From: Mycobacteroides saopaulense
Lineage (GTDB): Bacteria > Actinomycetota > Actinomycetes > Mycobacteriales > Mycobacteriaceae
DNA length: 64,000 bases
NCBI RefSeq assembly: GCF_001456355.1
Contig: NZ_CP010271.1
Coordinates: 1,922,001 to 1,986,000, forward strand
Reading direction: 5' to 3'
In this document: positions 1-64,000 of the stretch, in pieces
Numbering within the stretch: position 1 is the first letter of the stretch
Layout of the letters: each line of letters begins with the position of its first letter
Made by a program: the position numbers and the translations under genes
Notes under the pieces: model-generated
Databases searched by the model: none
What the model saw: only the letters and a program-made list of their open reading frames with translations
What the model was told of the DNA's origin: nothing

Positions 1-992
1 CCCGGCAACCCGGTGCACGAGCTGGCATTGAGCCAAGGGGAGCGCTCGTCGAAAACCAGGCCCAGGGGTGCCAGCACCCGCAGCACCGCATCGGCGTCCT
101 CGTGGGGCAGATCGCATAGCAGTACCGACCGCCATGGGGTGATGACGAGGGGCTTTTCGGCGGCGGCCAGCAGCGCGGCCACCCGTGCGGGCAGTTGCCC
201 GAGCGGAACGGCGGCACCCAGCGTCACCAACTCGCCGTCGGGATGCTGTTCGATCCATCCCACGGGCGCGTGCGGTCCGGATACGGCCTCGCCCGGGCCC
301 GTGACCACTGTTGCGCCGATCGCCTCGGCAAGCGTCCGGGCGCCGGCCGGCAGCTCCCGGACGCGCCATGCGTCTCCCCGGATATCGACGAAGGTGTGCG
401 CTGCCGCGAGCATGTGGTCGATGGCGGCGCCGGGTTCGGCGACGCACACGGAGGTGGCGTGGCCGTCGAGCAGCACGCGCCAGCCGCCGGGCTCGTGGAC
501 CAGCCCGATGTCGGCACCCATGGTCACCATGTCTGCTCGTCCGTCGTCGAGGCTGAACAGGAAGCGGCCCGGCAGGTCGGCGAGCGCGGAAGCTGAGATC
601 AGCCCATGGTCGAGCGCGAGGACAAGCGGCCGCACATCGGGGAAGTCGCCGGCTCGCCCCGACAGCGGCGAGGCCACGATGTTGCGCACTCGTTCGTGGC
701 TCGGCGACGGCAGCAGACCGGCGTCCGATAACAGGGTGCCCACCGCGTCCGCATCCCGGATCGACCGAAGCTGAACGTTGCCGCGGGACGTCAGCTCCAA
801 AACGGGTGCGCCATGGCTGCCTGCTGCTGTGGCCAACGCGGCCAACTGCGCCGACGAGAGCATTCCGCCGGGCAGCCGGATGCGTGCCAGCGCTCCATCG
901 GCCGCCTCATGTAACCGCAGCGCACCGGGGCACGCGTCGTCGGCGGTGCCTCGTGGTCTTCGCGCAAGCGGCTCGTCACCAGAGCGGGTCAC
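1..992 (-). CDS. cobG: CobG precorrin-3B synthase (3' end beyond window)
   Basis: Reading down from a GTG at 992, an in-frame TAG lies directly upstream, so this is the first possible start. The frame stays open for 330 codons to the window edge. The N-terminus contains DDACPGALRLHEAADGALAR and later SHERVRNIVASPLSG, typical of the nitrite/sulfite-reductase-like half-domains of CobG. The last visible residues, around SSCTGLPG, match the start of the Cys-rich [4Fe-4S]/siroheme motif, so only the short cluster-binding C-terminus is missing. CobG oxidises precorrin-3A to precorrin-3B in aerobic cobalamin synthesis. It diverges from cobN across 33 bp, the usual mycobacterial neighbourhood. The family assignment is strong; the missing end could not be inspected. 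Confidence 0.9.
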   Translation of the reverse strand, partial: MTRSGDEPLARRPRGTADDACPGALRLHEAADGALARIRLPGGMLSSAQLAALATAAGSHGAPVLELTSRGNVQLRSIRDADAVGTLLSDAGLLPSPSHERVRNIVASPLSGRAGDFPDVRPLVLALDHGLISASALADLPGRFLFSLDDGRADMVTMGADIGLVHEPGGWRVLLDGHATSVCVAEPGAAIDHMLAAAHTFVDIRGDAWRVRELPAGARTLAEAIGATVVTGPGEAVSGPHAPVGWIEQHPDGELVTLGAAVPLGQLPARVAALLAAAEKPLVITPWRSVLLCDLPHEDADAVLRVLAPLGLVFDERSPWLNASSCTGLP

Positions 993-998
993 CTACTC

Positions 999-1014
999 AC
1001 CGTAGGACTACGGT
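999..1014. promoter_or_regulatory. Perfect 7-bp inverted repeat between cobG and cobN
   Basis: ACCGTAG-GA-CTACGGT is a perfect inverted repeat with a 2-nt spacer. It lies in the 33-bp gap between the divergent GTG starts of cobG (992) and cobN (1026). Its place suggests an operator or an overlapping divergent promoter. No cobalamin riboswitch fits in so short a leader. Its function is inferred only from position and symmetry. Confidence 0.45.
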
Positions 1015-1025
1015 ACGAATGTCCT

Positions 1026-4000
1026 GTGAGCGATGCCCCGATCCTGATTCTGTCGACATCGGATACCGACCTGCTGAGCGCGCGCGCCAGCGGTGCGAAC
1101 TATCGATGGGCCAACCCCTCTCGTATCCACGTCGATGACCTCCCGGACCTACTGAGCGGGATGGGTGCGGTGGTCGTCCGCCTGCTCGGTGGTCGTCGCG
1201 GCTGGGAAGAGGGCATCGATGCCGTCGTCGCCTCCGGAGTACCGGCCGTCGTGGTCTCCGGTGAACAGGCTCCCGACGCCGAGCTCATGGAGTGCTCCAC
1301 GGTCCCGGGCGGTGTCGCCCTGCAGGTCCACCGCTATCTGGCCGAGGGCGGGACGACAAATCTGCAGCAACTGCACGCATTTCTCTCCGATACGGTCTTG
1401 ATGACCGGTATCGGCTTTGAGCCGCCGGCGACCAACCCGGCCTGGGGTGTGCTGGAGCGTGACGGCGGAAATGCCGACGGACCCACGGTTGCGGTGCTGT
1501 TCTACCGCGCACAACAGCTGGCCGGTAACACCGGCTACATCGACGCTCTTTGTACTGCCATCGAAAACCTTGGCGGAAAGGCGCTTCCGGTGTTCTGCGC
1601 TTCGTTGCGTACCGCACCGCCCGAGCTTCTGGACACGCTCTCCGCTGCCGACGCCATGGTGGTCACCGTGCTGGCGGCCGGTGGTGCGACCCCCGCGTCG
1701 GCGGGGGCCGGGGGAGCCGACGACGAGTGGAACGTCGCCCACCTCGCGGCACTGGACATCCCGATTCTGCAGGGGCTGTGCCTGACCAGTCCCCGGGAGG
1801 ATTGGGACGCCAACGACGACGGCATGAGCCCGTTGGATGTCGCCACTCAGGTTGCCGTGCCGGAGTTCGACGGACGCATCATCACCGTGCCGTTCTCGTT
1901 CAAGGAGATCGACGGGGACGGGCTCATCACATACGTGCCCGACGCCGAGCGCTGCGCACGGGTGGCGGGTATCGCCTTGCGGTACGCGAAGCTTCGCTCG
2001 ATACCCGCGGGTGAGCGCCGGATCGCTGTGGTCTTCTCGGCCTATCCCACCAAGCACGCGAGAATCGGCAACGCGGTAGGGCTGGACACCCCCGCCAGCG
2101 CGGTCGCACTGCTGACCGCGATGCGGGGGGCGGGCTACAACGTGGGGGCGGACGGCGATATCCCCGGATTGCCCGTAACCGGCAGGCCTGCCGCGGACGG
2201 AGACGGAGACACCCTGGTGCACGCGCTCATCGAGCGAGGCGGCCAGGACCCGGACTGGCTCACCGCGGACCAGTTGGCGGGCAACCCGATTCGCGTGTCG
2301 GCGCGTCAATATCGGGAGTGGTTCTCCCGGCTGGCGCCGGGGCTCGCCGAGCAGGTCGTCGAGCACTGGGGTCCGGCGCCCGGGGAACTGTTCGTGGATA
2401 CCAGCGCCAACCCCGACGGCGATATTGTGATTGCTGCATTACAAGCAGGCAACGTCGTGCTGCTGGTGCAGCCACCCCGGGGATTCGGTGAGAATCCGGT
2501 AGCCATTTACCACGACCCCGACCTGCCGCCGAGTCACCATTACCTTGCGGCGTACCGCTGGTTGTCGGCGCCGCGCGAGGAGGGCGGCTTCGGCGCTGAT
2601 GCGTTGGTGCATCTGGGCAAGCACGGCAACCTCGAATGGTTGCCCGGAAAAACCGTTGGGCTGTCGGCTGATTGCGCCACCGATGCCGCGATAGGAGACC
2701 TGCCGCTCATCTATCCGTTCCTGGTCAACGATCCGGGTGAGGGCACGCAGGCAAAACGGCGCGCGCACGCCACCCTGGTCGATCATCTCATCCCGCCCAT
2801 GGCGCGTGCTGAAACATATGGTGACATAGCGCGTTTGGAGCAACTGCTGGATGAGCACGCGAACATCTCGGCGCTTGACCCCGCCAAACTGCCGGCTATC
2901 CGCCAACAGATCTGGACGCTGATGCGGGCAGCCAAGATGGATCACGATCTGGGACTCGAGGAGCGTCCCGACGAGGATGTCTTCGACGACATGCTGCTGC
3001 ACGTCGACGGATGGCTGTGTGAGATCAAGGATGTGCAGATCCGCGACGGTCTGCACATCCTGGGCAGCGCTCCGCAGGGACGGGCCCAGGTCGATCTGGT
3101 GCTGTCGATCCTGCGGGCCCGTCAGATGTGGGCCGGGGAGCAGTCGGTGCCCGGATTGCGGCAGGCGCTCGGCCTGGCCGAGGACGGAACGGACGATCGT
3201 GCGCGGGTGGATGAGATTGATGAGCAAGCACATTCGCTGCTGACTGCATTACAGGCCACCGGCTGGAATTCCGGGTCCGTTGACGATCTCACCGAGGATG
3301 CCCAGGTCGCACAGATCCTCCGGTTCGCGGCCACCGAGGTGGTTCCCCGTCTCGACGGCACCAACGGCGAGATCGACTCCGTCCTGCGCGCGCTGGACGG
3401 GCGGTTCATCGAGGCCGGGCCCTCCGGCTCGCCACTGCGCGGACTCGTCAACGTGTTGCCGACCGGACGCAATTTCTATTCGGTTGATCCCAAGGCGGTT
3501 CCGTCGAAGTTGGCCTGGGAGACGGGCCAGGCCATGGCCGACTCGCTGCTGGAGCGATACCGCACCGACTATGGCGACTGGCCGCGATCGGTCGGGCTAT
3601 CGATCTGGGGAACCTCCGCAATGCGGACCTCGGGAGATGACATCGCCGAAGTGCTTGCGCTCCTGGGTGTTCGACCGGTGTGGGATGACGCCTCCCGGCG
3701 GGTGGTGAGCCTGGAAGCCATCTCGCTGGCAGAACTGCGGCGTCCGCGGATCGATGTGACCGTGCGTATCTCCGGATTCTTCCGCGACGCCTTCCCGCAT
3801 GTGGTGACCATGCTGGACGACGCCGTCGCGCTGGCGGCCGGTCTCGACGAACCCGCCGAGCAAAACTATCTGCGCGCGCACGCCGAGATCGACCGCGCCG
3901 AGCACGGCGATTGGCGACGCGCGACCATGCGCATCTTCGGTTCCAAGCCGGGAACCTACGGTGCCGGACTCCTCCAGCTGATCGACAGCCAAAACTGGCG

Positions 4001-4643
4001 TAACGATTCAGATTTGGAGCAGGTCTACACCGCGTGGGGCGGGTTTGCCTATGGTCGTGGACTCGACGGCGCAGCAGCGAGCGAAGACATGCGCCACCAG
4101 TATCGCCGGATCGCGGTGGCGGCCAAGAACACCGATACCCGTGAACATGACATCGCCGACTCTGACGACTACTTCCAGTACCACGGTGGCATGGTCGCCG
4201 CAGTGCGGGCGCTCACCGGTAAGGCTCCGGCGGCGTACATCGGCGACAACACCCGGCCGGACGCCGTGCGAACCCGCACGCTATCTGAAGAAACCACAAG
4301 GGTTTTCCGTGCGCGTGTGGTCAACCCGCGGTGGCTCGAGGCGATGCGCCGTCACGGCTACAAGGGCGCCTTTGAAATGGCTGCCACCGTCGACTACCTC
4401 TTCGGATACGACGCCACCGCCAATGTGATGGCCGACTGGATGTACGAGCAGCTGACCAACAGCTATGTGCTCGACGAGCAGAACCGCAAGTTCATGCAGC
4501 AGTCCAACCCATGGGCGCTTCACGGTATCGCGGAGAGGTTGCTGGAGGCGGCCAGTCGGGGGCTGTGGGAGAAGCCGGATCAGCAAGTTCTGGATGATTT
4601 GCGGTCAGTGTTCTTGGAAACCGAAGGCGAGCTGGAGTCGTAG
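1026..4643 (+). CDS. cobN: CobN, cobaltochelatase large subunit
   Basis: A 1205-residue protein of the CobN/magnesium-chelatase H family, close to the usual length of about 1200. It starts at GTG 1026 (VSDAPILILSTSDTDLLSAR). CobN is the large subunit of the ATP-dependent aerobic cobaltochelatase, which inserts cobalt into hydrogenobyrinic acid a,c-diamide with CobS and CobT. Family sequences seen include VHLGKHGNLEWLPGKTVGLS near residue 530 and the C-terminal stretch WLEAMRRHGYKGAFEMAATVDYLFGYDATA. It diverges from cobG, another enzyme of the same pathway, which supports joint control. No frameshift or internal truncation was seen. Confidence 0.95.
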   Translation: MSDAPILILSTSDTDLLSARASGANYRWANPSRIHVDDLPDLLSGMGAVVVRLLGGRRGWEEGIDAVVASGVPAVVVSGEQAPDAELMECSTVPGGVALQVHRYLAEGGTTNLQQLHAFLSDTVLMTGIGFEPPATNPAWGVLERDGGNADGPTVAVLFYRAQQLAGNTGYIDALCTAIENLGGKALPVFCASLRTAPPELLDTLSAADAMVVTVLAAGGATPASAGAGGADDEWNVAHLAALDIPILQGLCLTSPREDWDANDDGMSPLDVATQVAVPEFDGRIITVPFSFKEIDGDGLITYVPDAERCARVAGIALRYAKLRSIPAGERRIAVVFSAYPTKHARIGNAVGLDTPASAVALLTAMRGAGYNVGADGDIPGLPVTGRPAADGDGDTLVHALIERGGQDPDWLTADQLAGNPIRVSARQYREWFSRLAPGLAEQVVEHWGPAPGELFVDTSANPDGDIVIAALQAGNVVLLVQPPRGFGENPVAIYHDPDLPPSHHYLAAYRWLSAPREEGGFGADALVHLGKHGNLEWLPGKTVGLSADCATDAAIGDLPLIYPFLVNDPGEGTQAKRRAHATLVDHLIPPMARAETYGDIARLEQLLDEHANISALDPAKLPAIRQQIWTLMRAAKMDHDLGLEERPDEDVFDDMLLHVDGWLCEIKDVQIRDGLHILGSAPQGRAQVDLVLSILRARQMWAGEQSVPGLRQALGLAEDGTDDRARVDEIDEQAHSLLTALQATGWNSGSVDDLTEDAQVAQILRFAATEVVPRLDGTNGEIDSVLRALDGRFIEAGPSGSPLRGLVNVLPTGRNFYSVDPKAVPSKLAWETGQAMADSLLERYRTDYGDWPRSVGLSIWGTSAMRTSGDDIAEVLALLGVRPVWDDASRRVVSLEAISLAELRRPRIDVTVRISGFFRDAFPHVVTMLDDAVALAAGLDEPAEQNYLRAHAEIDRAEHGDWRRATMRIFGSKPGTYGAGLLQLIDSQNWRNDSDLEQVYTAWGGFAYGRGLDGAAASEDMRHQYRRIAVAAKNTDTREHDIADSDDYFQYHGGMVAAVRALTGKAPAAYIGDNTRPDAVRTRTLSEETTRVFRARVVNPRWLEAMRRHGYKGAFEMAATVDYLFGYDATANVMADWMYEQLTNSYVLDEQNRKFMQQSNPWALHGIAERLLEAASRGLWEKPDQQVLDDLRSVFLETEGELES

Positions 4644-4652
4644 CATCGGAGC

Positions 4653-5057
4653 ATGGCCCAGGACAACCACTTGGACATCGGCACGGTGGCAGTGGGCCGG
4701 TACATCCTGTTGACCACATTCACCAAAGACGGTGTCCCCAAACCGACTCCCATGTGGTTCGTCACCGAGGGCGACGAGCTGCTGATGACGACCGGTGGCG
4801 ACTCCTGGAAGATCAAGAGGATCAGGCACAGCCCCGCGGTGACGGTGGCCGTGTGTACGCAGGGCGGCCGGGTGATCAGCCCGACCGCGCAGGCCACTGC
4901 CGCGGTGGTCGAGGAGCCCGCCTCCGTCGAGCGCATCCGCACGGCGGTGCTGAAACGGTATGGGTTGTTCGGCAGGCTCGCGGCCGCGCTGCACTCCCGT
5001 CGTGGGGGTTCCAGGGTCGGTATCTCGGTGACGCTGGGCGCGCCGGAATCGCCCTGA
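4653..5057 (+). CDS. PPOX-class (split beta-barrel) protein 1
   Basis: A 134-residue protein of the pyridoxamine-5'-phosphate-oxidase-like split beta-barrel family, which binds FMN, F420 or related cofactors. The sequence GRYILLTTFTKDGVPKPTPM followed by SWKIKRIRHSPAVTVAVC fits the short actinobacterial PPOX-class F420-dependent subgroup (TIGR03666-like). The substrate cannot be told. ATG 4653 lies 9 nt after the cobN stop, so it may be read through from cobN. It is followed by a paralogue at 5077. The family is clear; cofactor and reaction are inference. Confidence 0.8.
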   Translation: MAQDNHLDIGTVAVGRYILLTTFTKDGVPKPTPMWFVTEGDELLMTTGGDSWKIKRIRHSPAVTVAVCTQGGRVISPTAQATAAVVEEPASVERIRTAVLKRYGLFGRLAAALHSRRGGSRVGISVTLGAPESP

Positions 5058-5076
5058 CATCCCTAGACTCGTCGGC

Positions 5077-5469
5077 ATGGGTGTGAACCTCCCGGTGCCG
5101 ACCTTCGACGAAGTCTGTGCCGCCAAGTACGTCTTGCTGACCACCTACACCAAGGATGGTCGCGCCAAACCCGCGGCGGTGTGGGCGGCGCCGGAGAACG
5201 GTGAGCTGCTGGTATGGACCGAGACGAACTCCTGGAAGGTGCGGCGCATCCGCAACACCGCGCGGGTGTCGCTGGCGGTCTGCGATGTCCGCGGCAAGGT
5301 TCGCAGCGGCGAGATCGAGGGAACCGCGCGGGTCCTGGATACTGACGGCACCGAGCGAGCCCGCGCCGCGATCACCCGCAAATACGGCCTGGTCGGGTGG
5401 GTCTTGGTGAAGGCGAGCCTGCTGCGCCGGGGCGCGGGAGGCACCATCGGGCTGGCCATCACGGCCTGA
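5077..5469 (+). CDS. PPOX-class (split beta-barrel) protein 2, tandem paralogue
   Basis: A 130-residue paralogue of the preceding gene. It shares the block KYVLLTTYTKDGRAKPAAVW, then SWKVRRIRNTARVSLAVCDV and a C-terminal RKYGLVGW segment (RYGLFG in the first copy). The two genes sit 19 bp apart in the same direction, consistent with tandem duplication followed by divergence. It is predicted to be a flavin- or F420-dependent oxidoreductase or binding protein of unknown substrate. The protein ends four residues after GGTIGLAI, without the short tail of the first copy. Confidence 0.8.
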   Translation: MGVNLPVPTFDEVCAAKYVLLTTYTKDGRAKPAAVWAAPENGELLVWTETNSWKVRRIRNTARVSLAVCDVRGKVRSGEIEGTARVLDTDGTERARAAITRKYGLVGWVLVKASLLRRGAGGTIGLAITA

Positions 5470-5507
5470 TCCGGGAACCCGGCAGCGGTTCGGCGCGTTG
5501 ACCCGAT

Positions 5508-6020
5508 ATGTGGCGAGGCCTGTTTCTGATCTATGTGATCGTCGAGGTGTGCGCCCTGGTGGCGCTGACCTCGGCCGTGGGCATCGGCTGGACCATCATC
5601 GCCTTCGCGGCGGCCTTCTTCGCAGGCCTTGTGCTGGCCGGTTCGCAGGCTCGGCGCTCGCTTGAGCAACTGCGCCGGGGAGGGAAATCCCCAGGCGGAG
5701 CCGTAGCGGATGGCGCGCTGATCGCACTCGGAACGGTCGCGGTGGTGATTCCGGGGCTGGTGTCCTCGGTCGTCGGACTGCTGTTGCTGCTGCCGCCGAC
5801 GCGCGCCCTGCTACGGCCGGTGCTGACTTTGGTCGCGGCGCGGCAGTTGAGTCGGCGTGCACCCCTGATCACGGTCATACCCGCCGGATACGGCGCATAT
5901 CAGAGCACCCGGACCCGGTCGAACGCCTTTGACTACATCGACGGTGAGGTCGTCGACGTCGACGAGGACCCCGCCGGGCAGGCCTCGAGATCCCGCTTCG
6001 GTCGCGACCTGCCCGCATAG
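5508..6020 (+). CDS. FxsA family membrane protein
   Basis: A 170-residue integral membrane protein. Hydrophobic segments span about residues 4-45 (a two-helix hairpin) and 67-100, with a polar C-terminal tail of roughly 50 residues. The order IYVIVEVCALVALTSAVGIG, then AGLVLAGSQARRSLEQLRRG, then PGLVSSVVGLLLLLPPTR, is the FxsA pattern. E. coli FxsA is known for relieving phage T7 exclusion by the F plasmid; the role in mycobacteria is not known. It starts at ATG 5508, 38 bp after the second PPOX gene, and probably shares that transcript. Confidence 0.85.
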   Translation: MWRGLFLIYVIVEVCALVALTSAVGIGWTIIAFAAAFFAGLVLAGSQARRSLEQLRRGGKSPGGAVADGALIALGTVAVVIPGLVSSVVGLLLLLPPTRALLRPVLTLVAARQLSRRAPLITVIPAGYGAYQSTRTRSNAFDYIDGEVVDVDEDPAGQASRSRFGRDLPA

Positions 6021-6049
6021 ACGTCGTCTAAACCCGGCAGAATTACCGA

Positions 6050-7699
6050 GTGCAGACTCCTCACACGGGCGGCTCATCGGGGCGGGACGCTCTTCGCCCC
6101 AGCGGCTCATCGCACCTGCTCGTCAACGCGCGCGTGCACAGCCCGTCCCACCCGGCGGCAACCGCGATGGCCGTGACCGGCGACGTCATCAGCTGGATCG
6201 GCGAGGACGACCTCGGCCGCGCGGAGTTCCCGGATGCCGAAGTCGTCGACCTGGAGGGGGCATTTGTCGCTCCGGCATTCGTCGACGCCCACGTTCATGT
6301 CACCGCCCTCGGACTGTCCATCATCGGACTGGATCTGTCCGACGTGACCTCGCGCGAACGGTGCTTGGCCCGGCTGACCGCATACGCCGGTGAGCACGAC
6401 GACACGGTGATCTGGGGGCACGGCTGGGACGAATCGCGCTGGCCGGATCGAGCGCCGTTGACCACTGCCGACCTCGACGGTGCCGCACCTGGCCGCGCCG
6501 TCTACCTCTCCCGTATCGACGTGCACTCGGCCGCGGTCTCGACGGCACTTCGGCGACAGGTGCCCGGGCTTGCCGAGGCCACCGGCTTCCATCCCGAACA
6601 TCCGCTGGCCGGTGCCGCTCATCATGCGGCGCGCTCGTACGCGCGCGGTGCTCTTTCGGTCAACGGGCGGGCCAGGGCACGGCGTGCGGCCCTCGACCGC
6701 GCGGCATCACTTGGCCTGGTCTCGGTGCACGAATGCGGAGGGCCCGAGATCGGCGGCCTGGAGGACTTCCGTGAGCTGTTGGCCACCGAACATGGGGTGC
6801 AGGTCACCGGATACTGGGGCGAGGCGGCCCGTGACGCCGATCATGTCCGTGAGCTCATGGCCGCGACGGGTGCCGCAGGCCTGGCCGGCGACCTCTTTGT
6901 CGATGGCGCGCTGGGATCGCACACCGCCTGGTTGCAGGAGCCGTATCACGATGCACCGCACACCTGCGGCATCAGCCATCTGGACGCCGAAACGGTTGAA
7001 ACACACCTGGACTCGTGCACGCAGGTAGGAGTGACGGCGGGATTCCACGTGATCGGGGATGCCGCGGTCACCCAGGTGATAGATGCGCTGGACCGCGTCG
7101 CGGAAAGCCACGGTGTACCGGCAGTGGCCCGGTGCGGCCATCGTCTGGAGCACCTCGAAATGATCTCGGCCGCACAGGCCGAGCGGCTCGGTCGTCTGGG
7201 GGTGATCGCCAGCGTGCAGCCGGCCTTCGACGCGCTCTGGGGTGGGCCGGACGGCATGTACGCCGATCGACTCGGTGTTGATCGAGGTACCCAGCTAAAC
7301 CCGCTGGCGCTGTTAGCATCCCAAGGCGTGCCCCTCGCGTTCGGTTCCGATGCCCCCGTCACACCCATCGATCCGTGGGTGGCGGTACGGGCGGCGGCCC
7401 ATCACCGCACCGCAAGTAGCTCCGTCTCGGTCCGTGCGGCATTCAGTGCGGCGACTCGAGGAGGCTGGCGCGCACAGGGAATTCACGACGGTGCGACCGG
7501 CACACTGACCCCGGGAGCGCTTGCCAGCTACGCAATCTGGGAGACAGGGGATCTGACCATCAACACCAGCCAACCGGGCGTTCAGCGCTGGTCCACCGAC
7601 CCGCGCTCACGCGTCCCGGCTCTGCCGGATCTCTCGGACGCCGCCGTGCTTCCCACCTGTCTCCGAACCGTGCACCGGGGCAAGGTGATCCATGGCTGA
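6050..7699 (+). CDS. Amidohydrolase family protein (YtcJ/amidohydrolase 3 type)
   Basis: A 549-residue metal-dependent hydrolase of the amidohydrolase superfamily. The metal ligands are visible in order: VDAHVHV near residue 82 (HxH), FHVIGDAAV near residue 332, HRLEHLEM near residue 364, and FGSDAPVTP near residue 430 (the catalytic Asp). It has the composite beta-sandwich plus TIM-barrel layout of YtcJ-like exoenzymes. The substrate is unknown; related proteins act on amides, ureas or formamides. GTG 6050 is used. The 3' end overlaps the lnt start by 8 bp, so it is probably co-transcribed with lnt and ppm1. No signal peptide is apparent. Confidence 0.85.
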
Positions 7700-9491
7700 C
7701 GACACTGTCGACGAGTCGGTTGACGAGATTGTCGATGAGGGCGCGGCAGATCTCGACGAGTCGGCCGACGCTCCGGAAGGCGACGAGCCGCAGGCCGAGT
7801 CCGGCCCCTCGCGGAGTGCGGTCTTCGCGGCAGCGGCAGGGGCGCGCGCCCTGGCCTTTGGTCAGGCCTGGATGCGTGCGGCCCCCCGGCAGGGCGCGGC
7901 CGTGCTCGGAGGCCTCGCAATGTGTGCCAGCTTCCCTCCGTGGGGCTTCTGGTGGGCAGCGTTTCCCGCGCTGTCGATTCTGGGACTGGTGCTGTGGTCG
8001 CCGAAGTCCACGCTGCGCGGCGGGTTGGGATACGGGCTGCTGTTCGGTCTCGCGTTCTTCGTCCCGCTGCTGCCCTGGACCGGCCAGCTCGTCGGTGTGT
8101 TCCCGTGGCTGGCGCTGTCCCTTCTGTGCGCCATTTGGGTGGCCCTTTTCGGTGTACTGGCGGTGGCCGTGCGCAACCTGCCCGGCTGGCCGTTGTGGTT
8201 CGCCGCCGTCTGGGCGGCCACGGAATGGGGTCGCGCGAGCGTTCCCTTTGGTGGCTTCCCTTGGGGCCGGATCGCTTTCGGGCAGGGCGATAGTCCGATG
8301 TTGAGTCTGGCGCGATACGGGGGAGCGCCCCTGGTGTCCTTCGCGGTGGCGCTGGGTGCCTTCGCGGTGACCGCGCTGGGCATTGAGATGTACCGGTGGT
8401 GGCGCAGCCCGTCCGTGGGCCCGGACGGTGCCCGGCCGGTGCCCTCGGTGCTGCTGCCCGGCGCCTGTGTCTGCCTGGTCCTGTTCGCGATGGCCGTCAG
8501 CTGGCAGCAGGTCCGGCACGCGAGCCACGGTGCGACCGACGGACGCACCGTCACCGTCGCGGCCATCCAGGGCAATGTGCCCCGCCTCGGCCTGGACTTC
8601 AACGCGCAGCGGCGCGCCGTACTGGACTACCACGTCAAGGAAACCCTCCTGCTGGCCCAGGACGTCAAGGCCGGGAAGGCTCCCGCGCCGCAGTTCGTGG
8701 TGTGGCCGGAGAACTCCTCCGATATCGATCCGATCCGCAATGCCGATGCGGCCGAGGCCATCAACGAGGCCGCGCAGGCCATCGGGGTGCCTATCCTTGT
8801 CGGCGGGGTGCTGCGGCATCCGGACTCCACTGCCGAGCAGCCCAAGTCGATCAATTCGATCATCGTGTGGGATCCGAACACGGGCCCCGGTGAACGCCAC
8901 GACAAGCAGATCGTGCAACCGTTCGGCGAGTACCTGCCGTGGCGGAGCTTCTTCGCGCACTTCTCCAAGTACGCCGACCGTGCGGGATATTTCGTCCCCG
9001 GCGACGGCAACGGCGTGGTTACCGCGGGCGGAGTCAAGATCGGCGTCGCCACCTGCTGGGAGGTGCTCTTCGACAGGGCACTGCGGCAGTCCACCATGAA
9101 TGGTGCGGAGATTCTTACCGTACCCAGCAACAACGCCCTGTTCGGTAGCGCGATGAGCGAGCAGCAGCTGGCCATCTCCAAGGTGCGGGCTGTCGAGCAC
9201 GACCGGGAGGTCATCGTCGTCGGCACCACCGGGATCAGCGCCTTCGTGTCTCCCGACGGGGTCGACGCAGGCCGCACCAAGTTCTTCGAGCCGGCCTACA
9301 TCGACATGCAGGTGCGACTGCACAATGACCTGACACCGGCCACACAATGGGGCCCCTGGGTCGAATGGGCGCTTGCTCTGATCGCCGGACTGGCCGTCCT
9401 GGCCTCGGCTGGCCTGGCGATACTGCACAATGGAGGGCTGAAGAGGCCGAAACCTGAGGTAGAACCGGCCTCACCGATTAAGGAGACCTGA
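7692..9491 (+). CDS. lnt: Apolipoprotein N-acyltransferase
   Basis: A 599-residue membrane enzyme that transfers a third acyl chain to the N-terminal Cys of lipoproteins. An acidic leader of about 45 residues precedes several transmembrane helices (about 70-275). The nitrilase-like periplasmic domain follows. The Glu-Lys-Cys triad is visible as E340 (VVWPENSS), K405 ([16 protein letters not shown]) and C455 ([11 protein letters not shown]). A last membrane helix lies near 560-580. In M. tuberculosis this domain is fused to the Ppm mannosyltransferase; here a stop codon and a 5-nt gap separate it from ppm1. ATG 7692 overlaps the amidohydrolase gene. Confidence 0.95.
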
Positions 9492-9496
9492 CCGGA

Positions 9497-10258
9497 GTGG
9501 ATCCCGTGACCGAACGTCCGAGCGCCCGGACCCTGGTGATCATTCCGACGTACAACGAGCGGGAGAATCTCCCGCTGATCCTTGGTCGGTTGCACAAGGC
9601 GCAACCCGATGTGCACGTGCTGATCGTCGACGACGGCAGCCCGGACGGCACCGGCGAACTGGCCGACGAGGCCGCGCTGGCCGATCCCGACCGCGTGCAC
9701 GTGATGCACCGCAAGGAGAAGGGCGGCCTCGGTGCCGCCTACATCGCGGGCTTCGGTTGGGGCCTGGCACGTCAGTACTCGGTGTTGGTGGAGATGGATG
9801 CCGATGGCAGTCATGCCCCCGAGCAGCTGTCCCGACTGCTCGACGCCGTGGACGCCGGAGCGGATCTGGCGATCGGCTCTCGCTATGTGCCCGGCGGAAC
9901 CGTGGTCAACTGGCCGTGGCGGCGGTTGGTGCTGTCCCGCAGCGCCAACGTCTATGCCCGGTTGGTGTTGGGCGTCAAACCCCACGACATCACCGCGGGC
10001 TACCGCGCGTACCGGCGTGAGGTGCTCGAAAAGCTGGACTTGGCCGCCGTCGAGTCGCACGGCTACTGCTTCCAGATCGACCTGACATTGCGGACCATCG
10101 CGCACGGTTTCGAGGTCGCCGAGGTGCCGATCACCTTCACGGAGCGTGCGATCGGTGAATCCAAGATGAGCGGTTCGATCATCAACGAGGCCCTGGTCAA
10201 GGTGACCAAGTGGGGTGTGCGAAGCCGACTGGACCGGGCTCGCGGCGTCAATCGCTGA
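9497..10258 (+). CDS. ppm1: Polyprenol-phosphate mannosyltransferase
   Basis: A 253-residue GT2-family glycosyltransferase. [16 protein letters not shown] at the N-terminus and [20 protein letters not shown] form the nucleotide-sugar fold, and [13 protein letters not shown] carries the metal-binding DxD motif. It makes polyprenol-phosphate-mannose from GDP-mannose, the donor for lipomannan, lipoarabinomannan and protein O-mannosylation. It corresponds to domain 2 of M. tuberculosis Ppm1. It starts at GTG 9497, 5 nt after lnt, which implies coupled expression with its usual fusion partner. It has no membrane helix of its own. Confidence 0.95.
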
Positions 10259-10270
10259 CGTGCTCAGCTC

Positions 10271-11032
10271 TCACGCATTGCGGGCCATCAGCCCGCCGTC
10301 GACGGGGATGACCGTGCCGGTGAGATAGGACGCGACCGGTAGGCACACGCTCAATGTCACGTGTGCGACCTCCTCGGCGCGGCCATAACGACGCAGTGCG
10401 GTGCGTCGACGGGCGTAGGTGTCCTTGTCCTCAGCGGAGATCGCGGCGGTCATCGCGGTGTCGATGGGGCCCGGGCAGATGCAGTTCACCGTGATCCCGT
10501 CGCGTCCCAGGTCGACGGCCAAGCTTCTGGTCAGACCCGCCAGGCCGGATTTGGCTGCGACGTAAGGGCTGTCGTACGGCGTGGCGCCGAGGGCCTCGGT
10601 CGAGGCGATGTTCACCACGCGCGGGGCAGGGGAGTCACGCAGGAAGGGAAGCGCCGCGCGGACAATCCGTTGTGGTGCGGTCAGGTGGACGGCCAACGAT
10701 CGGTCCCAGGTCTCGCCGTAATCGGGGTCGTCGAGCGACCGGAACGCCGCGAAACCGGCGTTGTTCACCACGATGTCGAGCCGGCCGAATCGTTCGGCGA
10801 CGGCGGTGACGACCTCGCTGATCTGTGCGCCGTCGGTGACATCCAGCGCCCACGGCACTGCCGCGTCGCCGATCTCGTCGGCGACCGCCTTCGCGTCCGC
10901 CAAACGCAGATCGGTGACGGCGACATATGCGCCGTCCTCGGCGAAAACCCGCGCTGTGGCCTTCCCCATGCCGCTCGCGGCGCCGGTGATCAGCACGGCC
11001 GAGCCCGCTACTGACCTAGCGGCCGCACTCAT
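10271..11032 (-). CDS. Short-chain dehydrogenase/reductase
   Basis: A 253-residue classical SDR. The cofactor motif TGAASGMGKA is near residue 16, NNAG follows near 90, and the catalytic Ser (NIASTEALGA) and YVAAK lie near 143-160. CPGPIDTAM is the usual C-terminal loop. TDLR after the second strand suggests NAD(H) preference by the acidic-residue rule. The substrate cannot be deduced. It converges on ppm1 with 12 bp between stops and lies 12 bp downstream of rbpA on the same strand, so it probably shares the rbpA transcript. Confidence 0.9.
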   Translation of the reverse strand: MSAAARSVAGSAVLITGAASGMGKATARVFAEDGAYVAVTDLRLADAKAVADEIGDAAVPWALDVTDGAQISEVVTAVAERFGRLDIVVNNAGFAAFRSLDDPDYGETWDRSLAVHLTAPQRIVRAALPFLRDSPAPRVVNIASTEALGATPYDSPYVAAKSGLAGLTRSLAVDLGRDGITVNCICPGPIDTAMTAAISAEDKDTYARRRTALRRYGRAEEVAHVTLSVCLPVASYLTGTVIPVDGGLMARNA

Positions 11033-11044
11033 AGGGGTGGGCGA

Positions 11045-11380
11045 CTAACCGCGACGACGGCCCTTGATCAGTTCCAGACGCTCTTTGAGCAGCTCGTCGA
11101 GCTCTTCGACGCTGCGGCGCTCCAAGAGCATGTCCCAGTGGGTACGCGGGGGCTTGACCTTCTTGGGCTCGGGCACATCGCCGTCGAGCAGGGTGCCCTC
11201 CATGCCGTTGCGGCATGCCCAGTTCGCCGGGATTTCGGCGTCGTGGGCGAAGGGGACGTCGAACTCCTCACCGTTCTCGGTGCGGTAGCGGGCCATACGG
11301 CGAGGCGCCAGGTCGTGGTCACGATCGGTTTCGTAGCTGACGGCGCCGAGCCGGCTGCCTCGTAGAACACGATCTGCCAT
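11045..11380 (-). CDS. rbpA: RNA polymerase-binding protein RbpA
   Basis: A 111-residue actinobacterial transcription factor that binds RNA polymerase and group I/II sigma factors and stabilises the open complex. Family sequences are visible: N-terminal MADRVLRGSRLGAVSYETDR, the core YRTENGEEFDVPFAHDAEIP, the linker, and the sigma-interacting tail THWDMLLERRSVEELDELLK. The length matches the family. An AGAGGAGAAG ribosome-binding site precedes the ATG. A TTGACT-17-TGTAAG promoter lies 60-90 nt upstream. Confidence 0.97.
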   Translation of the reverse strand: MADRVLRGSRLGAVSYETDRDHDLAPRRMARYRTENGEEFDVPFAHDAEIPANWACRNGMEGTLLDGDVPEPKKVKPPRTHWDMLLERRSVEELDELLKERLELIKGRRRG

Positions 11381-11441
11381 GTGTACTTCTCCTCTATCAC
11401 TGCGCGGTATTCACTGCGGGTCGGTGACCGTACATCCCGCG

Positions 11442-11470
11442 CTTACATTGCTGGTGGCTATTCAAGTCAA
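11442..11470 (-). promoter_or_regulatory. Candidate housekeeping promoter of rbpA
   Basis: On the minus strand TTGACT (11470-11465) is followed after 17 nt by TGTAAG (11447-11442). This fits an SigA-type -35/-10 pair with ideal spacing, about 62 nt upstream of the rbpA ATG. The rest of the 209-bp gap to the methyltransferase gene shows no other clear element. The start site is predicted by eye only. Confidence 0.45.
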
Positions 11471-11589
11471 CGCCGTACCCGCGGGATTAGTTCCCTGTTC
11501 ATGCAGGTTGTGGCCCTCATTATAGGGCGTCAACCCTGATCTGAGCGCCACCGCTACGCATCCGAGACGTGTGGCGGCCGCACGTGCTG

Positions 11590-12516
11590 CTATCCGGTGC
11601 GCTGTGCGGTGGTAATGGCTGCCCGACCGTCGACGGGTGAGCGGCCGGCGTACGTGGGTGCGTAGTGCTGCAACAGTTCGAGGGTGGTCAGGTGCCGGCC
11701 GCACTGGAATCCATGGGTGGTAAGCAGCGCATCGGCGTCGCCGGCGGTGAGGCCGGTCAGGTAGGGCTCCCCGAACCGTGCTGCCGCCTCGGTCCACAGC
11801 CGGGCGCGAACGGACTTGCCGCCCCCGGCGACGACGGTGGTGTCGAGGTAGTCGAATACCAGCCGACTGCCGGGTGCGCAGACCGTTGCGAGATCGGCGA
11901 GTGTCGCATCAAGTGCTTGCTGGGTGAGGTACGCGGTCACACCGAGCCAGATGATCAGGCTCGGCCGAGTGGGATCGAAGCCACTGGCGAGCAGCCGTTC
12001 GCGGAGCACGTCGTGTTCGAAATCGCAAGGTACCCAGACGATCTGATCGTTGTTCTCGGCAGAGAGCAGCCCCTCCACGACGGCGCGTTTGTCCGCCTGG
12101 GTGGTGGGGGCGTCGACTTCGAAGATCTTGACGTGGCGGTGCGCGGCCCGGCGCAGCGTGGTGGTGTCGAATCCGGCGCCCAGCAGCACGATCTGATCGA
12201 CACCGTCCTTGACGGCGGATTCCAGGACATCGTCGGTATAACGCACACGCAATACCAAGAAAAAATGTCCCGCGGCGCCGAATACAGATTTCAGTAATCC
12301 GATGAAGCCACGGGCTACCAATGGGTGGATCAAACCGGCCCGCAACAAGGGGTCGCGGACGAAATGCCGCGAATACGGATCGTCGAGAAGACGCCGACTT
12401 GGCGGCTGCAACGTTTCTGCCGCGCGCTGAGCGGCGCACGATTGCGCCGTAAAACTCGCGCGGCGATCAAGGCGGCGACTTTTCACGCGTAGGTCTCCGA
12501 ATCTGGGGGTCGACAA
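11590..12516 (-). CDS. Class I SAM-dependent methyltransferase (TIGR00027/PPM family)
   Basis: A 308-residue S-adenosylmethionine-dependent methyltransferase of the family common in mycobacteria, related to leucine carboxyl methyltransferases. Visible are RRLLDDPYSRHFV near residue 45, SAM motif I QIVLLGAGFDTTTLR near 130, then KIFEVDAPTTQADKR and the Trp-Leu-Gly-Val-Thr-Ala-Tyr-Leu motif near 210. The first in-frame start is TTG 12516; a GTG at about 12486 is the alternative. It follows mmpL by 37 bp on the same strand, so it probably belongs to the mmpS-mmpL unit and modifies the exported product. Carboxyl O-methylation is only an inference from the family. Confidence 0.85.
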   Translation of the reverse strand: MSTPRFGDLRVKSRRLDRRASFTAQSCAAQRAAETLQPPSRRLLDDPYSRHFVRDPLLRAGLIHPLVARGFIGLLKSVFGAAGHFFLVLRVRYTDDVLESAVKDGVDQIVLLGAGFDTTTLRRAAHRHVKIFEVDAPTTQADKRAVVEGLLSAENNDQIVWVPCDFEHDVLRERLLASGFDPTRPSLIIWLGVTAYLTQQALDATLADLATVCAPGSRLVFDYLDTTVVAGGGKSVRARLWTEAAARFGEPYLTGLTAGDADALLTTHGFQCGRHLTTLELLQHYAPTYAGRSPVDGRAAITTAQRTG

Positions 12517-12553
12517 TTACCAATTCTGCAATTTCTATACAAAGATTTCTGTT

Positions 12554-15500
12554 TTATGCCTGGCGTGCGCCTGTCGTCGAACGAATTAGTGCCGGGTCCG
12601 TTTCTCGCAATGCGCGGCACGGTACTCGCATGGGCCACCAGAACCACCGGCCGAGCAGGGTCGCGATGGAGGGAATGACGAGTGAGCGGACGATCAGCGT
12701 GTCGAGCAGGAGTCCGACGCCGACGGTGGTGCCGATCTGTGCGAGGGTGCTGGAATAGCCGGCGATCAACGCGAACATCGTGAAACCGAAGATCAAACCG
12801 GCGGTGGTGACCACGCTGCCGGTTCCCACCATGGAGCGAATGATGCCGGTCTTGATTCCGGCGCGGAGCTCTTCCTTGAACCGGGCGACCAGTAGCAGGT
12901 TGTAATCCGCGCCGACGGCGACAAGAAATATGAAGGAACACGGTGCCACCGCCCAGTGCAGTGGCAGACCGACGCCGTGCTGCCAGATCGCCACACTGAG
13001 ACCCCACGCCGAAAGGAAGGACAGCCCCACGGTGCCGACGACGGCGACCGCGGCGACGAAGCTGCGCAGCAGCAGCAGGACGACGCAGAACACGAATGCG
13101 AACGCCGCCACGGCGCTGGTGATGAAGTCCTCCCTGGCGAATGCGGCGATGTTGAGCAGTGTGCCTCCGGCCCCGCCGATGCTCACCTGGCTCCCGCCGA
13201 GCGAGGTGCCCTTGAGGGCGGACTTGGCCGCGGGGATGATCTTTGCGCTGTAATCCATGCTCTCTCTGCTGAACGAGTTCACGTCGCCCATGACGAGCAT
13301 TCGGGTGATCTTGCCGTCCGGTGAGAAGAACACGGACAGGGCGGACTGGAACAACGGGGACTCGAACGCCTGACTGGGCAGGAAGAAATACCCACTCGGG
13401 TCGCCCTTCATATAGGTGTCGGCGATCTCCCGCAGGAACTGGGTGACCTCGTTCATCTGTACGAGCAGCGAGTCCGCCATGCCACGGATCGGAGTGAGAG
13501 TTTGTTGCGCGTCGGCCAGGAAGCGGTCCAGTAGCCGGACCTGCGCCACCAGATTCGGCAACGACTCGGAGGCGACACGGGACGCGTCCACCAGATCTTC
13601 GAACTTGCGCCCTCCGGCCTGGTTGAGTCCGTCGAGAACGGCCAGACCGGTGAGCGCGGTGTTGCAGGGCAGCAGCTGCTTGCAGTCGGGGACCATATCG
13701 ACCAGCTGGCCTGCCGTATCGATACCGGCCGCGAGCATGGGCTGCATCTCGTTGTGGATGCTCTTCGCCGTCTTCAACAGGTCGATGAGGCGCGCTCGGG
13801 TGGCCTGGCCTGCGCCGCCGGGAAGTTCGACAGCGCGTTGGGTGACCTGGAGGTCCTTGAGGACCACCTTCACGCCCACGGAGAGCTGATCGATCTGACC
13901 GGTGATTCTGGCGATGCCGTTGAGCTGGGTGCTGACCATCTCCGCTATTTGGGACATTCGTTCACCGATGTATCCGCCCTGGTAGGTCAGGGTTCCCTGG
14001 GGTAGCGGAGATATCAGCGGCCGCGTGATGCCCTGCACCGCTTGGACACCGTCCACGCTGTAGACGGCATTGGTCAGCTTCGCCAGTGCGATCAGGTCGG
14101 CGGAGTTGCGCATGTCGTGGTCGGACTCGACGAAGAGCAGGTTCGGGTTCAACAGATTGGGCGGTAGGTGCCGATCCGCGGCGTCCAGTCCGAGGTTCGC
14201 CTCGGTGTTGGCCGGTTGTGCCGCGCGTTCGTTGTAGCTGATGACGTACGTCGGCAAGACCAGAATCGCGAGTGCGAGCACGGCGAGGCTGCCCGCGAGT
14301 ACGGGGCCGGGCCAGCGGACCACATGTGTGGCGATGCGCCGCCAGCGCCGGATGGCGCGGTCTCCACGCGGCTCGTAGAGCCCGAGCCTGCAGCCGATTG
14401 CGAGTAGCGCGGGGCCGAGGGTCAACGCCGCCGCCAGCGCGGTGAGGATGCCGATGGTGCAGGGCAGACCGGAGGTGGAGAAGGCCGCGAGTCTGGTGAG
14501 GGTCATGCACGCGGTCGCGCCCGCCACGGTCAGCCCCGACGCGAAGATGATGCGTTGCACGCTCGACAGTGCGGTGTAGTAGGCGGTGGTTGGGTCCTGG
14601 CCCGCCCGTCGTGCCTCCTGATATCTGCCGAGCAGGAAGATCCCATAGTCCGTCCCCGCACCCAGCACGATGCCGGCCAACAGACTCGAGGCGAATATGG
14701 AGATGCCGATGATTCCGCGTTCACCCAGCAGCGCGACGATCGGACGGGCGGTCACCAGAGCGACCGCCACGACCAGCAGCGGCATCGATGCGGTGAACAG
14801 CGACCGGTAGGTCAACGACATGATGATCGTGATGCAGATCGCGCACGCGACGATGATCGGCAGGATCGATCGGTTGATCGCGAGCAGTTCGTCGTTCACG
14901 ACCGCAGACGGACCGGTCACGTAGATCTTGACCCCATCGGGGGGTGGGTAGGCCTTGACGATGTCGCGCACCGCTTGGGTGGATTCCATGGCCAGCGCAG
15001 TGCCCATGTTTCCGGCGAGATTGAGGTAGCTGAAAGAGGCCTTCCGATCCTGGCTTTCGAAGGCCGGGGCGAACGACGGGTCGGACCACAGATCGATCGT
15101 GGTGACGACGTGCTTCTTGTCGGCCTTGAACTTCTCCATCAGGTCGGCGTAATAGCCGTGCATCTCCGCGCCGAACGGTTTGTCTCCTTCGGCCAGCACC
15201 GCGACGAAGTTGTTGGTGCCGCCATTGCCGAAGTACTTGCCCATGTTGGAGAGTGCCTGCACCGACGAGGCCTCGTCGGGCAGGAAGGACAGGGCGTGCC
15301 CTTCGATCACCTTTTCCAGTTGGGGCCCTGCAGCATTGAGGCCGCACGCGAGCAGCACCCACAGCACGACGATGGGTATGGATAGCCCGTACAGCAGCCT
15401 GGCGTAGAGCGGTCTGTGCTGTTCGGTGCCGGTACCGGCGTAAGTCTCGCGGCGGAACGGCACGGAGAACTCGTTGCGTACTCGCCCACCGAATGCTCGC

Positions 15501-15577
15501 GATCGATCGGAGAATCCGGCGCGGTCGCCGGGTGTGGCTATGGGTCCGGTATCTGCTTCGCTCTCATCCTTTTTCAT
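12554..15577 (-). CDS. MmpL-family lipid transporter
   Basis: A 1007-residue RND-superfamily transporter. The ATG at 15577 overlaps the mmpS stop as ATGA. An upstream in-frame start at 15742 lies inside mmpS and is rejected. Layout: one helix near 47-70, a large periplasmic loop containing YFGNGGTNNFVAVLAEGD, helices near 250-420, a second loop of about 300 residues, and helices near 810-980. The proton-relay Asp-Tyr pairs are visible as D310 (GAGTDYGIFLLGR) and D891 (AVGADYNLLLVARF). MmpL proteins carry lipids and siderophores to the outer envelope. It is next to and divergent from a PKS, so that product is the likely cargo. Confidence 0.93.
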   Translation of the reverse strand: MKKDESEADTGPIATPGDRAGFSDRSRAFGGRVRNEFSVPFRRETYAGTGTEQHRPLYARLLYGLSIPIVVLWVLLACGLNAAGPQLEKVIEGHALSFLPDEASSVQALSNMGKYFGNGGTNNFVAVLAEGDKPFGAEMHGYYADLMEKFKADKKHVVTTIDLWSDPSFAPAFESQDRKASFSYLNLAGNMGTALAMESTQAVRDIVKAYPPPDGVKIYVTGPSAVVNDELLAINRSILPIIVACAICITIIMSLTYRSLFTASMPLLVVAVALVTARPIVALLGERGIIGISIFASSLLAGIVLGAGTDYGIFLLGRYQEARRAGQDPTTAYYTALSSVQRIIFASGLTVAGATACMTLTRLAAFSTSGLPCTIGILTALAAALTLGPALLAIGCRLGLYEPRGDRAIRRWRRIATHVVRWPGPVLAGSLAVLALAILVLPTYVISYNERAAQPANTEANLGLDAADRHLPPNLLNPNLLFVESDHDMRNSADLIALAKLTNAVYSVDGVQAVQGITRPLISPLPQGTLTYQGGYIGERMSQIAEMVSTQLNGIARITGQIDQLSVGVKVVLKDLQVTQRAVELPGGAGQATRARLIDLLKTAKSIHNEMQPMLAAGIDTAGQLVDMVPDCKQLLPCNTALTGLAVLDGLNQAGGRKFEDLVDASRVASESLPNLVAQVRLLDRFLADAQQTLTPIRGMADSLLVQMNEVTQFLREIADTYMKGDPSGYFFLPSQAFESPLFQSALSVFFSPDGKITRMLVMGDVNSFSRESMDYSAKIIPAAKSALKGTSLGGSQVSIGGAGGTLLNIAAFAREDFITSAVAAFAFVFCVVLLLLRSFVAAVAVVGTVGLSFLSAWGLSVAIWQHGVGLPLHWAVAPCSFIFLVAVGADYNLLLVARFKEELRAGIKTGIIRSMVGTGSVVTTAGLIFGFTMFALIAGYSSTLAQIGTTVGVGLLLDTLIVRSLVIPSIATLLGRWFWWPMRVPCRALRETDPALIRSTTGARQA

Positions 15578-15987
15578 GCGACTTGCACCTTGCAGCTGGC
15601 GATGCCGCCACTGGCGGTTGCGACTTGTTCGTCGCGGACCTTGCCGTTGACGGTGATCCTGCATCCGACGCCGGAGCTGTTGGATTGCACGACCATGCTG
15701 GTCACGAGCGAAGGTTCCACGGTTCGCAGTGCCTCCTGCCATGGCAGGACCGTGTTGACGTTTTGGTTGTGTCCGTCGTCGTCGAGATAGGACACCGTCG
15801 CCGGAGTTCCGTCGGGCCCGACCGCCTCGTACTGGATCGTTCGTTCGGACAGCGTGCCCAACGTGGGGAGGCGGCTCACCGTCCCCGCGGCCTCGTCCGG
15901 GATCTCACTCGAGCGCAGTTTGAGGATGAACAACGCCGCGACGGTAAGCACCGCCAGCACAACGAGATACACCCAGGCGTTTCTCAT
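15574..15987 (-). CDS. MmpS-family accessory protein
   Basis: A 137-residue protein with one N-terminal membrane helix (about residues 5-23) and an exported beta-sandwich domain. GTVSRLPTLGTLSERTIQYE and the C-terminal SGVGCRITVNGKVRDEQVAT match the MmpS pattern, including the Cys pair (in GCRI and SCKV). MmpS proteins assist their cognate MmpL in export. The stop overlaps the mmpL start by 4 bp. The gene is first in the minus-strand unit and diverges from the PKS across 209 bp. Confidence 0.9.
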   Translation of the reverse strand: MRNAWVYLVVLAVLTVAALFILKLRSSEIPDEAAGTVSRLPTLGTLSERTIQYEAVGPDGTPATVSYLDDDGHNQNVNTVLPWQEALRTVEPSLVTSMVVQSNSSGVGCRITVNGKVRDEQVATASGGIASCKVQVA

Positions 15988-16196
15988 TGAGCTACTTCTG
16001 AGGGGATCAACAAAGTCATCTGAAACACCCTTCGTGTTGCCAATCAGACGGGTACAGTCCGAACTCCACGGAATGACACGGCAGGCACGGCATCGTTAGT
16101 GGTCAAGATGATTCCAGATGAGCTCACACTGTCTCGCTATTTCGGAAAAAGTTCCATCATCTCCCGATAGTTCGACAACTAGGAGAGGGCCGAGCA
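15988..16196. promoter_or_regulatory. Divergent control region between mmpS and PKS genes
   Basis: This 209-bp region must hold the promoters of both the mmpS-mmpL-methyltransferase unit and the PKS-thioesterase unit. It is visibly more AT-rich than the flanking genes near 16100-16170. An AGGAGAGG ribosome-binding site at 16181-16188 serves the TTG start of the PKS. No IdeR-like box or long inverted repeat was found, and no sigma promoter could be picked with confidence. Confidence 0.5.
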
Positions 16197-19100
16197 TTGG
16201 TTGCAGTGGCTATCATTGGCATCGGATGCAAATTCCCCGGGGGAATTGGTGATCCGGACAGTTTCTGGAACTTTGTGTTACACAAAGGCGACGCTGTCGT
16301 CGATATTCCGAAGGATCGCTGGGACGCGGACAAGTACTACGACCCCGACCCGGATACACCGGGCCGGATGTACACCCGCAGGGGCAGCTTCCTGACCCAG
16401 GAGTTCCGGCGGTTCGACGCGGACTTCTTCGGGATCTCCCACCGCGAGGCCGCTGTCCTGGATCCCCAACAGCGACTTCTGCTGGAGACCACCTGGGAGG
16501 CGCTGGACGACGCGGGCATCGCCGCACAGGCGTTGGGCGGCAACGTGGGAACGTTCATCGGCGGCTTCATGAACGACAACATGATCAGCCGTGGGCTGGC
16601 CCGAAACCTCGAGAAGATCAACAACTTCGCGGCCTTCAGCGCGTCGCAGACCTTGTTGTCCAATCGCATCGCGCACGCGCTCGATTTCTGGGGACCGAGT
16701 ATGACCGTGGACACGGCATGCTCGTCCTCGCTGGTGACGACGCACCTGGCGGTACGGGCGGTCGCGAACGGTGAATGTGACGTGGCGCTTGCCGGTGGCG
16801 TGAACGTCATGTTCCAGCCGGAAACGTTCATCACCATGTGCAAGGGCAGGTTTCTTGCCGCCGACGGTCGCAGCAAGTCGTTCGACGCGGCAGCCGACGG
16901 CTATGGCCGCGGTGAGGGCGTCGGGATCGTGGTGCTCAAGAACCTTGAGCAGGCGCAGCGCGACGGTGACCATATATATGCGGTCATTTTGGGCAGCGGG
17001 GTCAACCAGGACGGCAGAACGATAGCGTTGCCCGTCCCCAACCCGGTGTCACAGCAGCGGCTCGCGGAGCGGGTGCTCAACGAGGCGGGCGTCGACCCGG
17101 CCCTCGTCGGATACATCGAGGCACACGGCACGGGCACGAGCGTCGGAGACCCGTTGGAGGCCGCGGCATTAGGGCACTCGTACGGCCAGGCCGCCGGTCG
17201 CGCGGAGTCCCTGGTAATCGGTTCGGTGAAGAACAACTTCGGGCACACCGAAGCCGCGGCGGGCGTCGCGGGCCTGATCAAGGCCGCGCTCACCGTGCAG
17301 CGCCGGACCATTCTGCCGCAGGTCGTGCTCGACAAACTCAATCCCGAAATCCCCTTCGACGAACTTCGGATCCGCATACCCACCGAGGTCGAGCCGTACC
17401 CCGACCTGGGCGCTCCGGCATACGCTGCGATCAACAGCTTCGGCTACGGCGGGACCAATGCGCACGTCATCGTGTCCGAGCCGCCCGCGCCGGTCGCCGC
17501 TGCGCCGGTCAGGGACAGCATCCGGATCTTCCCGGTCTCCGCGCGCAGCAGTACCGCCCTGCACGAGGTCGCCGGGCGTTATGCCGAGCTCTTGGGTTCC
17601 GATACCTCCGGCGAGAACACGCAACGTCTGAAGACCGCGGTCACCGGCCGCCGTGCGCACCACTACCTTCGCAAGGGCTTCATCTACCGTGACGGGGACG
17701 ACCTTCTCGCACAGCTGAATTCCTATGCCCAAAGCGATGAAGCGGCACCGGCGCGTGCGCTGGTCGAGGGGATCTCAGATCCGGTGTTCGTCTTCAGCGG
17801 TATGGGCCCACAGTGGTGGGGGATGGCGCGTGGTTTGTTGGAGACGCCCGGTGTCTTCCGTGACACCGCCGCCGAGATCGACGCGGTGTTCCAGGAGATC
17901 TCGGGCTGGTCGGTGATCGCCGAGCTGCTGCGATCCGAGGGAGACTCCCGTGTCAGCCGTACCGAGATCGCCCAGCCGGCGAACTTCCTGGTGCAATCGG
18001 CGTTGGCAAAGCATTTGCAGCAGTTCGGGATCCGGCCCGCGGCGGTAGTCGGACACAGTGTCGGCGAGGTCGCCGCAGCATATGCGAGCGGTGCGTTGTC
18101 CCTGCGAGACGCCGCCACCGTCTCCTTCCACCGCTCTCGACTGCAGGCCAAAACAGCGGGGTCCGGCGGCATGCTGGCCGTGGGGCTCGATGCCGAGGAA
18201 GCCCAGCGCCGAGCCGCGCGCTTCGGCTCTGCGGTATGTGTCGCGGCGATCAACAGCGCTTCGGCCACAACGCTATCCGGCGACTCCAAGGCCCTGCGGA
18301 TCCTGCACGACGGGCTTGCCGAAGATGGAGTCTTCGCCCGCATGCTGCACGTCGAAGTCCCGTATCACAGTCAGCTCATGGACCCCATCCTCGATGAGCT
18401 TGCGACCTCTCTGGCCGGGCTTGCCCCGCGTCAGGCGGACGTGCCGTTGTATTCGACGGTGACCGGCGAGAAGATCGACAGCGCTGCATTCGCGGACCCG
18501 GACTACTGGGTCAAGAACGTGCGGGAAAGCGTCTTCTTTGCCAAGGCCATCGACACACTTATCACGGACCGCTACCGGGTGTTCCTGGAGCTCGGGCCGC
18601 ACCCGGTGCTGCTCGGGAACATCCGGGAAAGCTTTGTACGCCACAGTGTCTCCGGTGCGGCGGTGCAGACGTTGCACCGGGATCAAAGTGATGAGCAGTC
18701 GGTGCTGCAGGCCATTACCGACCTGTACGCGGTCGGCGCGATCGATGTCCCCGGTGAGGCCGCGCTCTATGAGGACGGCGCGGTTCCACACATGGAGTTG
18801 CCGAAATATCCATGGTCGCAGGACGAGCTGTGGGAGGAAGATCCGCTGACGCTGCGAGCGCGCTATGGCGACGCCGATCGCTTCGCGCTTCTCGGCGACA
18901 GGGCGGACGCGCTGACGCCGCAATGGGAGGTCACCCTCGCTGCCGCGAACCTACCCTGGCTCTGCGACCACACCGTCCTCGGTTCGGTCGTGCTTCCCGG
19001 CACCGCGTATCTCGACGTGGCACTGTCGGCCGTGCGTCAACGATCCGGTCGCACCTATGCGGGCCTGGACTCCGTGGTCTTCGCGGTGCCGTTGGTAGTC

Positions 19101-22100
19101 GCCGAACACGATGCGCCGATCACGCGGCTCACCGTGGACGAACCGACGAAGAGGTTCACCGTCAACGGCCGCTCCGCGCACACCCAACTGTGGACGGCGC
19201 ACGCCAACGGCAGATTGGTCGAGGCGAACCCGGGGACGTTACGGATCGACGTCCCAACACAATCCGAGTTCGACAGGGTCTTCGAGGGCGACGACGTCTA
19301 CAAGGGGTTGTCCGCGGTCGGGCTTTCCTACGGTCCCGCCTTCCAGCGAATTCGCAACGTGCGCATCAGCTCCGCGGGTTGCGTCGCGCAGCTGACGAGC
19401 CTGGACGCGGAGTCTCAGCCCAGGCATGCCGTCCACCCCGCACTCGCCGACTCCGCATTGCAGTGCATCGCCGTTCTCTTGGCGGCGCGCCCGGAGCTGG
19501 ACATACCGCCCACGGCGCATATCCCGGCGGCGGTCGACCGGGTGCGGCTCTACCACGAGGTGCCAGAGGATCCGATCGCGGTCGTGGAGATCACCGGCAC
19601 CCAGCCGTTGCGGGCGAATGCCTATTTGGCTTCGCCGGACGGCGACGTGGCACTGGCGATGACCGGAGTGACGCTGCGGCCGGTGGGATCGGCCACGGAG
19701 CCGCTGTCCGAGCTTGACCAGTACTTCTACGAGCCGCGTTGGGAGCCTTTGGAAGAGGAGGTCGACGGCCAACCTATCGCGCCGCCCGCGGCGGCCCGCC
19801 CGGCAAACGTGATCGTCGAGATCGGAGACGCGCCCGCCGCTGTTGTCGAAGGCGCACGCCGCGCGTCTGAAGCCGACGCGGTCGTCCTGACGGCCGAAGC
19901 CGAGCAGTCCGCGGAGTTGGCGGAGGCCTTTGGTGCAGCGCTGGGCAGGGACGCGTACTTGCGTGTCTTGGTGACGGTCGGGTCGGGCGGGGCCCTGGTG
20001 GAAAGCCTGTATCAGGTGGTTACCGTCGCGCAGGCACTCAGGACGGTGCTGGAGGCCGAAACCGAACGCGGCGTGGTGAATCCGGATGTGCAGGCGGTCC
20101 TCGTCAGCCAAGGGGCCTTCCTCGCGCCGGGCGATCGTGATCTGGTGTTGGACCGGGCCGCGCTCGTCGGGGCACGGCGTGTGTTGGCGAATGAGCAGCA
20201 CCCCGCCAGATGGTCCCTGGTAGATCTGCCCGATTCGGCCTCCGCGGCCGAGGTGGCCGCGGAGATCTCCGCGATGACCAAGGCCGAAGAGGTGGCCGTC
20301 CGCGCGGGACAGCGCTGGACACAGCGGATGCGCCGTTCGTTGTCCGAACTCGTCGCGCCGTGGGAAGAGCCATTCGAACCCACGGACCCCGATGTTGCCT
20401 ATGAGGTGCAGATCCCGGACACGCGCACGCTCAAGGACATCGCGCTGCGCGCCTGCGATCGTGTCGAGCCGGGACCCCGGCAAGTGGAGGTCCGGGTGGA
20501 GACCGTCGGCCTCAACTACAAAGACCCGCTGAAGATTCTCGGGATCTTGACCGAGCGCGAGCTCGGCGAGACGTACTTCAAGTTGGAGCCCGGCATGGAG
20601 GGCTTCGGTGTCGTCACGCGGGTAGGGTCCGCGGTCAACGAGCTTCGGGTCGGGGAAAGCATCGCGGTCGCCGAGCGCGGTCTGCTGCGCCGGTACCTGA
20701 CCTTCGACCTCGATGGCGGGGCCGCGTGGGAGCGGATAGAAGACGAGCATCTGCAGCGTGCGGACTTCGATCCACTCGCGGTGGGCTCGGGCGTCCCCTT
20801 CTTCACGGCGGGCTACGCGTTCTACAAGCTCGCCGACCTCCAGCCTGGCGAGACGGTGCTCATCCACGGCGCGGCCGGCGGCATGGGCATGGGTGCGGTG
20901 CAGGTCGCAGTCAACATGGGCGCGACCGTGTACGCGACGGCCGGCACCGAGGAACGCAGGCGTGCGGCGCTGGAACTCGGCGCAGCCGCGGCCTTCGACT
21001 CGCGGTCCGTCGGGTTCGTCGACGACATACTGCGCATCACGGAAGGGCGAGGAGTCGACGTCATCTACAACTCGCTGCCCGGCGAGATGATCGCTCAGAA
21101 CTTCGCGGTCGCCGGAGAGTTCTGCCGAATCATCGAAATCGGCAAGGCTGACATCTATTTCGGTGGCGCGATGGATCTCAAGCCATTCAGCGGGAACCTC
21201 TCGTTCCACTCGATCGACATGGATCGCATGCTGCGGCTGCGGCCGGAGATCTTCCGCGAACTGCGGCGCGAGTGCACCGAGATGCTCACCTCGGGCAAGC
21301 TCACCCCGCTCCCGTTCACGCGGTTCCCCATCGAGGAGGTCGTGGGGGCGTTCGAGGCGGTGTTCCGGGCGGAACACATGGGAAGGATCGTGCTGGACTT
21401 CCGGAACCAGACCCCGAAGCTGCTGCCCCGCAAGGCAGATCCTGCACCCGTGCTCGCCGGCCACTCCTACCTCATCACCGGTGGATTCGGCGGGTTCGGG
21501 TTGGCCACCGCGCGTTCGCTCGCCAGGGCCGGGGCTACCCATCTGATTCTCGCGGGGCGCAGCGGCGCCACCACCGAGGTGGCGCGGGCGCAGATCGAGG
21601 CGTTGCGCGCCGCCGACGTGGACGTGTGGGAAGAGCGGATCGATATCAGCGACTACGACCAGGTCGCGGATCTGATCGGCAAGGTGGAGGCTTCGGGGCA
21701 TCCGCTGCGCGGTGTCTTCCACGCCGCGGCGGTGGCTCATGACGAGGTGATCGCCGATATCAGCGCCGAATCGTTGCACAAGGTTTTCGCGCCGAAGGTG
21801 CAGGGCGCACTGAACCTCGACAAGGCCACGCGCGAGCACAATGTGCCACTGGACCACTTCGTGCTGTACTCCTCGATCAGTGGTCTCATCGGCATCGTGC
21901 CGCAGCTGACGTACGCGGCGGCCAACAGCGTCCTGGACGCTCTCGCTCATTCGCGACACGCGGACGGACTGCCCGCGCTGTCGGTGAGCTGGGGTGCGAT
22001 GAGCGGCGGTGGCATGGCCGAGACGGACGCCATTGTGAAGTTCCTCGACTCGGTGGGATTGCGCCGCCTCAACATGGATCTCGGGGCGACGCTCATGCAC

Positions 22101-22553
22101 GAGTGTTCCCGTTTCAGGCTTCCGCATGTCGCGGTCGCGGGCGTCGACTGGGGGGTCTTGCGTACCCCACTGCCCTCGACGGCCAAGAGCACACGGTTCG
22201 CGCACCTGTCCGCCGAGGCCGCAGCAGTGTCCAACGAGCAGGCCGCCTTCCGTGCTGCGGTGCTGGCACTCCCCGAGGAGGAGCGGGGGCCGATGGTCAC
22301 CAAGGAGTTGGCCAAGGAACTCGCCAACGTGCTCAAGGTCGATGTGGACAGCATCGACCCCACCGGACCGATCGCCGACCTGGGGATCGACTCCCTGATG
22401 GCGGTCGAGTTCGCGGCCCGGGCCGGCAAGCAGTTGAACATCCAGATCAGTGCGTTCCAGTTCACCCCCGACCTCACCCTTGAGGCGGTCGGTGCCCGAG
22501 TCGCACTACTCATTGCGCAAGGGGTCGGCGATCCCGAGCATGACGCGATATAG
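16197..22553 (+). CDS. Fully reducing type I polyketide synthase (KS-AT-DH-ER-KR-ACP)
   Basis: A 2118-residue single-module synthase starting at TTG 16197 with a good ribosome-binding site. KS, about 1-425, has active Cys175 (TVDTACSSSLV), His310 (EAHGTGTS) and His350 (NNFGHTEAAAG). AT, about 525-830, has Ser621 (GHSVGEV). DH, about 895-1170, has His925 (CDHTVLGSVVLPG). ER, about 1400-1745, has the NADPH loop LIHGAAGGMGMGAVQ. KR, about 1755-1940, has ITGGFGGFGLA and YAAANSVLDA. ACP has Ser2066 (GIDSLMAVE). All catalytic residues are present, so each extension cycle could be fully reduced, giving a fatty-acid-like chain; this architecture is the Mas/Pks2 type and probably iterative. No methyltransferase, release or starter-loading domain is seen, and no FadD or Pap gene is adjacent. 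The product is unknown. Confidence 0.95.
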   Translation: MVAVAIIGIGCKFPGGIGDPDSFWNFVLHKGDAVVDIPKDRWDADKYYDPDPDTPGRMYTRRGSFLTQEFRRFDADFFGISHREAAVLDPQQRLLLETTWEALDDAGIAAQALGGNVGTFIGGFMNDNMISRGLARNLEKINNFAAFSASQTLLSNRIAHALDFWGPSMTVDTACSSSLVTTHLAVRAVANGECDVALAGGVNVMFQPETFITMCKGRFLAADGRSKSFDAAADGYGRGEGVGIVVLKNLEQAQRDGDHIYAVILGSGVNQDGRTIALPVPNPVSQQRLAERVLNEAGVDPALVGYIEAHGTGTSVGDPLEAAALGHSYGQAAGRAESLVIGSVKNNFGHTEAAAGVAGLIKAALTVQRRTILPQVVLDKLNPEIPFDELRIRIPTEVEPYPDLGAPAYAAINSFGYGGTNAHVIVSEPPAPVAAAPVRDSIRIFPVSARSSTALHEVAGRYAELLGSDTSGENTQRLKTAVTGRRAHHYLRKGFIYRDGDDLLAQLNSYAQSDEAAPARALVEGISDPVFVFSGMGPQWWGMARGLLETPGVFRDTAAEIDAVFQEISGWSVIAELLRSEGDSRVSRTEIAQPANFLVQSALAKHLQQFGIRPAAVVGHSVGEVAAAYASGALSLRDAATVSFHRSRLQAKTAGSGGMLAVGLDAEEAQRRAARFGSAVCVAAINSASATTLSGDSKALRILHDGLAEDGVFARMLHVEVPYHSQLMDPILDELATSLAGLAPRQADVPLYSTVTGEKIDSAAFADPDYWVKNVRESVFFAKAIDTLITDRYRVFLELGPHPVLLGNIRESFVRHSVSGAAVQTLHRDQSDEQSVLQAITDLYAVGAIDVPGEAALYEDGAVPHMELPKYPWSQDELWEEDPLTLRARYGDADRFALLGDRADALTPQWEVTLAAANLPWLCDHTVLGSVVLPGTAYLDVALSAVRQRSGRTYAGLDSVVFAVPLVVAEHDAPITRLTVDEPTKRFTVNGRSAHTQLWTAHANGRLVEANPGTLRIDVPTQSEFDRVFEGDDVYKGLSAVGLSYGPAFQRIRNVRISSAGCVAQLTSLDAESQPRHAVHPALADSALQCIAVLLAARPELDIPPTAHIPAAVDRVRLYHEVPEDPIAVVEITGTQPLRANAYLASPDGDVALAMTGVTLRPVGSATEPLSELDQYFYEPRWEPLEEEVDGQPIAPPAAARPANVIVEIGDAPAAVVEGARRASEADAVVLTAEAEQSAELAEAFGAALGRDAYLRVLVTVGSGGALVESLYQVVTVAQALRTVLEAETERGVVNPDVQAVLVSQGAFLAPGDRDLVLDRAALVGARRVLANEQHPARWSLVDLPDSASAAEVAAEISAMTKAEEVAVRAGQRWTQRMRRSLSELVAPWEEPFEPTDPDVAYEVQIPDTRTLKDIALRACDRVEPGPRQVEVRVETVGLNYKDPLKILGILTERELGETYFKLEPGMEGFGVVTRVGSAVNELRVGESIAVAERGLLRRYLTFDLDGGAAWERIEDEHLQRADFDPLAVGSGVPFFTAGYAFYKLADLQPGETVLIHGAAGGMGMGAVQVAVNMGATVYATAGTEERRRAALELGAAAAFDSRSVGFVDDILRITEGRGVDVIYNSLPGEMIAQNFAVAGEFCRIIEIGKADIYFGGAMDLKPFSGNLSFHSIDMDRMLRLRPEIFRELRRECTEMLTSGKLTPLPFTRFPIEEVVGAFEAVFRAEHMGRIVLDFRNQTPKLLPRKADPAPVLAGHSYLITGGFGGFGLATARSLARAGATHLILAGRSGATTEVARAQIEALRAADVDVWEERIDISDYDQVADLIGKVEASGHPLRGVFHAAAVAHDEVIADISAESLHKVFAPKVQGALNLDKATREHNVPLDHFVLYSSISGLIGIVPQLTYAAANSVLDALAHSRHADGLPALSVSWGAMSGGGMAETDAIVKFLDSVGLRRLNMDLGATLMHECSRFRLPHVAVAGVDWGVLRTPLPSTAKSTRFAHLSAEAAAVSNEQAAFRAAVLALPEEERGPMVTKELAKELANVLKVDVDSIDPTGPIADLGIDSLMAVEFAARAGKQLNIQISAFQFTPDLTLEAVGARVALLIAQGVGDPEHDAI

Positions 22554-22562
22554 AGGATCGGC

Positions 22563-23348
22563 GTGACTGTTGCGACTCCGCTCGAATGTTGGTGGTGGCC
22601 CAGGGCTTATCAACCCTCCTTGCCGACCGTGTTGTTCTTCCCGGGCGCCGGGGCCAATCACGCCGGTGAACAGCACCTGGTTCCCCATCTGGCGGGGGTG
22701 AACTTCGGGGTGTGGCGGATGCCGGGGCGCAGCACCCGGTCGACCGAGCCATCGCCGGAGAGCCTGCGCGCGTTGTCGGAGGACTGCGCGTCGGCGATCA
22801 TCGGGCTCGGTTGCCGTCGACCTGTCCTGGCGGGCAAGAGCTTTGGTGGGCTGTTCGGCTACACGGTATGTCAGGCGTTGGAGTCACGAGACTTCGCGGT
22901 GGGCCGGTTCGTCCCGGTGGTCAGCGGGCATCCGTCCTTGTGGCGAATGGATGCTCTCTATGCCAAGACCCGGGGGCACAACCCGAAGCAACATGCGCTC
23001 TGGAGGCTCACCAACGACGAGCGGCGCGGGGCGTGGCCGCCGAAGAAGATCGCCGACGAGTCATTGCTGGAGCAGGCGCGGTTGCATGCGGTGATCGATT
23101 TCAGTCTTGGCCTGCAATCGATTTCGCGCCGCCGGATCACGACTGCGATCACGGAGGTGAGCGCGAAGGATGACGAGGTGATCCCCAAGTTTGCACCACC
23201 GCGCCGATGGGCACCGTACACGAAGGGGGAGTTCACCAGCATCCTCGTGACGGGCGGGCACTACTTCTACTGGTCGAATCCGCAGGCCTTGGCGACCATC
23301 TTGACGCACGAGGCCGAGTTGGCCCTCGGCGGCTCGTACTCCTACTAG
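22563..23348 (+). CDS. Alpha/beta-hydrolase, type II thioesterase-like
   Basis: A 261-residue alpha/beta hydrolase resembling the TEII proteins of PKS and NRPS clusters. VLFFPGAGANHAGEQHL gives the oxyanion region. Ser93 sits in GKSFGG as the nucleophile, SAKDDEVI offers the acid and GGHYFYW the catalytic His. It starts at GTG 22563, 9 nt after the PKS stop, so the two are translated as a pair. Since the PKS has no release domain, this enzyme is the best candidate for product release or for editing misprimed ACP. The N-terminal WWWPRAYQPS stretch is unusual for TEII proteins. Confidence 0.8.
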   Translation: MTVATPLECWWWPRAYQPSLPTVLFFPGAGANHAGEQHLVPHLAGVNFGVWRMPGRSTRSTEPSPESLRALSEDCASAIIGLGCRRPVLAGKSFGGLFGYTVCQALESRDFAVGRFVPVVSGHPSLWRMDALYAKTRGHNPKQHALWRLTNDERRGAWPPKKIADESLLEQARLHAVIDFSLGLQSISRRRITTAITEVSAKDDEVIPKFAPPRRWAPYTKGEFTSILVTGGHYFYWSNPQALATILTHEAELALGGSYSY

Positions 23349-23375
23349 CCGCCGAGGCCTACCAGCCGCTGAGGC

Positions 23376-23741
23376 CTACGGGGTCTCGCGCTGGCAGTCG
23401 GGACCGGTGTACTGCCAGTTCGGGTTGCTGGTGTACTCGCAGCCCGGGCCCACGTACTTCCAAGCGGGGGCCGGCGGCGGCAGTTGTCCGCCTTCGCCGC
23501 GCCAGTTGGGTCCGGCGTACCGCCAACCCCATTGGCTGAACCAACTGTCGGGGTTCACGCAGCCCTCCATGGTTCCTGGCCCCCAGGGGGGCGGCGGTGA
23601 AGGATACGGTCCGTTGAAGCACACGTCCGCGGGGGCGGGGCTCGGCTGCGCCGAGGCCAGGCCCGCGTTGATGACGGCGACCGGAGCGGCAATGACGCCA
23701 GCTGCCAACACGGCCTGCCCAAGCTTGATGATCTTGTTCAT
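23376..23741 (-). CDS. Small secreted Trp/Pro-rich protein with WxYxGP repeats
   Basis: A 121-residue protein of unknown function. Residues 1-31 form a Sec signal peptide (MNKIIKLGQAVLAAGVIAAP, cleavage likely after ASA). The mature part has four cysteines (41, 61, 101, 116), which could make two disulfides. It has a Pro run near 47-52 and three copies of a W-x-Y-x-G-P motif: WRYAGP near 73, WKYVGP near 94 and WQYTGP near 109. It converges on the thioesterase gene, 27 bp away. No known family was recognised. Confidence 0.75.
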   Translation of the reverse strand: MNKIIKLGQAVLAAGVIAAPVAVINAGLASAQPSPAPADVCFNGPYPSPPPPWGPGTMEGCVNPDSWFSQWGWRYAGPNWRGEGGQLPPPAPAWKYVGPGCEYTSNPNWQYTGPDCQRETP

Positions 23742-23848
23742 CGCACAACCTCCGACGTTGGATGCCGCTGTGATTGGGCAAGATTAGCGCACTATCATCC
23801 GTTTTCCCGGCAATTGTGTTAATTGCGCTCGATGGCTTTGCGTGGCGT

Positions 23849-23874
23849 GGAGCCGGACTCACCACACCGGCTCC
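23849..23874. repeat. Inverted repeat, 8-bp arms
   Basis: GGAGCCGG (23849-23856) and CCGGCTCC (23867-23874) flank a 10-nt loop in the 257-bp gap between the secreted-protein gene and the zinc-ribbon gene. It could form a hairpin but has no T-run. Nothing else recognisable was found in this gap. Confidence 0.3.
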
Positions 23875-23998
23875 CACCAGTCATGTCGCCGGTTTTGGTG
23901 ATGCCGATTTCTCATATCCGACGGCGGTCAGGTGGTTCGCTGTCACGGGCCGGACCTTGTGTGACTGCGGAGCCGGGCCACCACTACGCTGACACGAC

Positions 23999-24328
23999 GT
24001 GGCACGTCGCAAACATGCTCAGCCCTGCAAGTGGTGCGGGCGTGAGGTCGACGACGCCGAACTGGGGCGGCGGCGCCAATATTGTCGCCAGTCCTGCCGA
24101 CAGCGCGCCTACGAACAACGTGCCGCGGTCAAGGGCACCTCGGTGCCCGCCGATGCCGTCGTGCTCACCGCCGACGAGGCGACCGACCTGGCAGATCGCG
24201 TGTATCAGGCGCGATGCGCGGCCGAGGACGTTGCGACCGCGGTCGAGGAGGGTGCGACCCAGGAGGAACTGCGCCAACTGTGCGAAGAACTGCTACGGGC
24301 CGCCAAGGCTGCGGACGGTTGGCGTTAG
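23999..24328 (+). CDS. Short zinc-ribbon-like protein, unknown function
   Basis: A 109-residue protein starting at GTG 23999 with a basic N-terminus MARRKHAQPCKWCGREVDDA. Cysteines 10, 13, 29 and 33 form CxxC-15-CxxxC within CKWCGREV and YCRQSCRQ, likely a structural zinc site. The rest is an Ala/Glu-rich helical region (about 50-105). The mix of basic finger and helix suggests nucleic-acid or protein binding, which is inference only. A strong hairpin terminator follows directly. Confidence 0.7.
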   Translation: MARRKHAQPCKWCGREVDDAELGRRRQYCRQSCRQRAYEQRAAVKGTSVPADAVVLTADEATDLADRVYQARCAAEDVATAVEEGATQEELRQLCEELLRAAKAADGWR

Positions 24329-24337
24329 TCCCCTCCG

Positions 24338-24407
24338 TAAGCGCGAGCAGACGTAAAAGCCCCCAATCACCCGGCGTGTTGGGGGCTTTTACGTCTGCTC
24401 GCGCTTA
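24338..24407. terminator. Perfect 29-bp inverted repeat, likely terminator
   Basis: Two 29-nt arms (24338-24366 and 24379-24407) are exact reverse complements around a 12-nt loop. The inner part, AAAAGCCCCCAA and TTGGGGGCTTTT, has the G/C stem flanked by A/T runs of an intrinsic terminator in either direction. The outer 17 bp (GCGAGCAGACG side) extend the stem well beyond what termination needs. It closes the zinc-ribbon gene, and the ssu operon starts 66 bp later. Confidence 0.75.
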
Positions 24408-24472
24408 AGTCTTCACCGAATCCGAACGCGCCCATAGTTTGTCAACACCTGTCGATACACAGCCGCCGACCC

Positions 24473-25327
24473 GTGAGGATTCCCGAGCTTTTCATGACCA
24501 CCCGTAATACGTTGGTGGCCGCTGCGGCGACTGACACAGATACCCCCGCTTCCACCCCGTCCCGGCGGGAGTGGGTACTCAATCGGCGCTGGGAAATCGT
24601 TCGATTTCTCTCCCCGTTAGCGGTGCTGCTCATCTGGCAGGCAGCCAGCGCCTGGGGGTTGATCGATCCGGACATCCTGCCCGCGCCCTCGACCATCGCG
24701 CACGCCGGAATCGAATTGATCGGCAACGGACAGCTTGCCGAGGCGTTGCGGGTATCCGGCGTCCGTGCCGCCGAAGGACTGCTGCTGGGCGGCCTGGTGG
24801 GTGTGGTGCTGGGCGCCGCGGTGGGGTTGTCACGTCTTGTCGACGCGGTGGTGGACCCGACCATGCAGATGGTTCGGGCGCTGCCGCATCTCGGGCTGAT
24901 CCCACTGTTCATCGTGTGGTTCGGCATCGGGGAGCTGCCCAAGGTGCTGATGGTGGCGCTCGGGGCGGCGTTCCCCTTGTACCTCAACACCACCTCCGCC
25001 ATCCGGCAGGTGGACCCCAAGCTCTTCGAAACCGCTCAGGTGCTTGGGTTCTCCTTCTGGCAGCGTCTGCGGGTCATCGTCGTGCCCAGTGCGACACCCC
25101 AGGTGCTCGTGGGCTTGCGTCAGTCTCTGGCGTTGTCCTGGCTGACCCTCATCGTCGCCGAGCAGATCAACGCCGACGCCGGGGTGGGCTTCCTTATCAA
25201 CAACGCACGTGACTTTCTACGTATCGACGTCATCATCTTCGGTCTGGTGGTCTACGCGCTGCTGGGCATTGTCACGGACGCCGTCGTGCGCGTGCTGGAA
25301 CGGCGTGCGCTGCGATACCGATCATGA
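24473..25327 (+). CDS. ssuC: Aliphatic sulfonate ABC transporter permease
   Basis: A 284-residue inner-membrane permease of the SsuC/TauC type with about six helices between residues 42 and 275. The coupling motif is in the region IRQVDPKLFETAQVLGFSFW. It passes alkanesulfonates through the membrane with SsuB and SsuA. GTG 24473 is the first start; ATG 24494 (MTTRNTL) is an equally good alternative that removes seven residues, and no clear ribosome-binding site decides. It begins the ssuC-B-A-D operon. Confidence 0.92.
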   Translation: MRIPELFMTTRNTLVAAAATDTDTPASTPSRREWVLNRRWEIVRFLSPLAVLLIWQAASAWGLIDPDILPAPSTIAHAGIELIGNGQLAEALRVSGVRAAEGLLLGGLVGVVLGAAVGLSRLVDAVVDPTMQMVRALPHLGLIPLFIVWFGIGELPKVLMVALGAAFPLYLNTTSAIRQVDPKLFETAQVLGFSFWQRLRVIVVPSATPQVLVGLRQSLALSWLTLIVAEQINADAGVGFLINNARDFLRIDVIIFGLVVYALLGIVTDAVVRVLERRALRYRS

Positions 25328-25337
25328 AAGGCAGATC

Positions 25338-26087
25338 ATGACAGCGGTTTTCGAGGTCGCCGAGTTGTCGGCGCAGTCCGCCACCCCGGCGGCCGAACTG
25401 GCATCGGTGACCAAATGGTACGGACGCAACCGCGTGCTGGACGACGTGTCGTTGCGGGTCGGTCGCGGTGAGATCGTGGCGTTGGTGGGACGCAGCGGCT
25501 CTGGCAAGTCGACGGTTCTGCGGGTGTTGTCGGGGTTGGCCGGTGACTACGACGGCGACCGCGAGGTCTTGGGCGCACCCGCGGTCGCCTTTCAGGAACC
25601 ACGGCTGTTCCCGTGGCGCTCCGTGCGCGATAACGTGCTGTACGGGCTCACCCGCACCAAACTGTCGAGGACCGAGGCACTTTCCCGTGCAGAACGAGCC
25701 CTGGACGAGGTGGGGCTGGCCGACAAGGCGCAGGCATGGCCGTTGACGCTCTCGGGCGGACAGGCGCAGCGGGTGTCCTTGGCGCGTGCGCTGGTCGCGG
25801 AGCCGCAACTGCTGCTCCTCGACGAGCCGTTCGGCGCCCTGGACGCGCTGACCAGGCTTTCCATGCACCGACTGCTGCTGAATCTGTGGCGGCAGCACGA
25901 ATTCGGCGTGCTACTGGTCACGCATGACGTGGACGAGGCGATATCGCTCGCGGACACCATTGTGGTGCTGGACGAGGGCAGGGTGGTGCACACGCTGCGC
26001 ATTCGGAATCCACGCAAACCGCAGGGCAAGCATGACGCCGAAACCGAGAAATACCGAGGAGAGCTCCTTGCGCAGCTTGGCGTTTAA
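25338..26087 (+). CDS. ssuB: Aliphatic sulfonate ABC transporter ATP-binding protein
   Basis: A 249-residue ATPase. Walker A is GRSGSGKST, the Q-loop AFQEPRLFPW, the signature TLSGGQAQRVSLARAL, Walker B LLLLDEPFGALDAL, and the switch His is in VTHDVDEA. ATG 25338 is chosen because it follows ssuC by 10 bp and matches the family N-terminus; the open frame runs upstream into ssuC. It energises sulfonate import. The 3' end overlaps the TTG start of ssuA by 20 bp. Confidence 0.93.
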   Translation: MTAVFEVAELSAQSATPAAELASVTKWYGRNRVLDDVSLRVGRGEIVALVGRSGSGKSTVLRVLSGLAGDYDGDREVLGAPAVAFQEPRLFPWRSVRDNVLYGLTRTKLSRTEALSRAERALDEVGLADKAQAWPLTLSGGQAQRVSLARALVAEPQLLLLDEPFGALDALTRLSMHRLLLNLWRQHEFGVLLVTHDVDEAISLADTIVVLDEGRVVHTLRIRNPRKPQGKHDAETEKYRGELLAQLGV

Positions 26088-27093
26088 GTCAATCGTCGGT
26101 GTAACCGCGATTCTGTTGTCGTTGACGGCGTGCACCTCCGGTCGTGACGAGGCAGGTGATTCGGCCGCGCCACAGCTTGTCCCGCTCTCGGAGCTGGCAG
26201 GTCTGACTCTGCATGTGGGGGATCAGAAGGGCGGCACGGAGGCGCTGTTGCGGGCGGCGGGTGAGCTGGACAACGTGCCGTACAAGATCGAGTTCTCCAC
26301 CTTCACCTCCGGCCCGCCACAGATCGAAGCGGCGACCGCGGGCAAGATCGACTTCGCTGTCACCGGCAACACGCCGCCGATTTTCGGTGCCGCTTCCAAG
26401 GCGAAAATCAAAGTGGTGTCCGGATACACCAACGATGCTTCCGGAGATCAGATCCTGGTTCCCGCGGACTCCGCCATTCACGCGGTGACCGATCTGCGCG
26501 GTAAGAAGGTACTGGTCGGCAAGGGCAGTTCGGCGCACGGTCATCTGCTGCTCCAGCTGCAGAAGGCCGGTCTCACCATCAAGGATATTCAGGCCGTGTT
26601 CTTGCAACCGGCCGACGCGTTCACCGCGCTGAGTCAGGGCCAGGCCGATGCATGGGCCATCTGGGACCCGTACACCGCGATCGCCGAAAAGCAGCTCAAG
26701 GTTCGTACTCTCGTGACCGCGAGCGGCGTCGCCAACGGATACGGGTTTGGTGTCGCCGCACAATCGGCTCTGCGTGATGCCCAACGCAATACGGCATTGT
26801 CCGATCTGGTGCAACGCATCGCCCGGGCCAGCTCCTGGGCGCAGGCGCATCCGCAGGAGTGGTACGCGAAATACGCCGCGGCCATCGGAATCGACCCCGC
26901 GGCAGCCGCTTTGGCGCAGTCGCGCAGCGTGCGCCTGTCGATACCGCTGAACGACGAGGTGAACGCCTCGGAGCAGAACCTGACCGATCTGTTTGCCCAG
27001 TCCGGCCAGATCCAGGGCAAGCCCACGTTCTCCGATTTCGTCGACAACCGCTTCAACGACGTTCTCAGCCAGTTCTTCGTCAAGTCCCAATAA
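26068..27093 (+). CDS. ssuA: Aliphatic sulfonate-binding lipoprotein
   Basis: A 341-residue periplasmic-binding protein anchored as a lipoprotein: signal segment then lipobox LTAC, with the Cys near residue 22. TTG 26068 is chosen because GAGGAGAG lies 5 nt upstream and it gives a proper signal peptide, whereas the longer frame runs back through ssuB. FTSGPPQIEAATAGKIDFAV and SQGQADAWAIWDPYTA are SsuA/TauA-like. It delivers sulfonates to SsuBC. Confidence 0.9.
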   Translation: MRSLAFKSIVGVTAILLSLTACTSGRDEAGDSAAPQLVPLSELAGLTLHVGDQKGGTEALLRAAGELDNVPYKIEFSTFTSGPPQIEAATAGKIDFAVTGNTPPIFGAASKAKIKVVSGYTNDASGDQILVPADSAIHAVTDLRGKKVLVGKGSSAHGHLLLQLQKAGLTIKDIQAVFLQPADAFTALSQGQADAWAIWDPYTAIAEKQLKVRTLVTASGVANGYGFGVAAQSALRDAQRNTALSDLVQRIARASSWAQAHPQEWYAKYAAAIGIDPAAAALAQSRSVRLSIPLNDEVNASEQNLTDLFAQSGQIQGKPTFSDFVDNRFNDVLSQFFVKSQ

Positions 27094-27115
27094 CTCACCC
27101 AAGGAGAGCATTCCC

Positions 27116-28213
27116 GTGGCCGCCAAGTTTTTCTGGTTTCTGCCCACCAACGGTGACAGCCGTTCGATCGTGGGCGCCTCACACGCCTCGACGCACCACA
27201 CCGTCCCGGCGGGCTACCGCGAACCGAGCCTGCGGTATCTCGGCGAGGTCGCTCGTGCCGCGGACCGGCTGGGCTTCGAGGGTGTGCTGACTCCCACCGG
27301 CACCTGGTGCGAGGACGCCTGGCTGACCGCGGCCGGGCTGCTGGATCAGACGGAGCGCCTGAAGTTTCTGGTGGCCTTCCGGCCGGGATTGGTACCGCCC
27401 ACCCTGGCCGCGCAACAAGCGGCGACCTTGCAGCGCTTCTCCAACGGCCGATTGCTGCTGAATGTGGTCAGTGGTGGTGATGATGCAGAGCAGCGGCGCT
27501 TCGGCGACTGGCTCAGCCACGACGAACGTTACGAGCGCACCGGGGAATTCCTGCAGATCGTCCGCGACGTCTGGAAGGGCGAGCCTGTCGACTTTTCTGG
27601 AAAGCACTACACGGTCACGGATGCGCGCGTATCGGAGCCACCAAGCCCGTTGCCGCAGTTATATTTCGGCGGTTCCTCCCCGGCGGCACTGCCCATCGCG
27701 GCCGATCACGTCGACGTGTATCTGACCTGGGGTGAGCCACCGGCCGCCGCGGCAGCCAAGATCGAGGCGGTGCGCGCGCTGGCCAAGGAGCGCGGACGGA
27801 ACCTGCGATTCGGAATCCGGCTGCACACCATCAGCCGCGACACCTCCGAGGCGGCCTGGGCCGTCGCGAACTCGTTGGTCGGGGAGCTGACGCCCGATCA
27901 GATCGCCAAGGCGACAGCGCTGCATTCGAAGTCCGAATCCGAGGGGCAGCGTCGCATGACGGCGCTGCACGGCGGCCGGCTCGACAAACTGGAGATCTAT
28001 CCGAACCTGTGGGCGGGTGTCGGACTTGTGCGTGGCGGTGCGGGTACGGCCCTGGTGGGCAGCCACGAGGAGGTCGCCAACTTGATCTCCGAGTACCACG
28101 CCCTCGGGTTCGACGAGTTCATCCTGTCCGGGTACCCGCACCTGGAAGAGGCGTATTGGTTTGCCGAGGGCGTGCTGCCGTTGCTCAGGAAACGCGGAGC
28201 GCTGGCCGCGTAG
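27116..28213 (+). CDS. ssuD: FMNH2-dependent alkanesulfonate monooxygenase
   Basis: A 365-residue enzyme of the bacterial luciferase-like (LLM) superfamily that cleaves alkanesulfonates to aldehyde and sulfite using FMNH2 from a separate reductase. Typical stretches are FFWFLPTNGDSRSIVG, LKFLVAFRPGLVPPTLAAQQ, LYFGGSSPAA and LSGYPHLEEAYWFAEGVLP. GTG 27116 has AAGGAGAG 7 nt upstream. No SsuE-type flavin reductase is adjacent, so the FMNH2 source lies elsewhere. It ends the ssu operon. Confidence 0.95.
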   Translation: MAAKFFWFLPTNGDSRSIVGASHASTHHTVPAGYREPSLRYLGEVARAADRLGFEGVLTPTGTWCEDAWLTAAGLLDQTERLKFLVAFRPGLVPPTLAAQQAATLQRFSNGRLLLNVVSGGDDAEQRRFGDWLSHDERYERTGEFLQIVRDVWKGEPVDFSGKHYTVTDARVSEPPSPLPQLYFGGSSPAALPIAADHVDVYLTWGEPPAAAAAKIEAVRALAKERGRNLRFGIRLHTISRDTSEAAWAVANSLVGELTPDQIAKATALHSKSESEGQRRMTALHGGRLDKLEIYPNLWAGVGLVRGGAGTALVGSHEEVANLISEYHALGFDEFILSGYPHLEEAYWFAEGVLPLLRKRGALAA

Positions 28214-28270
28214 GCGGTGAGTATTCGTCAGCCCGGTCCGGCTGTCGGTAGGTACTCGTAGGGTGGGGTC

Positions 28271-28705
28271 ATGGGATTGAGTTTGGAAGAACGACAGGCA
28301 TTTTTGGCCGAGCCCCATGTCGCGGCGATCTCGGTGAGTGCCGGGGCGGAACGAGCTCCGCTGACCGTGCCGATCTGGTATTTCTATACCCCCGGCGGTG
28401 ATCTCTGGATCCCGACGGGTAAGGGGTCGCGGAAGCATCAGCTGATCGAGGCGGCGGGCCGGGTGACGCTGATGGTCGATCGGGAACAGCCGACGGTGCG
28501 CTACGTGAGCGTGGAGGGCCCGGTCACCAAAATCGTGGCTCTCGAACACGACCAGCATCGGCAGGTGGCCGCGCGCTACATCCCCGAGGAGTTTCTCGAG
28601 GGGTATCTCAAGTACGCCGAGGGATATGGCGAGCAGATCGCCGTGTATGTCTCGCCGGAGCATTGGCTCTCGGCAGACCTCGGTGGCCCGGAGAACTGGG
28701 GCTGA
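28271..28705 (+). CDS. PPOX-class (split beta-barrel) protein 3
   Basis: A 144-residue protein of the pyridoxamine-phosphate-oxidase-like fold: N-terminal LSLEERQAFLAEPHVAAISV, VPIWYFYTPGGDLWI, then the ligand-loop type sequence GKGSRKHQLIEAAGRVTLMV. It differs clearly from the tandem pair at 4653-5469 and resembles the deazaflavin or FMN-binding general stress subgroup. It begins at ATG 28271 and converges on the hydrolase gene with 12 bp between stops. The substrate is unknown. Confidence 0.8.
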   Translation: MGLSLEERQAFLAEPHVAAISVSAGAERAPLTVPIWYFYTPGGDLWIPTGKGSRKHQLIEAAGRVTLMVDREQPTVRYVSVEGPVTKIVALEHDQHRQVAARYIPEEFLEGYLKYAEGYGEQIAVYVSPEHWLSADLGGPENWG

Positions 28706-28717
28706 TTCCTCGGTTCC

Positions 28718-30604
28718 TCAACGGGGCATCGGGAACGTCTCGCTTCCCGGATCGCCGGCGGGTATGACCGGCAGCGTGAGTGTCGAGGGGTGCGCCGCAT
28801 CATGGAGGATTGTCTGGGTGGCGGTGCGCAGCTCGGCGTGCTGACCGAAGGGCGCACCAGTGTTCGGATTCGGTGCGTACTGGGGGAAGTCGCTGCTGGA
28901 AATCTCCAGCCGGATGCGCTCGCCGGACCGGAATTGGTAACTGACGGGCCAGATGTCGATGCGGTACATGCGTGGCTGTCCCGCGGGGACGGGGTGTCTC
29001 TCGGACAACGATTGCGCTAGCGAGGTCCGGACGATGCCGTTGTTGAGGTTGACGGCCGTGCCATCCGATCGCACGACAACAAGCTTCGCGGTGAAATCGG
29101 TGTCCGGGGCCGACGACGACGCCCATAGGTCGACGGTGATCGGGCCGGTGACCTCGGTGTCGGCGGATAGCGGGGCGCCGGTGTACGTCAGTACATCGGG
29201 ACGCTGCTCCACGGCCGTCTGGTCGTATCGACCTTCGGGAGCCGAATCGGCGGCGCAGCACGAATGCCCGCCGGCACTCGGCACCGGATCGGCCGGGTCG
29301 TAGAGATAGGTATCGGGCCGATCATGAGGTGATGACGAGCTCCGCAGGGTTCCATCATGTTTCGCACCGGGACCACCGAGGTGATAGACGGTCCAGTCCG
29401 TCTGCGGCAGCGGCCACGCGGGCGCGCTCTTCCATTTGTTCGCACCCATCAGGTAGTAGTCGACGCGGGGCGACTCTGGGGCGACGGTGTTGTCTGCGCC
29501 TTTGAGGAAGTGATCGAACCACGCCAGCTGCAACTCGTTCACGGGGCTGTTGGCGCCCGGCCCCAGTTCCTTTAACAGTGGTGACGGGCTTGACAATTCG
29601 CGACCCCAGGCAAGGTGATCCCACGGCCCGATGACGATGCGTTGATGACGACGTGCCTCCGGGGACCCGCCGCGTGCGGACATGCCTGCGAAGTTCTCCA
29701 GGCCACCGCGTAAGAACGCGTCGTACCAGCCCTCGAAGTGCAGCACCGGGACATTGACGCTCTCGTACCGGTCACGGATGCTCCACCGCCTCCAGTAGTC
29801 GTCGCGGGTCGAATGCGTGATCCAGTCGAAGTACCACGGCGCCACGCGGGGATTACCCGGCTGCATCGGTGGAAGACCCGCGTAGGGGCGGAAAGCGAGC
29901 CAGCGATCACGCTCCTTGGCGGCGGCCTCGAGTTGTGCGACGGCGGCATCATCGCCCCGGTTCTCCGCCGCCGTGGTGGCGATCGTCCCCATCGCCCAGG
30001 GCAGCACGAAGCCGAGCCGGAACTCGCCGCCCTCATAGGTCCAGCCGTCGTAGTAATCGGAGGCGGTGTTGGAGGGGACGATGGTGCTCAGGTGTGGGGG
30101 AGTCATGGTGGCGGCGAGCCATTGTGTCGCACCGACATAGGAGGAGCCGTACATTCCCACCTTGCCCGTGGAACCGGGGAGACCGGCGGCCCATTCGATG
30201 GTGTCGTATCCGTCGGTGCCGTCGTTGCCGAATTCGGTGAAGACCCCGTCCGAGGCGCCCTGACCCCGTATGTCCTGCACCACCACGAGGTAGCAGTGGG
30301 AGGCGAACCAGTCCGGCGCGCGGAATCGCGACGGCTGCACCTGCGCACTGCTCTTGCCGTACTGGGTGCGCATCAGAATGACCGGAACGGGATCCTTGAG
30401 CTTGGGGCGGTAGACGTCGGCGCGCAGGATTGTGCCGTCACGCATGGTGGCCGGCACATCGGTCTTCTTGGCGACCGCGCACGGACCGCGACCGTCAGCA
30501 GGCGGCCAGGAGGCCGCGCCGGTGTTCGTGTGCCCGCAGGCCGTGAGTACGAGACTCAGCGTGGCGGCGAACATTCCCAGACGTCTGGCCGAACCTGCGA
30601 TCAC
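28718..30604 (-). CDS. CocE/NonD (X-Pro dipeptidyl-peptidase S15) family lipoprotein hydrolase
   Basis: A 628-residue alpha/beta-hydrolase. The N-terminus carries a lipoprotein signal ending in LTAC (Cys near residue 23), so it acts outside the membrane. MRDGTILRADVYRP begins the S15 domain, Ser is in GMYGSSYVG near residue 155, and a candidate His is in VIGPWDHLAWGREL near 330. The C-terminal jelly-roll of CocE proteins begins around ADTEVTGPITVDLWASSSAP. Known relatives cleave cocaine esters or acyl-peptides; the substrate here is unknown. It uses GTG 30604. Confidence 0.88.
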   Translation of the reverse strand: MIAGSARRLGMFAATLSLVLTACGHTNTGAASWPPADGRGPCAVAKKTDVPATMRDGTILRADVYRPKLKDPVPVILMRTQYGKSSAQVQPSRFRAPDWFASHCYLVVVQDIRGQGASDGVFTEFGNDGTDGYDTIEWAAGLPGSTGKVGMYGSSYVGATQWLAATMTPPHLSTIVPSNTASDYYDGWTYEGGEFRLGFVLPWAMGTIATTAAENRGDDAAVAQLEAAAKERDRWLAFRPYAGLPPMQPGNPRVAPWYFDWITHSTRDDYWRRWSIRDRYESVNVPVLHFEGWYDAFLRGGLENFAGMSARGGSPEARRHQRIVIGPWDHLAWGRELSSPSPLLKELGPGANSPVNELQLAWFDHFLKGADNTVAPESPRVDYYLMGANKWKSAPAWPLPQTDWTVYHLGGPGAKHDGTLRSSSSPHDRPDTYLYDPADPVPSAGGHSCCAADSAPEGRYDQTAVEQRPDVLTYTGAPLSADTEVTGPITVDLWASSSAPDTDFTAKLVVVRSDGTAVNLNNGIVRTSLAQSLSERHPVPAGQPRMYRIDIWPVSYQFRSGERIRLEISSSDFPQYAPNPNTGAPFGQHAELRTATQTILHDAAHPSTLTLPVIPAGDPGSETFPMPR

Positions 30605-30678
30605 TCCGAAAGGGTACCGAGGGTGAATCTGCCCGATGGATCCCCGAAGTGATGGGCCACCGCGCGAGAGGTTCGGTG

Positions 30679-31677
30679 TCAGACCAGAGCCGGTGTCGCG
30701 TTGCGCTGTGCGAGTTTGTCGAGGAACTCCGGGGTGACATTGGCGTTCGCCGCGCGCAGGGGGCTGGACGACAGCGGGTCCATGGCCCGCAGGACGAGCA
30801 GGTGCTCACCCCAGCACGGCGTCAGCCCGGCCAACGGCGCTCGCGGGGCGGGCTTCTCCTCGGTGCGCAGCGCGCACACCACGCTCAGATGGGGAGCGTC
30901 GGTAGTGCCGGTCAGCTCAAGAACCGTCCAACGTTCGGGCAGTGCGGCGCTCCAGACATCCCTCAGGGTTTCGGGCAACTCGCCGTTCACGGTGGCGCGA
31001 TAGGCAGCCAGGTAACCGTGATCGTCGATGACCCCGCGCGAGCCCTCCTTGACCTGGACGGGCAGTGGCGCGTTCGGGCTCTCGGCCGCGTTGACGTGCC
31101 AGCCCAGCTCACGCAGGTGATCTGCCAATCGGCGTGCCACCGTATCGGCGGTCTCGCGCAAGGGGATTCGCGGGGACCGTGCCTGCAGCGCGGTGAGGTT
31201 GGCCGCGGCACCAAGGGTCAGGCTCACCCAGGTCTTGCTTTCGGCGCCGACGTCTGCGGTGGTGACCCGGATGGACGAGCAGCGCACGCCATAGCGATCC
31301 AGGTACCCGGCGATAAGCCCGATCGGCACTTCCTCACCCGATTCCGGTGAGGTCAGCTCCAGGGCCACGGTGCTGCGTGCGTCGACGCCTGCGGTGACAA
31401 CCTGAGCGGTATCGGCGGCGGGGGTCCGTCCGGAGATCCGGCGGGCCAGCAGTTTGGTGAACCGTCCGAGAAGGTCGGTGAGGAAGGTGCCGCGCCACCA
31501 CACCAACAGAACCAGCGCCAGCACTCCGGCGGTGATCGCGATCCAGCGGTCGGCGGGATCCCGGCGGTAGAGCGCGAAGGCGCCCATGGCGATCAGCGTG
31601 GCCACCAGGGTCAGACGCAGCGTGCCGGGCACCGGCGGTCGATACAGCTTCAACTTCTTGCTCTCATTCGTGCTCAC
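30679..31677 (-). CDS. eccE3: ESX-3 membrane component EccE3
   Basis: A 332-residue peripheral subunit of the ESX-3 membrane complex. Two helices near residues 20-62 are followed by a soluble domain. LRLTLVATLIAMGAFALYRRD and the position after mycP3 identify it. It starts inside the mycP3 stop with a 4-bp overlap. It closes the ESX-3 operon; the CocE gene follows 74 bp downstream on the same strand. Confidence 0.93.
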   Translation of the reverse strand: MSTNESKKLKLYRPPVPGTLRLTLVATLIAMGAFALYRRDPADRWIAITAGVLALVLLVWWRGTFLTDLLGRFTKLLARRISGRTPAADTAQVVTAGVDARSTVALELTSPESGEEVPIGLIAGYLDRYGVRCSSIRVTTADVGAESKTWVSLTLGAAANLTALQARSPRIPLRETADTVARRLADHLRELGWHVNAAESPNAPLPVQVKEGSRGVIDDHGYLAAYRATVNGELPETLRDVWSAALPERWTVLELTGTTDAPHLSVVCALRTEEKPAPRAPLAGLTPCWGEHLLVLRAMDPLSSSPLRAANANVTPEFLDKLAQRNATPALV

Positions 31678-33029
31678 TCAGTGCTCTCCTGTCTGCGACG
31701 TGCGCTGAGCGCGGCGACGACGATCACCGCGAGCAGGCATACACCGGCGCCCAGGAAGGCGAGTCGCCGGGGAAGTGGATTTTCCGGGGTGGGAGGGGGT
31801 GGAGGCACGACAGCACGCGCGCTGGGACCTGCCGGCGCGTTCCCGTTGGCCGGGACCTCCCAGGTGAGTGCGGCGACCGGGTCGACGGTTCCCGCTCCGA
31901 CGAGATTCGAAGGTGATCGTCCCGCGTCCCGCGCGGTTCGTTGCAGCCGCGAAATGACCTGAGGTGCTGTCAATTCGGGATAGCGGCTGCGTACCAGCGC
32001 CGCCACCCCGGACACGTATGCGGTGGCATAGCTGGTTCCGAAGAGAGGAACCGCCTTGCCGTTCTGGCCGATCATTCCGTTGGCCAGCCCGCCTTCGGCA
32101 TCGTTGGACAGCGACGTCACGTTCTCGCCGTTGGCCGCGATACCCACCCATGGGCCCGCCATCGTGAACTTCGACGGGCTGCCATCGGCACCCACCGAGC
32201 CCACGGACAGCACATACGGCTGCCACCAGGATGGAACCGAAACAGATTCCACCCCAGTCCAGTTCCTGGGGTCGGCGCTGAGACCGCTGAACGGATTCTG
32301 CTGGCAATTGGCGCCGCCGCCGTTGACGTTGCCGGCCGCCGCGACGACGACGGCGTCCTTCTCCTCGACCGCGTACCGCAGTGCTGCGCCGAGTGCCGCC
32401 TGGTCGATGGGTTTGGCCGCCGGAACACAGACAACCGACGAAATGTTGATCACACGCGCCCCGAGGTTCGCCGCATGCACGATCGACCGGGCCAGCGTGC
32501 TGACAAATTGGGTGGCGCCGTTGGTGGTCGGGTCGCCGCCGGTGAGCCGCGGAGAGAACTTGGAGGATTCCTGACGGATCGAGATCAGTTTGGACGCCGG
32601 TGCGATGCCGGAGAATCCGTCGGGACCGGGCTGGGCGCCGATGATGCCGGCGACCATGGTGCCGTGCCCGTCGCAGTCGGTGAGCCCGTCGGTTGACTGC
32701 ACGTAGTCGCCGCCGCCTTCGACATGAAGTCGCGAACTCGGCTTCACCCCAGTGTCGATGACGGCGACGCTTTGGCCCTCACCGCGAGAGAAACGCCATG
32801 CCTCTTCGAACTCGGGTGAAGGTTTTCCGGAGGTGCCCGTGCCGGGCAACAGCACCGTGGTGCTGCACGCCGCGGACTGCGTGCCGGCGGTGGCGCTTGG
32901 GGATGAATCCCGTGGTAGCGCAGCGGGATCTGCTTCCGGCTGGATGACCGCGTTGGCGGCGGGAGCCGTCATGGGAGACAGCGCCAGCAGCATCGCGGCG
33001 ACGGCGCCCACAGACAGAAATCGCATCAT
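31674..33029 (-). CDS. mycP3: Mycosin-3, ESX-3 subtilisin-like protease
   Basis: A 451-residue S8 protease: signal peptide 1-28, catalytic D92 (VAVIDTGVKP), H122 (DGHGTMVAG) and S333 (FGTSYATAYVSG), oxyanion Asn near 233 (AAAGN), and a C-terminal membrane helix near 424-443. It is a periplasmic membrane-tethered protease needed for ESX-3 complex stability. It overlaps eccD3 and eccE3 by 4 bp each. Confidence 0.96.
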   Translation of the reverse strand: MMRFLSVGAVAAMLLALSPMTAPAANAVIQPEADPAALPRDSSPSATAGTQSAACSTTVLLPGTGTSGKPSPEFEEAWRFSRGEGQSVAVIDTGVKPSSRLHVEGGGDYVQSTDGLTDCDGHGTMVAGIIGAQPGPDGFSGIAPASKLISIRQESSKFSPRLTGGDPTTNGATQFVSTLARSIVHAANLGARVINISSVVCVPAAKPIDQAALGAALRYAVEEKDAVVVAAAGNVNGGGANCQQNPFSGLSADPRNWTGVESVSVPSWWQPYVLSVGSVGADGSPSKFTMAGPWVGIAANGENVTSLSNDAEGGLANGMIGQNGKAVPLFGTSYATAYVSGVAALVRSRYPELTAPQVISRLQRTARDAGRSPSNLVGAGTVDPVAALTWEVPANGNAPAGPSARAVVPPPPPTPENPLPRRLAFLGAGVCLLAVIVVAALSARRRQESTE

Positions 33030-34414
33030 CGGTTGAGGATCCAGGTGAACAGCCCGGTGAGGTATGCGATGACCGGCAGCAGCGAGGCGTCAATGCCCGA
33101 AGCGAGGAATCCCAGGAGACGCCGGCTGGGCAGCGAGTAGCTCTCTGCCTCACCGATCTTCGGGTTGAACACGACGACTGCCACCGCCGCCACCAGGAAC
33201 GCCAGCACTCCGAGCGCAACCAACGCGCCGGTGTAGCGCCCCGCGGCGGCGAAGATCACCAGCAGTGTGGTGGTCACCAGGAACGGTACGGCCAGCAGCC
33301 AGGCCTTGCACACGGCCGAATCCCATACCCGCGCGCGCAGTGCGGCTCCGGCGCTCACCGCGACCACCAGGTACCAAGCCCATGGGCTGACGGGCGCCGA
33401 TCCGCTCACGATGGCCAGCGATCCCAGGATGGCCAGAAGCGAGGCGCCCGCGATGAATCCGCTCTGATGCGAATCGCTCAACTGAACGCGTCGCGGCAGG
33501 TCCTTGAGAACCGACATTCCGGGGGCAGAGGGGGTGGCGTCGCCCGGGGCGGGAATGGTCGGCAGAGGGAAGCGTGCGGCCAAGGCCGAAAGCTGTGCGG
33601 CACGCAGGGTGACCAGCAGTGCGACGATGATCAGTCCGCTGCCCACGATGAGCAGGGAGGGATGCCAGAGGATCTGAGCGCCTGCGGCAACCGCGATACC
33701 GACCGACAGCACCGCAGTCGCGGTGAAGAAGGCGATCAGCTGGCGCGCCACAATCAGGTAGATCAGCGACCATGCGGCCACTCCGGCCGCGCCGAGTAGA
33801 ACGCGCGGTGCCAGTCCCTCACCGGGCACGGCCAGGGCAAGTGCCCCGGCAATCGGGGCCAGTGCGACGATGGCCAGCTCCGCGCCCAGGCGCGGGGAAC
33901 GCATGTGCGCCACCAACGCACCGATTGCCGCGGCTACGGCCACCACTGCCAGACCGGCGAGGCTCAACGACGACCCGGTGCGAAGGTTGTGCACGATGGC
34001 CAGAACCGTTGCTGCCACGATCAATCCGAGGACACCCAGGCGTGCGACGCGGGCAATGTGCTCGGCACCCCACGGACGCTTGCGTGATTCGGAGAAGATG
34101 ACGGCTGCGTCCGCGATGTCCTCGACGATGCCCGGTGCGGCGGGGCCGGCGGGGGTGGGGCGCAGGGTGAGCAGGTCGCCGTCGACGACGCCCACGGTGT
34201 CCAGGGTCGCGTCGGCGCTGAACGGAGCACCGTTCACCGGGGCCAGGCTCAGCCGTTGAGGCGTTGCCGATTCAGGGGCATCGGGTGCCACCATCCGGTG
34301 TACCGCGGGAATGATGTCGCGCATCGGCAGCTGTGTCGGCAAGGCGACTTCGGTCAGCTTCTCTTCACCGAGCACGGCTACCCGGACGATGGGCATCACG
34401 GCGTTGTCAGACAT
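33026..34414 (-). CDS. eccD3: ESX-3 membrane channel subunit EccD3
   Basis: A 462-residue polytopic protein. Residues about 8-88 form the ubiquitin-like cytosolic domain (VRVAVLGEEKLTEVALPTQL), followed by about eleven helices from residue 122 to the end. EccD dimers line the type VII membrane pore. It lies 61 bp downstream of espG3 and overlaps mycP3 by 4 bp. Confidence 0.95.
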   Translation of the reverse strand: MSDNAVMPIVRVAVLGEEKLTEVALPTQLPMRDIIPAVHRMVAPDAPESATPQRLSLAPVNGAPFSADATLDTVGVVDGDLLTLRPTPAGPAAPGIVEDIADAAVIFSESRKRPWGAEHIARVARLGVLGLIVAATVLAIVHNLRTGSSLSLAGLAVVAVAAAIGALVAHMRSPRLGAELAIVALAPIAGALALAVPGEGLAPRVLLGAAGVAAWSLIYLIVARQLIAFFTATAVLSVGIAVAAGAQILWHPSLLIVGSGLIIVALLVTLRAAQLSALAARFPLPTIPAPGDATPSAPGMSVLKDLPRRVQLSDSHQSGFIAGASLLAILGSLAIVSGSAPVSPWAWYLVVAVSAGAALRARVWDSAVCKAWLLAVPFLVTTTLLVIFAAAGRYTGALVALGVLAFLVAAVAVVVFNPKIGEAESYSLPSRRLLGFLASGIDASLLPVIAYLTGLFTWILNR

Positions 34415-34475
34415 GGTGTTTCGTTGGACTCTCTCGATAGGGGGTGGGGCTCAATGGGGAACTACAGGAACAGCA

Positions 34476-35339
34476 TCAGTCGAACTCTCGGGTCAGCCGG
34501 GCATCCGGGAACCAGTGCCCTTCCGGGAGCGTGGTCATCAACTGCTCGACGGCCACGGCGATCGCGAACGGGGTTCCGGGCGCGAAGGTTGACAGCCAGG
34601 TGCCGTCGCCGGCACGGTGCGGGCTGACGAGGATGCGTCCGGCGCTGGTGTCTACCACGCTGATACCCACCTCGGAGGTCTGCTGGGTTGCGCTATCGCG
34701 TTGTCCAGCAACTACTTCGACATAGTTGCGGTTTCCGACGAACGCTGATTCCACCACATTCTGCGCGGCGGGAGGGACACCCAGATATCCCATGACATCG
34801 GCCAGCGAGGCGCCGGAACGCAGCTGCTCGTCGGCCTTGGCTCCCACGTGAGTGGGCAGGGTGAACTCGGGGAACCGTGCGGGTGCGCGCCATCGAAGCC
34901 CGGCGACCACGCTGGGGACGAGCGCGGAGGGGTCATCGGCGTCGACCACGGTGAAGGTGATCAGATGTGCGTTGCGCAGTGAGACCACGGTTTGTGCGCG
35001 GCCCTGCGACTGTTTGCGCGCGATGATGCCGCGCATAACGTCCGGGTTCTCTGAACCTGCTGCGACATAACGCAGTTCGAGCCAGCGGTCGGGGCGGCAC
35101 ACCGCGCGAATCCATCCCGCCACGGCCGGATCCACTGTGCCGTCGGGCAGTAGAACTCCGGCGCGGGTGAGTTCCTGAACTCGCTGGGCATTGAACCCCG
35201 CGCGTTGTGCTTCATCCCGGAAGGGGACGGTGATCGCCAGCACCCAGGGAAAGGTGCCGGCGCTCAACGTATCCGCGAGGAACCAGGCCTGGTCGACCGT
35301 CAGCTCGACGGCATCCGGCGACCGAGTGGCCTGGTTCAT
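34476..35339 (-). CDS. espG3: ESX-3 PE/PPE chaperone EspG3
   Basis: A 287-residue cytosolic chaperone that binds PPE tips and keeps PE-PPE pairs soluble. ATG 35339 (MNQATRSPDAVELTVDQAWF) is chosen since the longer open frame runs back through esxH, and since the mycobacterial EspG3 N-terminus begins just before the AVELTxDQAW block. It lies 32 bp after esxH. Confidence 0.93.
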   Translation of the reverse strand: MNQATRSPDAVELTVDQAWFLADTLSAGTFPWVLAITVPFRDEAQRAGFNAQRVQELTRAGVLLPDGTVDPAVAGWIRAVCRPDRWLELRYVAAGSENPDVMRGIIARKQSQGRAQTVVSLRNAHLITFTVVDADDPSALVPSVVAGLRWRAPARFPEFTLPTHVGAKADEQLRSGASLADVMGYLGVPPAAQNVVESAFVGNRNYVEVVAGQRDSATQQTSEVGISVVDTSAGRILVSPHRAGDGTWLSTFAPGTPFAIAVAVEQLMTTLPEGHWFPDARLTREFD

Positions 35340-35371
35340 CGCACGATCAGGTGCAGGAGCACCAAGGGCGT

Positions 35372-35662
35372 CTATGCGCCCCATTTGGCTCCTTCGGCCA
35401 TGTCGCGGGCGTTCATCGAGAGGGTGTTGGTCTCGTGGGTGCTGCCCATGGCGCGGTAGGCGCGCACGAGTTCTTCCATCGCGGTGTTCCACTGAGCCTG
35501 CCAAGCGGCCTGACTCATCGAGGTATCACCATGCCAGGCAGCCTGCAGAGAAGCCTGCTGAGCCGCCAGGTCGGCGCCCAGAGCGGTCAGCACACCGGAG
35601 AAGGTGTTCATCTCACCGGCATGGGCCAGCATCGCGGGATAATTGAAAGTGATCTGCGACAT
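35372..35662 (-). CDS. esxH: ESX-3 secreted protein EsxH
   Basis: A 96-residue WxG100 protein. [18 protein letters not shown], the WxG turn in [10 protein letters not shown] near residue 43 and the tail [14 protein letters not shown] match TB10.4. It is secreted as a heterodimer with EsxG. It lies 18 bp downstream of esxG. Confidence 0.97.
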
Positions 35663-35680
35663 TGTCTTATCCGTCCTTTC

Positions 35681-35974
35681 CTAGACGCCGACGTAACGGC
35701 TGGCAGCGGCGGCGTCTTCTGCGACGTAGGTCGCCGCGGCGTCACCAAGGTTGACCTGGGCGATATCCAGCAGTGCGTTGACCTTGGCGGCCACCTCCAC
35801 GAACCGGGCGTGCGCGGCTTGGAAAGCAGCCGAGGACTCACCGACATGGAACGCCTGCGCCGATATCGCCGCCGACTCGGCCTGCGAAATCGTCGAACGC
35901 ATCAAAGCGGTCTTGGCTCCGAAGGTGCCCTCGGCGGCCACCAGAGCGGGGATGTGTGCGTCAAGCAAACTCAT
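35681..35974 (-). CDS. esxG: ESX-3 secreted protein EsxG
   Basis: A 97-residue WxG100-family partner of EsxH. As in other EsxG proteins, the central turn lacks the Trp (FHVGESSAAF). The C-terminal YVAED supplies the YxxxD/E type VII export signal. An AAGGAGAGGAT ribosome-binding site precedes the ATG. It is needed for ESX-3 and siderophore-linked iron use. Confidence 0.96.
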   Translation of the reverse strand: MSLLDAHIPALVAAEGTFGAKTALMRSTISQAESAAISAQAFHVGESSAAFQAAHARFVEVAAKVNALLDIAQVNLGDAAATYVAEDAAAASRYVGV

Positions 35975-36034
35975 AGGATCCTCTCCTTACTCTCTGTTTC
36001 TCGTTCGTGTACTGCGTCGTGCGTCTGTGGCGAA

Positions 36035-37606
36035 TCAGGTGCTCGACCCCCTGTCACCGGGCGGCCAGTCCTCGTCCGGCGCTGGCGCAGAGGGGGTTCC
36101 GGGGTCGTGTTCGGGATCGGTGCCCCAGGTGGTGGGGAGCATGGGCATGGTCCGGGTTCCGTCCACTGCCTCCGCGGCGGATTCGCGCTTGACAAGACCG
36201 GCCGCGCTCGTCGTCGAGGTGGTCCTGGGCACGGTGCCGGCGAATCCCAGCTGCCCGGCTCCGCGGCCCGAAGACCCCACACCTGCGGGCTGGCGGGTGG
36301 CCGACTCGGAAAAGTCCGGGCTCACCGTTGAGTTCATGTCCATGAACTGGTGCGCCGGGTCCTTGATCCGGGCGCCGCGCTTGCGGCGCGCCCGTGAACG
36401 TGCCGAGGCTGCGGCCGCGGCGGCCGCGGAGATTCCCGCGGCGGGCGCCTTGGCGCCGCTGCCCTCGTTCAACGTCGGCCCGAACCGTGCCGCGGGCGGA
36501 TCTTCTCGCGCCGCGTAGACCAGGTATGCCGGAGCCGCGGCAGCCGCCGCAGGCGAGGCCGGAGCGGTGGGCGCCGATGCCACACTTGAGCTGCCGCTCA
36601 GTGGCGCACCGCCACCGCCGGGCAGTCCGCCCATCGCAAATGGTTGCTGCTGAGGCGCATTGCGCTCGATCCTGGCAGCTTCCGGAGCGGGTTCCGGCGC
36701 CGGTGCGTCGGCCTCGACCGGTACCGGGTTGACGAGCTGCGCCAGTCCGACCAGAAGCAACGGCAGCCACAGCGGCGCGGACAGCATCACACCCCAGAAG
36801 GTGAATCCGAAGGGGATGAAGAAGGCTTCGTACGCGATGAAGAACAGCAGCGGTCCCCAAGCCACCAGTGCCTCAAGGGGATTGCGCAGGAAGTCTTGCA
36901 AGATCTTCTGCAGGGTGCCCAGTGGATCGCTGAAGAATTCCTGGATCTGCCGCATCAGCTTTTCGAAGAAGCTCTCGCTGTTGTCCAGTGCGGTGCCGGA
37001 TTCGAGGGCTTGGGCCTGTGCGGCCATGCCGGTCATGTCGGCGGTCATGCGGGACATCTCCCCGCCCGGCGCCATGATCATCGGCGACGGTTCCGTGGGT
37101 GCGGCGGCGGCCAATGCCGTACTCGAGACACCTTGGTAGATGCTCATGGTGGTGGCGGCCTGGACCCACATCCGGATGTAGTCGGCCTCGTTCACTGCGA
37201 TGGGAATCGTGTTGATACCGAAGAAGTTGGTGGCCAGCAGCACGCCGTGGATCATGTGGTTGGCAGCCAACTCGGCCAGCGTGGGCATGGCGGCCAACGC
37301 CGTGGTGTACCCGGCTGCCGCCGTCTCGTGCAGGACGGCGTTGGTGGCGCTCATCGCGCTCTGCTGCGTCAGCCACGCCAGATACGGCGCATGACTGGCC
37401 ACGTACTGCATGGCACTGGGCCCCTGCCAGGGACCGGCATTGGTGGCGGCCAACAGTTGGGTCAACTCCGTGGCGGCCGTGGCGTACTGCACCGAGAGCG
37501 CCTGCCATTGCGCGGCAGCTGCCAACAGTGCGCCCGGGCCGGGCCCGGCGCTGAGCAGCGCCGAATGCACCTCGGGGGGCGAAGCCATCCAAATCGGAGC
37601 CGTCAC
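36035..37606 (-). CDS. PPE4: PPE4, ESX-3 PPE protein
   Basis: A 523-residue PPE protein, close to PPE4 of M. tuberculosis (about 513). The PPE domain covers residues 1-180, with [20 protein letters not shown], the WxG turn in GPWQGPSAM and a hydrophobic tip for EspG3. A hydrophobic region lies near 240-290, and the rest is an Ala/Pro/Gly-rich low-complexity tail ending with a basic patch and an acidic tail. It pairs with PE5, 5 bp upstream. Confidence 0.94.
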
Positions 37607-37611
37607 CGGAT

Positions 37612-37920
37612 CTAGCCTCGCGCGATCAGGTAGGTCGCAGCCGCCTGCATGTCCCCGGTCGTGTAGCTGGCAGCGGACTCCGACACACCCAGTGCGGCCC
37701 GGCCCAATTCCTCGACGGCCACCGCCGCGACACCGGTGTGCTCCACACCGCGAGCACTAAAACCCGCGGCGGTCTGCAGCGATACCGGATCGGCCGCCGG
37801 CGGCACGACCGCACCGATCACCGGAGCGGCGGCGGCATGGGCGGCAGCCAACCGTGCGGTCAGTGCCTCCACGGCCGCACTGGTAGCCATCAAACCTTCC
37901 GGAACAACGTTCAGATTCAT
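37612..37920 (-). CDS. PE5: PE5, ESX-3 PE protein
   Basis: A 102-residue PE-domain-only protein. [20 protein letters not shown] matches PE5. The export signal YTTGD (YxxxD) is near residue 86, so the secretion motif of the PE5-PPE4 pair is intact. It overlaps the eccC3 stop by 4 bp and precedes PPE4 by 5 bp. Confidence 0.95.
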
Positions 37921-40900
37921 CGTGGATACTCCCTTCCCTGAGCAACATGCTCACCGACGAGCGGATTGACGGTCTGTACATATGTCGGGACATCGTTATC
38001 GGACAACAGGATTCCGCGGCCTGCGGGCAGTCGTTCGAAACGGTGGCCGCGAATGCGGCCCCCGTCCTGCGGGCTGCCGCTGAGCATCAGGGTGTGGGCC
38101 TGCAGCTCGTGGAAGCGACGCAGCATGGGGTTGGTCATCAAGATATGACCCGAACCGGTCGCTCGTGCGGTAATGATCACGCGCAGGCCGAGCTCGCGAG
38201 CCTCGGCAAGCAAACCGGTGATCGGATTCCAGGGCCGCTGCCCGATGTACGGGCCGCTGACGGCCGGTGCGTCGGGGATCTGGTCCACGTCATCGATGAT
38301 CAGGTAGTGCCGCTGCGCGGTCACGCCGCGCGATACCCAGTTGTGCAGCTCCTCGGCAGACAACCCGGCCGGTGGCCGGCGCTTCTCCAGGAGCGCGCCC
38401 AGGCCCAGCATCGCCGGGGTGATCCGGTCGATGTTGGGGGTGTACTCGTTGTCGGGGAACAGTGGTTCGTCGACCAGATGCAGTCGCCGGTCCAGGACCG
38501 TGAACGCCACCTGGTCGGGTGCCGAGTGCTCGCGGACGGTACGGATGATGTGCCGTAACAGCGTCGTCTTGCCGGATCCGCTGTCGCCCAACACCATCAG
38601 CAGCGGGTTGTTGGCGAAGTCGAGCGCCACCGGTGCCAGATCCTGCTCGCGCTGACCGATGACAACCTGCTCGCGCCCCGGATACAGCGGGCCGATGGCA
38701 TTGGGTGCCAGGTCTGCCGGCAGCAGGCGGACGATGGGTGCCTTAGCCCCTGGGTAGTGGGCGTTGACCTCTTCGACGGCCTTGGCGTCCGATTCTGCGA
38801 ACAGGAAGTGTTCGGCCTGCATGGTCAAACCGCGACCCGGCTGATCGTGCGGAACGCTCTCGGCGGGGCGGCGCAGCGCGCCCGGTACCCGCACATTGCT
38901 GTCGGCCGAGTCGTGCAGCTTGAGCTCGAGGCGAAGTCCCAGGGAATCACGCATCGCCAGCGGCACCTCGATCCAGTTCGGCGTTGTGATCACCACGTGG
39001 ATGCCATACGACAATCCGGTGTTGGCGAGCTCGGTGAGCCTGGCCAGCAATGGGTTTCGGGTGTTGAACTGATCGGTGTTGTCGCGGCTGAACGCATACA
39101 GGTTGTCCACCAGCAGGAAGGTCTCGCCGTAGCCGTCGTCCAGTGTGCGATCGCTGTCCCGCAGCGCGCGCAGCTGACTTACCGAGGTGATGCCGCGATC
39201 GCGGAACAGGCGCTGGCGGTACGCCAGCAGCTGCTCCAGCTCGCCGAAGGTACGTCGGATGCGCTCGGGCTCCAGGGCGCTGGCGACACTGCCGACGTGC
39301 GCCAGCCCGTCGAGAGCGTGCAGTTGTCCGCCGCCGTAGTCGATGCAGTAGAACGTGACATCGCGAGGGGAGTGCAGCGCCGCTGCCGACAGCATGAAGG
39401 TCTGTAGCGCCGTTGACTTCCCGGACTTCGGGCCGCCGTGAATGATCACGTTTCCGGCAGACGAGGTCGCATCGAAGATCAGCGGATCGCGGCGCATCTG
39501 GAACGGCTTGTCGATCTCGCCGAGTGGCCAACGTAGCTGGCGCGCCGGGATTCCGGTCTGGCTCAGCACGTTCGCCAACGGAATCGCGGTGTCCAGCGGC
39601 GGCAGCCACAGCTCCGGTGCGCGCGGGCCCACCTTGGACAGCTGATCGCCGACGGTCGAGACCAGCTTGCGGGCCGGCTGCCGTGGTCGGTCGGATTCGC
39701 CCTTGACGATCACCGTGGTGGGGTCGGCGGCCACCGGTAGCGCAGTGAACTGCCTGGGTTGCGGGGTGGCGCGGATCTCCACGGTGGTGGTGGTCGACGG
39801 TGGTTCGTACATGCCGTCGACATAGGTGCTGCGGAACTTGATGGGTACCGCACCCGGCGCGGGCACCAGGAAGCCAACGCCCTTGTGGTCCTTGCCCGAT
39901 TCGATGTGGTATGCATCCTCGGTCCCGATGATCTGCCGGGATGCACTCGGGCTGGCCACCTTCAGACCGATGCGGTACGAGGTGTTCTTGTCGATGTCCT
40001 TGATCTTGCCGACGTCCAGGGTCTGCGAAGCGAACAGAATATGGATGCGGAACGAGCGGCCCTTGCGCGCGACGTAGTCGAACAGCTCGGCGTACTCGGG
40101 ATGGTCCTGGAGCATAAGCGTGAATTCGTCGGCCACCACGAAGAGCGTGGGGATCGGCGGCAGGTCGTGACCGGCGGCGATCGCTTCCTCGTACTCGCGG
40201 ACCGAGTTGAAGGCACTGCCCTGCACATCACGGCCAGCTTGCTTGAGCAGATTCTCGCGGCGGGCAACCTCCCCGCGCAACGTGTCGGCGAAACGATCTG
40301 CCAGCGAACGCTTTTCGGCCATGTTCGAGATCACGGCGACAACTTGCGGGAAGTCGCGGAAGATGTCGGCCCCGGCCTCGCCCTTGAAGTCGGCGTAGAT
40401 GACGATCAGGCGGTCGGCGGAGTGGGTCGTCAAGAGCGACAACAGGATCGACATCAGCGTCTGGGACTTGCCCGAGCCTGTCATACCGATCATCAGACCG
40501 TGCGGGCCCATGCCGCCCTCGGCCTCGTCCTTGAGATCGAACATCAGCGGTTCGCCAGAGGACGTCACGCCGATAGGCACCCGCAGCTCCTCGTCGCGGG
40601 AGCGCGGCGACCAGAGGGCGGGAACATCCAACTGAGACGCGTCCTCGATGCCGAGCAGGGAGGTGAACGTCGCGCCGCCGGTGGCAGCGGAACGCAGCCC
40701 CGGATGGGTCGGGTTGGAGTCCCAGCGGGAGAGCCGACGGGACACGTGGGAGGCGGTTCCTACCGTGATCTGGTCTGCCTCGTCGATGTACGGCTGCCAA
40801 TCGTTGCCATTCCACCGGGCAATGCGTGCGCTCACGCCGTTCCGGCTGACCTGCAGCACAGGGCGTTCGGGGTTCAGGTAATCGGGAAGCTTGAAGAAGC

Positions 40901-41966
40901 CCGCCGAGCCTTCCGAATCTTCCTGGCCGTCAACCCGCTGGATGACGGTGACGCCGTCGAGGCCGGTTGCCGGGATGGGTGAATTGACGCCATTCAGATC
41001 GTATGTCGGATCGTCCAGGATGATCAGCACGTGCTTGTGCGTTCCGGACTCGGTCCCGAAGAGCGCGCGCTCGGCCAGTGCGGGCTTGAGCGCCTCGAAG
41101 AGTTCGGCACCGGTGCGGCGCAGGTAGCGCGCGGGCCCGACGCCGTCGACCTCGCCGCTGATGTCCACGTGCGGAAGCCACTTGAGCCACGACCACTCGG
41201 CATCTTCGACGCTGGGGCCGGCCATCGCCACGGTCAGCAGCGTCGGATCGTGGAAGGTGGTGGCCTGCGTCACCCACGAGCGGATGGCGGCGCGAGTGAC
41301 GTCGTCATCGCCGAGCACGGTGATGCGCGAGACCTTGTTCAGGTCGATGCCGAGCGGAGCGCTACGCACGGTGCGCTGCGTGTCCAACAGTCCACGTAAT
41401 GCGCTGTGGCTCACGGGTTCTAGGTCGATTTCGTCGGCAATGTCCTTGACCCGCACCGGGCTGGCCAGCGGGACGTCATGGCGTCCCGCGCGCACGATCA
41501 GGTAGTCGTCGTCATCGGGATCCCGCTCCCATTGGCGACGGGTGCCCGGGACAGTGGTCAGCTCCTCGGGATCCGGGTGCGACCACTCCAGGGCCTTGCG
41601 CTGCTGTGCGGCGTGGGTGCGCAGGTTCTCGCGCACCACCGACAGATACCGCAGGTAGTCGCCGCGCTCGGCGTCGACCTCCTCGGTGCGGACCTTGTCA
41701 TTGCCATTTCGCATGAATGCGGTGGCCGCCAACAAGAGCACGAAGGGGAAGAACAGCGTGGTCGGTGAGATGACACGCATGCCTGTGGCGAACAGTGCGA
41801 CCACCATGCCGACGATCAGGACCACGATCACCACGGGCATGGCGCGCCGCAGGAACGACGGCGGTACCACCCGGGGCAGCTGCGGAGGCGCCTCGACGGT
41901 CACCGTGGCATCGGGTATCGCCGGGGGCGCTACACGCCGATGGGGTTCGAAGATGAGACGGCTCAA
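37917..41966 (-). CDS. eccC3: ESX-3 FtsK/SpoIIIE-type ATPase EccC3
   Basis: A 1349-residue motor ATPase. Two helices (about 44-62 and 68-85) precede three P-loop ATPase domains with Walker [11 protein letters not shown] (near 490), GGPKSGKST (near 850) and GDSGSGKTT (near 1135). All three P-loops keep the Lys. EccC recognises the YxxxD/E signals of EsxG and PE5 partners. It overlaps eccB3 and PE5 by 4 bp each. Confidence 0.97.
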
Positions 41967-43522
41967 CGGGACTCCTGTGCCTGAGCAGATGGGTTGTCGG
42001 TCTGGATACGCATGGCCGGTCGATCACTCGGGGCCAGGCTGTCGTGCGACAGCAGGGCATCGGCGCGTGAAAGCGACGGCCCGGACGCGAACAGATCCAG
42101 AATCGACGAGGGGATGGTCAGTGCCGGCTTGTGCAGGCCGAGTGCCTCGAGGGTTTTGTCTCCGTCGGCCTCGGTGTCGATGCCATAGCGGACGCCGGTA
42201 TCGGATATCCACTGATATCCGCCGCGGCCGCTCGGCTGCACCAGGTATCCGACACCGGGGGTGACGGCGACCCGGGTCGGGGTGGCGGCGGTGGAGATCA
42301 GCTGCACGGTGTGCACCGAATCCGAGAGAGGCAGAACCGAACCCGCGAGCAAGGACCACGAATCCGAGGCGGCATCGGCCGTCCTAGTGAATCGGGTGCA
42401 CAGCACGGGATCTTCGTTGGCCGCCAGTGGCTTCACGGCAGCGCTGGGGAAGATCCGGGTATCGATGGCCGACGCGGGCGAGGGCGTCGGCAGATGCGCG
42501 ATCTGGTCGGCCGTCAACCGCGGCGGCTGCTCCAGCCCATAGGAATTGGCATTGCGCAATGCCGACGCGATCACGGGTGAAACCTGTTGTACGCCATCGG
42601 CAAGCACCACGTAGTGCACTGGCGTATTGTCGGTCGAGTAGCTGACCAGCACCGAGCCGACAGGCGCCGCGACCGGTAGGGGATATGCCGTAGGCGACCC
42701 TGCTCCGGCGATAGCGGGAACCACGAGTGCCGGGGCTTCGGGGATGGCGTTGAGCAGACGGGTCGTCACCGGACGCACAGCGGGTGGCGCGGTGAAGCCC
42801 AGGGCACTGGTGACGGCGACGTCCGTGAGGTTGAGCGCGCTGCGCTTCCCGTCCCACAACAACCACGTGCCTGATTCGCTCGACACCACGGCAGCACGGT
42901 CGCGGGGGAGATCGGCGGCCTTGTCGCCGCTGGTGTCCAGCGCTCCGGCGATCACGGTGACGGCACGGTTGTCGGAGGCCTCGCATACCGCCCAGGCGGC
43001 GTCGGTGCTCTTGGCCTGGACCATGCGTTCCGGGGCGCCGGGAATGCCGATCAGGTTGCCACGCGGAAACTTATCGAGTTCCGCACTTTTGACCATCGTC
43101 GGGTCCACGGCCTTGCCGGCGATCAGACGGGCCGAGGTGAGGTTGAGCACGGGGTGCAGGTTGTCACCCACCCGTACGTAGAGCGCGGCGGTGGACCGGT
43201 CGGCCAGCACCGGATCGGTTCCGGCGATACCGGAGGGGCGCATCAGGCTCAGCAGAAAGCACCCGGCGATACCGGTGATCACGATGACGGCACCCATGCC
43301 GAATGCGCGGGATTGGGTGCGCAGCGGGTCCACGAGCATGCGGGCATCGTGCAGCGCCACGCCGGACGCGATGCGCCGCATGACGAATCGCCATCCGGTC
43401 ACCTGGTGGCCGGTGACGAACCCGCGCCGGTACTTCAGCGGCTCGGGACTCTCGCTGGCCGGGGTGCGTGATGCGAACGCCCGACGCTCGGAATTGGGGT
43501 TGTTCTCTCGGTTGTCGCTCAT
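41963..43522 (-). CDS. eccB3: ESX-3 periplasmic/membrane subunit EccB3
   Basis: A 519-residue subunit with a cytosolic N-terminus ([20 protein letters not shown]), one helix near 76-94 and a large periplasmic domain. The Cys pair in WAVCEASDN and VLCTRFTR may form the family disulfide. It overlaps its neighbours by 4 bp on each side. Confidence 0.95.
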
Positions 43523-45381
43523 TTCTTGACCGACGCCCCCGAGGCCGACAGTCCGAGGCCGCTGACGATGGCCTCGACCGAGGCCTGTACATCCTCGACC
43601 GTGACGGTCATGAGGTCGTCGTCGCTGAACTCTTCGGCACCCGAATTGTCAAGGCGGTGTTCACGTTCCTCCTCGGAGCGTTCAACGACGTTACGTACGA
43701 AGCGGCCGTTACCGGCGACGTCGATGCTGCGGCGCGCGATGCCGCGGGTGTCCGGTGCCTCTGCGGCACACATTGCCGAGAAGGCGGTGAGCAGCTCGGC
43801 GGCGGCACCCTCGTCGAACCGGCTGTCGCGCACGGATGCCATCGCGGAGGCGATCTCCACGAGCTCGGACGGTGCGTACGAAGGGAATTCGATGGACCGT
43901 GTGAAACGAGAGCGCAGACCCTCGTTGGTGTCCAGGAACTGGTCCAACTCGGCGCGGTATCCGGCGACGATCACGACCAGACGGTCGCGGTCGTTCTCCA
44001 TCCGGGCGAGCAGGGTGTCGATGGCGACCAGGCCGAAGTCGTTTTTGGCGCCGGTGGACACCAGGGCGTACGCCTCGTCGAGGAACAGCACGCCGTCCAG
44101 CGCGCTGTCGATGACGGCATTGGTCTTGGCTTCGGTCTCACCGATGTGCTGACCGATGAGGTCGGCACGGTGTACCTCGCGAACGTTTTCACGCTTCAGA
44201 AGTCCCAAACCGCAATAGATCTTGGCCACCACGCGAGCGATGGTGGTCTTACCCGTGCCGGGAGGACCGGCGAACACCAGGTGGTGCGTGCGATGACCAA
44301 CGGCCAGTCCGCGCTCCTGACGCCGCAATGCCATGGCGACGGAGCTCTTGAGCCGGGAGACCTGGTCCTTCACCTGTTCCAGACCGATGAACTCGCTGAG
44401 CTGCTGCTCGGCCTCGGCCAGCAGGATCGCCTTGCGCTCGTGGGCCTCGGGGTCGATGAAATCTTCTTCGGTGGGCTCGGTTTCGGGATCCCAGGGATCG
44501 GTACGCGCGGCGATGCGCGCTGCGGTCGTGGTGTGCAGACCCACGCTCGGATCGGTGAGCGCATGCTCGATCTCGGCATTCTCCGGATTGGCCGCGTACA
44601 GGTCCTGCAAGACCTCGGTGGCGGTTTCCTCGTCGCCATGGTGGCGCAGGTTCAGCGCCTTGGCCAGGGCGCCGTCGGTGGCGGCCACGTCGATGGGGCC
44701 ACTGGGATCTTCGAGATAGGACAGGGCGGGGTTGACCATGCCGAGCTTGGCCAGCGCGATGCCCAGGGTGATCCGCACGGCGTGCGACGTGGTGGGGTCC
44801 AGCGACGCATCGGTGACAACCGGCGTCAGCAGTGTGACGACATCGGACCAGCGCTCGGCCCGGTTCTGCATGGCAGCGGCGACCCACCGCGCGTTGAACC
44901 ACCCGGGGCGACGCTCGGTCACGGCGGTGATCAGCTCGTCGGCCTTGGCATAGTCGCCCTTGTCCACGAGGGCGGCGGCGTAGGCGAGGTGGTAGTCATC
45001 GGGGCCGCTGGCGCGAAACTCCAGATACAGCCCCGTGTCATAGGTAAAGGTGAGATCGCCCGGATTCAGATTCACCGCATGCTGAAGATGTCCGGCGGTG
45101 GCTGCCGTCTCGGAGATCGCTTCCAGGACGTCGATGGTGGCACCGCCGGAGGCGGCCAGACCGACCCAGACATCGCAGTGATCCTGGGCCGTCCGGCACA
45201 GCGATGTGAAACCGTAGCGCGCTGCCGGCAAGTCTGCGGGACGTCGCCTGTCGTTGACAGAGAGACCAAGAGCCCGGCAGCAGGTTGCGAATCGGCTCTC
45301 CAATTCGGGGTCGATGCGTGCCGGCGCCGCCTTATCGGCGGCCACCCACTCTCGCTGACCAACTCGTTCACGAATGTCCAC
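43519..45381 (-). CDS. eccA3: ESX-3 AAA+ ATPase EccA3
   Basis: A 620-residue CbxX/CfqX-type AAA+ ATPase with an N-terminal TPR-like half and a C-terminal ATPase: Walker A FAGPPGTGKTT near 380, Walker B DGVLFLDEAYAL near 435, sensor and arginine-finger segments EGLRSRFTRSIEF. It is cytosolic and helps release or cycle EspG-PE/PPE complexes. GTG 45381 is the only start after a TAA that immediately precedes it. That TAA ends an upstream ORF in the same frame. Confidence 0.95.
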   Translation of the reverse strand: MDIRERVGQREWVAADKAAPARIDPELESRFATCCRALGLSVNDRRRPADLPAARYGFTSLCRTAQDHCDVWVGLAASGGATIDVLEAISETAATAGHLQHAVNLNPGDLTFTYDTGLYLEFRASGPDDYHLAYAAALVDKGDYAKADELITAVTERRPGWFNARWVAAAMQNRAERWSDVVTLLTPVVTDASLDPTTSHAVRITLGIALAKLGMVNPALSYLEDPSGPIDVAATDGALAKALNLRHHGDEETATEVLQDLYAANPENAEIEHALTDPSVGLHTTTAARIAARTDPWDPETEPTEEDFIDPEAHERKAILLAEAEQQLSEFIGLEQVKDQVSRLKSSVAMALRRQERGLAVGHRTHHLVFAGPPGTGKTTIARVVAKIYCGLGLLKRENVREVHRADLIGQHIGETEAKTNAVIDSALDGVLFLDEAYALVSTGAKNDFGLVAIDTLLARMENDRDRLVVIVAGYRAELDQFLDTNEGLRSRFTRSIEFPSYAPSELVEIASAMASVRDSRFDEGAAAELLTAFSAMCAAEAPDTRGIARRSIDVAGNGRFVRNVVERSEEEREHRLDNSGAEEFSDDDLMTVTVEDVQASVEAIVSGLGLSASGASVKK

Positions 45382-45627
45382 TTACAGCCCTTCACCCGAT
45401 CGACACGCTCGCTGACTGGAGTAGTCGGCTCGCGAACGTGATTGGTTCCTGACAAAGCTCCCTCGAGCCGTCAGCAAATTTTTGGTTGATCGCCTGCTGT
45501 TGCCGGCTTGCTCTCCGTGGTGTCGGAGATGGTTGAACCGGTACCCCTGAGTGGCGGCGCGGCGTCCCGGTGTGACCACCGCCACAACCGGGCGTTCGAG
45601 TTGACCAACTCGTTCGCGAGTACTCAT
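45382..45627 (-). CDS. Candidate 81-codon upstream ORF in frame with eccA3
   Basis: From ATG 45627 a frame of 81 codons runs to a TAA at 45384-45382, directly before the eccA3 GTG and in the same frame. Its first residues (MSTRERVGQLE) copy the eccA3 start (MDIRERVGQRE). The matching DNA includes bases upstream of both starts, so the whole initiation region looks duplicated. The remainder matches nothing recognised. It could be a leader peptide coupled to eccA3, a remnant of a duplicated 5' end, or non-coding. Most of the 398-bp eccA3-viuB gap is taken up by this ORF; the rest holds two IdeR-box-like sites. Confidence 0.35.
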   Translation of the reverse strand: MSTRERVGQLERPVVAVVTPGRRAATQGYRFNHLRHHGEQAGNSRRSTKNLLTARGSFVRNQSRSRADYSSQRACRSGEGL

Positions 45628-45670
45628 CTACCGCCTTTACCCATGGCACCGTTGCTTGCTCGGCAAGAGA

Positions 45671-45689
45671 TTAGCATTCCCTTACCTAA
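45671..45689. promoter_or_regulatory. IdeR-box-like site, eccA3 side
   Basis: TTAGCATTCCCTTACCTAA matches the IdeR consensus TTAGGTTAGGCTAACCTAA at 13 of 19 positions, including both outer half-sites. It lies 290 bp upstream of eccA3 and 44 bp upstream of the candidate upstream ORF. IdeR with Fe(II) represses ESX-3 in known mycobacteria, so iron control is expected here. Confidence 0.5.
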
Positions 45690-45724
45690 GTGTCGATAGC
45701 TAACCCGGCTCTTCCGCAGGTCAG

Positions 45725-45743
45725 CATAGTTAGGCTAGCCTAA
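45725..45743. promoter_or_regulatory. IdeR-box-like site, viuB side
   Basis: CATAGTTAGGCTAGCCTAA matches the IdeR consensus at 14 of 19 positions and contains the perfect 14-bp palindrome TTAGGCTAGCCTAA (45730-45743). It lies 36 bp upstream of the viuB-like ATG, where binding would block its promoter. Confidence 0.65.
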
Positions 45744-45779
45744 ACTAAACGAAGCATTTAGTGAATCGAGGAGGGTGTA

Positions 45780-46493
45780 ATGCCGAGCACAGTGGCGCAA
45801 CCGACACGTGGATGGCAGGGGACAGTTCTGAAAATGTTCCGCGCCGGCGACTATCAGCTAACAGTGACCGGTCGGTCCGATGTCACGGAACACTACGTGC
45901 GGCTCAGCTTCGCAGCCGGTGGCCTGCTGCGGGGCCGCGAGGTTCACCCGACCATGTGGATTCGGTTGTGGTTCTCGGATGGAGTGAAGCTGCATCAGCG
46001 CGGATACACACTGGTCAACCCCGATGCAGGAGCCGACACGGTGGACATCGAGTTCGCGCTGCACGACGGGCTCGCGGCTCGTTGGGCACAGGCGGCCGGC
46101 GTTGGCGACACGATCGAGGCAACGGTGCTGGGCAGTCACTTCGCGCTACCCGACCCTGCGCCGCGTGGTTACGTCATCGTCGGCGACAGTGCGTCGCTGC
46201 CTGCGATCAACTCCCTGCTGAAGGCGATCGGGGACAGCCCGGCCACGGTGTTCCTGGAAGCCGCGCATGAGAGCGATAAGACACTTCCCGTCGGTGGCGA
46301 GGCGACCTGGGTCGACCGGCAAGGCGGCCGCTCGTTGGCGGAGGTCGTACGTGCGGCCGCCTTCGACGCCACCGGCTATTTCGGCTGGGTGGCATGCGAT
46401 ACCCGGAACACCCGCGAGGTCGCCCACGTCCTCAAGGACCACTTCGGGATCGCCCGCAGGTCGATGAAGGCCCAGGCCTATTGGATGGCCTAG
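45780..46493 (+). CDS. viuB: Siderophore-interacting protein (ferric-siderophore reductase)
   Basis: A 237-residue SIP/ViuB-family flavoprotein of the ferredoxin-NADP reductase superfamily. The FAD-binding barrel includes RGYTLVNPDAGADTVDIEFA (the RxYT-type motif) and the nucleotide part YVIVGDSASLPAINSLL. It reduces or dissociates ferric siderophores in the cytosol. A GAGGAGGG ribosome-binding site precedes ATG 45780. It diverges from the ESX-3 operon across an IdeR-box region, fitting a shared iron response. Confidence 0.92.
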   Translation: MPSTVAQPTRGWQGTVLKMFRAGDYQLTVTGRSDVTEHYVRLSFAAGGLLRGREVHPTMWIRLWFSDGVKLHQRGYTLVNPDAGADTVDIEFALHDGLAARWAQAAGVGDTIEATVLGSHFALPDPAPRGYVIVGDSASLPAINSLLKAIGDSPATVFLEAAHESDKTLPVGGEATWVDRQGGRSLAEVVRAAAFDATGYFGWVACDTRNTREVAHVLKDHFGIARRSMKAQAYWMA

Positions 46494-46511
46494 TCCGGGA
46501 ACCCAGCGGGT

Positions 46512-46823
46512 CTACGAGGCGAGCCGCAGGTGGGGCATCTGCCTGCCGGTGGCATCCAAGATGGTGGTCACGGTGCCAAAGCGGTCGGTGGCGCGTCGGC
46601 AAAGCTCACGCAGCTGACGTGGATCGCTGGTATCCGCGGCAATAGCCATGACCTGGTCTGTCCCGTAGCCGTGCAGCATCCTCGTCAGATCGGTGGCGTG
46701 TCGGGCACAGACGACGACCCGATGCCCGTTGCGTACCAGAATCTGCAGGATCTGGCGGCCGCTGGGGTCGTCGGCATTGAGGACGACGACCACGTCGGTG
46801 CTGGGGTTCGGGTTCTGACGCAT
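46512..46823 (-). CDS. Short Rossmann-like (SDR N-terminal half) protein
   Basis: A 103-residue protein. VVVVLNADDPSGRQILQILV, then RNGHRVVVCAR and QVMAIAADTSDPRQLRELC follow the beta-alpha-beta order of an SDR nucleotide-binding half. The canonical TGxxxGxG is replaced by NADDPSGR, and no YxxxK half is present, so enzyme activity is doubtful. It could be a truncated SDR or a small stand-alone protein. It converges on viuB with 18 bp between stops. The neighbouring monooxygenase gene lies 102 bp upstream on the same strand. Confidence 0.6.
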   Translation of the reverse strand: MRQNPNPSTDVVVVLNADDPSGRQILQILVRNGHRVVVCARHATDLTRMLHGYGTDQVMAIAADTSDPRQLRELCRRATDRFGTVTTILDATGRQMPHLRLAS

Positions 46824-46925
46824 GTCCCTATTGAGCCAGCGATTCCTGGACCCCGGATGTGAGCGTCATGTGGATTGGTTGGGTGACCTCCGCCGTTGGT
46901 TGCATTCACGCCGAGTCCGCGGATG

Positions 46926-48071
46926 TCACGCTCTTGTGCGCCGACGGTAAGACCGCGCGGCTTCGGCCAGCCCCTCCGGGGATTCCTCGCCCCAGGATCG
47001 CAGCATCGCGCGGTTGGCCAGCACCACATTGCGTGTGGCCTCGATCCGCTCAGACTCGTAGTCGGCCAGTCCGCGGGTGGGATCGTTCGGGCGGCCTGAC
47101 AGTGTGCGCGCCAGCGCGCGGGCGTCGACCACAGACTGTGATCCGCCGTTGGCGCCCAATGGGTACATGGGATGTGCGGCATCGCCCAGCAGGGTGACTC
47201 GCCCCTGGCCCCACCGGGGTAGCGGGTCGCGGTCGACCATCGGGTATTCGACGATGCATTCGGTGCTACGCACCATGGTTTGAATATCCAGCCACCCGAA
47301 ATCCCAGCCGGGGAAATGCCGCAGTACCTCGTCGGCTGTCACGGGGTCATTCCACCGGGCCCCGTCCGGGAGCTGCCCGGCACAGCCGGTACGTGCGAGC
47401 GCCACCCAATTCACGGTGCGCTCGCCGATGGGGTAGGCGATGAGTTCGTGATCGGTGTCGTCGTGTGCGGCGATCATGGCCTTACCCGTGAGGAACGGTC
47501 CGACATCGACGGCGCCGCGCCACATCCGCACACCGGACCAGCGCAACGGATCCGCGGGATGCAGCTGTGCGCGTACCGCCGAGTTCACGCCGTCCGCGCC
47601 AACCAGGACATCTGCTTCGACATCGCCGCCGGTGGTGTGGGTCCGCACGCCGACCGCACTGCTCTCGAATCCGAGAACGCGGCAATCCGTCCGAACCGCT
47701 TGTGGGCCAATGCGTTCCCGTACCGCATCGAGCAGCATGAGTTGCAACCGACCACGGTGGACAGAGATCTGTGGGTACGGGTAGTCGCCCGTGAGGCCGC
47801 GCGGCTCGGTGTACAGGACGGTGCCGTGCTTGTCGCAGAACCGGATCTCGGTGGTGGCGACGCCCGCGTGGGCCAGCGCATCACCCAAACCGAGTTCGGT
47901 CAGCACGCCCACGGCGTGGGGCAGCATGTTGATGCCCACGCCCAGCGGCTTGACCTCGTGCGCACTCTCCAACACCACCACCGGGAACCCCGCGGCATGC
48001 AGGGTCAAGGCTGAGGTGAGTCCGCCGATACCTGCTCCGGCAATCACGATCGATGTCTTGTTGGTCTTCAT
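46926..48071 (-). CDS. FAD-dependent monooxygenase (PHBH fold)
   Basis: A 381-residue flavin monooxygenase. The FAD motif IVIAGAGIGGLTSALTL is near residue 8, the DG motif VLVGADGVNSAVRAQ near 155, and GRVTLLGDAAHPMYPLGANG near 290. It resembles aromatic-ring hydroxylases acting on salicylate-like or quinolone-like compounds; the substrate cannot be set. It diverges from a LysR gene across 71 bp, the standard arrangement for a regulator and its target. Confidence 0.88.
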   Translation of the reverse strand: MKTNKTSIVIAGAGIGGLTSALTLHAAGFPVVVLESAHEVKPLGVGINMLPHAVGVLTELGLGDALAHAGVATTEIRFCDKHGTVLYTEPRGLTGDYPYPQISVHRGRLQLMLLDAVRERIGPQAVRTDCRVLGFESSAVGVRTHTTGGDVEADVLVGADGVNSAVRAQLHPADPLRWSGVRMWRGAVDVGPFLTGKAMIAAHDDTDHELIAYPIGERTVNWVALARTGCAGQLPDGARWNDPVTADEVLRHFPGWDFGWLDIQTMVRSTECIVEYPMVDRDPLPRWGQGRVTLLGDAAHPMYPLGANGGSQSVVDARALARTLSGRPNDPTRGLADYESERIEATRNVVLANRAMLRSWGEESPEGLAEAARSYRRRTRA

Positions 48072-48129
48072 ATGATCCAGCGTCGAGTGATGTCGCGTAG
48101 AAGTCCAAGATCTATGTGTTCATCTATCT

Positions 48130-48144
48130 ATAAGATCTTCTTAT
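48130..48144. promoter_or_regulatory. Candidate LysR operator (T-N11-A palindrome)
   Basis: ATAAGA-TCT-TCTTAT is an inverted repeat with 6-bp arms and a T-N11-A core (48131-48143). It overlaps the start codon of the LysR gene and is close to the divergent monooxygenase promoter. A second AAGATCT copy lies 25 bp upstream at 48107-48113. This fits an autorepressing and activating LysR site, by pattern only. Confidence 0.45.
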
Positions 48145-49012
48145 GGAGATTCATCAGCTGCGCTATCTGCTCGCCGTCGCAGAGACGGCGAGTTTCACCA
48201 AGGCCGCTGTCTCACTCCATGTCGCCCAACCCGGAGTAAGTGCTCAGATTCGCCTACTGGAACGCGAACTGGGGCAGGAGTTGTTCGACCGGTCGGCGCG
48301 TCAGGTCCGCCTCACCGATGCGGGTGAAGCGGTAATTCCTTACGCCCGAGCAGCTCTAGCTGCGGTGGACGGCGTTCGTGCCACGGCGGACGAGATCGGG
48401 GGACTGCTGCGGGGACATATCGCGTTCGGGACCGTCCCCTCGCACGGCGCCGACCTGCCGACGCTGCTCTCGGGTTTTCATGATGATCACCCGGCGATCA
48501 CCATCGCCCTCACCGAAGCGGGGAGCGACGAGCTTGTCTTCGGCCTGCGCGAGGGCCGGTTGGATGGCGCGATCGTGGCTCTGGGGGCGAAAGAGCCGGA
48601 GGGTCTTGGCCTGCGCGTCATCGATGACCAGCCCCTGGTGGCGGCAGTTGCCGGCGGCGATCCGTTGGCGAGACGTCGTACGGTCACCCTGGAGATGCTC
48701 GGTGAGCGGACCCTGATCTGCCTACCGAGGGGCAGCGGCGTCCGGTCGATCCTGGAAACCGCATGCCGATCTGCGGGGTTCACTCCGAACGTTGCGTTCG
48801 AGGCGAGCTCGCCGCGATCACTGGTGACCCTCGCCGAGCAGGGGCTCGGTGTGGCGGTGCTGCCTGCCCCGTACGTGCGGGACGGCGGCGCCCTGGTGGC
48901 GCTGGGCATCCGGCCGGCGTTGCGCGGTCGCCTCGCGTTGGCGTGGCGTCTCGACGGTTCCATCGGCCCGGCAGCGCGCAGCTTCCTGGAGCGGGCCCGC
49001 ACCGCGCTGTGA
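48143..49012 (+). CDS. LysR-family transcriptional regulator
   Basis: A 289-residue LysR protein: N-terminal winged helix (MEIHQLRYLLAVAETASFTK, HVAQPGVSAQIRLLERELGQ) followed by an effector-binding domain from residue 90. It probably controls the divergent FAD monooxygenase gene. The start overlaps a palindromic operator-like site. The effector is unknown. Confidence 0.92.
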   Translation: MEIHQLRYLLAVAETASFTKAAVSLHVAQPGVSAQIRLLERELGQELFDRSARQVRLTDAGEAVIPYARAALAAVDGVRATADEIGGLLRGHIAFGTVPSHGADLPTLLSGFHDDHPAITIALTEAGSDELVFGLREGRLDGAIVALGAKEPEGLGLRVIDDQPLVAAVAGGDPLARRRTVTLEMLGERTLICLPRGSGVRSILETACRSAGFTPNVAFEASSPRSLVTLAEQGLGVAVLPAPYVRDGGALVALGIRPALRGRLALAWRLDGSIGPAARSFLERARTAL

Positions 49013-49068
49013 CGGTCGTTGCGATCATCCTGAATCCAATCTCCGGCCCCGCGCCCCGGTGGCGCAAT

Positions 49069-49089
49069 GGTGCATCTACGACGGTGCAT
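49069..49089. repeat. Direct repeat GGTGCAT x2 upstream of GntR gene
   Basis: Two GGTGCAT copies (49069-49075 and 49083-49089) are separated by 7 bp, so they recur every 14 bp. They lie within the 203-bp gap between the LysR and GntR genes. They could be part of a control site for the GntR-led operon. Nothing else clear was found in this gap apart from the CAGGAGG ribosome-binding site at 49205. Confidence 0.25.
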
Positions 49090-49215
49090 AGCAGGTCGTG
49101 GGTGGTGTCGACCGGCGCAATGCAACGGACCTGACAGATTTTCATTTCACCCGGCCGGTAGCCGCTGAACAGGCCTTTAGCGTGTGGGCGAGGTCGATTC
49201 ACGTCAGGAGGACTC

Positions 49216-49968
49216 GTGGCCGCTGCCGAGCCCACGCCATTGCGTCGCCCACGCGCCGATCAGGCGCGGTTGGTCGCCGACGTGTTGCGTCACCAGATCC
49301 ACGCGGGTGGTTACGTCGACGGTGGCCTGCCGAGCGAGCAGGAGTTGGCCGCCGAATTCTTCGTCTCCCGTAACACCGTCCGTGAGGCACTGACGACCCT
49401 CAAAGACGAGGGCCTGATCGAGCGCGGGCCACGCACCGGCACCCATGTGGCGTTGCGCAAGTATGAGCACGGTTTGGATGCGCTGCTCGGGCTCAAGGAG
49501 ACATTCAAGGGTTACGGCGAGGTTCGCAATGAGGTCCGCGTCATCCAAGAGGTGAACGCCCCGCCCGCGGTGGCCCTCCGATTGCGTGTCGGTGCCGGAA
49601 CCCCGGTGATCTTCATCGAGCGTCTGCGCTATCTCGGTGACTTGCCGCTCAGCCTCGACAAGACCTATCTCACGCCGGATGTGGGGGAGGCGGTCATCGA
49701 GCACCAGCTGGAGACCAACGACGTGTTCGCCCTGATCGAACGTGTCACGGGCCGTCGGTTGGGTTCTGCCAACCTGTCTCTGGAAGCCGTTGCGGCGGAT
49801 TCACATTCGGCTGCGACACTGCAGGTGCCGGATAACGCGCCACTGCTGCTCCTGGAGCGGCTCACTCATCTCGACGACGGGACCCCCGTCGATCTCGAAT
49901 ACATCAGAATGCGCGGAGACCGAATCACGTTGCGTAGCAGCTTGCTTCGGCCCGCCGAAGGAAGGTAA
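49216..49968 (+). CDS. GntR-family regulator (HutC/UTRA subfamily)
   Basis: A 250-residue regulator. The winged helix carries LPSEQELAAEFFVSRNTVRE near residue 40, and a UTRA effector domain spans about 90-245 (PPAVALRLRVGAGTPVIFIE, SLDKTYLTPDVG). GTG 49216 follows CAGGAGG. It lies 7 bp upstream of the ferredoxin gene and heads the operon, so it most likely controls the sulfonate genes and itself. The effector is unknown, possibly a sulfonate or sulfur metabolite. Confidence 0.9.
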   Translation: MAAAEPTPLRRPRADQARLVADVLRHQIHAGGYVDGGLPSEQELAAEFFVSRNTVREALTTLKDEGLIERGPRTGTHVALRKYEHGLDALLGLKETFKGYGEVRNEVRVIQEVNAPPAVALRLRVGAGTPVIFIERLRYLGDLPLSLDKTYLTPDVGEAVIEHQLETNDVFALIERVTGRRLGSANLSLEAVAADSHSAATLQVPDNAPLLLLERLTHLDDGTPVDLEYIRMRGDRITLRSSLLRPAEGR

Positions 49969-49975
49969 GCGCGAC

Positions 49976-50203
49976 GTGACTCTGGTCAACAACCGCATCG
50001 ACGTCCCGGTCACCATCGATGAATCACTGTGCATCGACGGCTGCACGCTGTGTGTGGACATCTGCCCACTCGATTCGCTGGCGATCAATCCAGAAAACGG
50101 TAAGGCCTTCATGCACGTCGACGAGTGCTGGTACTGCGGGCCCTGCGCCGCACGCTGTCCCACCGGAGCCGTCACCGTCAACATGCCCTATCTCCTTCGT
50201 TAA
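49976..50203 (+). CDS. 2x[4Fe-4S] ferredoxin, AprB/AsfB-like
   Basis: A 75-residue ferredoxin starting at GTG 49976, 7 nt after the GntR stop. Two cluster motifs are CIDGCTLCVDICP (CxxxCxxCxxxCP) and CWYCGPCAARCP (CxxCxxCxxxCP). The spacing resembles the small subunit partners of APS reductase-like flavoproteins, and such a flavoprotein closes this operon. It likely hands electrons to that enzyme. The GntR frame does not extend into it. Confidence 0.88.
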   Translation: MTLVNNRIDVPVTIDESLCIDGCTLCVDICPLDSLAINPENGKAFMHVDECWYCGPCAARCPTGAVTVNMPYLLR

Positions 50204-50214
50204 GTCAGGACACC

Positions 50215-51624
50215 ATGAAGAGAACAGCCCTTCTCAGTTCCGTTGTCACGACCCTGCTCCTGCCGCTGCTCGCCGGTTGCTCGCTGGACTCCGGGTCCGG
50301 CTCGGCCAATGAGGTGACCGTCGTCGTCGGCTATCAGTCGAAGACCATCAACACCGTGACCGCGGGCACACTGCTGCGCGCCCAGGGTTACCTGGAGAAG
50401 CGGCTCGCCGAGGCCGGCGAGCGCACCGGAACCAAGTACACCGTGCAGTGGCAGGACTATGACACCGGGGCGCCGATCACCGCGCAGATGCTCGCCGAGA
50501 AGATCGACATCGGCTCGATGGGCGACTACCCGTTGCTGATCAACGGGTCCAAGACTCAGGCCAACGAGAAGGCTCGCACCGAACTGGTGTCGATCACCGG
50601 ATACAACGCCAAGGGTGCGCTCAACATGGTTGTGGTGCCAACAAATTCGCCGATTACCGCTCTTCCCGAACTGAAGGAAAAGAAGGTGTCCGCCAGTGTG
50701 GGCTCCGCGGGGCACGGAACCCTGGTACGCGCGCTGCGCAACGAGGGTATCGATCCAACCAAGGATATCGAGGTGCTGAATCAGCAGCCACAGGTCGGGG
50801 CATCGGCACTGGAATCCGGTCAGGTACAGGCACTGTCACAGTTCGTGGCGTGGCCGGGCCTGTTGGTGTTCCAGAAGAAGGCCAAGCTGCTCTACGACGG
50901 CGCCGAGCTGAATGTCCCGACTTTCCATGGAGTGGTGGCGCGCCGAGACTATGTCAAGCAGCACCCCGAGGTACTTGACGCGTTCCTGCAGGCGCAGCTC
51001 GACGCTACCGACTTCATTCACGAGAAGTCTCTGGAGGCCGCTCGCATCGTGGCCGAGGGCAGCGGCCTGCCGCAGGAAGTGGTGTACCTGTACAACGGGC
51101 CCGGCGGCACGTCGTTCGACGCCACGCTCAAGCCCTCGCTCATCGAGGCTTTCAGAAGCGATGTGCCCTATCTGAAGTCGATAGGTGACTTCGCCGATCT
51201 CAACATCGACGAGTTTGTGCAGGACGGTCCGCTGCGTCAGGCATATACGAATCGTGCGAAGAACTACGAGACCGAGTTGGCGGCCAAGGTCAATCCGTTG
51301 GTGCTGAGGCCGGCCGACGGTGCGGATCCGAGCAATGCCGCGGAGATCTGGTTTGACGGCAAGGATTCCACCCAGGTGTATGGCACGGCGCAGGAGTTGC
51401 TGAAGGCTGTCGGTGCGGCCAATGCCGCGGGACAGAAGATCCGTGCCGCCTACATCGCCGACGCCGAGCTGGGCACCCGGTGGTTCGCCGACCATGCCTG
51501 GTGGGTTCGGGATTCGGCGGGACTGCACCCGTTCACCACCAGTGCCGGTGCCACGCGCTACATCTCGACGCATCCGGGCGCGACACCCCTGGATTACGCA
51601 CAGGCCTTGGCGGCGGCTTCATGA
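50215..51624 (+). CDS. Sulfonate-type ABC binding lipoprotein with C-terminal NosL-like domain
   Basis: A 469-residue substrate-binding lipoprotein (lipobox LLAGC, Cys near residue 21) starting at ATG 50215. Residues 30-350 are of the NMT1/SsuA type (QMLAEKIDIGSMGDYPLLIN, ASALESGQVQALSQFVAWPG). The tail, about 365-469, adds AAEIWFDGKDSTQVYGTAQE, then IRAAYIADAELGTRWFADHA and WWVRDSAGLHPF. Its order resembles the NosL accessory fold, but the Cys metal ligands of NosL are missing. Binding proteins normally end near 340 residues, so this tail is unusual. Confidence 0.85.
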   Translation: MKRTALLSSVVTTLLLPLLAGCSLDSGSGSANEVTVVVGYQSKTINTVTAGTLLRAQGYLEKRLAEAGERTGTKYTVQWQDYDTGAPITAQMLAEKIDIGSMGDYPLLINGSKTQANEKARTELVSITGYNAKGALNMVVVPTNSPITALPELKEKKVSASVGSAGHGTLVRALRNEGIDPTKDIEVLNQQPQVGASALESGQVQALSQFVAWPGLLVFQKKAKLLYDGAELNVPTFHGVVARRDYVKQHPEVLDAFLQAQLDATDFIHEKSLEAARIVAEGSGLPQEVVYLYNGPGGTSFDATLKPSLIEAFRSDVPYLKSIGDFADLNIDEFVQDGPLRQAYTNRAKNYETELAAKVNPLVLRPADGADPSNAAEIWFDGKDSTQVYGTAQELLKAVGAANAAGQKIRAAYIADAELGTRWFADHAWWVRDSAGLHPFTTSAGATRYISTHPGATPLDYAQALAAAS

Positions 51625-52493
51625 GCAGCCTGCCCATCCTGCAGGCTCGACCGCGCGCGGTACCGGTGATCGAGGATGCAGTCGACGAGCCGACGAATCC
51701 CCGACGTCCGGGGTCGCCGTATGTCGCCTGGAGTATCCGGGCCTCGTCGGTCGCGGTCGCGGTATTGCTATGGCAGCTGTTGACGGTCAACAAGGTGCGC
51801 TTCGGGCTGCGTTTCGACACTCTGCCCACGGTCACCGAAATCGCCTCTGCCTTCACCAAGCGCATTGGCACCGAGCAGTATTGGCTGGATCTCGGTCAAT
51901 CGACCATCCGGATTCTCACCGGATTCGGCCTCGCGGCGGCGCTGGGGATCGTCACCGGCATCTGGCTGGGGCGCTCCCCGTTGTTCGCGAACATCTTCGG
52001 CCCGCTGACCGAACTGGCGCGCCCGATCCCGGCGATCGCCATAGTGCCGGTGGCGATCCTGCTGTTTCCCAGCGATGAGGCCGGCATCGTGTTCATCACC
52101 TTCCTGGCGGCCTACTTCCCGATCATGGTGAGTACCCGGCACGCGGTGCGTGCCCTTCCGACACTCTGGGAGGAGTCGGTGCGCACCCTGGGCGGCAATC
52201 GCTGGGATGTGCTGTTGCGTGTGGTGCTGCCCGGCAGTCTGCCGGGGGTCTTCGGTGGGCTGTCCGTCGGCATCGGCGTCGCCTGGATTTGTGTGGTGTC
52301 CGCCGAGATGATCTCGGGCCGTTTGGGAGTCGGGTACCGCACCTGGCAGTCGTACACGGTGTTGGCTTACCCGGACGTGTTCGTCGGAATCATCACCATC
52401 GGCGTGCTCGGGTTTCTGACATCGGCGGCCGTCGAGGTGGTTGGCCGTCGTGTCACTCGTTGGCTACCCCGGGCCGAGGAGGTGCGCTCATGA
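51621..52493 (+). CDS. ABC transporter permease, sulfonate/taurine type
   Basis: A 290-residue permease with about six helices from residue 40 to 275. The coupling region is ALPTLWEESVRTLGGNRWDV. ATG 51621 overlaps the binding-protein stop as ATGA and is preferred over the longer open frame. It works with the preceding lipoprotein and the following ATPase. Substrate class is inferred from the transporter family and operon content. Confidence 0.9.
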   Translation: MSSLPILQARPRAVPVIEDAVDEPTNPRRPGSPYVAWSIRASSVAVAVLLWQLLTVNKVRFGLRFDTLPTVTEIASAFTKRIGTEQYWLDLGQSTIRILTGFGLAAALGIVTGIWLGRSPLFANIFGPLTELARPIPAIAIVPVAILLFPSDEAGIVFITFLAAYFPIMVSTRHAVRALPTLWEESVRTLGGNRWDVLLRVVLPGSLPGVFGGLSVGIGVAWICVVSAEMISGRLGVGYRTWQSYTVLAYPDVFVGIITIGVLGFLTSAAVEVVGRRVTRWLPRAEEVRS

Positions 52494-53233
52494 GCGCTTC
52501 AACACTGGTGCTGGACGGGGTGAGTCTCGGCTATGGCGGACGCACAGTCGTGGATCGTCTGAGCCTGACCGTGCGCCCCACCGAAATCCTGGTCCTGACC
52601 GGGCCGTCGGGCTGTGGCAAGTCCACCGTGCTGCGGGCCGTAGCCGGGCTGCTGTCGCCCGAGTCGGGGGCCATTGCCGCCGATGGCGAGAAGGTCGTCA
52701 CCACCTCCCGACACCGGGCCATGGTTTTCCAGGACAACGCATTGCTGCCCTGGCGCACAGTGCGATCGAACATCGAGTTGGCTCTCAGGCTGGGTGGTGT
52801 GCCGCGCCAGGGCCGGCGTGAGGCGGCGCAGGTCTGGATCGACGATGTGGGACTGACGGGATTCGAGAACTACCTGCCCAAGAGCCTCTCCGGCGGTATG
52901 CGCCAACGTGTCCAGCTGGCCCGCGGCCTGGCCGGTGCGCCCCGTGCGGTCATGATGGACGAGCCGTTCGGGGCGCTGGATGCACAAACCCGTGCCAGCA
53001 TGCAACGCCTGCTCGTCGACACCTGGCGCAGCCACCCCACCACGGTGGTGTTCGTGACGCACGATGTCGACGAAGCGCTCCTGCTCGGCGACCGAATCGC
53101 TGTCCTGGGGCGCGCGGGTCAACCCCTGCGTGCGCTGCTGGACGTCCCCCGACCCCGTGAGGCCGACGTCGATCGCAGCATGTTGCGCGCCGAAGTTCTT
53201 GCCGCACTGAACCATACGGAGCTTGTTTCCTGA
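52490..53233 (+). CDS. ABC transporter ATP-binding protein, sulfonate/taurine type
   Basis: A 247-residue ATPase: Walker A GPSGCGKST, Q-loop VFQDNALLPWR, signature SLSGGMRQRVQLARGL, Walker B VMMDEPFGALDA, switch His in VTHDVDEA. ATG 52490 overlaps the permease stop by 4 bp, and the stop overlaps the flavoprotein ATG by one base (TGATG). Confidence 0.92.
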   Translation: MSASTLVLDGVSLGYGGRTVVDRLSLTVRPTEILVLTGPSGCGKSTVLRAVAGLLSPESGAIAADGEKVVTTSRHRAMVFQDNALLPWRTVRSNIELALRLGGVPRQGRREAAQVWIDDVGLTGFENYLPKSLSGGMRQRVQLARGLAGAPRAVMMDEPFGALDAQTRASMQRLLVDTWRSHPTTVVFVTHDVDEALLLGDRIAVLGRAGQPLRALLDVPRPREADVDRSMLRAEVLAALNHTELVS

Positions 53234-55914
53234 TGCAGACCCCTGAAGTTGATAGCGCCATCCGGCTGGACTGTGACGTCCTGGTGATCGGCGGGGGCAC
53301 CGCCGGAACCATGGCGGCGCTGACCGCGGCCGAGAACGGTGCCCAGGTGATTCTCCTGGAGAAGGCGCATGTGCGCCATTCCGGTGCGCTGGCCATGGGA
53401 ATGGACGGTGTGAACAACGCCGTCATCCCGGGCAAGGCCGAGCCGGAGGACTACGTCGCGGAGATCACCCGCGCCAATGACGGAATCGTGAACCAGCGCA
53501 CCGTGTATCAAACAGCGACACGCGGTTTCGCGATGGTGCAGCGCCTCGAACGCTACGGAGTCAAGTTCGAGAAGGATGAGCACGGTGAGTATGCGGTGCG
53601 GCGCGTGCACCGATCGGGCTCCTATGTGTTGCCGATGCCCGAGGGCAAGGATGTCAAGAAGGCGCTCTACCGCGTGCTGCGGCAGAAGTCGATGCGCGAG
53701 AAGATCCGCATCGAAAACCGCGTCATGCCGGTGCGCGTGCTCACCGATGACGGGCGGGCCGTCGGCGCCGCGGGCTTCAACACGCGAACCGGCGAATTCG
53801 TCACGGTCGGTGCGAAAGCGGTCATTCTGGCCACCGGGCCCTGTGGTCGCCTGGGTCTGCCCGCGTCTGGCTATCTGTACGGCACCTACGAGAACCCGAC
53901 CAACGCCGGCGACGGATACGCGATGGCTTACCACGCCGGCGCCGAGTTGTCGGGGATCGAGTGCTTCCAGATCAACCCGCTCATCAAGGACTACAACGGT
54001 CCAGCATGTGCCTATGTCGCCAATCCCTTCGGCGGCTATCAGGTGAACGCCAAGGGGGAGCGCTTCGTCGACTCCGACTACTGGTCCGGGCAGATGATGA
54101 CCGAGGTCAAGAACGAAATCGAATCCGCGCGCGGCCCGATCTATCTCAAGGTGACTCATCTGCCGGAGGAGACGCTGTCGGCGCTGGAAGGCATTCTGCA
54201 CACCACCGAGCGGCCCACGCGCGGAACCTTCCATGCCAACCGTGGACATGACTACCGCACACACGACATCGAGATGCACATCTCCGAGATTGGTTTGTGC
54301 AGTGGACATTCCGCATCGGGGGTGTGGGTGGACGAGCATGCTCGCACCACGGTGCCCGGTCTGTACGCTGCCGGTGACCTGGCTTGTGTGCCGCACAACT
54401 ACATGATTGGCGCCTTCGTCTATGGCGATCTGGCCGGTGAGCATGCCGCCTCGACCCTGTCGAAAATACCGGCGCCACTGGAGTTTCCGGTTGACCAGGT
54501 CAAGGAGGCGCATGAGTTGATCTATCGCCCGTTGCGCCATCCCGACGGTCCGCCGCAGCCGCAGGTCGAATACAAGCTGCGTCGATTTGTCAACGATTAT
54601 GTGGCCCCGCCGAAGACGGCGGCCAAGCTGTCGCTGGCCGTGCAGACCTTCGAGCGGATGGCCGAGGAGGTGGGCCAGATCGGCGCGCGCACGCCCCATG
54701 AGCTCATGCGCGCCGCCGAGGTGTCGTTCATCAGGGATTGCGCCGAGATGGCGGCGCACTCCTCGTTGACCCGCACCGAATCGCGGTGGGGTCTCTACCA
54801 CGACAGGGCGGATCTACCGGATCGTGACGACACGAATTGGCGTTACCACCTAAACCTGCGCAAGGGTGCCGAGGGTGGCATGGACTTCGTGAAACGTCCC
54901 GTCGCACCGTATTTCGTTCCGGTTCCCGGCCTCGACGATCTGCCGTCGGGAGAGACCGAACCGATCGCGGTGCACCAGCCCGAGCTGCTGGGCGGCAAGG
55001 CCCCGGCCGCCCGGGTCTCTCAGGCGGTTCCGGCGGAGGCGGAGCAACCGCCCTCCCCACGGATTGCCGCGGTGCTGTCCCTGGAGGCCCCGACTGTGGA
55101 GGATCTGGCACCGTATCTGTCCGACGACGATCCGGGTGTACGCCGTACCGCGATCGCGTCCCTGACCGAACACATTCCCGGCGGTTACGAGGATGCCTTG
55201 TTGAATGCGTTGGGCGACAGCGATTCCTCGGTGCGCCGCACAGCGGCCGATGGAGTGCGCGAATTGGTCGAGGTACTGGAGACCCCCGCGGCGATCCGCG
55301 GATATGTCAGCGCACCCGATCCGTTGGTGCGCAGTACCGCGCTCTACGTCGCCAGCGCACGGCGAGTGGGCGATCCGTCCGCCTATGTTGGTTCGCTGCG
55401 CGACCCCGACCATCGGGTCCGGATCGAGGCCGTGCGTGCGCTGGTGTCTGTGGACGACGCGGTATCCATCGGCACCGCAGCCGATGACGACAACCGTGAA
55501 GTACGGATCGCCGTGGCCAATGGGCTCGCCAAGCTGGCCGCCGGTGGCGAAACGGTGCGGGCGCTGGTGTCCGATCGTGACCCGCTGGTGCGGGCGGCCG
55601 CGCTCACGGCGATCGGCACACTGGGGGTCGATGAAGGAATTTTCGACGCCGTGGAGGAGGCGCTGCGAGCCCCGGCCTGGCAGATCCGCCAGGGAGCGGT
55701 GCGGGCACTGGCGGGGGCATCCCCGGAGCAAGCGCTGCCTCCGCTGGGGCGGGCCCTGGCCGATCCGCACCTGGACGTGCGTAAGTCGGCGGTGCTGAGC
55801 CTGAGCCAGTGGGCATCGGCGGAGCCTGCCGCGCGCGAGGCACTGACTGGTGCGCTCGACGATGGCGATGCCGATGTGAGAGCCTATGCGCGACAGGCAC
55901 TTGCGGCCGGCTGA
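53233..55914 (+). CDS. APS-reductase/fumarate-reductase-like flavoprotein fused to HEAT repeats (AsfA-like)
   Basis: An 893-residue protein. Residues 1-600 form an FAD-dependent oxidoreductase: the dinucleotide motif VLVIGGGTAGTMAAL at 17-30, HSGALAMGMDGVNN near 53, AVILATGPCGRLG near 197, and GLYAAGDLACVPHNYMIGAF near 377. Overall it resembles the AprA/AsfA type rather than succinate dehydrogenase. Residues 610-893 add about nine HEAT-like repeats, each with a D-x-x-V-R-x-x-A core. With the ferredoxin and transporter it forms a likely reductive step in arylsulfonate or other organosulfur use, as known for asfAB of Pseudomonas. The reaction is inferred. Function of the HEAT part is unknown. 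Confidence 0.85.
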   Translation: MQTPEVDSAIRLDCDVLVIGGGTAGTMAALTAAENGAQVILLEKAHVRHSGALAMGMDGVNNAVIPGKAEPEDYVAEITRANDGIVNQRTVYQTATRGFAMVQRLERYGVKFEKDEHGEYAVRRVHRSGSYVLPMPEGKDVKKALYRVLRQKSMREKIRIENRVMPVRVLTDDGRAVGAAGFNTRTGEFVTVGAKAVILATGPCGRLGLPASGYLYGTYENPTNAGDGYAMAYHAGAELSGIECFQINPLIKDYNGPACAYVANPFGGYQVNAKGERFVDSDYWSGQMMTEVKNEIESARGPIYLKVTHLPEETLSALEGILHTTERPTRGTFHANRGHDYRTHDIEMHISEIGLCSGHSASGVWVDEHARTTVPGLYAAGDLACVPHNYMIGAFVYGDLAGEHAASTLSKIPAPLEFPVDQVKEAHELIYRPLRHPDGPPQPQVEYKLRRFVNDYVAPPKTAAKLSLAVQTFERMAEEVGQIGARTPHELMRAAEVSFIRDCAEMAAHSSLTRTESRWGLYHDRADLPDRDDTNWRYHLNLRKGAEGGMDFVKRPVAPYFVPVPGLDDLPSGETEPIAVHQPELLGGKAPAARVSQAVPAEAEQPPSPRIAAVLSLEAPTVEDLAPYLSDDDPGVRRTAIASLTEHIPGGYEDALLNALGDSDSSVRRTAADGVRELVEVLETPAAIRGYVSAPDPLVRSTALYVASARRVGDPSAYVGSLRDPDHRVRIEAVRALVSVDDAVSIGTAADDDNREVRIAVANGLAKLAAGGETVRALVSDRDPLVRAAALTAIGTLGVDEGIFDAVEEALRAPAWQIRQGAVRALAGASPEQALPPLGRALADPHLDVRKSAVLSLSQWASAEPAAREALTGALDDGDADVRAYARQALAAG

Positions 55915-55990
55915 CGGGAACGCCACAAGCACAATAGATTCGGCCCGGCAACGTGGCGGAGGTCATGTTACGGGCGGGTACCAGGGCCAC

Positions 55991-59022
<3,032 letters not shown>

Positions 59023-59056
59023 CGCAGCTCCTCGTGGGTAACCCCTCGCAGTCTAG

Positions 59057-59075
59057 ATAGGGTAGCCTCCTCACA
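59057..59075. promoter_or_regulatory. IdeR-box-like site A, mbtA/mbtF gap
   Basis: On the minus strand, TGTGAGGAGGCTACCCTAT matches the IdeR consensus at 12 of 19 positions, mostly in the centre and one half. It is 35 bp upstream of mbtA. Weak alone, but it abuts a better site 20 bp away, as in the tandem IdeR sites of other mbt promoters. Confidence 0.4.
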
Positions 59076-59076
59076 G

Positions 59077-59095
59077 TTAGGGCAGCCTGTACTAA
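59077..59095. promoter_or_regulatory. IdeR-box-like site B, mbtA/mbtF gap
   Basis: TTAGGGCAGCCTGTACTAA matches the IdeR consensus at 13 of 19 positions. It lies 26 bp upstream of the chosen mbtF start and between the two divergent genes, so IdeR could repress both. Confidence 0.55.
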
Positions 59096-59121
59096 TAGCG
59101 AAAACGCGAGGTGAGGTCGAG

Positions 59122-62100
59122 TTGCGCACCGTGAGCAAGGGTGACGTCGAGGTGGGCGTCACCGGCGGAGGAGCGTCGTTGGGCCTCGATCCTGAGAACG
59201 CTGCACCGCTGTCCGCGGTGCAGCAGCGCATCTGGTTCGCCCATCAGGTGACTCCCGTACCGATGAACGTGTGCCGTTCGTATCGGCTCAGCGGTGAGGT
59301 CGACATCGACAAGCTGCGGGTCGCTGCCGCCGCCGTGGTGGGCCGTCACGAGGCGCTGCGCACGACGATTCGCGCCGGCATCGACGGCAATCCTGTCGCG
59401 GTGGTGCACAACGAGCTGCTGGCCCCCTGGACGGAGCATGACGTCTCCTGGCTCGCGGGTACCGCGCAACAACTGCGATTGGGTGTGCTGGCGCAACGTG
59501 AGTTCGGAACCGCATTCGATCTGACCGTGGATTCGCCATTGCGCATCACGGTCATCCGCACCGGCGCCACGGAGTGCATCGTGCTGGTGGTGGCCCATCG
59601 CATCGCATGGGACGACGACTCATGGTCGGTGTTCCTCGACGACTTGACCACTGCCTACGTCCACGGTGCTATCACGGCACCGCTTCCGCTGCGTCCTCCG
59701 CTGGCCGGGCCCGATCGTGGTGATCTTGCCTATTGGCGCGAGGAGATGGCCAATCCTCCTGAACCACTGGAACTTCCGGGGGTGCACGGCTCGGTGGTGC
59801 CGACGGAATGGAAGGCCGCTCGCTGTTCCACGCGGCTCTCGCCGTCGGTGATGGAGCAGGTGGAGCAGTTGGCATGCGGGGCCGAAACAACGCCCTATGT
59901 GGTGTTGCTGACAGCATATTCGGCTCTGCTGCATCGCTATACCCACGCCGACGACTTCATCGTGGCGGCCCCGGCTTCCATGCGCGACGCCACGATGCGG
60001 GGCCGAATCGGGTGTTACGTGAACGCGATCGCTCTGCGGATGCGTCCGCACAGTGGCGAAAGCTTCCGGGACCTGTTGGCCAAGGTGCGACGGACCACCT
60101 TGGACGGGTGCGCCCATCAGGGAGTCAGCCTGGATCGAGTGGTTCCGCGCGTCGGCTTCGCGATGGGTGCCGACTCTGCCTCGCGTTTCTGTCCGCCTGG
60201 AATCCACTGCGAACGAGCATCATTGGACGGCCAGATGGCGTACGTGCCGCTGGGCCTGGGGATCGAGACGGCTCCCGATGGTGCTCACGTGGTAGCCGAG
60301 TACCTACTCGACGTGCTGGACGAGCGTATGGTGGCGCAATTGCTTCGGCACTTTGTCAACCTCTTGGACGCCGCTCTTGCCGGTCCGGACCTGCCGTTGG
60401 GCAGCCTGGAACTCATGGACGGCCGGGAAGCCGGGTGGCTGCGAGAGGTGTCGTCGGGCGAGGATTTTGAATCCGAACCGGCGACGCTCGGTGAGCTTGT
60501 GGCCGCGCGCGCTGCCGCTCAGCCCGACGCTACCGCGCTGGTGTACGAGGGCCGGCACTACTCGTATCGGGAGACCAACGAGCTGGCGAACCGGCTGGCG
60601 CACTGGATGATTGGCCAGGGTGTAGGCGCCGAAGATCGCGTGGCGGTGCTGCTCGACAAGTCCCCGGATTTGATCATCACCGCACTGGCCATCGCCAAAG
60701 CCGGCGCGGTGTATCTGCCCGTTGATCCCGAGTATCCCGCCGACCGCATCGCGCATATTCTCGCCGACGCGCAGCCCAGTCTTGTCATCCGTGAACCGGT
60801 CACCGGCTGGGAGCAGTTCGATGCGCGCGAACCGGCCGATTCCGACCGGGTGCGGCCCCTTTCTCCCGACAATGCCGCGTACCTGATCTACACATCGGGT
60901 TCGACGGGAATGCCCAAGGGCGTGACGGTGACGCACCGTCCGCTCACCGAGTACTTCAACTGGTTCCGTGCCGAGTATCACGTCAGCGGATCGGATCGAG
61001 TGCTGCAGGTGGCCTCGCCCAGCTTTGACGTATCGGTGGGCGAGATCTTCGGCATCCTCAGTTGTGGTGGCCGATTGGTCATTCCGCGCCCCGGCGGTCT
61101 CGGTGACGTCGCGTACCTGACGGATCTGTTGAACAACGAGGCTGTCACCTCCATGCACATGGTGCCCTCGCTGCTCGGGCTTGTCCTTTCGCTGCCCGGA
61201 GTCACCCAGTGGAAGTCGCTACGTCGGGTTCCGGTCGGCGGGGAGGCGTTGCCCGGGCCGGTGGCGGACAAATTCCACGCCACCTTCGATGCGTCGCTAC
61301 ACAACTTCTATGGCCCCACAGAGGCGGTCATCAACGCATCTCGGTACAAGGTTCGCGGAATCCAGGGTACGCGGACCGTGCCGATCGGTACGCCCAAGAT
61401 CAATACACAGATCCATATTCTGGATGAGACGTTGCGGCCGGTACCTGTGGGAGTTATCGGCGAGATCTACATTGGCGGAACGCATCTGGCGCGCGGATAC
61501 CATGGTGCCGCGGGGCTGACGGCACAGCGGTTCATCGCCGATCCCTTTACCCCGGGGCAACGGATGTATCGGTCCGGTGACCTCGCGCGCCGCGCTGCGA
61601 GCGGCGACATCGAGTTCGTCGGTCGTGCCGACGAGCAGGTGAAGATCCGCGGATTTCGGGTGGAACTCGGTGAGATCTCCTCGGCGATCGAGGTCGACCC
61701 CAGTGTCGGCCAGGCGCTCGTGGTCGTCGACGAGCTGCCGCACCTCGGCAGACGTCTCGTTGCCTATCTGACACCGGTCGGCGAGCATGTGGTCGATATC
61801 GATCGCATCCGCTCTCGGATTGCCGCGGCCTTGCCCGACTACATGATTCCCTCCGCGTACGTTGTGCTCGAAGACCTTCCGATTACGCCGCACGGCAAGA
61901 TCGACCGGGATGCCCTGCCGCCGCCCGAGGCGGGTTCCATCACCGAACGCCGCCAGCCGGAAACCGCATCGCAGCGGCTGGTCGCCTCGCTCTTCGCCGA
62001 GTTGCTCGGGTGTACGGCCGTGGGCGCGGACGACTCTTTCATCGCGCTAGGCGGTCATTCACTGCTGGCAAGCAAGCTCTCGGCCGCGATCCTGACCGAA

Positions 62101-63504
62101 TGCGGGGTCGGGATCGAGATCCGCGAAATCTTGGAGCAGTCCACCGTCGCATCTCTGGCGCAACTGATCGATCAGCGCCGAAACGCCGACGCCGACGACG
62201 CCGACGACTGCATGTGTGAGGCTGACCCGATCCCGTTACTTCCCAATGGTCGTCGGATGTACGAGCACGGAAACCCGCGCCGGCTTGCCGAGACCGCTGT
62301 TTTCTGGTTGCCGGAGGGCATCACGCGATCGATGTTGGAGGAACTGTTCGGCGCTGTGGTCGGCGAGCACGAGGTGTTGCGCAGCCGCCTGGACCGCGAC
62401 AACATGGCGCTGGTTCCGAGGTTGCGGCCCGCCCTGCGATTTGTGGAGATCGTCGCGGCGGATCCCGCCGACGTCGCGGGCGCCGAGATCGATCGCGCAG
62501 TGGATCGGCTTGATCCGGAACAGGGCTGGATGCTCTCGGCCGTGTGGCTGCATCCCGACGGAGGGCCTGGCGCCCTTGTCCTGGCCGTGCATCACCTAGC
62601 CGCAGACCCGATGTCCTGGCGGACAATCGTCGAAGGGCTGGAATCCCGCTGGCAGAGCCTGGTAACAGGCTCGGTACAGCCGCCGGTCCTGGCCGCCTCC
62701 GGATATCGGCGGTGGGCCAACTCGTTGGTGGCGGCTGCCGGGGATGTGCGCAGCCTGCCATTCTGGATTGCCCAGCTCGACGGTGACGACCCGGAAATCG
62801 GTTCGCGTCGAATCGTTCCCGAACGTGATCGGGAGGGTGATCTGGCGGTCACCGTCGAAGCGGCGCCGTGCGAGGTCACCACGCCGCTGCTGAACTCGGG
62901 AATCCCGATGGATCAGCTTCTGATGGCTGCGGCCGCGCGCACCGTGGCTCAGTGGCGGCGCCGCCGAGGGCAAGCCGCGGTTGAGCCACTGTTGGCGGTG
63001 CAGGTGCCTGGGCGCAAGCACGCCACGGCGGCAACCGTGGGACCGCTCAGCACGACATATCCATTGCGTGTCGGTGGCGCCGATCCACTCGGGGTGGGCG
63101 CGCGCGGTTTGGTGGAGCGAATTGTGCGGCAGCACAGCGCAATGCCGGGGCGGAATATCGACTATGGGCTCTTGCGGTATCTACGTGCAGATTCCAGTGC
63201 CGTGTTGCGCAAGTACCGCGATCCACAGATCTTGTTGAACTATCTCGGGCATGACTTCGGATTCGAGGGCGAGCTGCTGCGCCGCGACGGAATGCTTTCG
63301 GTATCGGGTTCGCCGGTGCCAGAACCAGATTCGGCGGTTCGGCACGAACTCGACATTTCGGTGCTGATTATGGAAACCACCGAAGGGCCGTCCATCGGCA
63401 CACTGTGGCGCGCGATTCCGGAGGTGCTTGGCCGCTCCGAGGTCGCTGAGCTGCAGGCGATATGGCACGAACAGCTGGGGATCTTGGCGAAGGAGCAATG
63501 GTGA
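59122..63504 (+). CDS. mbtF: Mycobactin NRPS MbtF (C-A-PCP-E)
   Basis: A 1460-residue synthetase from TTG 59122, which sits 5 nt after GAGGTGAGG; GTG 59131 is an alternative and the longer frame runs into mbtA. Length matches M. tuberculosis MbtF (1461). Domains: condensation 30-440, where the HHxxxDG motif reads HRIAWDD at H159; adenylation 455-930 (YTSGSTGMPKG, YRSGDLARR, GKIDRDALPP); carrier with Ser980 (LGGHSLLAS); and a terminal epimerase-like condensation domain 1010-1460 with HHLAAD at H1157. It adds the terminal lysine unit in mycobactin. Confidence 0.92.
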   Translation: MRTVSKGDVEVGVTGGGASLGLDPENAAPLSAVQQRIWFAHQVTPVPMNVCRSYRLSGEVDIDKLRVAAAAVVGRHEALRTTIRAGIDGNPVAVVHNELLAPWTEHDVSWLAGTAQQLRLGVLAQREFGTAFDLTVDSPLRITVIRTGATECIVLVVAHRIAWDDDSWSVFLDDLTTAYVHGAITAPLPLRPPLAGPDRGDLAYWREEMANPPEPLELPGVHGSVVPTEWKAARCSTRLSPSVMEQVEQLACGAETTPYVVLLTAYSALLHRYTHADDFIVAAPASMRDATMRGRIGCYVNAIALRMRPHSGESFRDLLAKVRRTTLDGCAHQGVSLDRVVPRVGFAMGADSASRFCPPGIHCERASLDGQMAYVPLGLGIETAPDGAHVVAEYLLDVLDERMVAQLLRHFVNLLDAALAGPDLPLGSLELMDGREAGWLREVSSGEDFESEPATLGELVAARAAAQPDATALVYEGRHYSYRETNELANRLAHWMIGQGVGAEDRVAVLLDKSPDLIITALAIAKAGAVYLPVDPEYPADRIAHILADAQPSLVIREPVTGWEQFDAREPADSDRVRPLSPDNAAYLIYTSGSTGMPKGVTVTHRPLTEYFNWFRAEYHVSGSDRVLQVASPSFDVSVGEIFGILSCGGRLVIPRPGGLGDVAYLTDLLNNEAVTSMHMVPSLLGLVLSLPGVTQWKSLRRVPVGGEALPGPVADKFHATFDASLHNFYGPTEAVINASRYKVRGIQGTRTVPIGTPKINTQIHILDETLRPVPVGVIGEIYIGGTHLARGYHGAAGLTAQRFIADPFTPGQRMYRSGDLARRAASGDIEFVGRADEQVKIRGFRVELGEISSAIEVDPSVGQALVVVDELPHLGRRLVAYLTPVGEHVVDIDRIRSRIAAALPDYMIPSAYVVLEDLPITPHGKIDRDALPPPEAGSITERRQPETASQRLVASLFAELLGCTAVGADDSFIALGGHSLLASKLSAAILTECGVGIEIREILEQSTVASLAQLIDQRRNADADDADDCMCEADPIPLLPNGRRMYEHGNPRRLAETAVFWLPEGITRSMLEELFGAVVGEHEVLRSRLDRDNMALVPRLRPALRFVEIVAADPADVAGAEIDRAVDRLDPEQGWMLSAVWLHPDGGPGALVLAVHHLAADPMSWRTIVEGLESRWQSLVTGSVQPPVLAASGYRRWANSLVAAAGDVRSLPFWIAQLDGDDPEIGSRRIVPERDREGDLAVTVEAAPCEVTTPLLNSGIPMDQLLMAAAARTVAQWRRRRGQAAVEPLLAVQVPGRKHATAATVGPLSTTYPLRVGGADPLGVGARGLVERIVRQHSAMPGRNIDYGLLRYLRADSSAVLRKYRDPQILLNYLGHDFGFEGELLRRDGMLSVSGSPVPEPDSAVRHELDISVLIMETTEGPSIGTLWRAIPEVLGRSEVAELQAIWHEQLGILAKEQW

Positions 63505-64000
63505 CATCGACATTGGCAGTGATAGGCGCGGGCGCCAAGGCGGTCGCGGTCGCGGCCAAGGCAGCCGTGCTGCGCGAGTGTGGTGTCGAGGTGCCCGATG
63601 TGGTGGCGATCGAACGTCAACAGGTCGGCGCCAACTGGCAGGCATGTGGCGGCTGGACGGACGGACAGCACCGGCTGGGGACCAGCCCCGAGAAGGATGT
63701 GGGCTTTCCGTACCGGTCCGCGGTACTGCCCGGACGCAATGCAGAGATCGATGCCCGGATGATGCGGCTGAGCTGGCAGTCTTACCTGGTTGCCACCGGT
63801 CAATTCGCGGAGTGGGTCGATCGCGACAAGCCGGCGCCAACGCATAAGCGGTGGGCCGACTACCTGACTTGGGTGGCCAACACGGTCGACATGAAGGTCG
63901 TACACGGCGAGGTGACAGGTCTGTCCATCGACGACAATCGATGGGTGGTGGGCACCAACGATTGCACCATGGCCGCGGACGCCGTGATGGTGACCGGACC
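63501..64000 (+). CDS. mbtG: MbtG lysine N6-monooxygenase (5' part)
   Basis: The visible N-terminal 166 residues match mycobactin lysine N-hydroxylase: FAD motif LAVIGAGAKAVAVAAKAAVL, then GANWQACGGWTDGQHRLGTS and EKDVGFPYRSAVLPGRNAEI. GTG 63501 is chosen because AAGGAG is 5 nt upstream; ATG 63498 is the alternative with a 2-nt spacer. It overlaps the mbtF stop. The gene continues past the window. Confidence 0.92.
   Translation, partial: MTSTLAVIGAGAKAVAVAAKAAVLRECGVEVPDVVAIERQQVGANWQACGGWTDGQHRLGTSPEKDVGFPYRSAVLPGRNAEIDARMMRLSWQSYLVATGQFAEWVDRDKPAPTHKRWADYLTWVANTVDMKVVHGEVTGLSIDDNRWVVGTNDCTMAADAVMVTG

Follow-up and report, generated by a model that had tools for sequence, protein, structure and literature searches.

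What would a flavoprotein related to APS and PAPS reductases be doing in an operon that otherwise encodes a regulator, a ferredoxin and a sulfonate-type importer? The question is raised by positions 49216-55914 of the window (the whole 64,000-nucleotide stretch of DNA analysed here), where profile searches recovered all the predicted domains of six co-directional genes on the + strand. Their order is GntR/UTRA regulator, 2x[4Fe-4S] ferredoxin, SsuA-like lipoprotein, permease, ATPase and an 893-aa flavoprotein-HEAT fusion, the flavoprotein being the sole enzyme of the operon. The features are given below, the limits of the two flavoprotein domains being those used here.

49013..49215 (+), intergenic stretch of 203 bp between a LysR gene and the GntR gene
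49216..49968 (+), GntR-family regulator with UTRA ligand domain, 250 aa, GTG start (PF00392, 60 bits; PF07702, 114 bits)
49976..50203 (+), 2x[4Fe-4S] ferredoxin, 75 aa, GTG start (PF12838)
50215..51624 (+), SsuA/TauA-like substrate-binding lipoprotein, 469 aa (TIGR01728, 128 bits, below the cut-off of 163.5 bits)
51621..52493 (+), ABC permease, 290 aa (PF00528)
52490..53233 (+), ABC ATPase, 247 aa (PF00005; nearest model the taurine importer ATPase NF008421, 209 bits, below the cut-off of 357 bits)
53233..54954 (+), FAD domain of the flavoprotein, APS/PAPS-reductase-like, residues 1-574
55060..55914 (+), HEAT-repeat domain fused to the flavoprotein (PF13646, 107 bits)

The genes are closely spaced, with joints of +7, +11, -4, -4 and -1 bp. 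The two gaps separate the GntR stop (49968) from the ferredoxin start (49976) and the ferredoxin stop (50203) from the lipoprotein start (50215), and the last three joints are overlaps of 4, 4 and 1 bp. In a scan for related loci, this gene order was kept in the best 80, all from Mycobacteriales, save at contig ends and in a few rearrangements; among these 80 loci the GntR gene was present in 75, the ferredoxin in 76, the lipoprotein in 77, the permease in 78 and the ATPase in 79. Four genomes of a second family within this class have the order too, and therefore the operon is not a product of chance. Within the host's genus, 93 of 198 sampled genomes, including the host's own, carry the flavoprotein. 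The original prediction had described six tightly packed genes, a GntR rather than a LysR regulator, fused extra domains, and an AprA-like flavoprotein accompanied by a ferredoxin and a sulfonate-type importer; the joints, the GntR/UTRA gene and the HEAT repeats, which cover roughly the last 280 residues of the flavoprotein, bear out the first three, and the sequence searches support the last.

By sequence, the flavoprotein is nearer to APS reductase than to fumarate reductase. The best PDB matches of its FAD domain were 8a8o_A (E about 1.9e-59 to 4e-59) and then AprA 1jnr_A (E = 5.3e-33), which makes the alpha subunit of the PAPS reductase from Methanothermococcus thermolithotrophicus (8a8o) the closest solved protein. 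In the tree it grouped with the APS/PAPS reductases with support of 100/100, apart from SDH/FRD and from the AsfA-type proteins. The AU test rejected forced grouping with AsfA-type proteins (p = 0.049) or with SDH/FRD (p = 0.041) marginally, on long branches.

The active-site columns set the flavoprotein apart from these relatives. The column of AprA Arg265, which we take to be a catalytic residue, is Leu (L250) in all 240 listed proteins, and that of Trp234 is Tyr (Y219) in all 240, whereas both residues are retained in 8a8o as well as in AprA. Consequently, an APS reductase is unlikely, and APS/PAPS-reductase chemistry should not be assumed for the flavoprotein. Glu141 and Gln145 of AprA are changed too; since both are also altered in 8a8o, a working PAPS reductase, this is no objection to such an activity. 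The specificity loop is replaced by the module-family motif HxxGxYVLPMP. The Asn74 column of AprA is retained, and 8a8o has the same Glu and His at the columns of window E352 and H359, where A. fulgidus lies outside the printed alignment.

As in AprAB and 8a8o, the FAD subunit is paired with a 2x[4Fe-4S] partner. The ferredoxin carries eight Cys in two 4Fe-4S motifs, invariant across 11 aligned proteins, and it matched the beta subunits of APS and PAPS reductases (3gyx_B, 1.9e-8; 8a8o_C, 1e-7), with polyferredoxins scoring higher. Its Trp52 sits in the second cluster motif, which reads ECW[YHF]C in all 76 Mycobacteriales copies, and corresponds roughly to position 42-43 of 8a8o_C, as judged from match end offsets rather than a printed alignment. 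The Methanothermococcus PAPS reductase paper (PMC10322725) describes Trp42 as an electron-transfer residue, so that, with Trp placed by these offsets, the AprAB-type trait of a two-cluster partner with an electron-transfer Trp is present. The window pair differs in that its ferredoxin, at only 75 aa, is shorter than the beta subunits (104 and 150 aa), and in that the flavoprotein bears a HEAT domain and is encoded with an importer instead of sulfate-activation genes.

The operon had also been called Asf-like in the original prediction. The parts do resemble the arylsulfonate genes asfRABC (P. putida S-313; AsfA/AsfB of C. metallidurans) in combining a flavoprotein, a 2x[4Fe-4S] ferredoxin and, at least in kind, an SsuA-type importer in an organosulfur setting, but the kinship to asfAB was not supported. 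As stand-ins for AsfA and AsfB we used C. metallidurans P0121 and P0122, not P. putida S-313 AsfA, and assigned their identity from position and pairing. The CH34 megaplasmid holds four matches to the window flavoprotein, and of the two viewed in context the one adjoining a ferredoxin was chosen, the other having FrdB-like neighbours. The choice also follows the CH34 genome paper (PMC2864759), which names a reductase-ferredoxin pair Rmet_4334/5. The replicon used here, an unannotated record, presumably carries Rmet_4334. AsfA-type proteins are 25-28% identical to the window flavoprotein over the alignment (P0121, 30% over the local match) and form a separate lineage in the tree. N61, H126, Y219, L250, E352 and H359 were found in none of 120 AsfA-type proteins in one alignment, the L250 column being alignment-dependent (Leu in one of six AsfA-type rows of the tree alignment). 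The two types coexist in 3 of 61 genomes (G021, G028, G035). On the tree, the motifs and this coexistence, as judged against the stand-ins, we rejected asfAB kinship of the flavoprotein.

The partner genes differ as well. The window ferredoxin scored 28.5 bits against the AsfB-type ferredoxin of Azospirillum compared with 88-102 bits against module ferredoxins of Proteobacteria and Cyanobacteria, and P0122, taken as AsfB, has Gln in place of the Trp. The importer adjoining the Azospirillum ferredoxin is apparently not orthologous to the module importer, its Asf-type lipoprotein matching that of the window at only 33.5 bits over 124 aa. Furthermore, GntR replaces the LysR-type AsfR, and the flavoprotein has its HEAT domain. 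With the ssu system (SsuABC, SsuD) the operon shares the importer superfamily, and an ssuCBA-ssuD-like locus lies elsewhere in the window at ~24.5-28.2 kb; the operon differs in having no monooxygenase, and its lipoprotein scored only 68 bits over 170 aa against the window's own SsuA compared with 251-263 bits against orthologues in other phyla. The lipoprotein also has a C-terminal extension of ~130 aa that is NosL-like at the family level: the profile of its family matched TauA 6ssy and SsuA 2x26 first and also NosL 7og7, while the window sequence alone as query gave no NosL match.

Much of the gene set recurs in proteobacteria and cyanobacteria. In 19 plasmid regions from three phyla, the flavoprotein, the ferredoxin and HEAT were present in all 19 and the importer in 16. 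HEAT is a separate gene in 18 of them; when the free-standing versions from five plasmid loci were aligned with the window domain, identity was 23-31%, the match of the Acidithiobacillus one not being significant. Organosulfur or sulfite/TSUP exporter genes lay at most 9 kb away in 11 of the 19 regions, compared with none in 300 kb of control DNA apart from one borderline case, which supports the organosulfur setting proposed earlier; the module in these proteobacteria and cyanobacteria probably sets sulfur free from an organic compound. A DUF971 or Mrp/NBP35 gene was nearby in 14 of the 19. Among the titles and abstract openings listed in literature searches, none concerned this gene set.

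Taken together, we give a probability of about 0.45 to the reading that the module combines organosulfur uptake with ferredoxin-driven, flavin-based sulfite release. In such a scheme, the lipoprotein, permease and ATPase would import a sulfonate-like compound, and the GntR/UTRA regulator would sense this compound or its product. Flavoprotein and ferredoxin would pair in the manner of AprAB, with electrons perhaps passing from the two [4Fe-4S] clusters of the latter through Trp52 to FAD. The reaction would run in the reductive direction, the reduced FAD attacking the substrate sulfur in the fashion of APS/PAPS reductases to yield sulfite, which could then be assimilated by the cell's ordinary sulfite reductase; the HEAT domain may act as a docking scaffold. 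For a plain C-S bond, such an attack would require a good leaving group. The lost counterparts of Arg265 and Trp234, the marginal AU results, the eight plasmid regions with no organosulfur neighbour, the mixed Cys/Met content of the proteins and the FAD-monooxygenase-like and acyl-CoA-dehydrogenase-like families next to some loci likewise speak against this reading; the genome's own PAPS_reduct and APS_kinase genes and the scarcity of oxygenase-like neighbours speak for it. If the organosulfur reading is true, a misnomer conceals a common sulfur-acquisition route of soil bacteria and mycobacteria, and the compact six-gene unit offers a way to test the unsettled part that flavoprotein/ferredoxin pairs play in desulfonation.

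SsuD- and TauD-type enzymes require oxygen to desulfonate compounds used as sulfur sources; Xsc and glycyl-radical enzymes can split sulfonates in its absence. A bolder and, as a whole, doubtful version of the scheme would make the flavoprotein a third, unrecognised branch of APS-reductase-like flavoproteins, namely a reductive desulfonase used by aerobes from no fewer than three phyla. Its FAD, driven by ferredoxin, would split the sulfonate-like import and release sulfite with no need for oxygen, HEAT serving as scaffold and the DUF971 or Mrp/NBP35 product as a likely Fe-S maturation partner. If true, a further flavin-based chemistry lies behind the fumarate-reductase label.

That label comes from the databases, where most listed relatives with a name are called fumarate reductase or succinate dehydrogenase. 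The flavoprotein is indeed a member of NF010374 (1750.9 bits, cut-off 1196, residues 1-891) and exceeds the cut-off of NF006131 (877 bits, cut-off 587), the models (PRK13800, PRK08275) that bear this name, and some of its columns, e.g. Q246 and R277, are common to SDH/FRD. The function itself is nevertheless hardly credible here. The tree and the AU result oppose it, H126, Y219, L250, W284, E352 and H359 are missing from four aligned SDH/FRD rows (one partial), and the operon has no FrdB/SdhB-type or membrane-anchor gene. Clustering with fumarate reductases, which the original prediction had named as the finding that would speak against it, was thus not seen, the HMM scores and partner genes agreeing with the tree. 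It is very improbable, too, that the flavoprotein is a diverged APS or PAPS reductase serving as an alternative sulfate-assimilation step. The kinship in sequence and tree, and the equally changed Glu141 and Gln145 of 8a8o, would fit, but the flavoprotein stays below the APS-reductase cut-offs (NF005331, 279 of 557 bits; TIGR02061, 145 of 641.75 bits) and has Leu and Tyr for the Arg265 and Trp234 retained in 8a8o. PF12139 was not among its profile matches, and a genome search with PF12139 was uninformative, the profile being silent in all control genomes. Moreover, the importer is of an organic-anion type, no ATP sulfurylase or kinase gene lies in the operon, and the genome already encodes PAPS_reduct and APS_kinase elsewhere. 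Its two APS_kinase matches lie at 1.41 and 3.96 Mb and the window at 1.922-1.986 Mb, in line with the earlier statements that no APS kinase is nearby and that classical sulfate reduction is unlikely.

The two other alternatives concern the role of the pair and its substrate. A possible one, to which we give less weight than to sulfite release by the flavoprotein itself, is an electron chain of the sort that reviews describe for AsfAB, in which flavoprotein and ferredoxin would supply a trans-encoded oxygenase such as SsuD and widen its range to aryl or bulky sulfonates. Besides the ssu-like locus in the window, an SsuD-like match ~10 kb from the operon in one genome (G019) favours it, and the distribution within the genus, where 13 of the 14 genomes that have the flavoprotein and 12 of the 23 that lack it contain an SsuD-like match, none above the curated cut-off, also fits an electron-donor role. 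However, relatedness and genome size both confound this co-occurrence, one genome (G020) has the flavoprotein and no SsuD match at 1e-100, and the flavoprotein stands outside the AsfA lineage, with AsfA-type genes coexisting in three genomes. Among the 45 largest neighbour clusters, with sequences shown for those in at least six loci, no oxygenase-like family occurred in more than 7 of the 80 loci; as read from the sequences, an FAD-monooxygenase-like family adjoins 7 and an acyl-CoA-dehydrogenase-like one 6. Less probable again, and in our view unlikely, is a substrate that is not a sulfur source, e.g. a thiamine pyrimidine precursor or a nitrogen compound, SsuA being then a fold label only. 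The lipoprotein is below the cut-offs of the sulfonate/taurine models it matched and above those of NMT1/THI5-like Pfam profiles, one of the 19 plasmid regions has thiC/thiO/thiS and thiazole synthase adjoining the module, and eight have no organosulfur neighbour. Against this stand the sulfonate, sulfite/TSUP-export or organosulfur genes of the other 11, and the TauA and SsuA structures as first matches of the lipoprotein-family profile.

With regard to expression, the operon promoter should lie in 49013..49215. A promoter scan gave no site there, a combined promoter/terminator scan gave sites no more numerous than in shuffles, and a dyad scan of 76 upstream stretches found no shared dyad or operator in this interval, returning mainly GC-rich dyads typically located within coding sequence. 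The LysR gene (48143-49012), which ends 203 bp upstream of GntR, adjoins a divergent FAD monooxygenase. A test for sulfur-poor proteins was mixed: compared with 254 flanking ORFs, the Cys/Met content was lower in the GntR regulator, lipoprotein, permease and HEAT domain, with p = 0.66 for the ATPase and p = 1 for the flavoprotein.

The host genome is a single contig of 4.65 Mb, in which the window spans 1,922,001-1,986,000. As the original prediction had stated, six genes are tightly packed. All lie on the + strand, and the joints are +7, +11, -4, -4 and -1 bp in gene order:

49216-49968, +, GntR/UTRA regulator
49976-50203, +, ferredoxin
50215-51624, +, SsuA-like lipoprotein
51621-52493, +, permease
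52490-53233, +, ATPase
53233-55914, +, flavoprotein

In the flavoprotein, HEAT repeats follow an APS-reductase-like FAD domain. Over the searched part the protein shares 95-98% identity with proteins assigned by name to Mycobacteroides franklinii and M. chelonae, so we treat the host as a species of Mycobacteroides. The salicylate synthase gene mbtI lies 100 bp 3' of the operon and probably starts a separate unit, because the stretch TTAGCATAGGCTAGGCTTA immediately 5' of it (window 55985-56015) resembles an IdeR iron box. Directly 5' of the operon (46926-49012) are a divergent FAD monooxygenase (NF005720, 479 bits, above the cut-off of 400) and a LysR regulator. Further upstream, at a distance of 21 kb, 24473-28213 (+) encodes an ssuCBA-like importer and, after it, an SsuD-like monooxygenase (469-480 bits, under the cut-offs).

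The flavoprotein scored 1750.9 bits with NF010374 (PRK13800; cut-off 1196), followed by the shorter NF006131 (877 bits), APS-reductase alpha NF005331 (279 bits, cut-off 557), TfrA (164), SDH/FRD (160) and aprA (145). P0121, the AsfA-type stand-in from C. metallidurans, scored 108 with TfrA, 87 with SDH/FRD and 56 with NF006131. The top PDB sequences for the flavoprotein were the PAPS reductase 8a8o_A (4e-59) and the APS reductase 1jnr_A (2.8e-32). The predicted AprA-like character was supported by a 27-row tree, in which a 100/100 branch placed the family with APS/PAPS reductases on one side and SDH/FRD with AsfA-type proteins on the other; branches are long, the composition of some rows is odd, and 1jnr was represented by two pieces (its middle being absent from the printed alignment) and E. 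coli FrdA by a C-terminal part. The AU test gave p 0.049 for the family forced with AsfA-type proteins, 0.041 with SDH/FRD, and 0.536 for the family as one clade apart from APS reductases. NF010374/NF006131-type families are already in NCBIfam under a name that is not supported here, and we class the module as a further form of the APS-reductase-like flavoprotein/ferredoxin kind. Our literature search found no paper on it, and no gene for a fumarate reductase or HEAT-repeat protein came up in term searches of the main texts of PMC7661421, PMC8557817, PMC13352529 and PMC3868597.

In the tree alignment, A. fulgidus Asn74, Glu141, Gln145, Trp234 and Arg265 correspond to window N61, R123, R127, Y219 and L250; Arg265, Trp234 and Glu141 are functional positions of APS reductase. 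Asn74, Trp234 and Arg265 are retained in 8a8o, but Glu141 and Gln145 differ there too, so the window protein departs from that enzyme in just two of these five columns, those of Trp234 and Arg265. The PAPS reductase study places substrate specificity in loop 104-123, states that Gln145 would clash with PAPS, and assigns FAD binding to Trp206/Tyr207 (PMC10322725). In the family, this specificity loop gives way to an insertion in which H126 and Y131 are invariant. N61, H126, Y131, Y219, E243, L250, K252, D253, W284, E352, H359 and H388 were each present in 240/240 listed proteins, the window's own among them, although these are best-hit lists that understate variation at the family's edge. AsfA-type proteins (n=120), whose L250 column varies in position with the alignment, kept only E243. 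The pocket is therefore strongly conserved and looks unlike both the APS and the AsfA pockets.

The ferredoxin has eight cysteines that are kept without exception across 11 proteins, one of them P0122, the AsfB stand-in. Its top-scoring chains were polyferredoxins, followed by the beta subunits of APS reductase (3gyx_B, 1.9e-8), PAPS reductase (8a8o_C, 1e-7) and 1jnr_B (3.5e-6). Because residues 12-68 align with 8a8o_C 3-58, Trp52 would fall at position 42 or 43 by the offsets of the match ends; the PAPS reductase study proposes Trp42 for electron transfer (PMC10322725). All 76 Mycobacteriales ferredoxin copies examined carry the motif ECW[YHF]C, whereas P0122 has Gln at the Trp position. The lipoprotein scored 128 bits with the SsuA-family model (cut-off 163.5), and a 12-sequence profile matched TauA (4.5e-25), SsuA (6e-23) and, in its C-terminal part, NosL (7og7, 3.3e-4). 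With single sequences, no NosL match was found for the window or Tsukamurella binding protein, one plasmid protein (L022) matched under the cut-off, and five matched above it, all sulfonate-type binding proteins with a NosL-like C-terminal extension:

L129:5718-7118, -
L023:1888-3354
L024:10921-12351
L026:6005-7426
L131:10950-12377

The extension is apparently a family-wide fusion whose divergence in the window lipoprotein is too great for it to score.

Among the best 80 of at least 592 confirmed matches, all Mycobacteriales by name, the flavoprotein was present in 80/80 loci, the ATPase in 79, the permease in 78, the lipoprotein and HEAT part in 77 each, the ferredoxin in 76 and GntR in 75. 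Four loci (L069, L072, L085, L095) start within the operon; in L044 a ferredoxin lies directly 5' of the flavoprotein, 16 bp off the contig end. Extra DNA lies within the operon in L042, L052 and L058; L042 has its HEAT match in two parts, and in L079 and L102 the contig ends within that match. ORF clustering gave recurring decarboxylase-like (22), serine-hydrolase-like (21) and PyrR-like (13) neighbours, which look like regional synteny, and FAD-monooxygenase-like and acyl-CoA-dehydrogenase-like families near 7/80 and 6/80 loci; these names are our own, judged by sequence, which was given only for the larger clusters. All six genes recur in the same order in four genomes from another family of the class. 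At E<=1e-100, the flavoprotein was found in 12/396 genomes across the phylum and 93/198 of the host genus, the own genome counted in both. Three genus genomes have a split match (G031:C1:1343829-1346514, with a stop within one piece; G454:C52; G484:C2).

A plasmid collection gave 234 matching records, mostly distant, and we read 19 annotated regions picked among the best matches for spread and annotation. All 19 had a small ferredoxin near the flavoprotein; HEAT had its own gene in 18, whereas Tsukamurella has the fusion. An ABC set adjoined the module in 16, and no matching set was found nearby in Acidithiobacillus (L025), Mesorhizobium (L030) or Nostoc (L128, binding proteins only). By annotation, with one case of each checked, DUF971 or GBBH-like N lay near the module in 10/19 regions and Mrp/NBP35 in 4/19, all cyanobacteria. 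Window proteins were compared with five plasmid loci from beyond Actinomycetota, of which three served for GntR and four for the importer. Identities were 53-63% for the ferredoxin, 35-39% for GntR and 23-31% for HEAT (E 0.05 in Acidithiobacillus). The lipoprotein matched at 31-34% with 251-263 bits across 444-483 aa (controls: 68 bits/170 aa for the SsuA-like protein of the window itself and 33.5 bits/124 aa for the Asf-type one of Azospirillum), the permease at 37-41% (173-188 bits; controls 77 and 83), and the ATPase at 40-47% (177-210 bits), scarcely separated from its controls (151 and 168). From these comparisons, importer, ferredoxin and flavoprotein move as a single module.

We counted annotated sulfonate, sulfite/TSUP exporter, YeiH, flavin desulfonation-type and other organosulfur genes, excluding the module's importer. 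Such neighbours occurred in 11/19 regions (L022, L023, L024 with TSUP only, L027, L028, L029, L128, L130, L132, L135, L136) and not in L021, L025, L026, L030, L129, L131, L133 (thiamine genes) or L134. Six of these plasmids served as controls: in each, 50 kb distant from the module was read, 300 kb in total and equal in length to 15 regions. It contained no such gene apart from one borderline case, a formylglycine-generating enzyme in Pseudanabaena. This shows local enrichment around the module rather than a measured rate, because every control plasmid was one with a positive region, the annotation has gaps and there is kinship among several of the plasmids.

In the proposed mechanism, the substrate would be imported, the ferredoxin reduced, electrons passed from ferredoxin to FAD, and the substrate sulfur attacked with release of sulfite; of this, we observe only the kinship, the pairing, the import genes and the context. 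Loss of the Arg265-equivalent arginine suggests a leaving group other than AMP. Alternatively, the pair could be an electron-donor chain to an oxygenase partner such as SsuD. We consider this less likely, yet it keeps some weight because the chemistry would be easier with an oxygenase partner if the substrate were a plain arylsulfonate. SsuD-like matches at 1e-100, none of them at the curated cut-off, occurred in 13/14 flavoprotein genomes (none in G020) versus 12/23 same-genus genomes without the flavoprotein, counts that ignore relatedness. These 14 are the genomes, among 61, with a flavoprotein above the family cut-off, the G031 copy being frame-broken. AsfA-type matches at 1e-60, 48-50% identical to P0121, were found in 5/61, and both types occurred together in G021, G028 and G035. 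As the two systems run parallel in one cell, we argue for different substrates.

The regulators in the 19 plasmid regions were GntR in seven, Crp/Fnr in seven others, LysR in three cyanobacteria and none noted in two. One cyanobacterial LysR regulator adjoining the module (L023:6574-8574, -) has 666 aa, and its C-terminal part weakly matches NMT1-like binding proteins (E=3e-4, under cut-off); it could sense the importer's own ligand. Genes of similar size occur in L029 and L136. Two distantly related hosts, Nostoc (L128) and Methylocystis (L129), have GNAT acetyltransferase and amidase genes close to the module.
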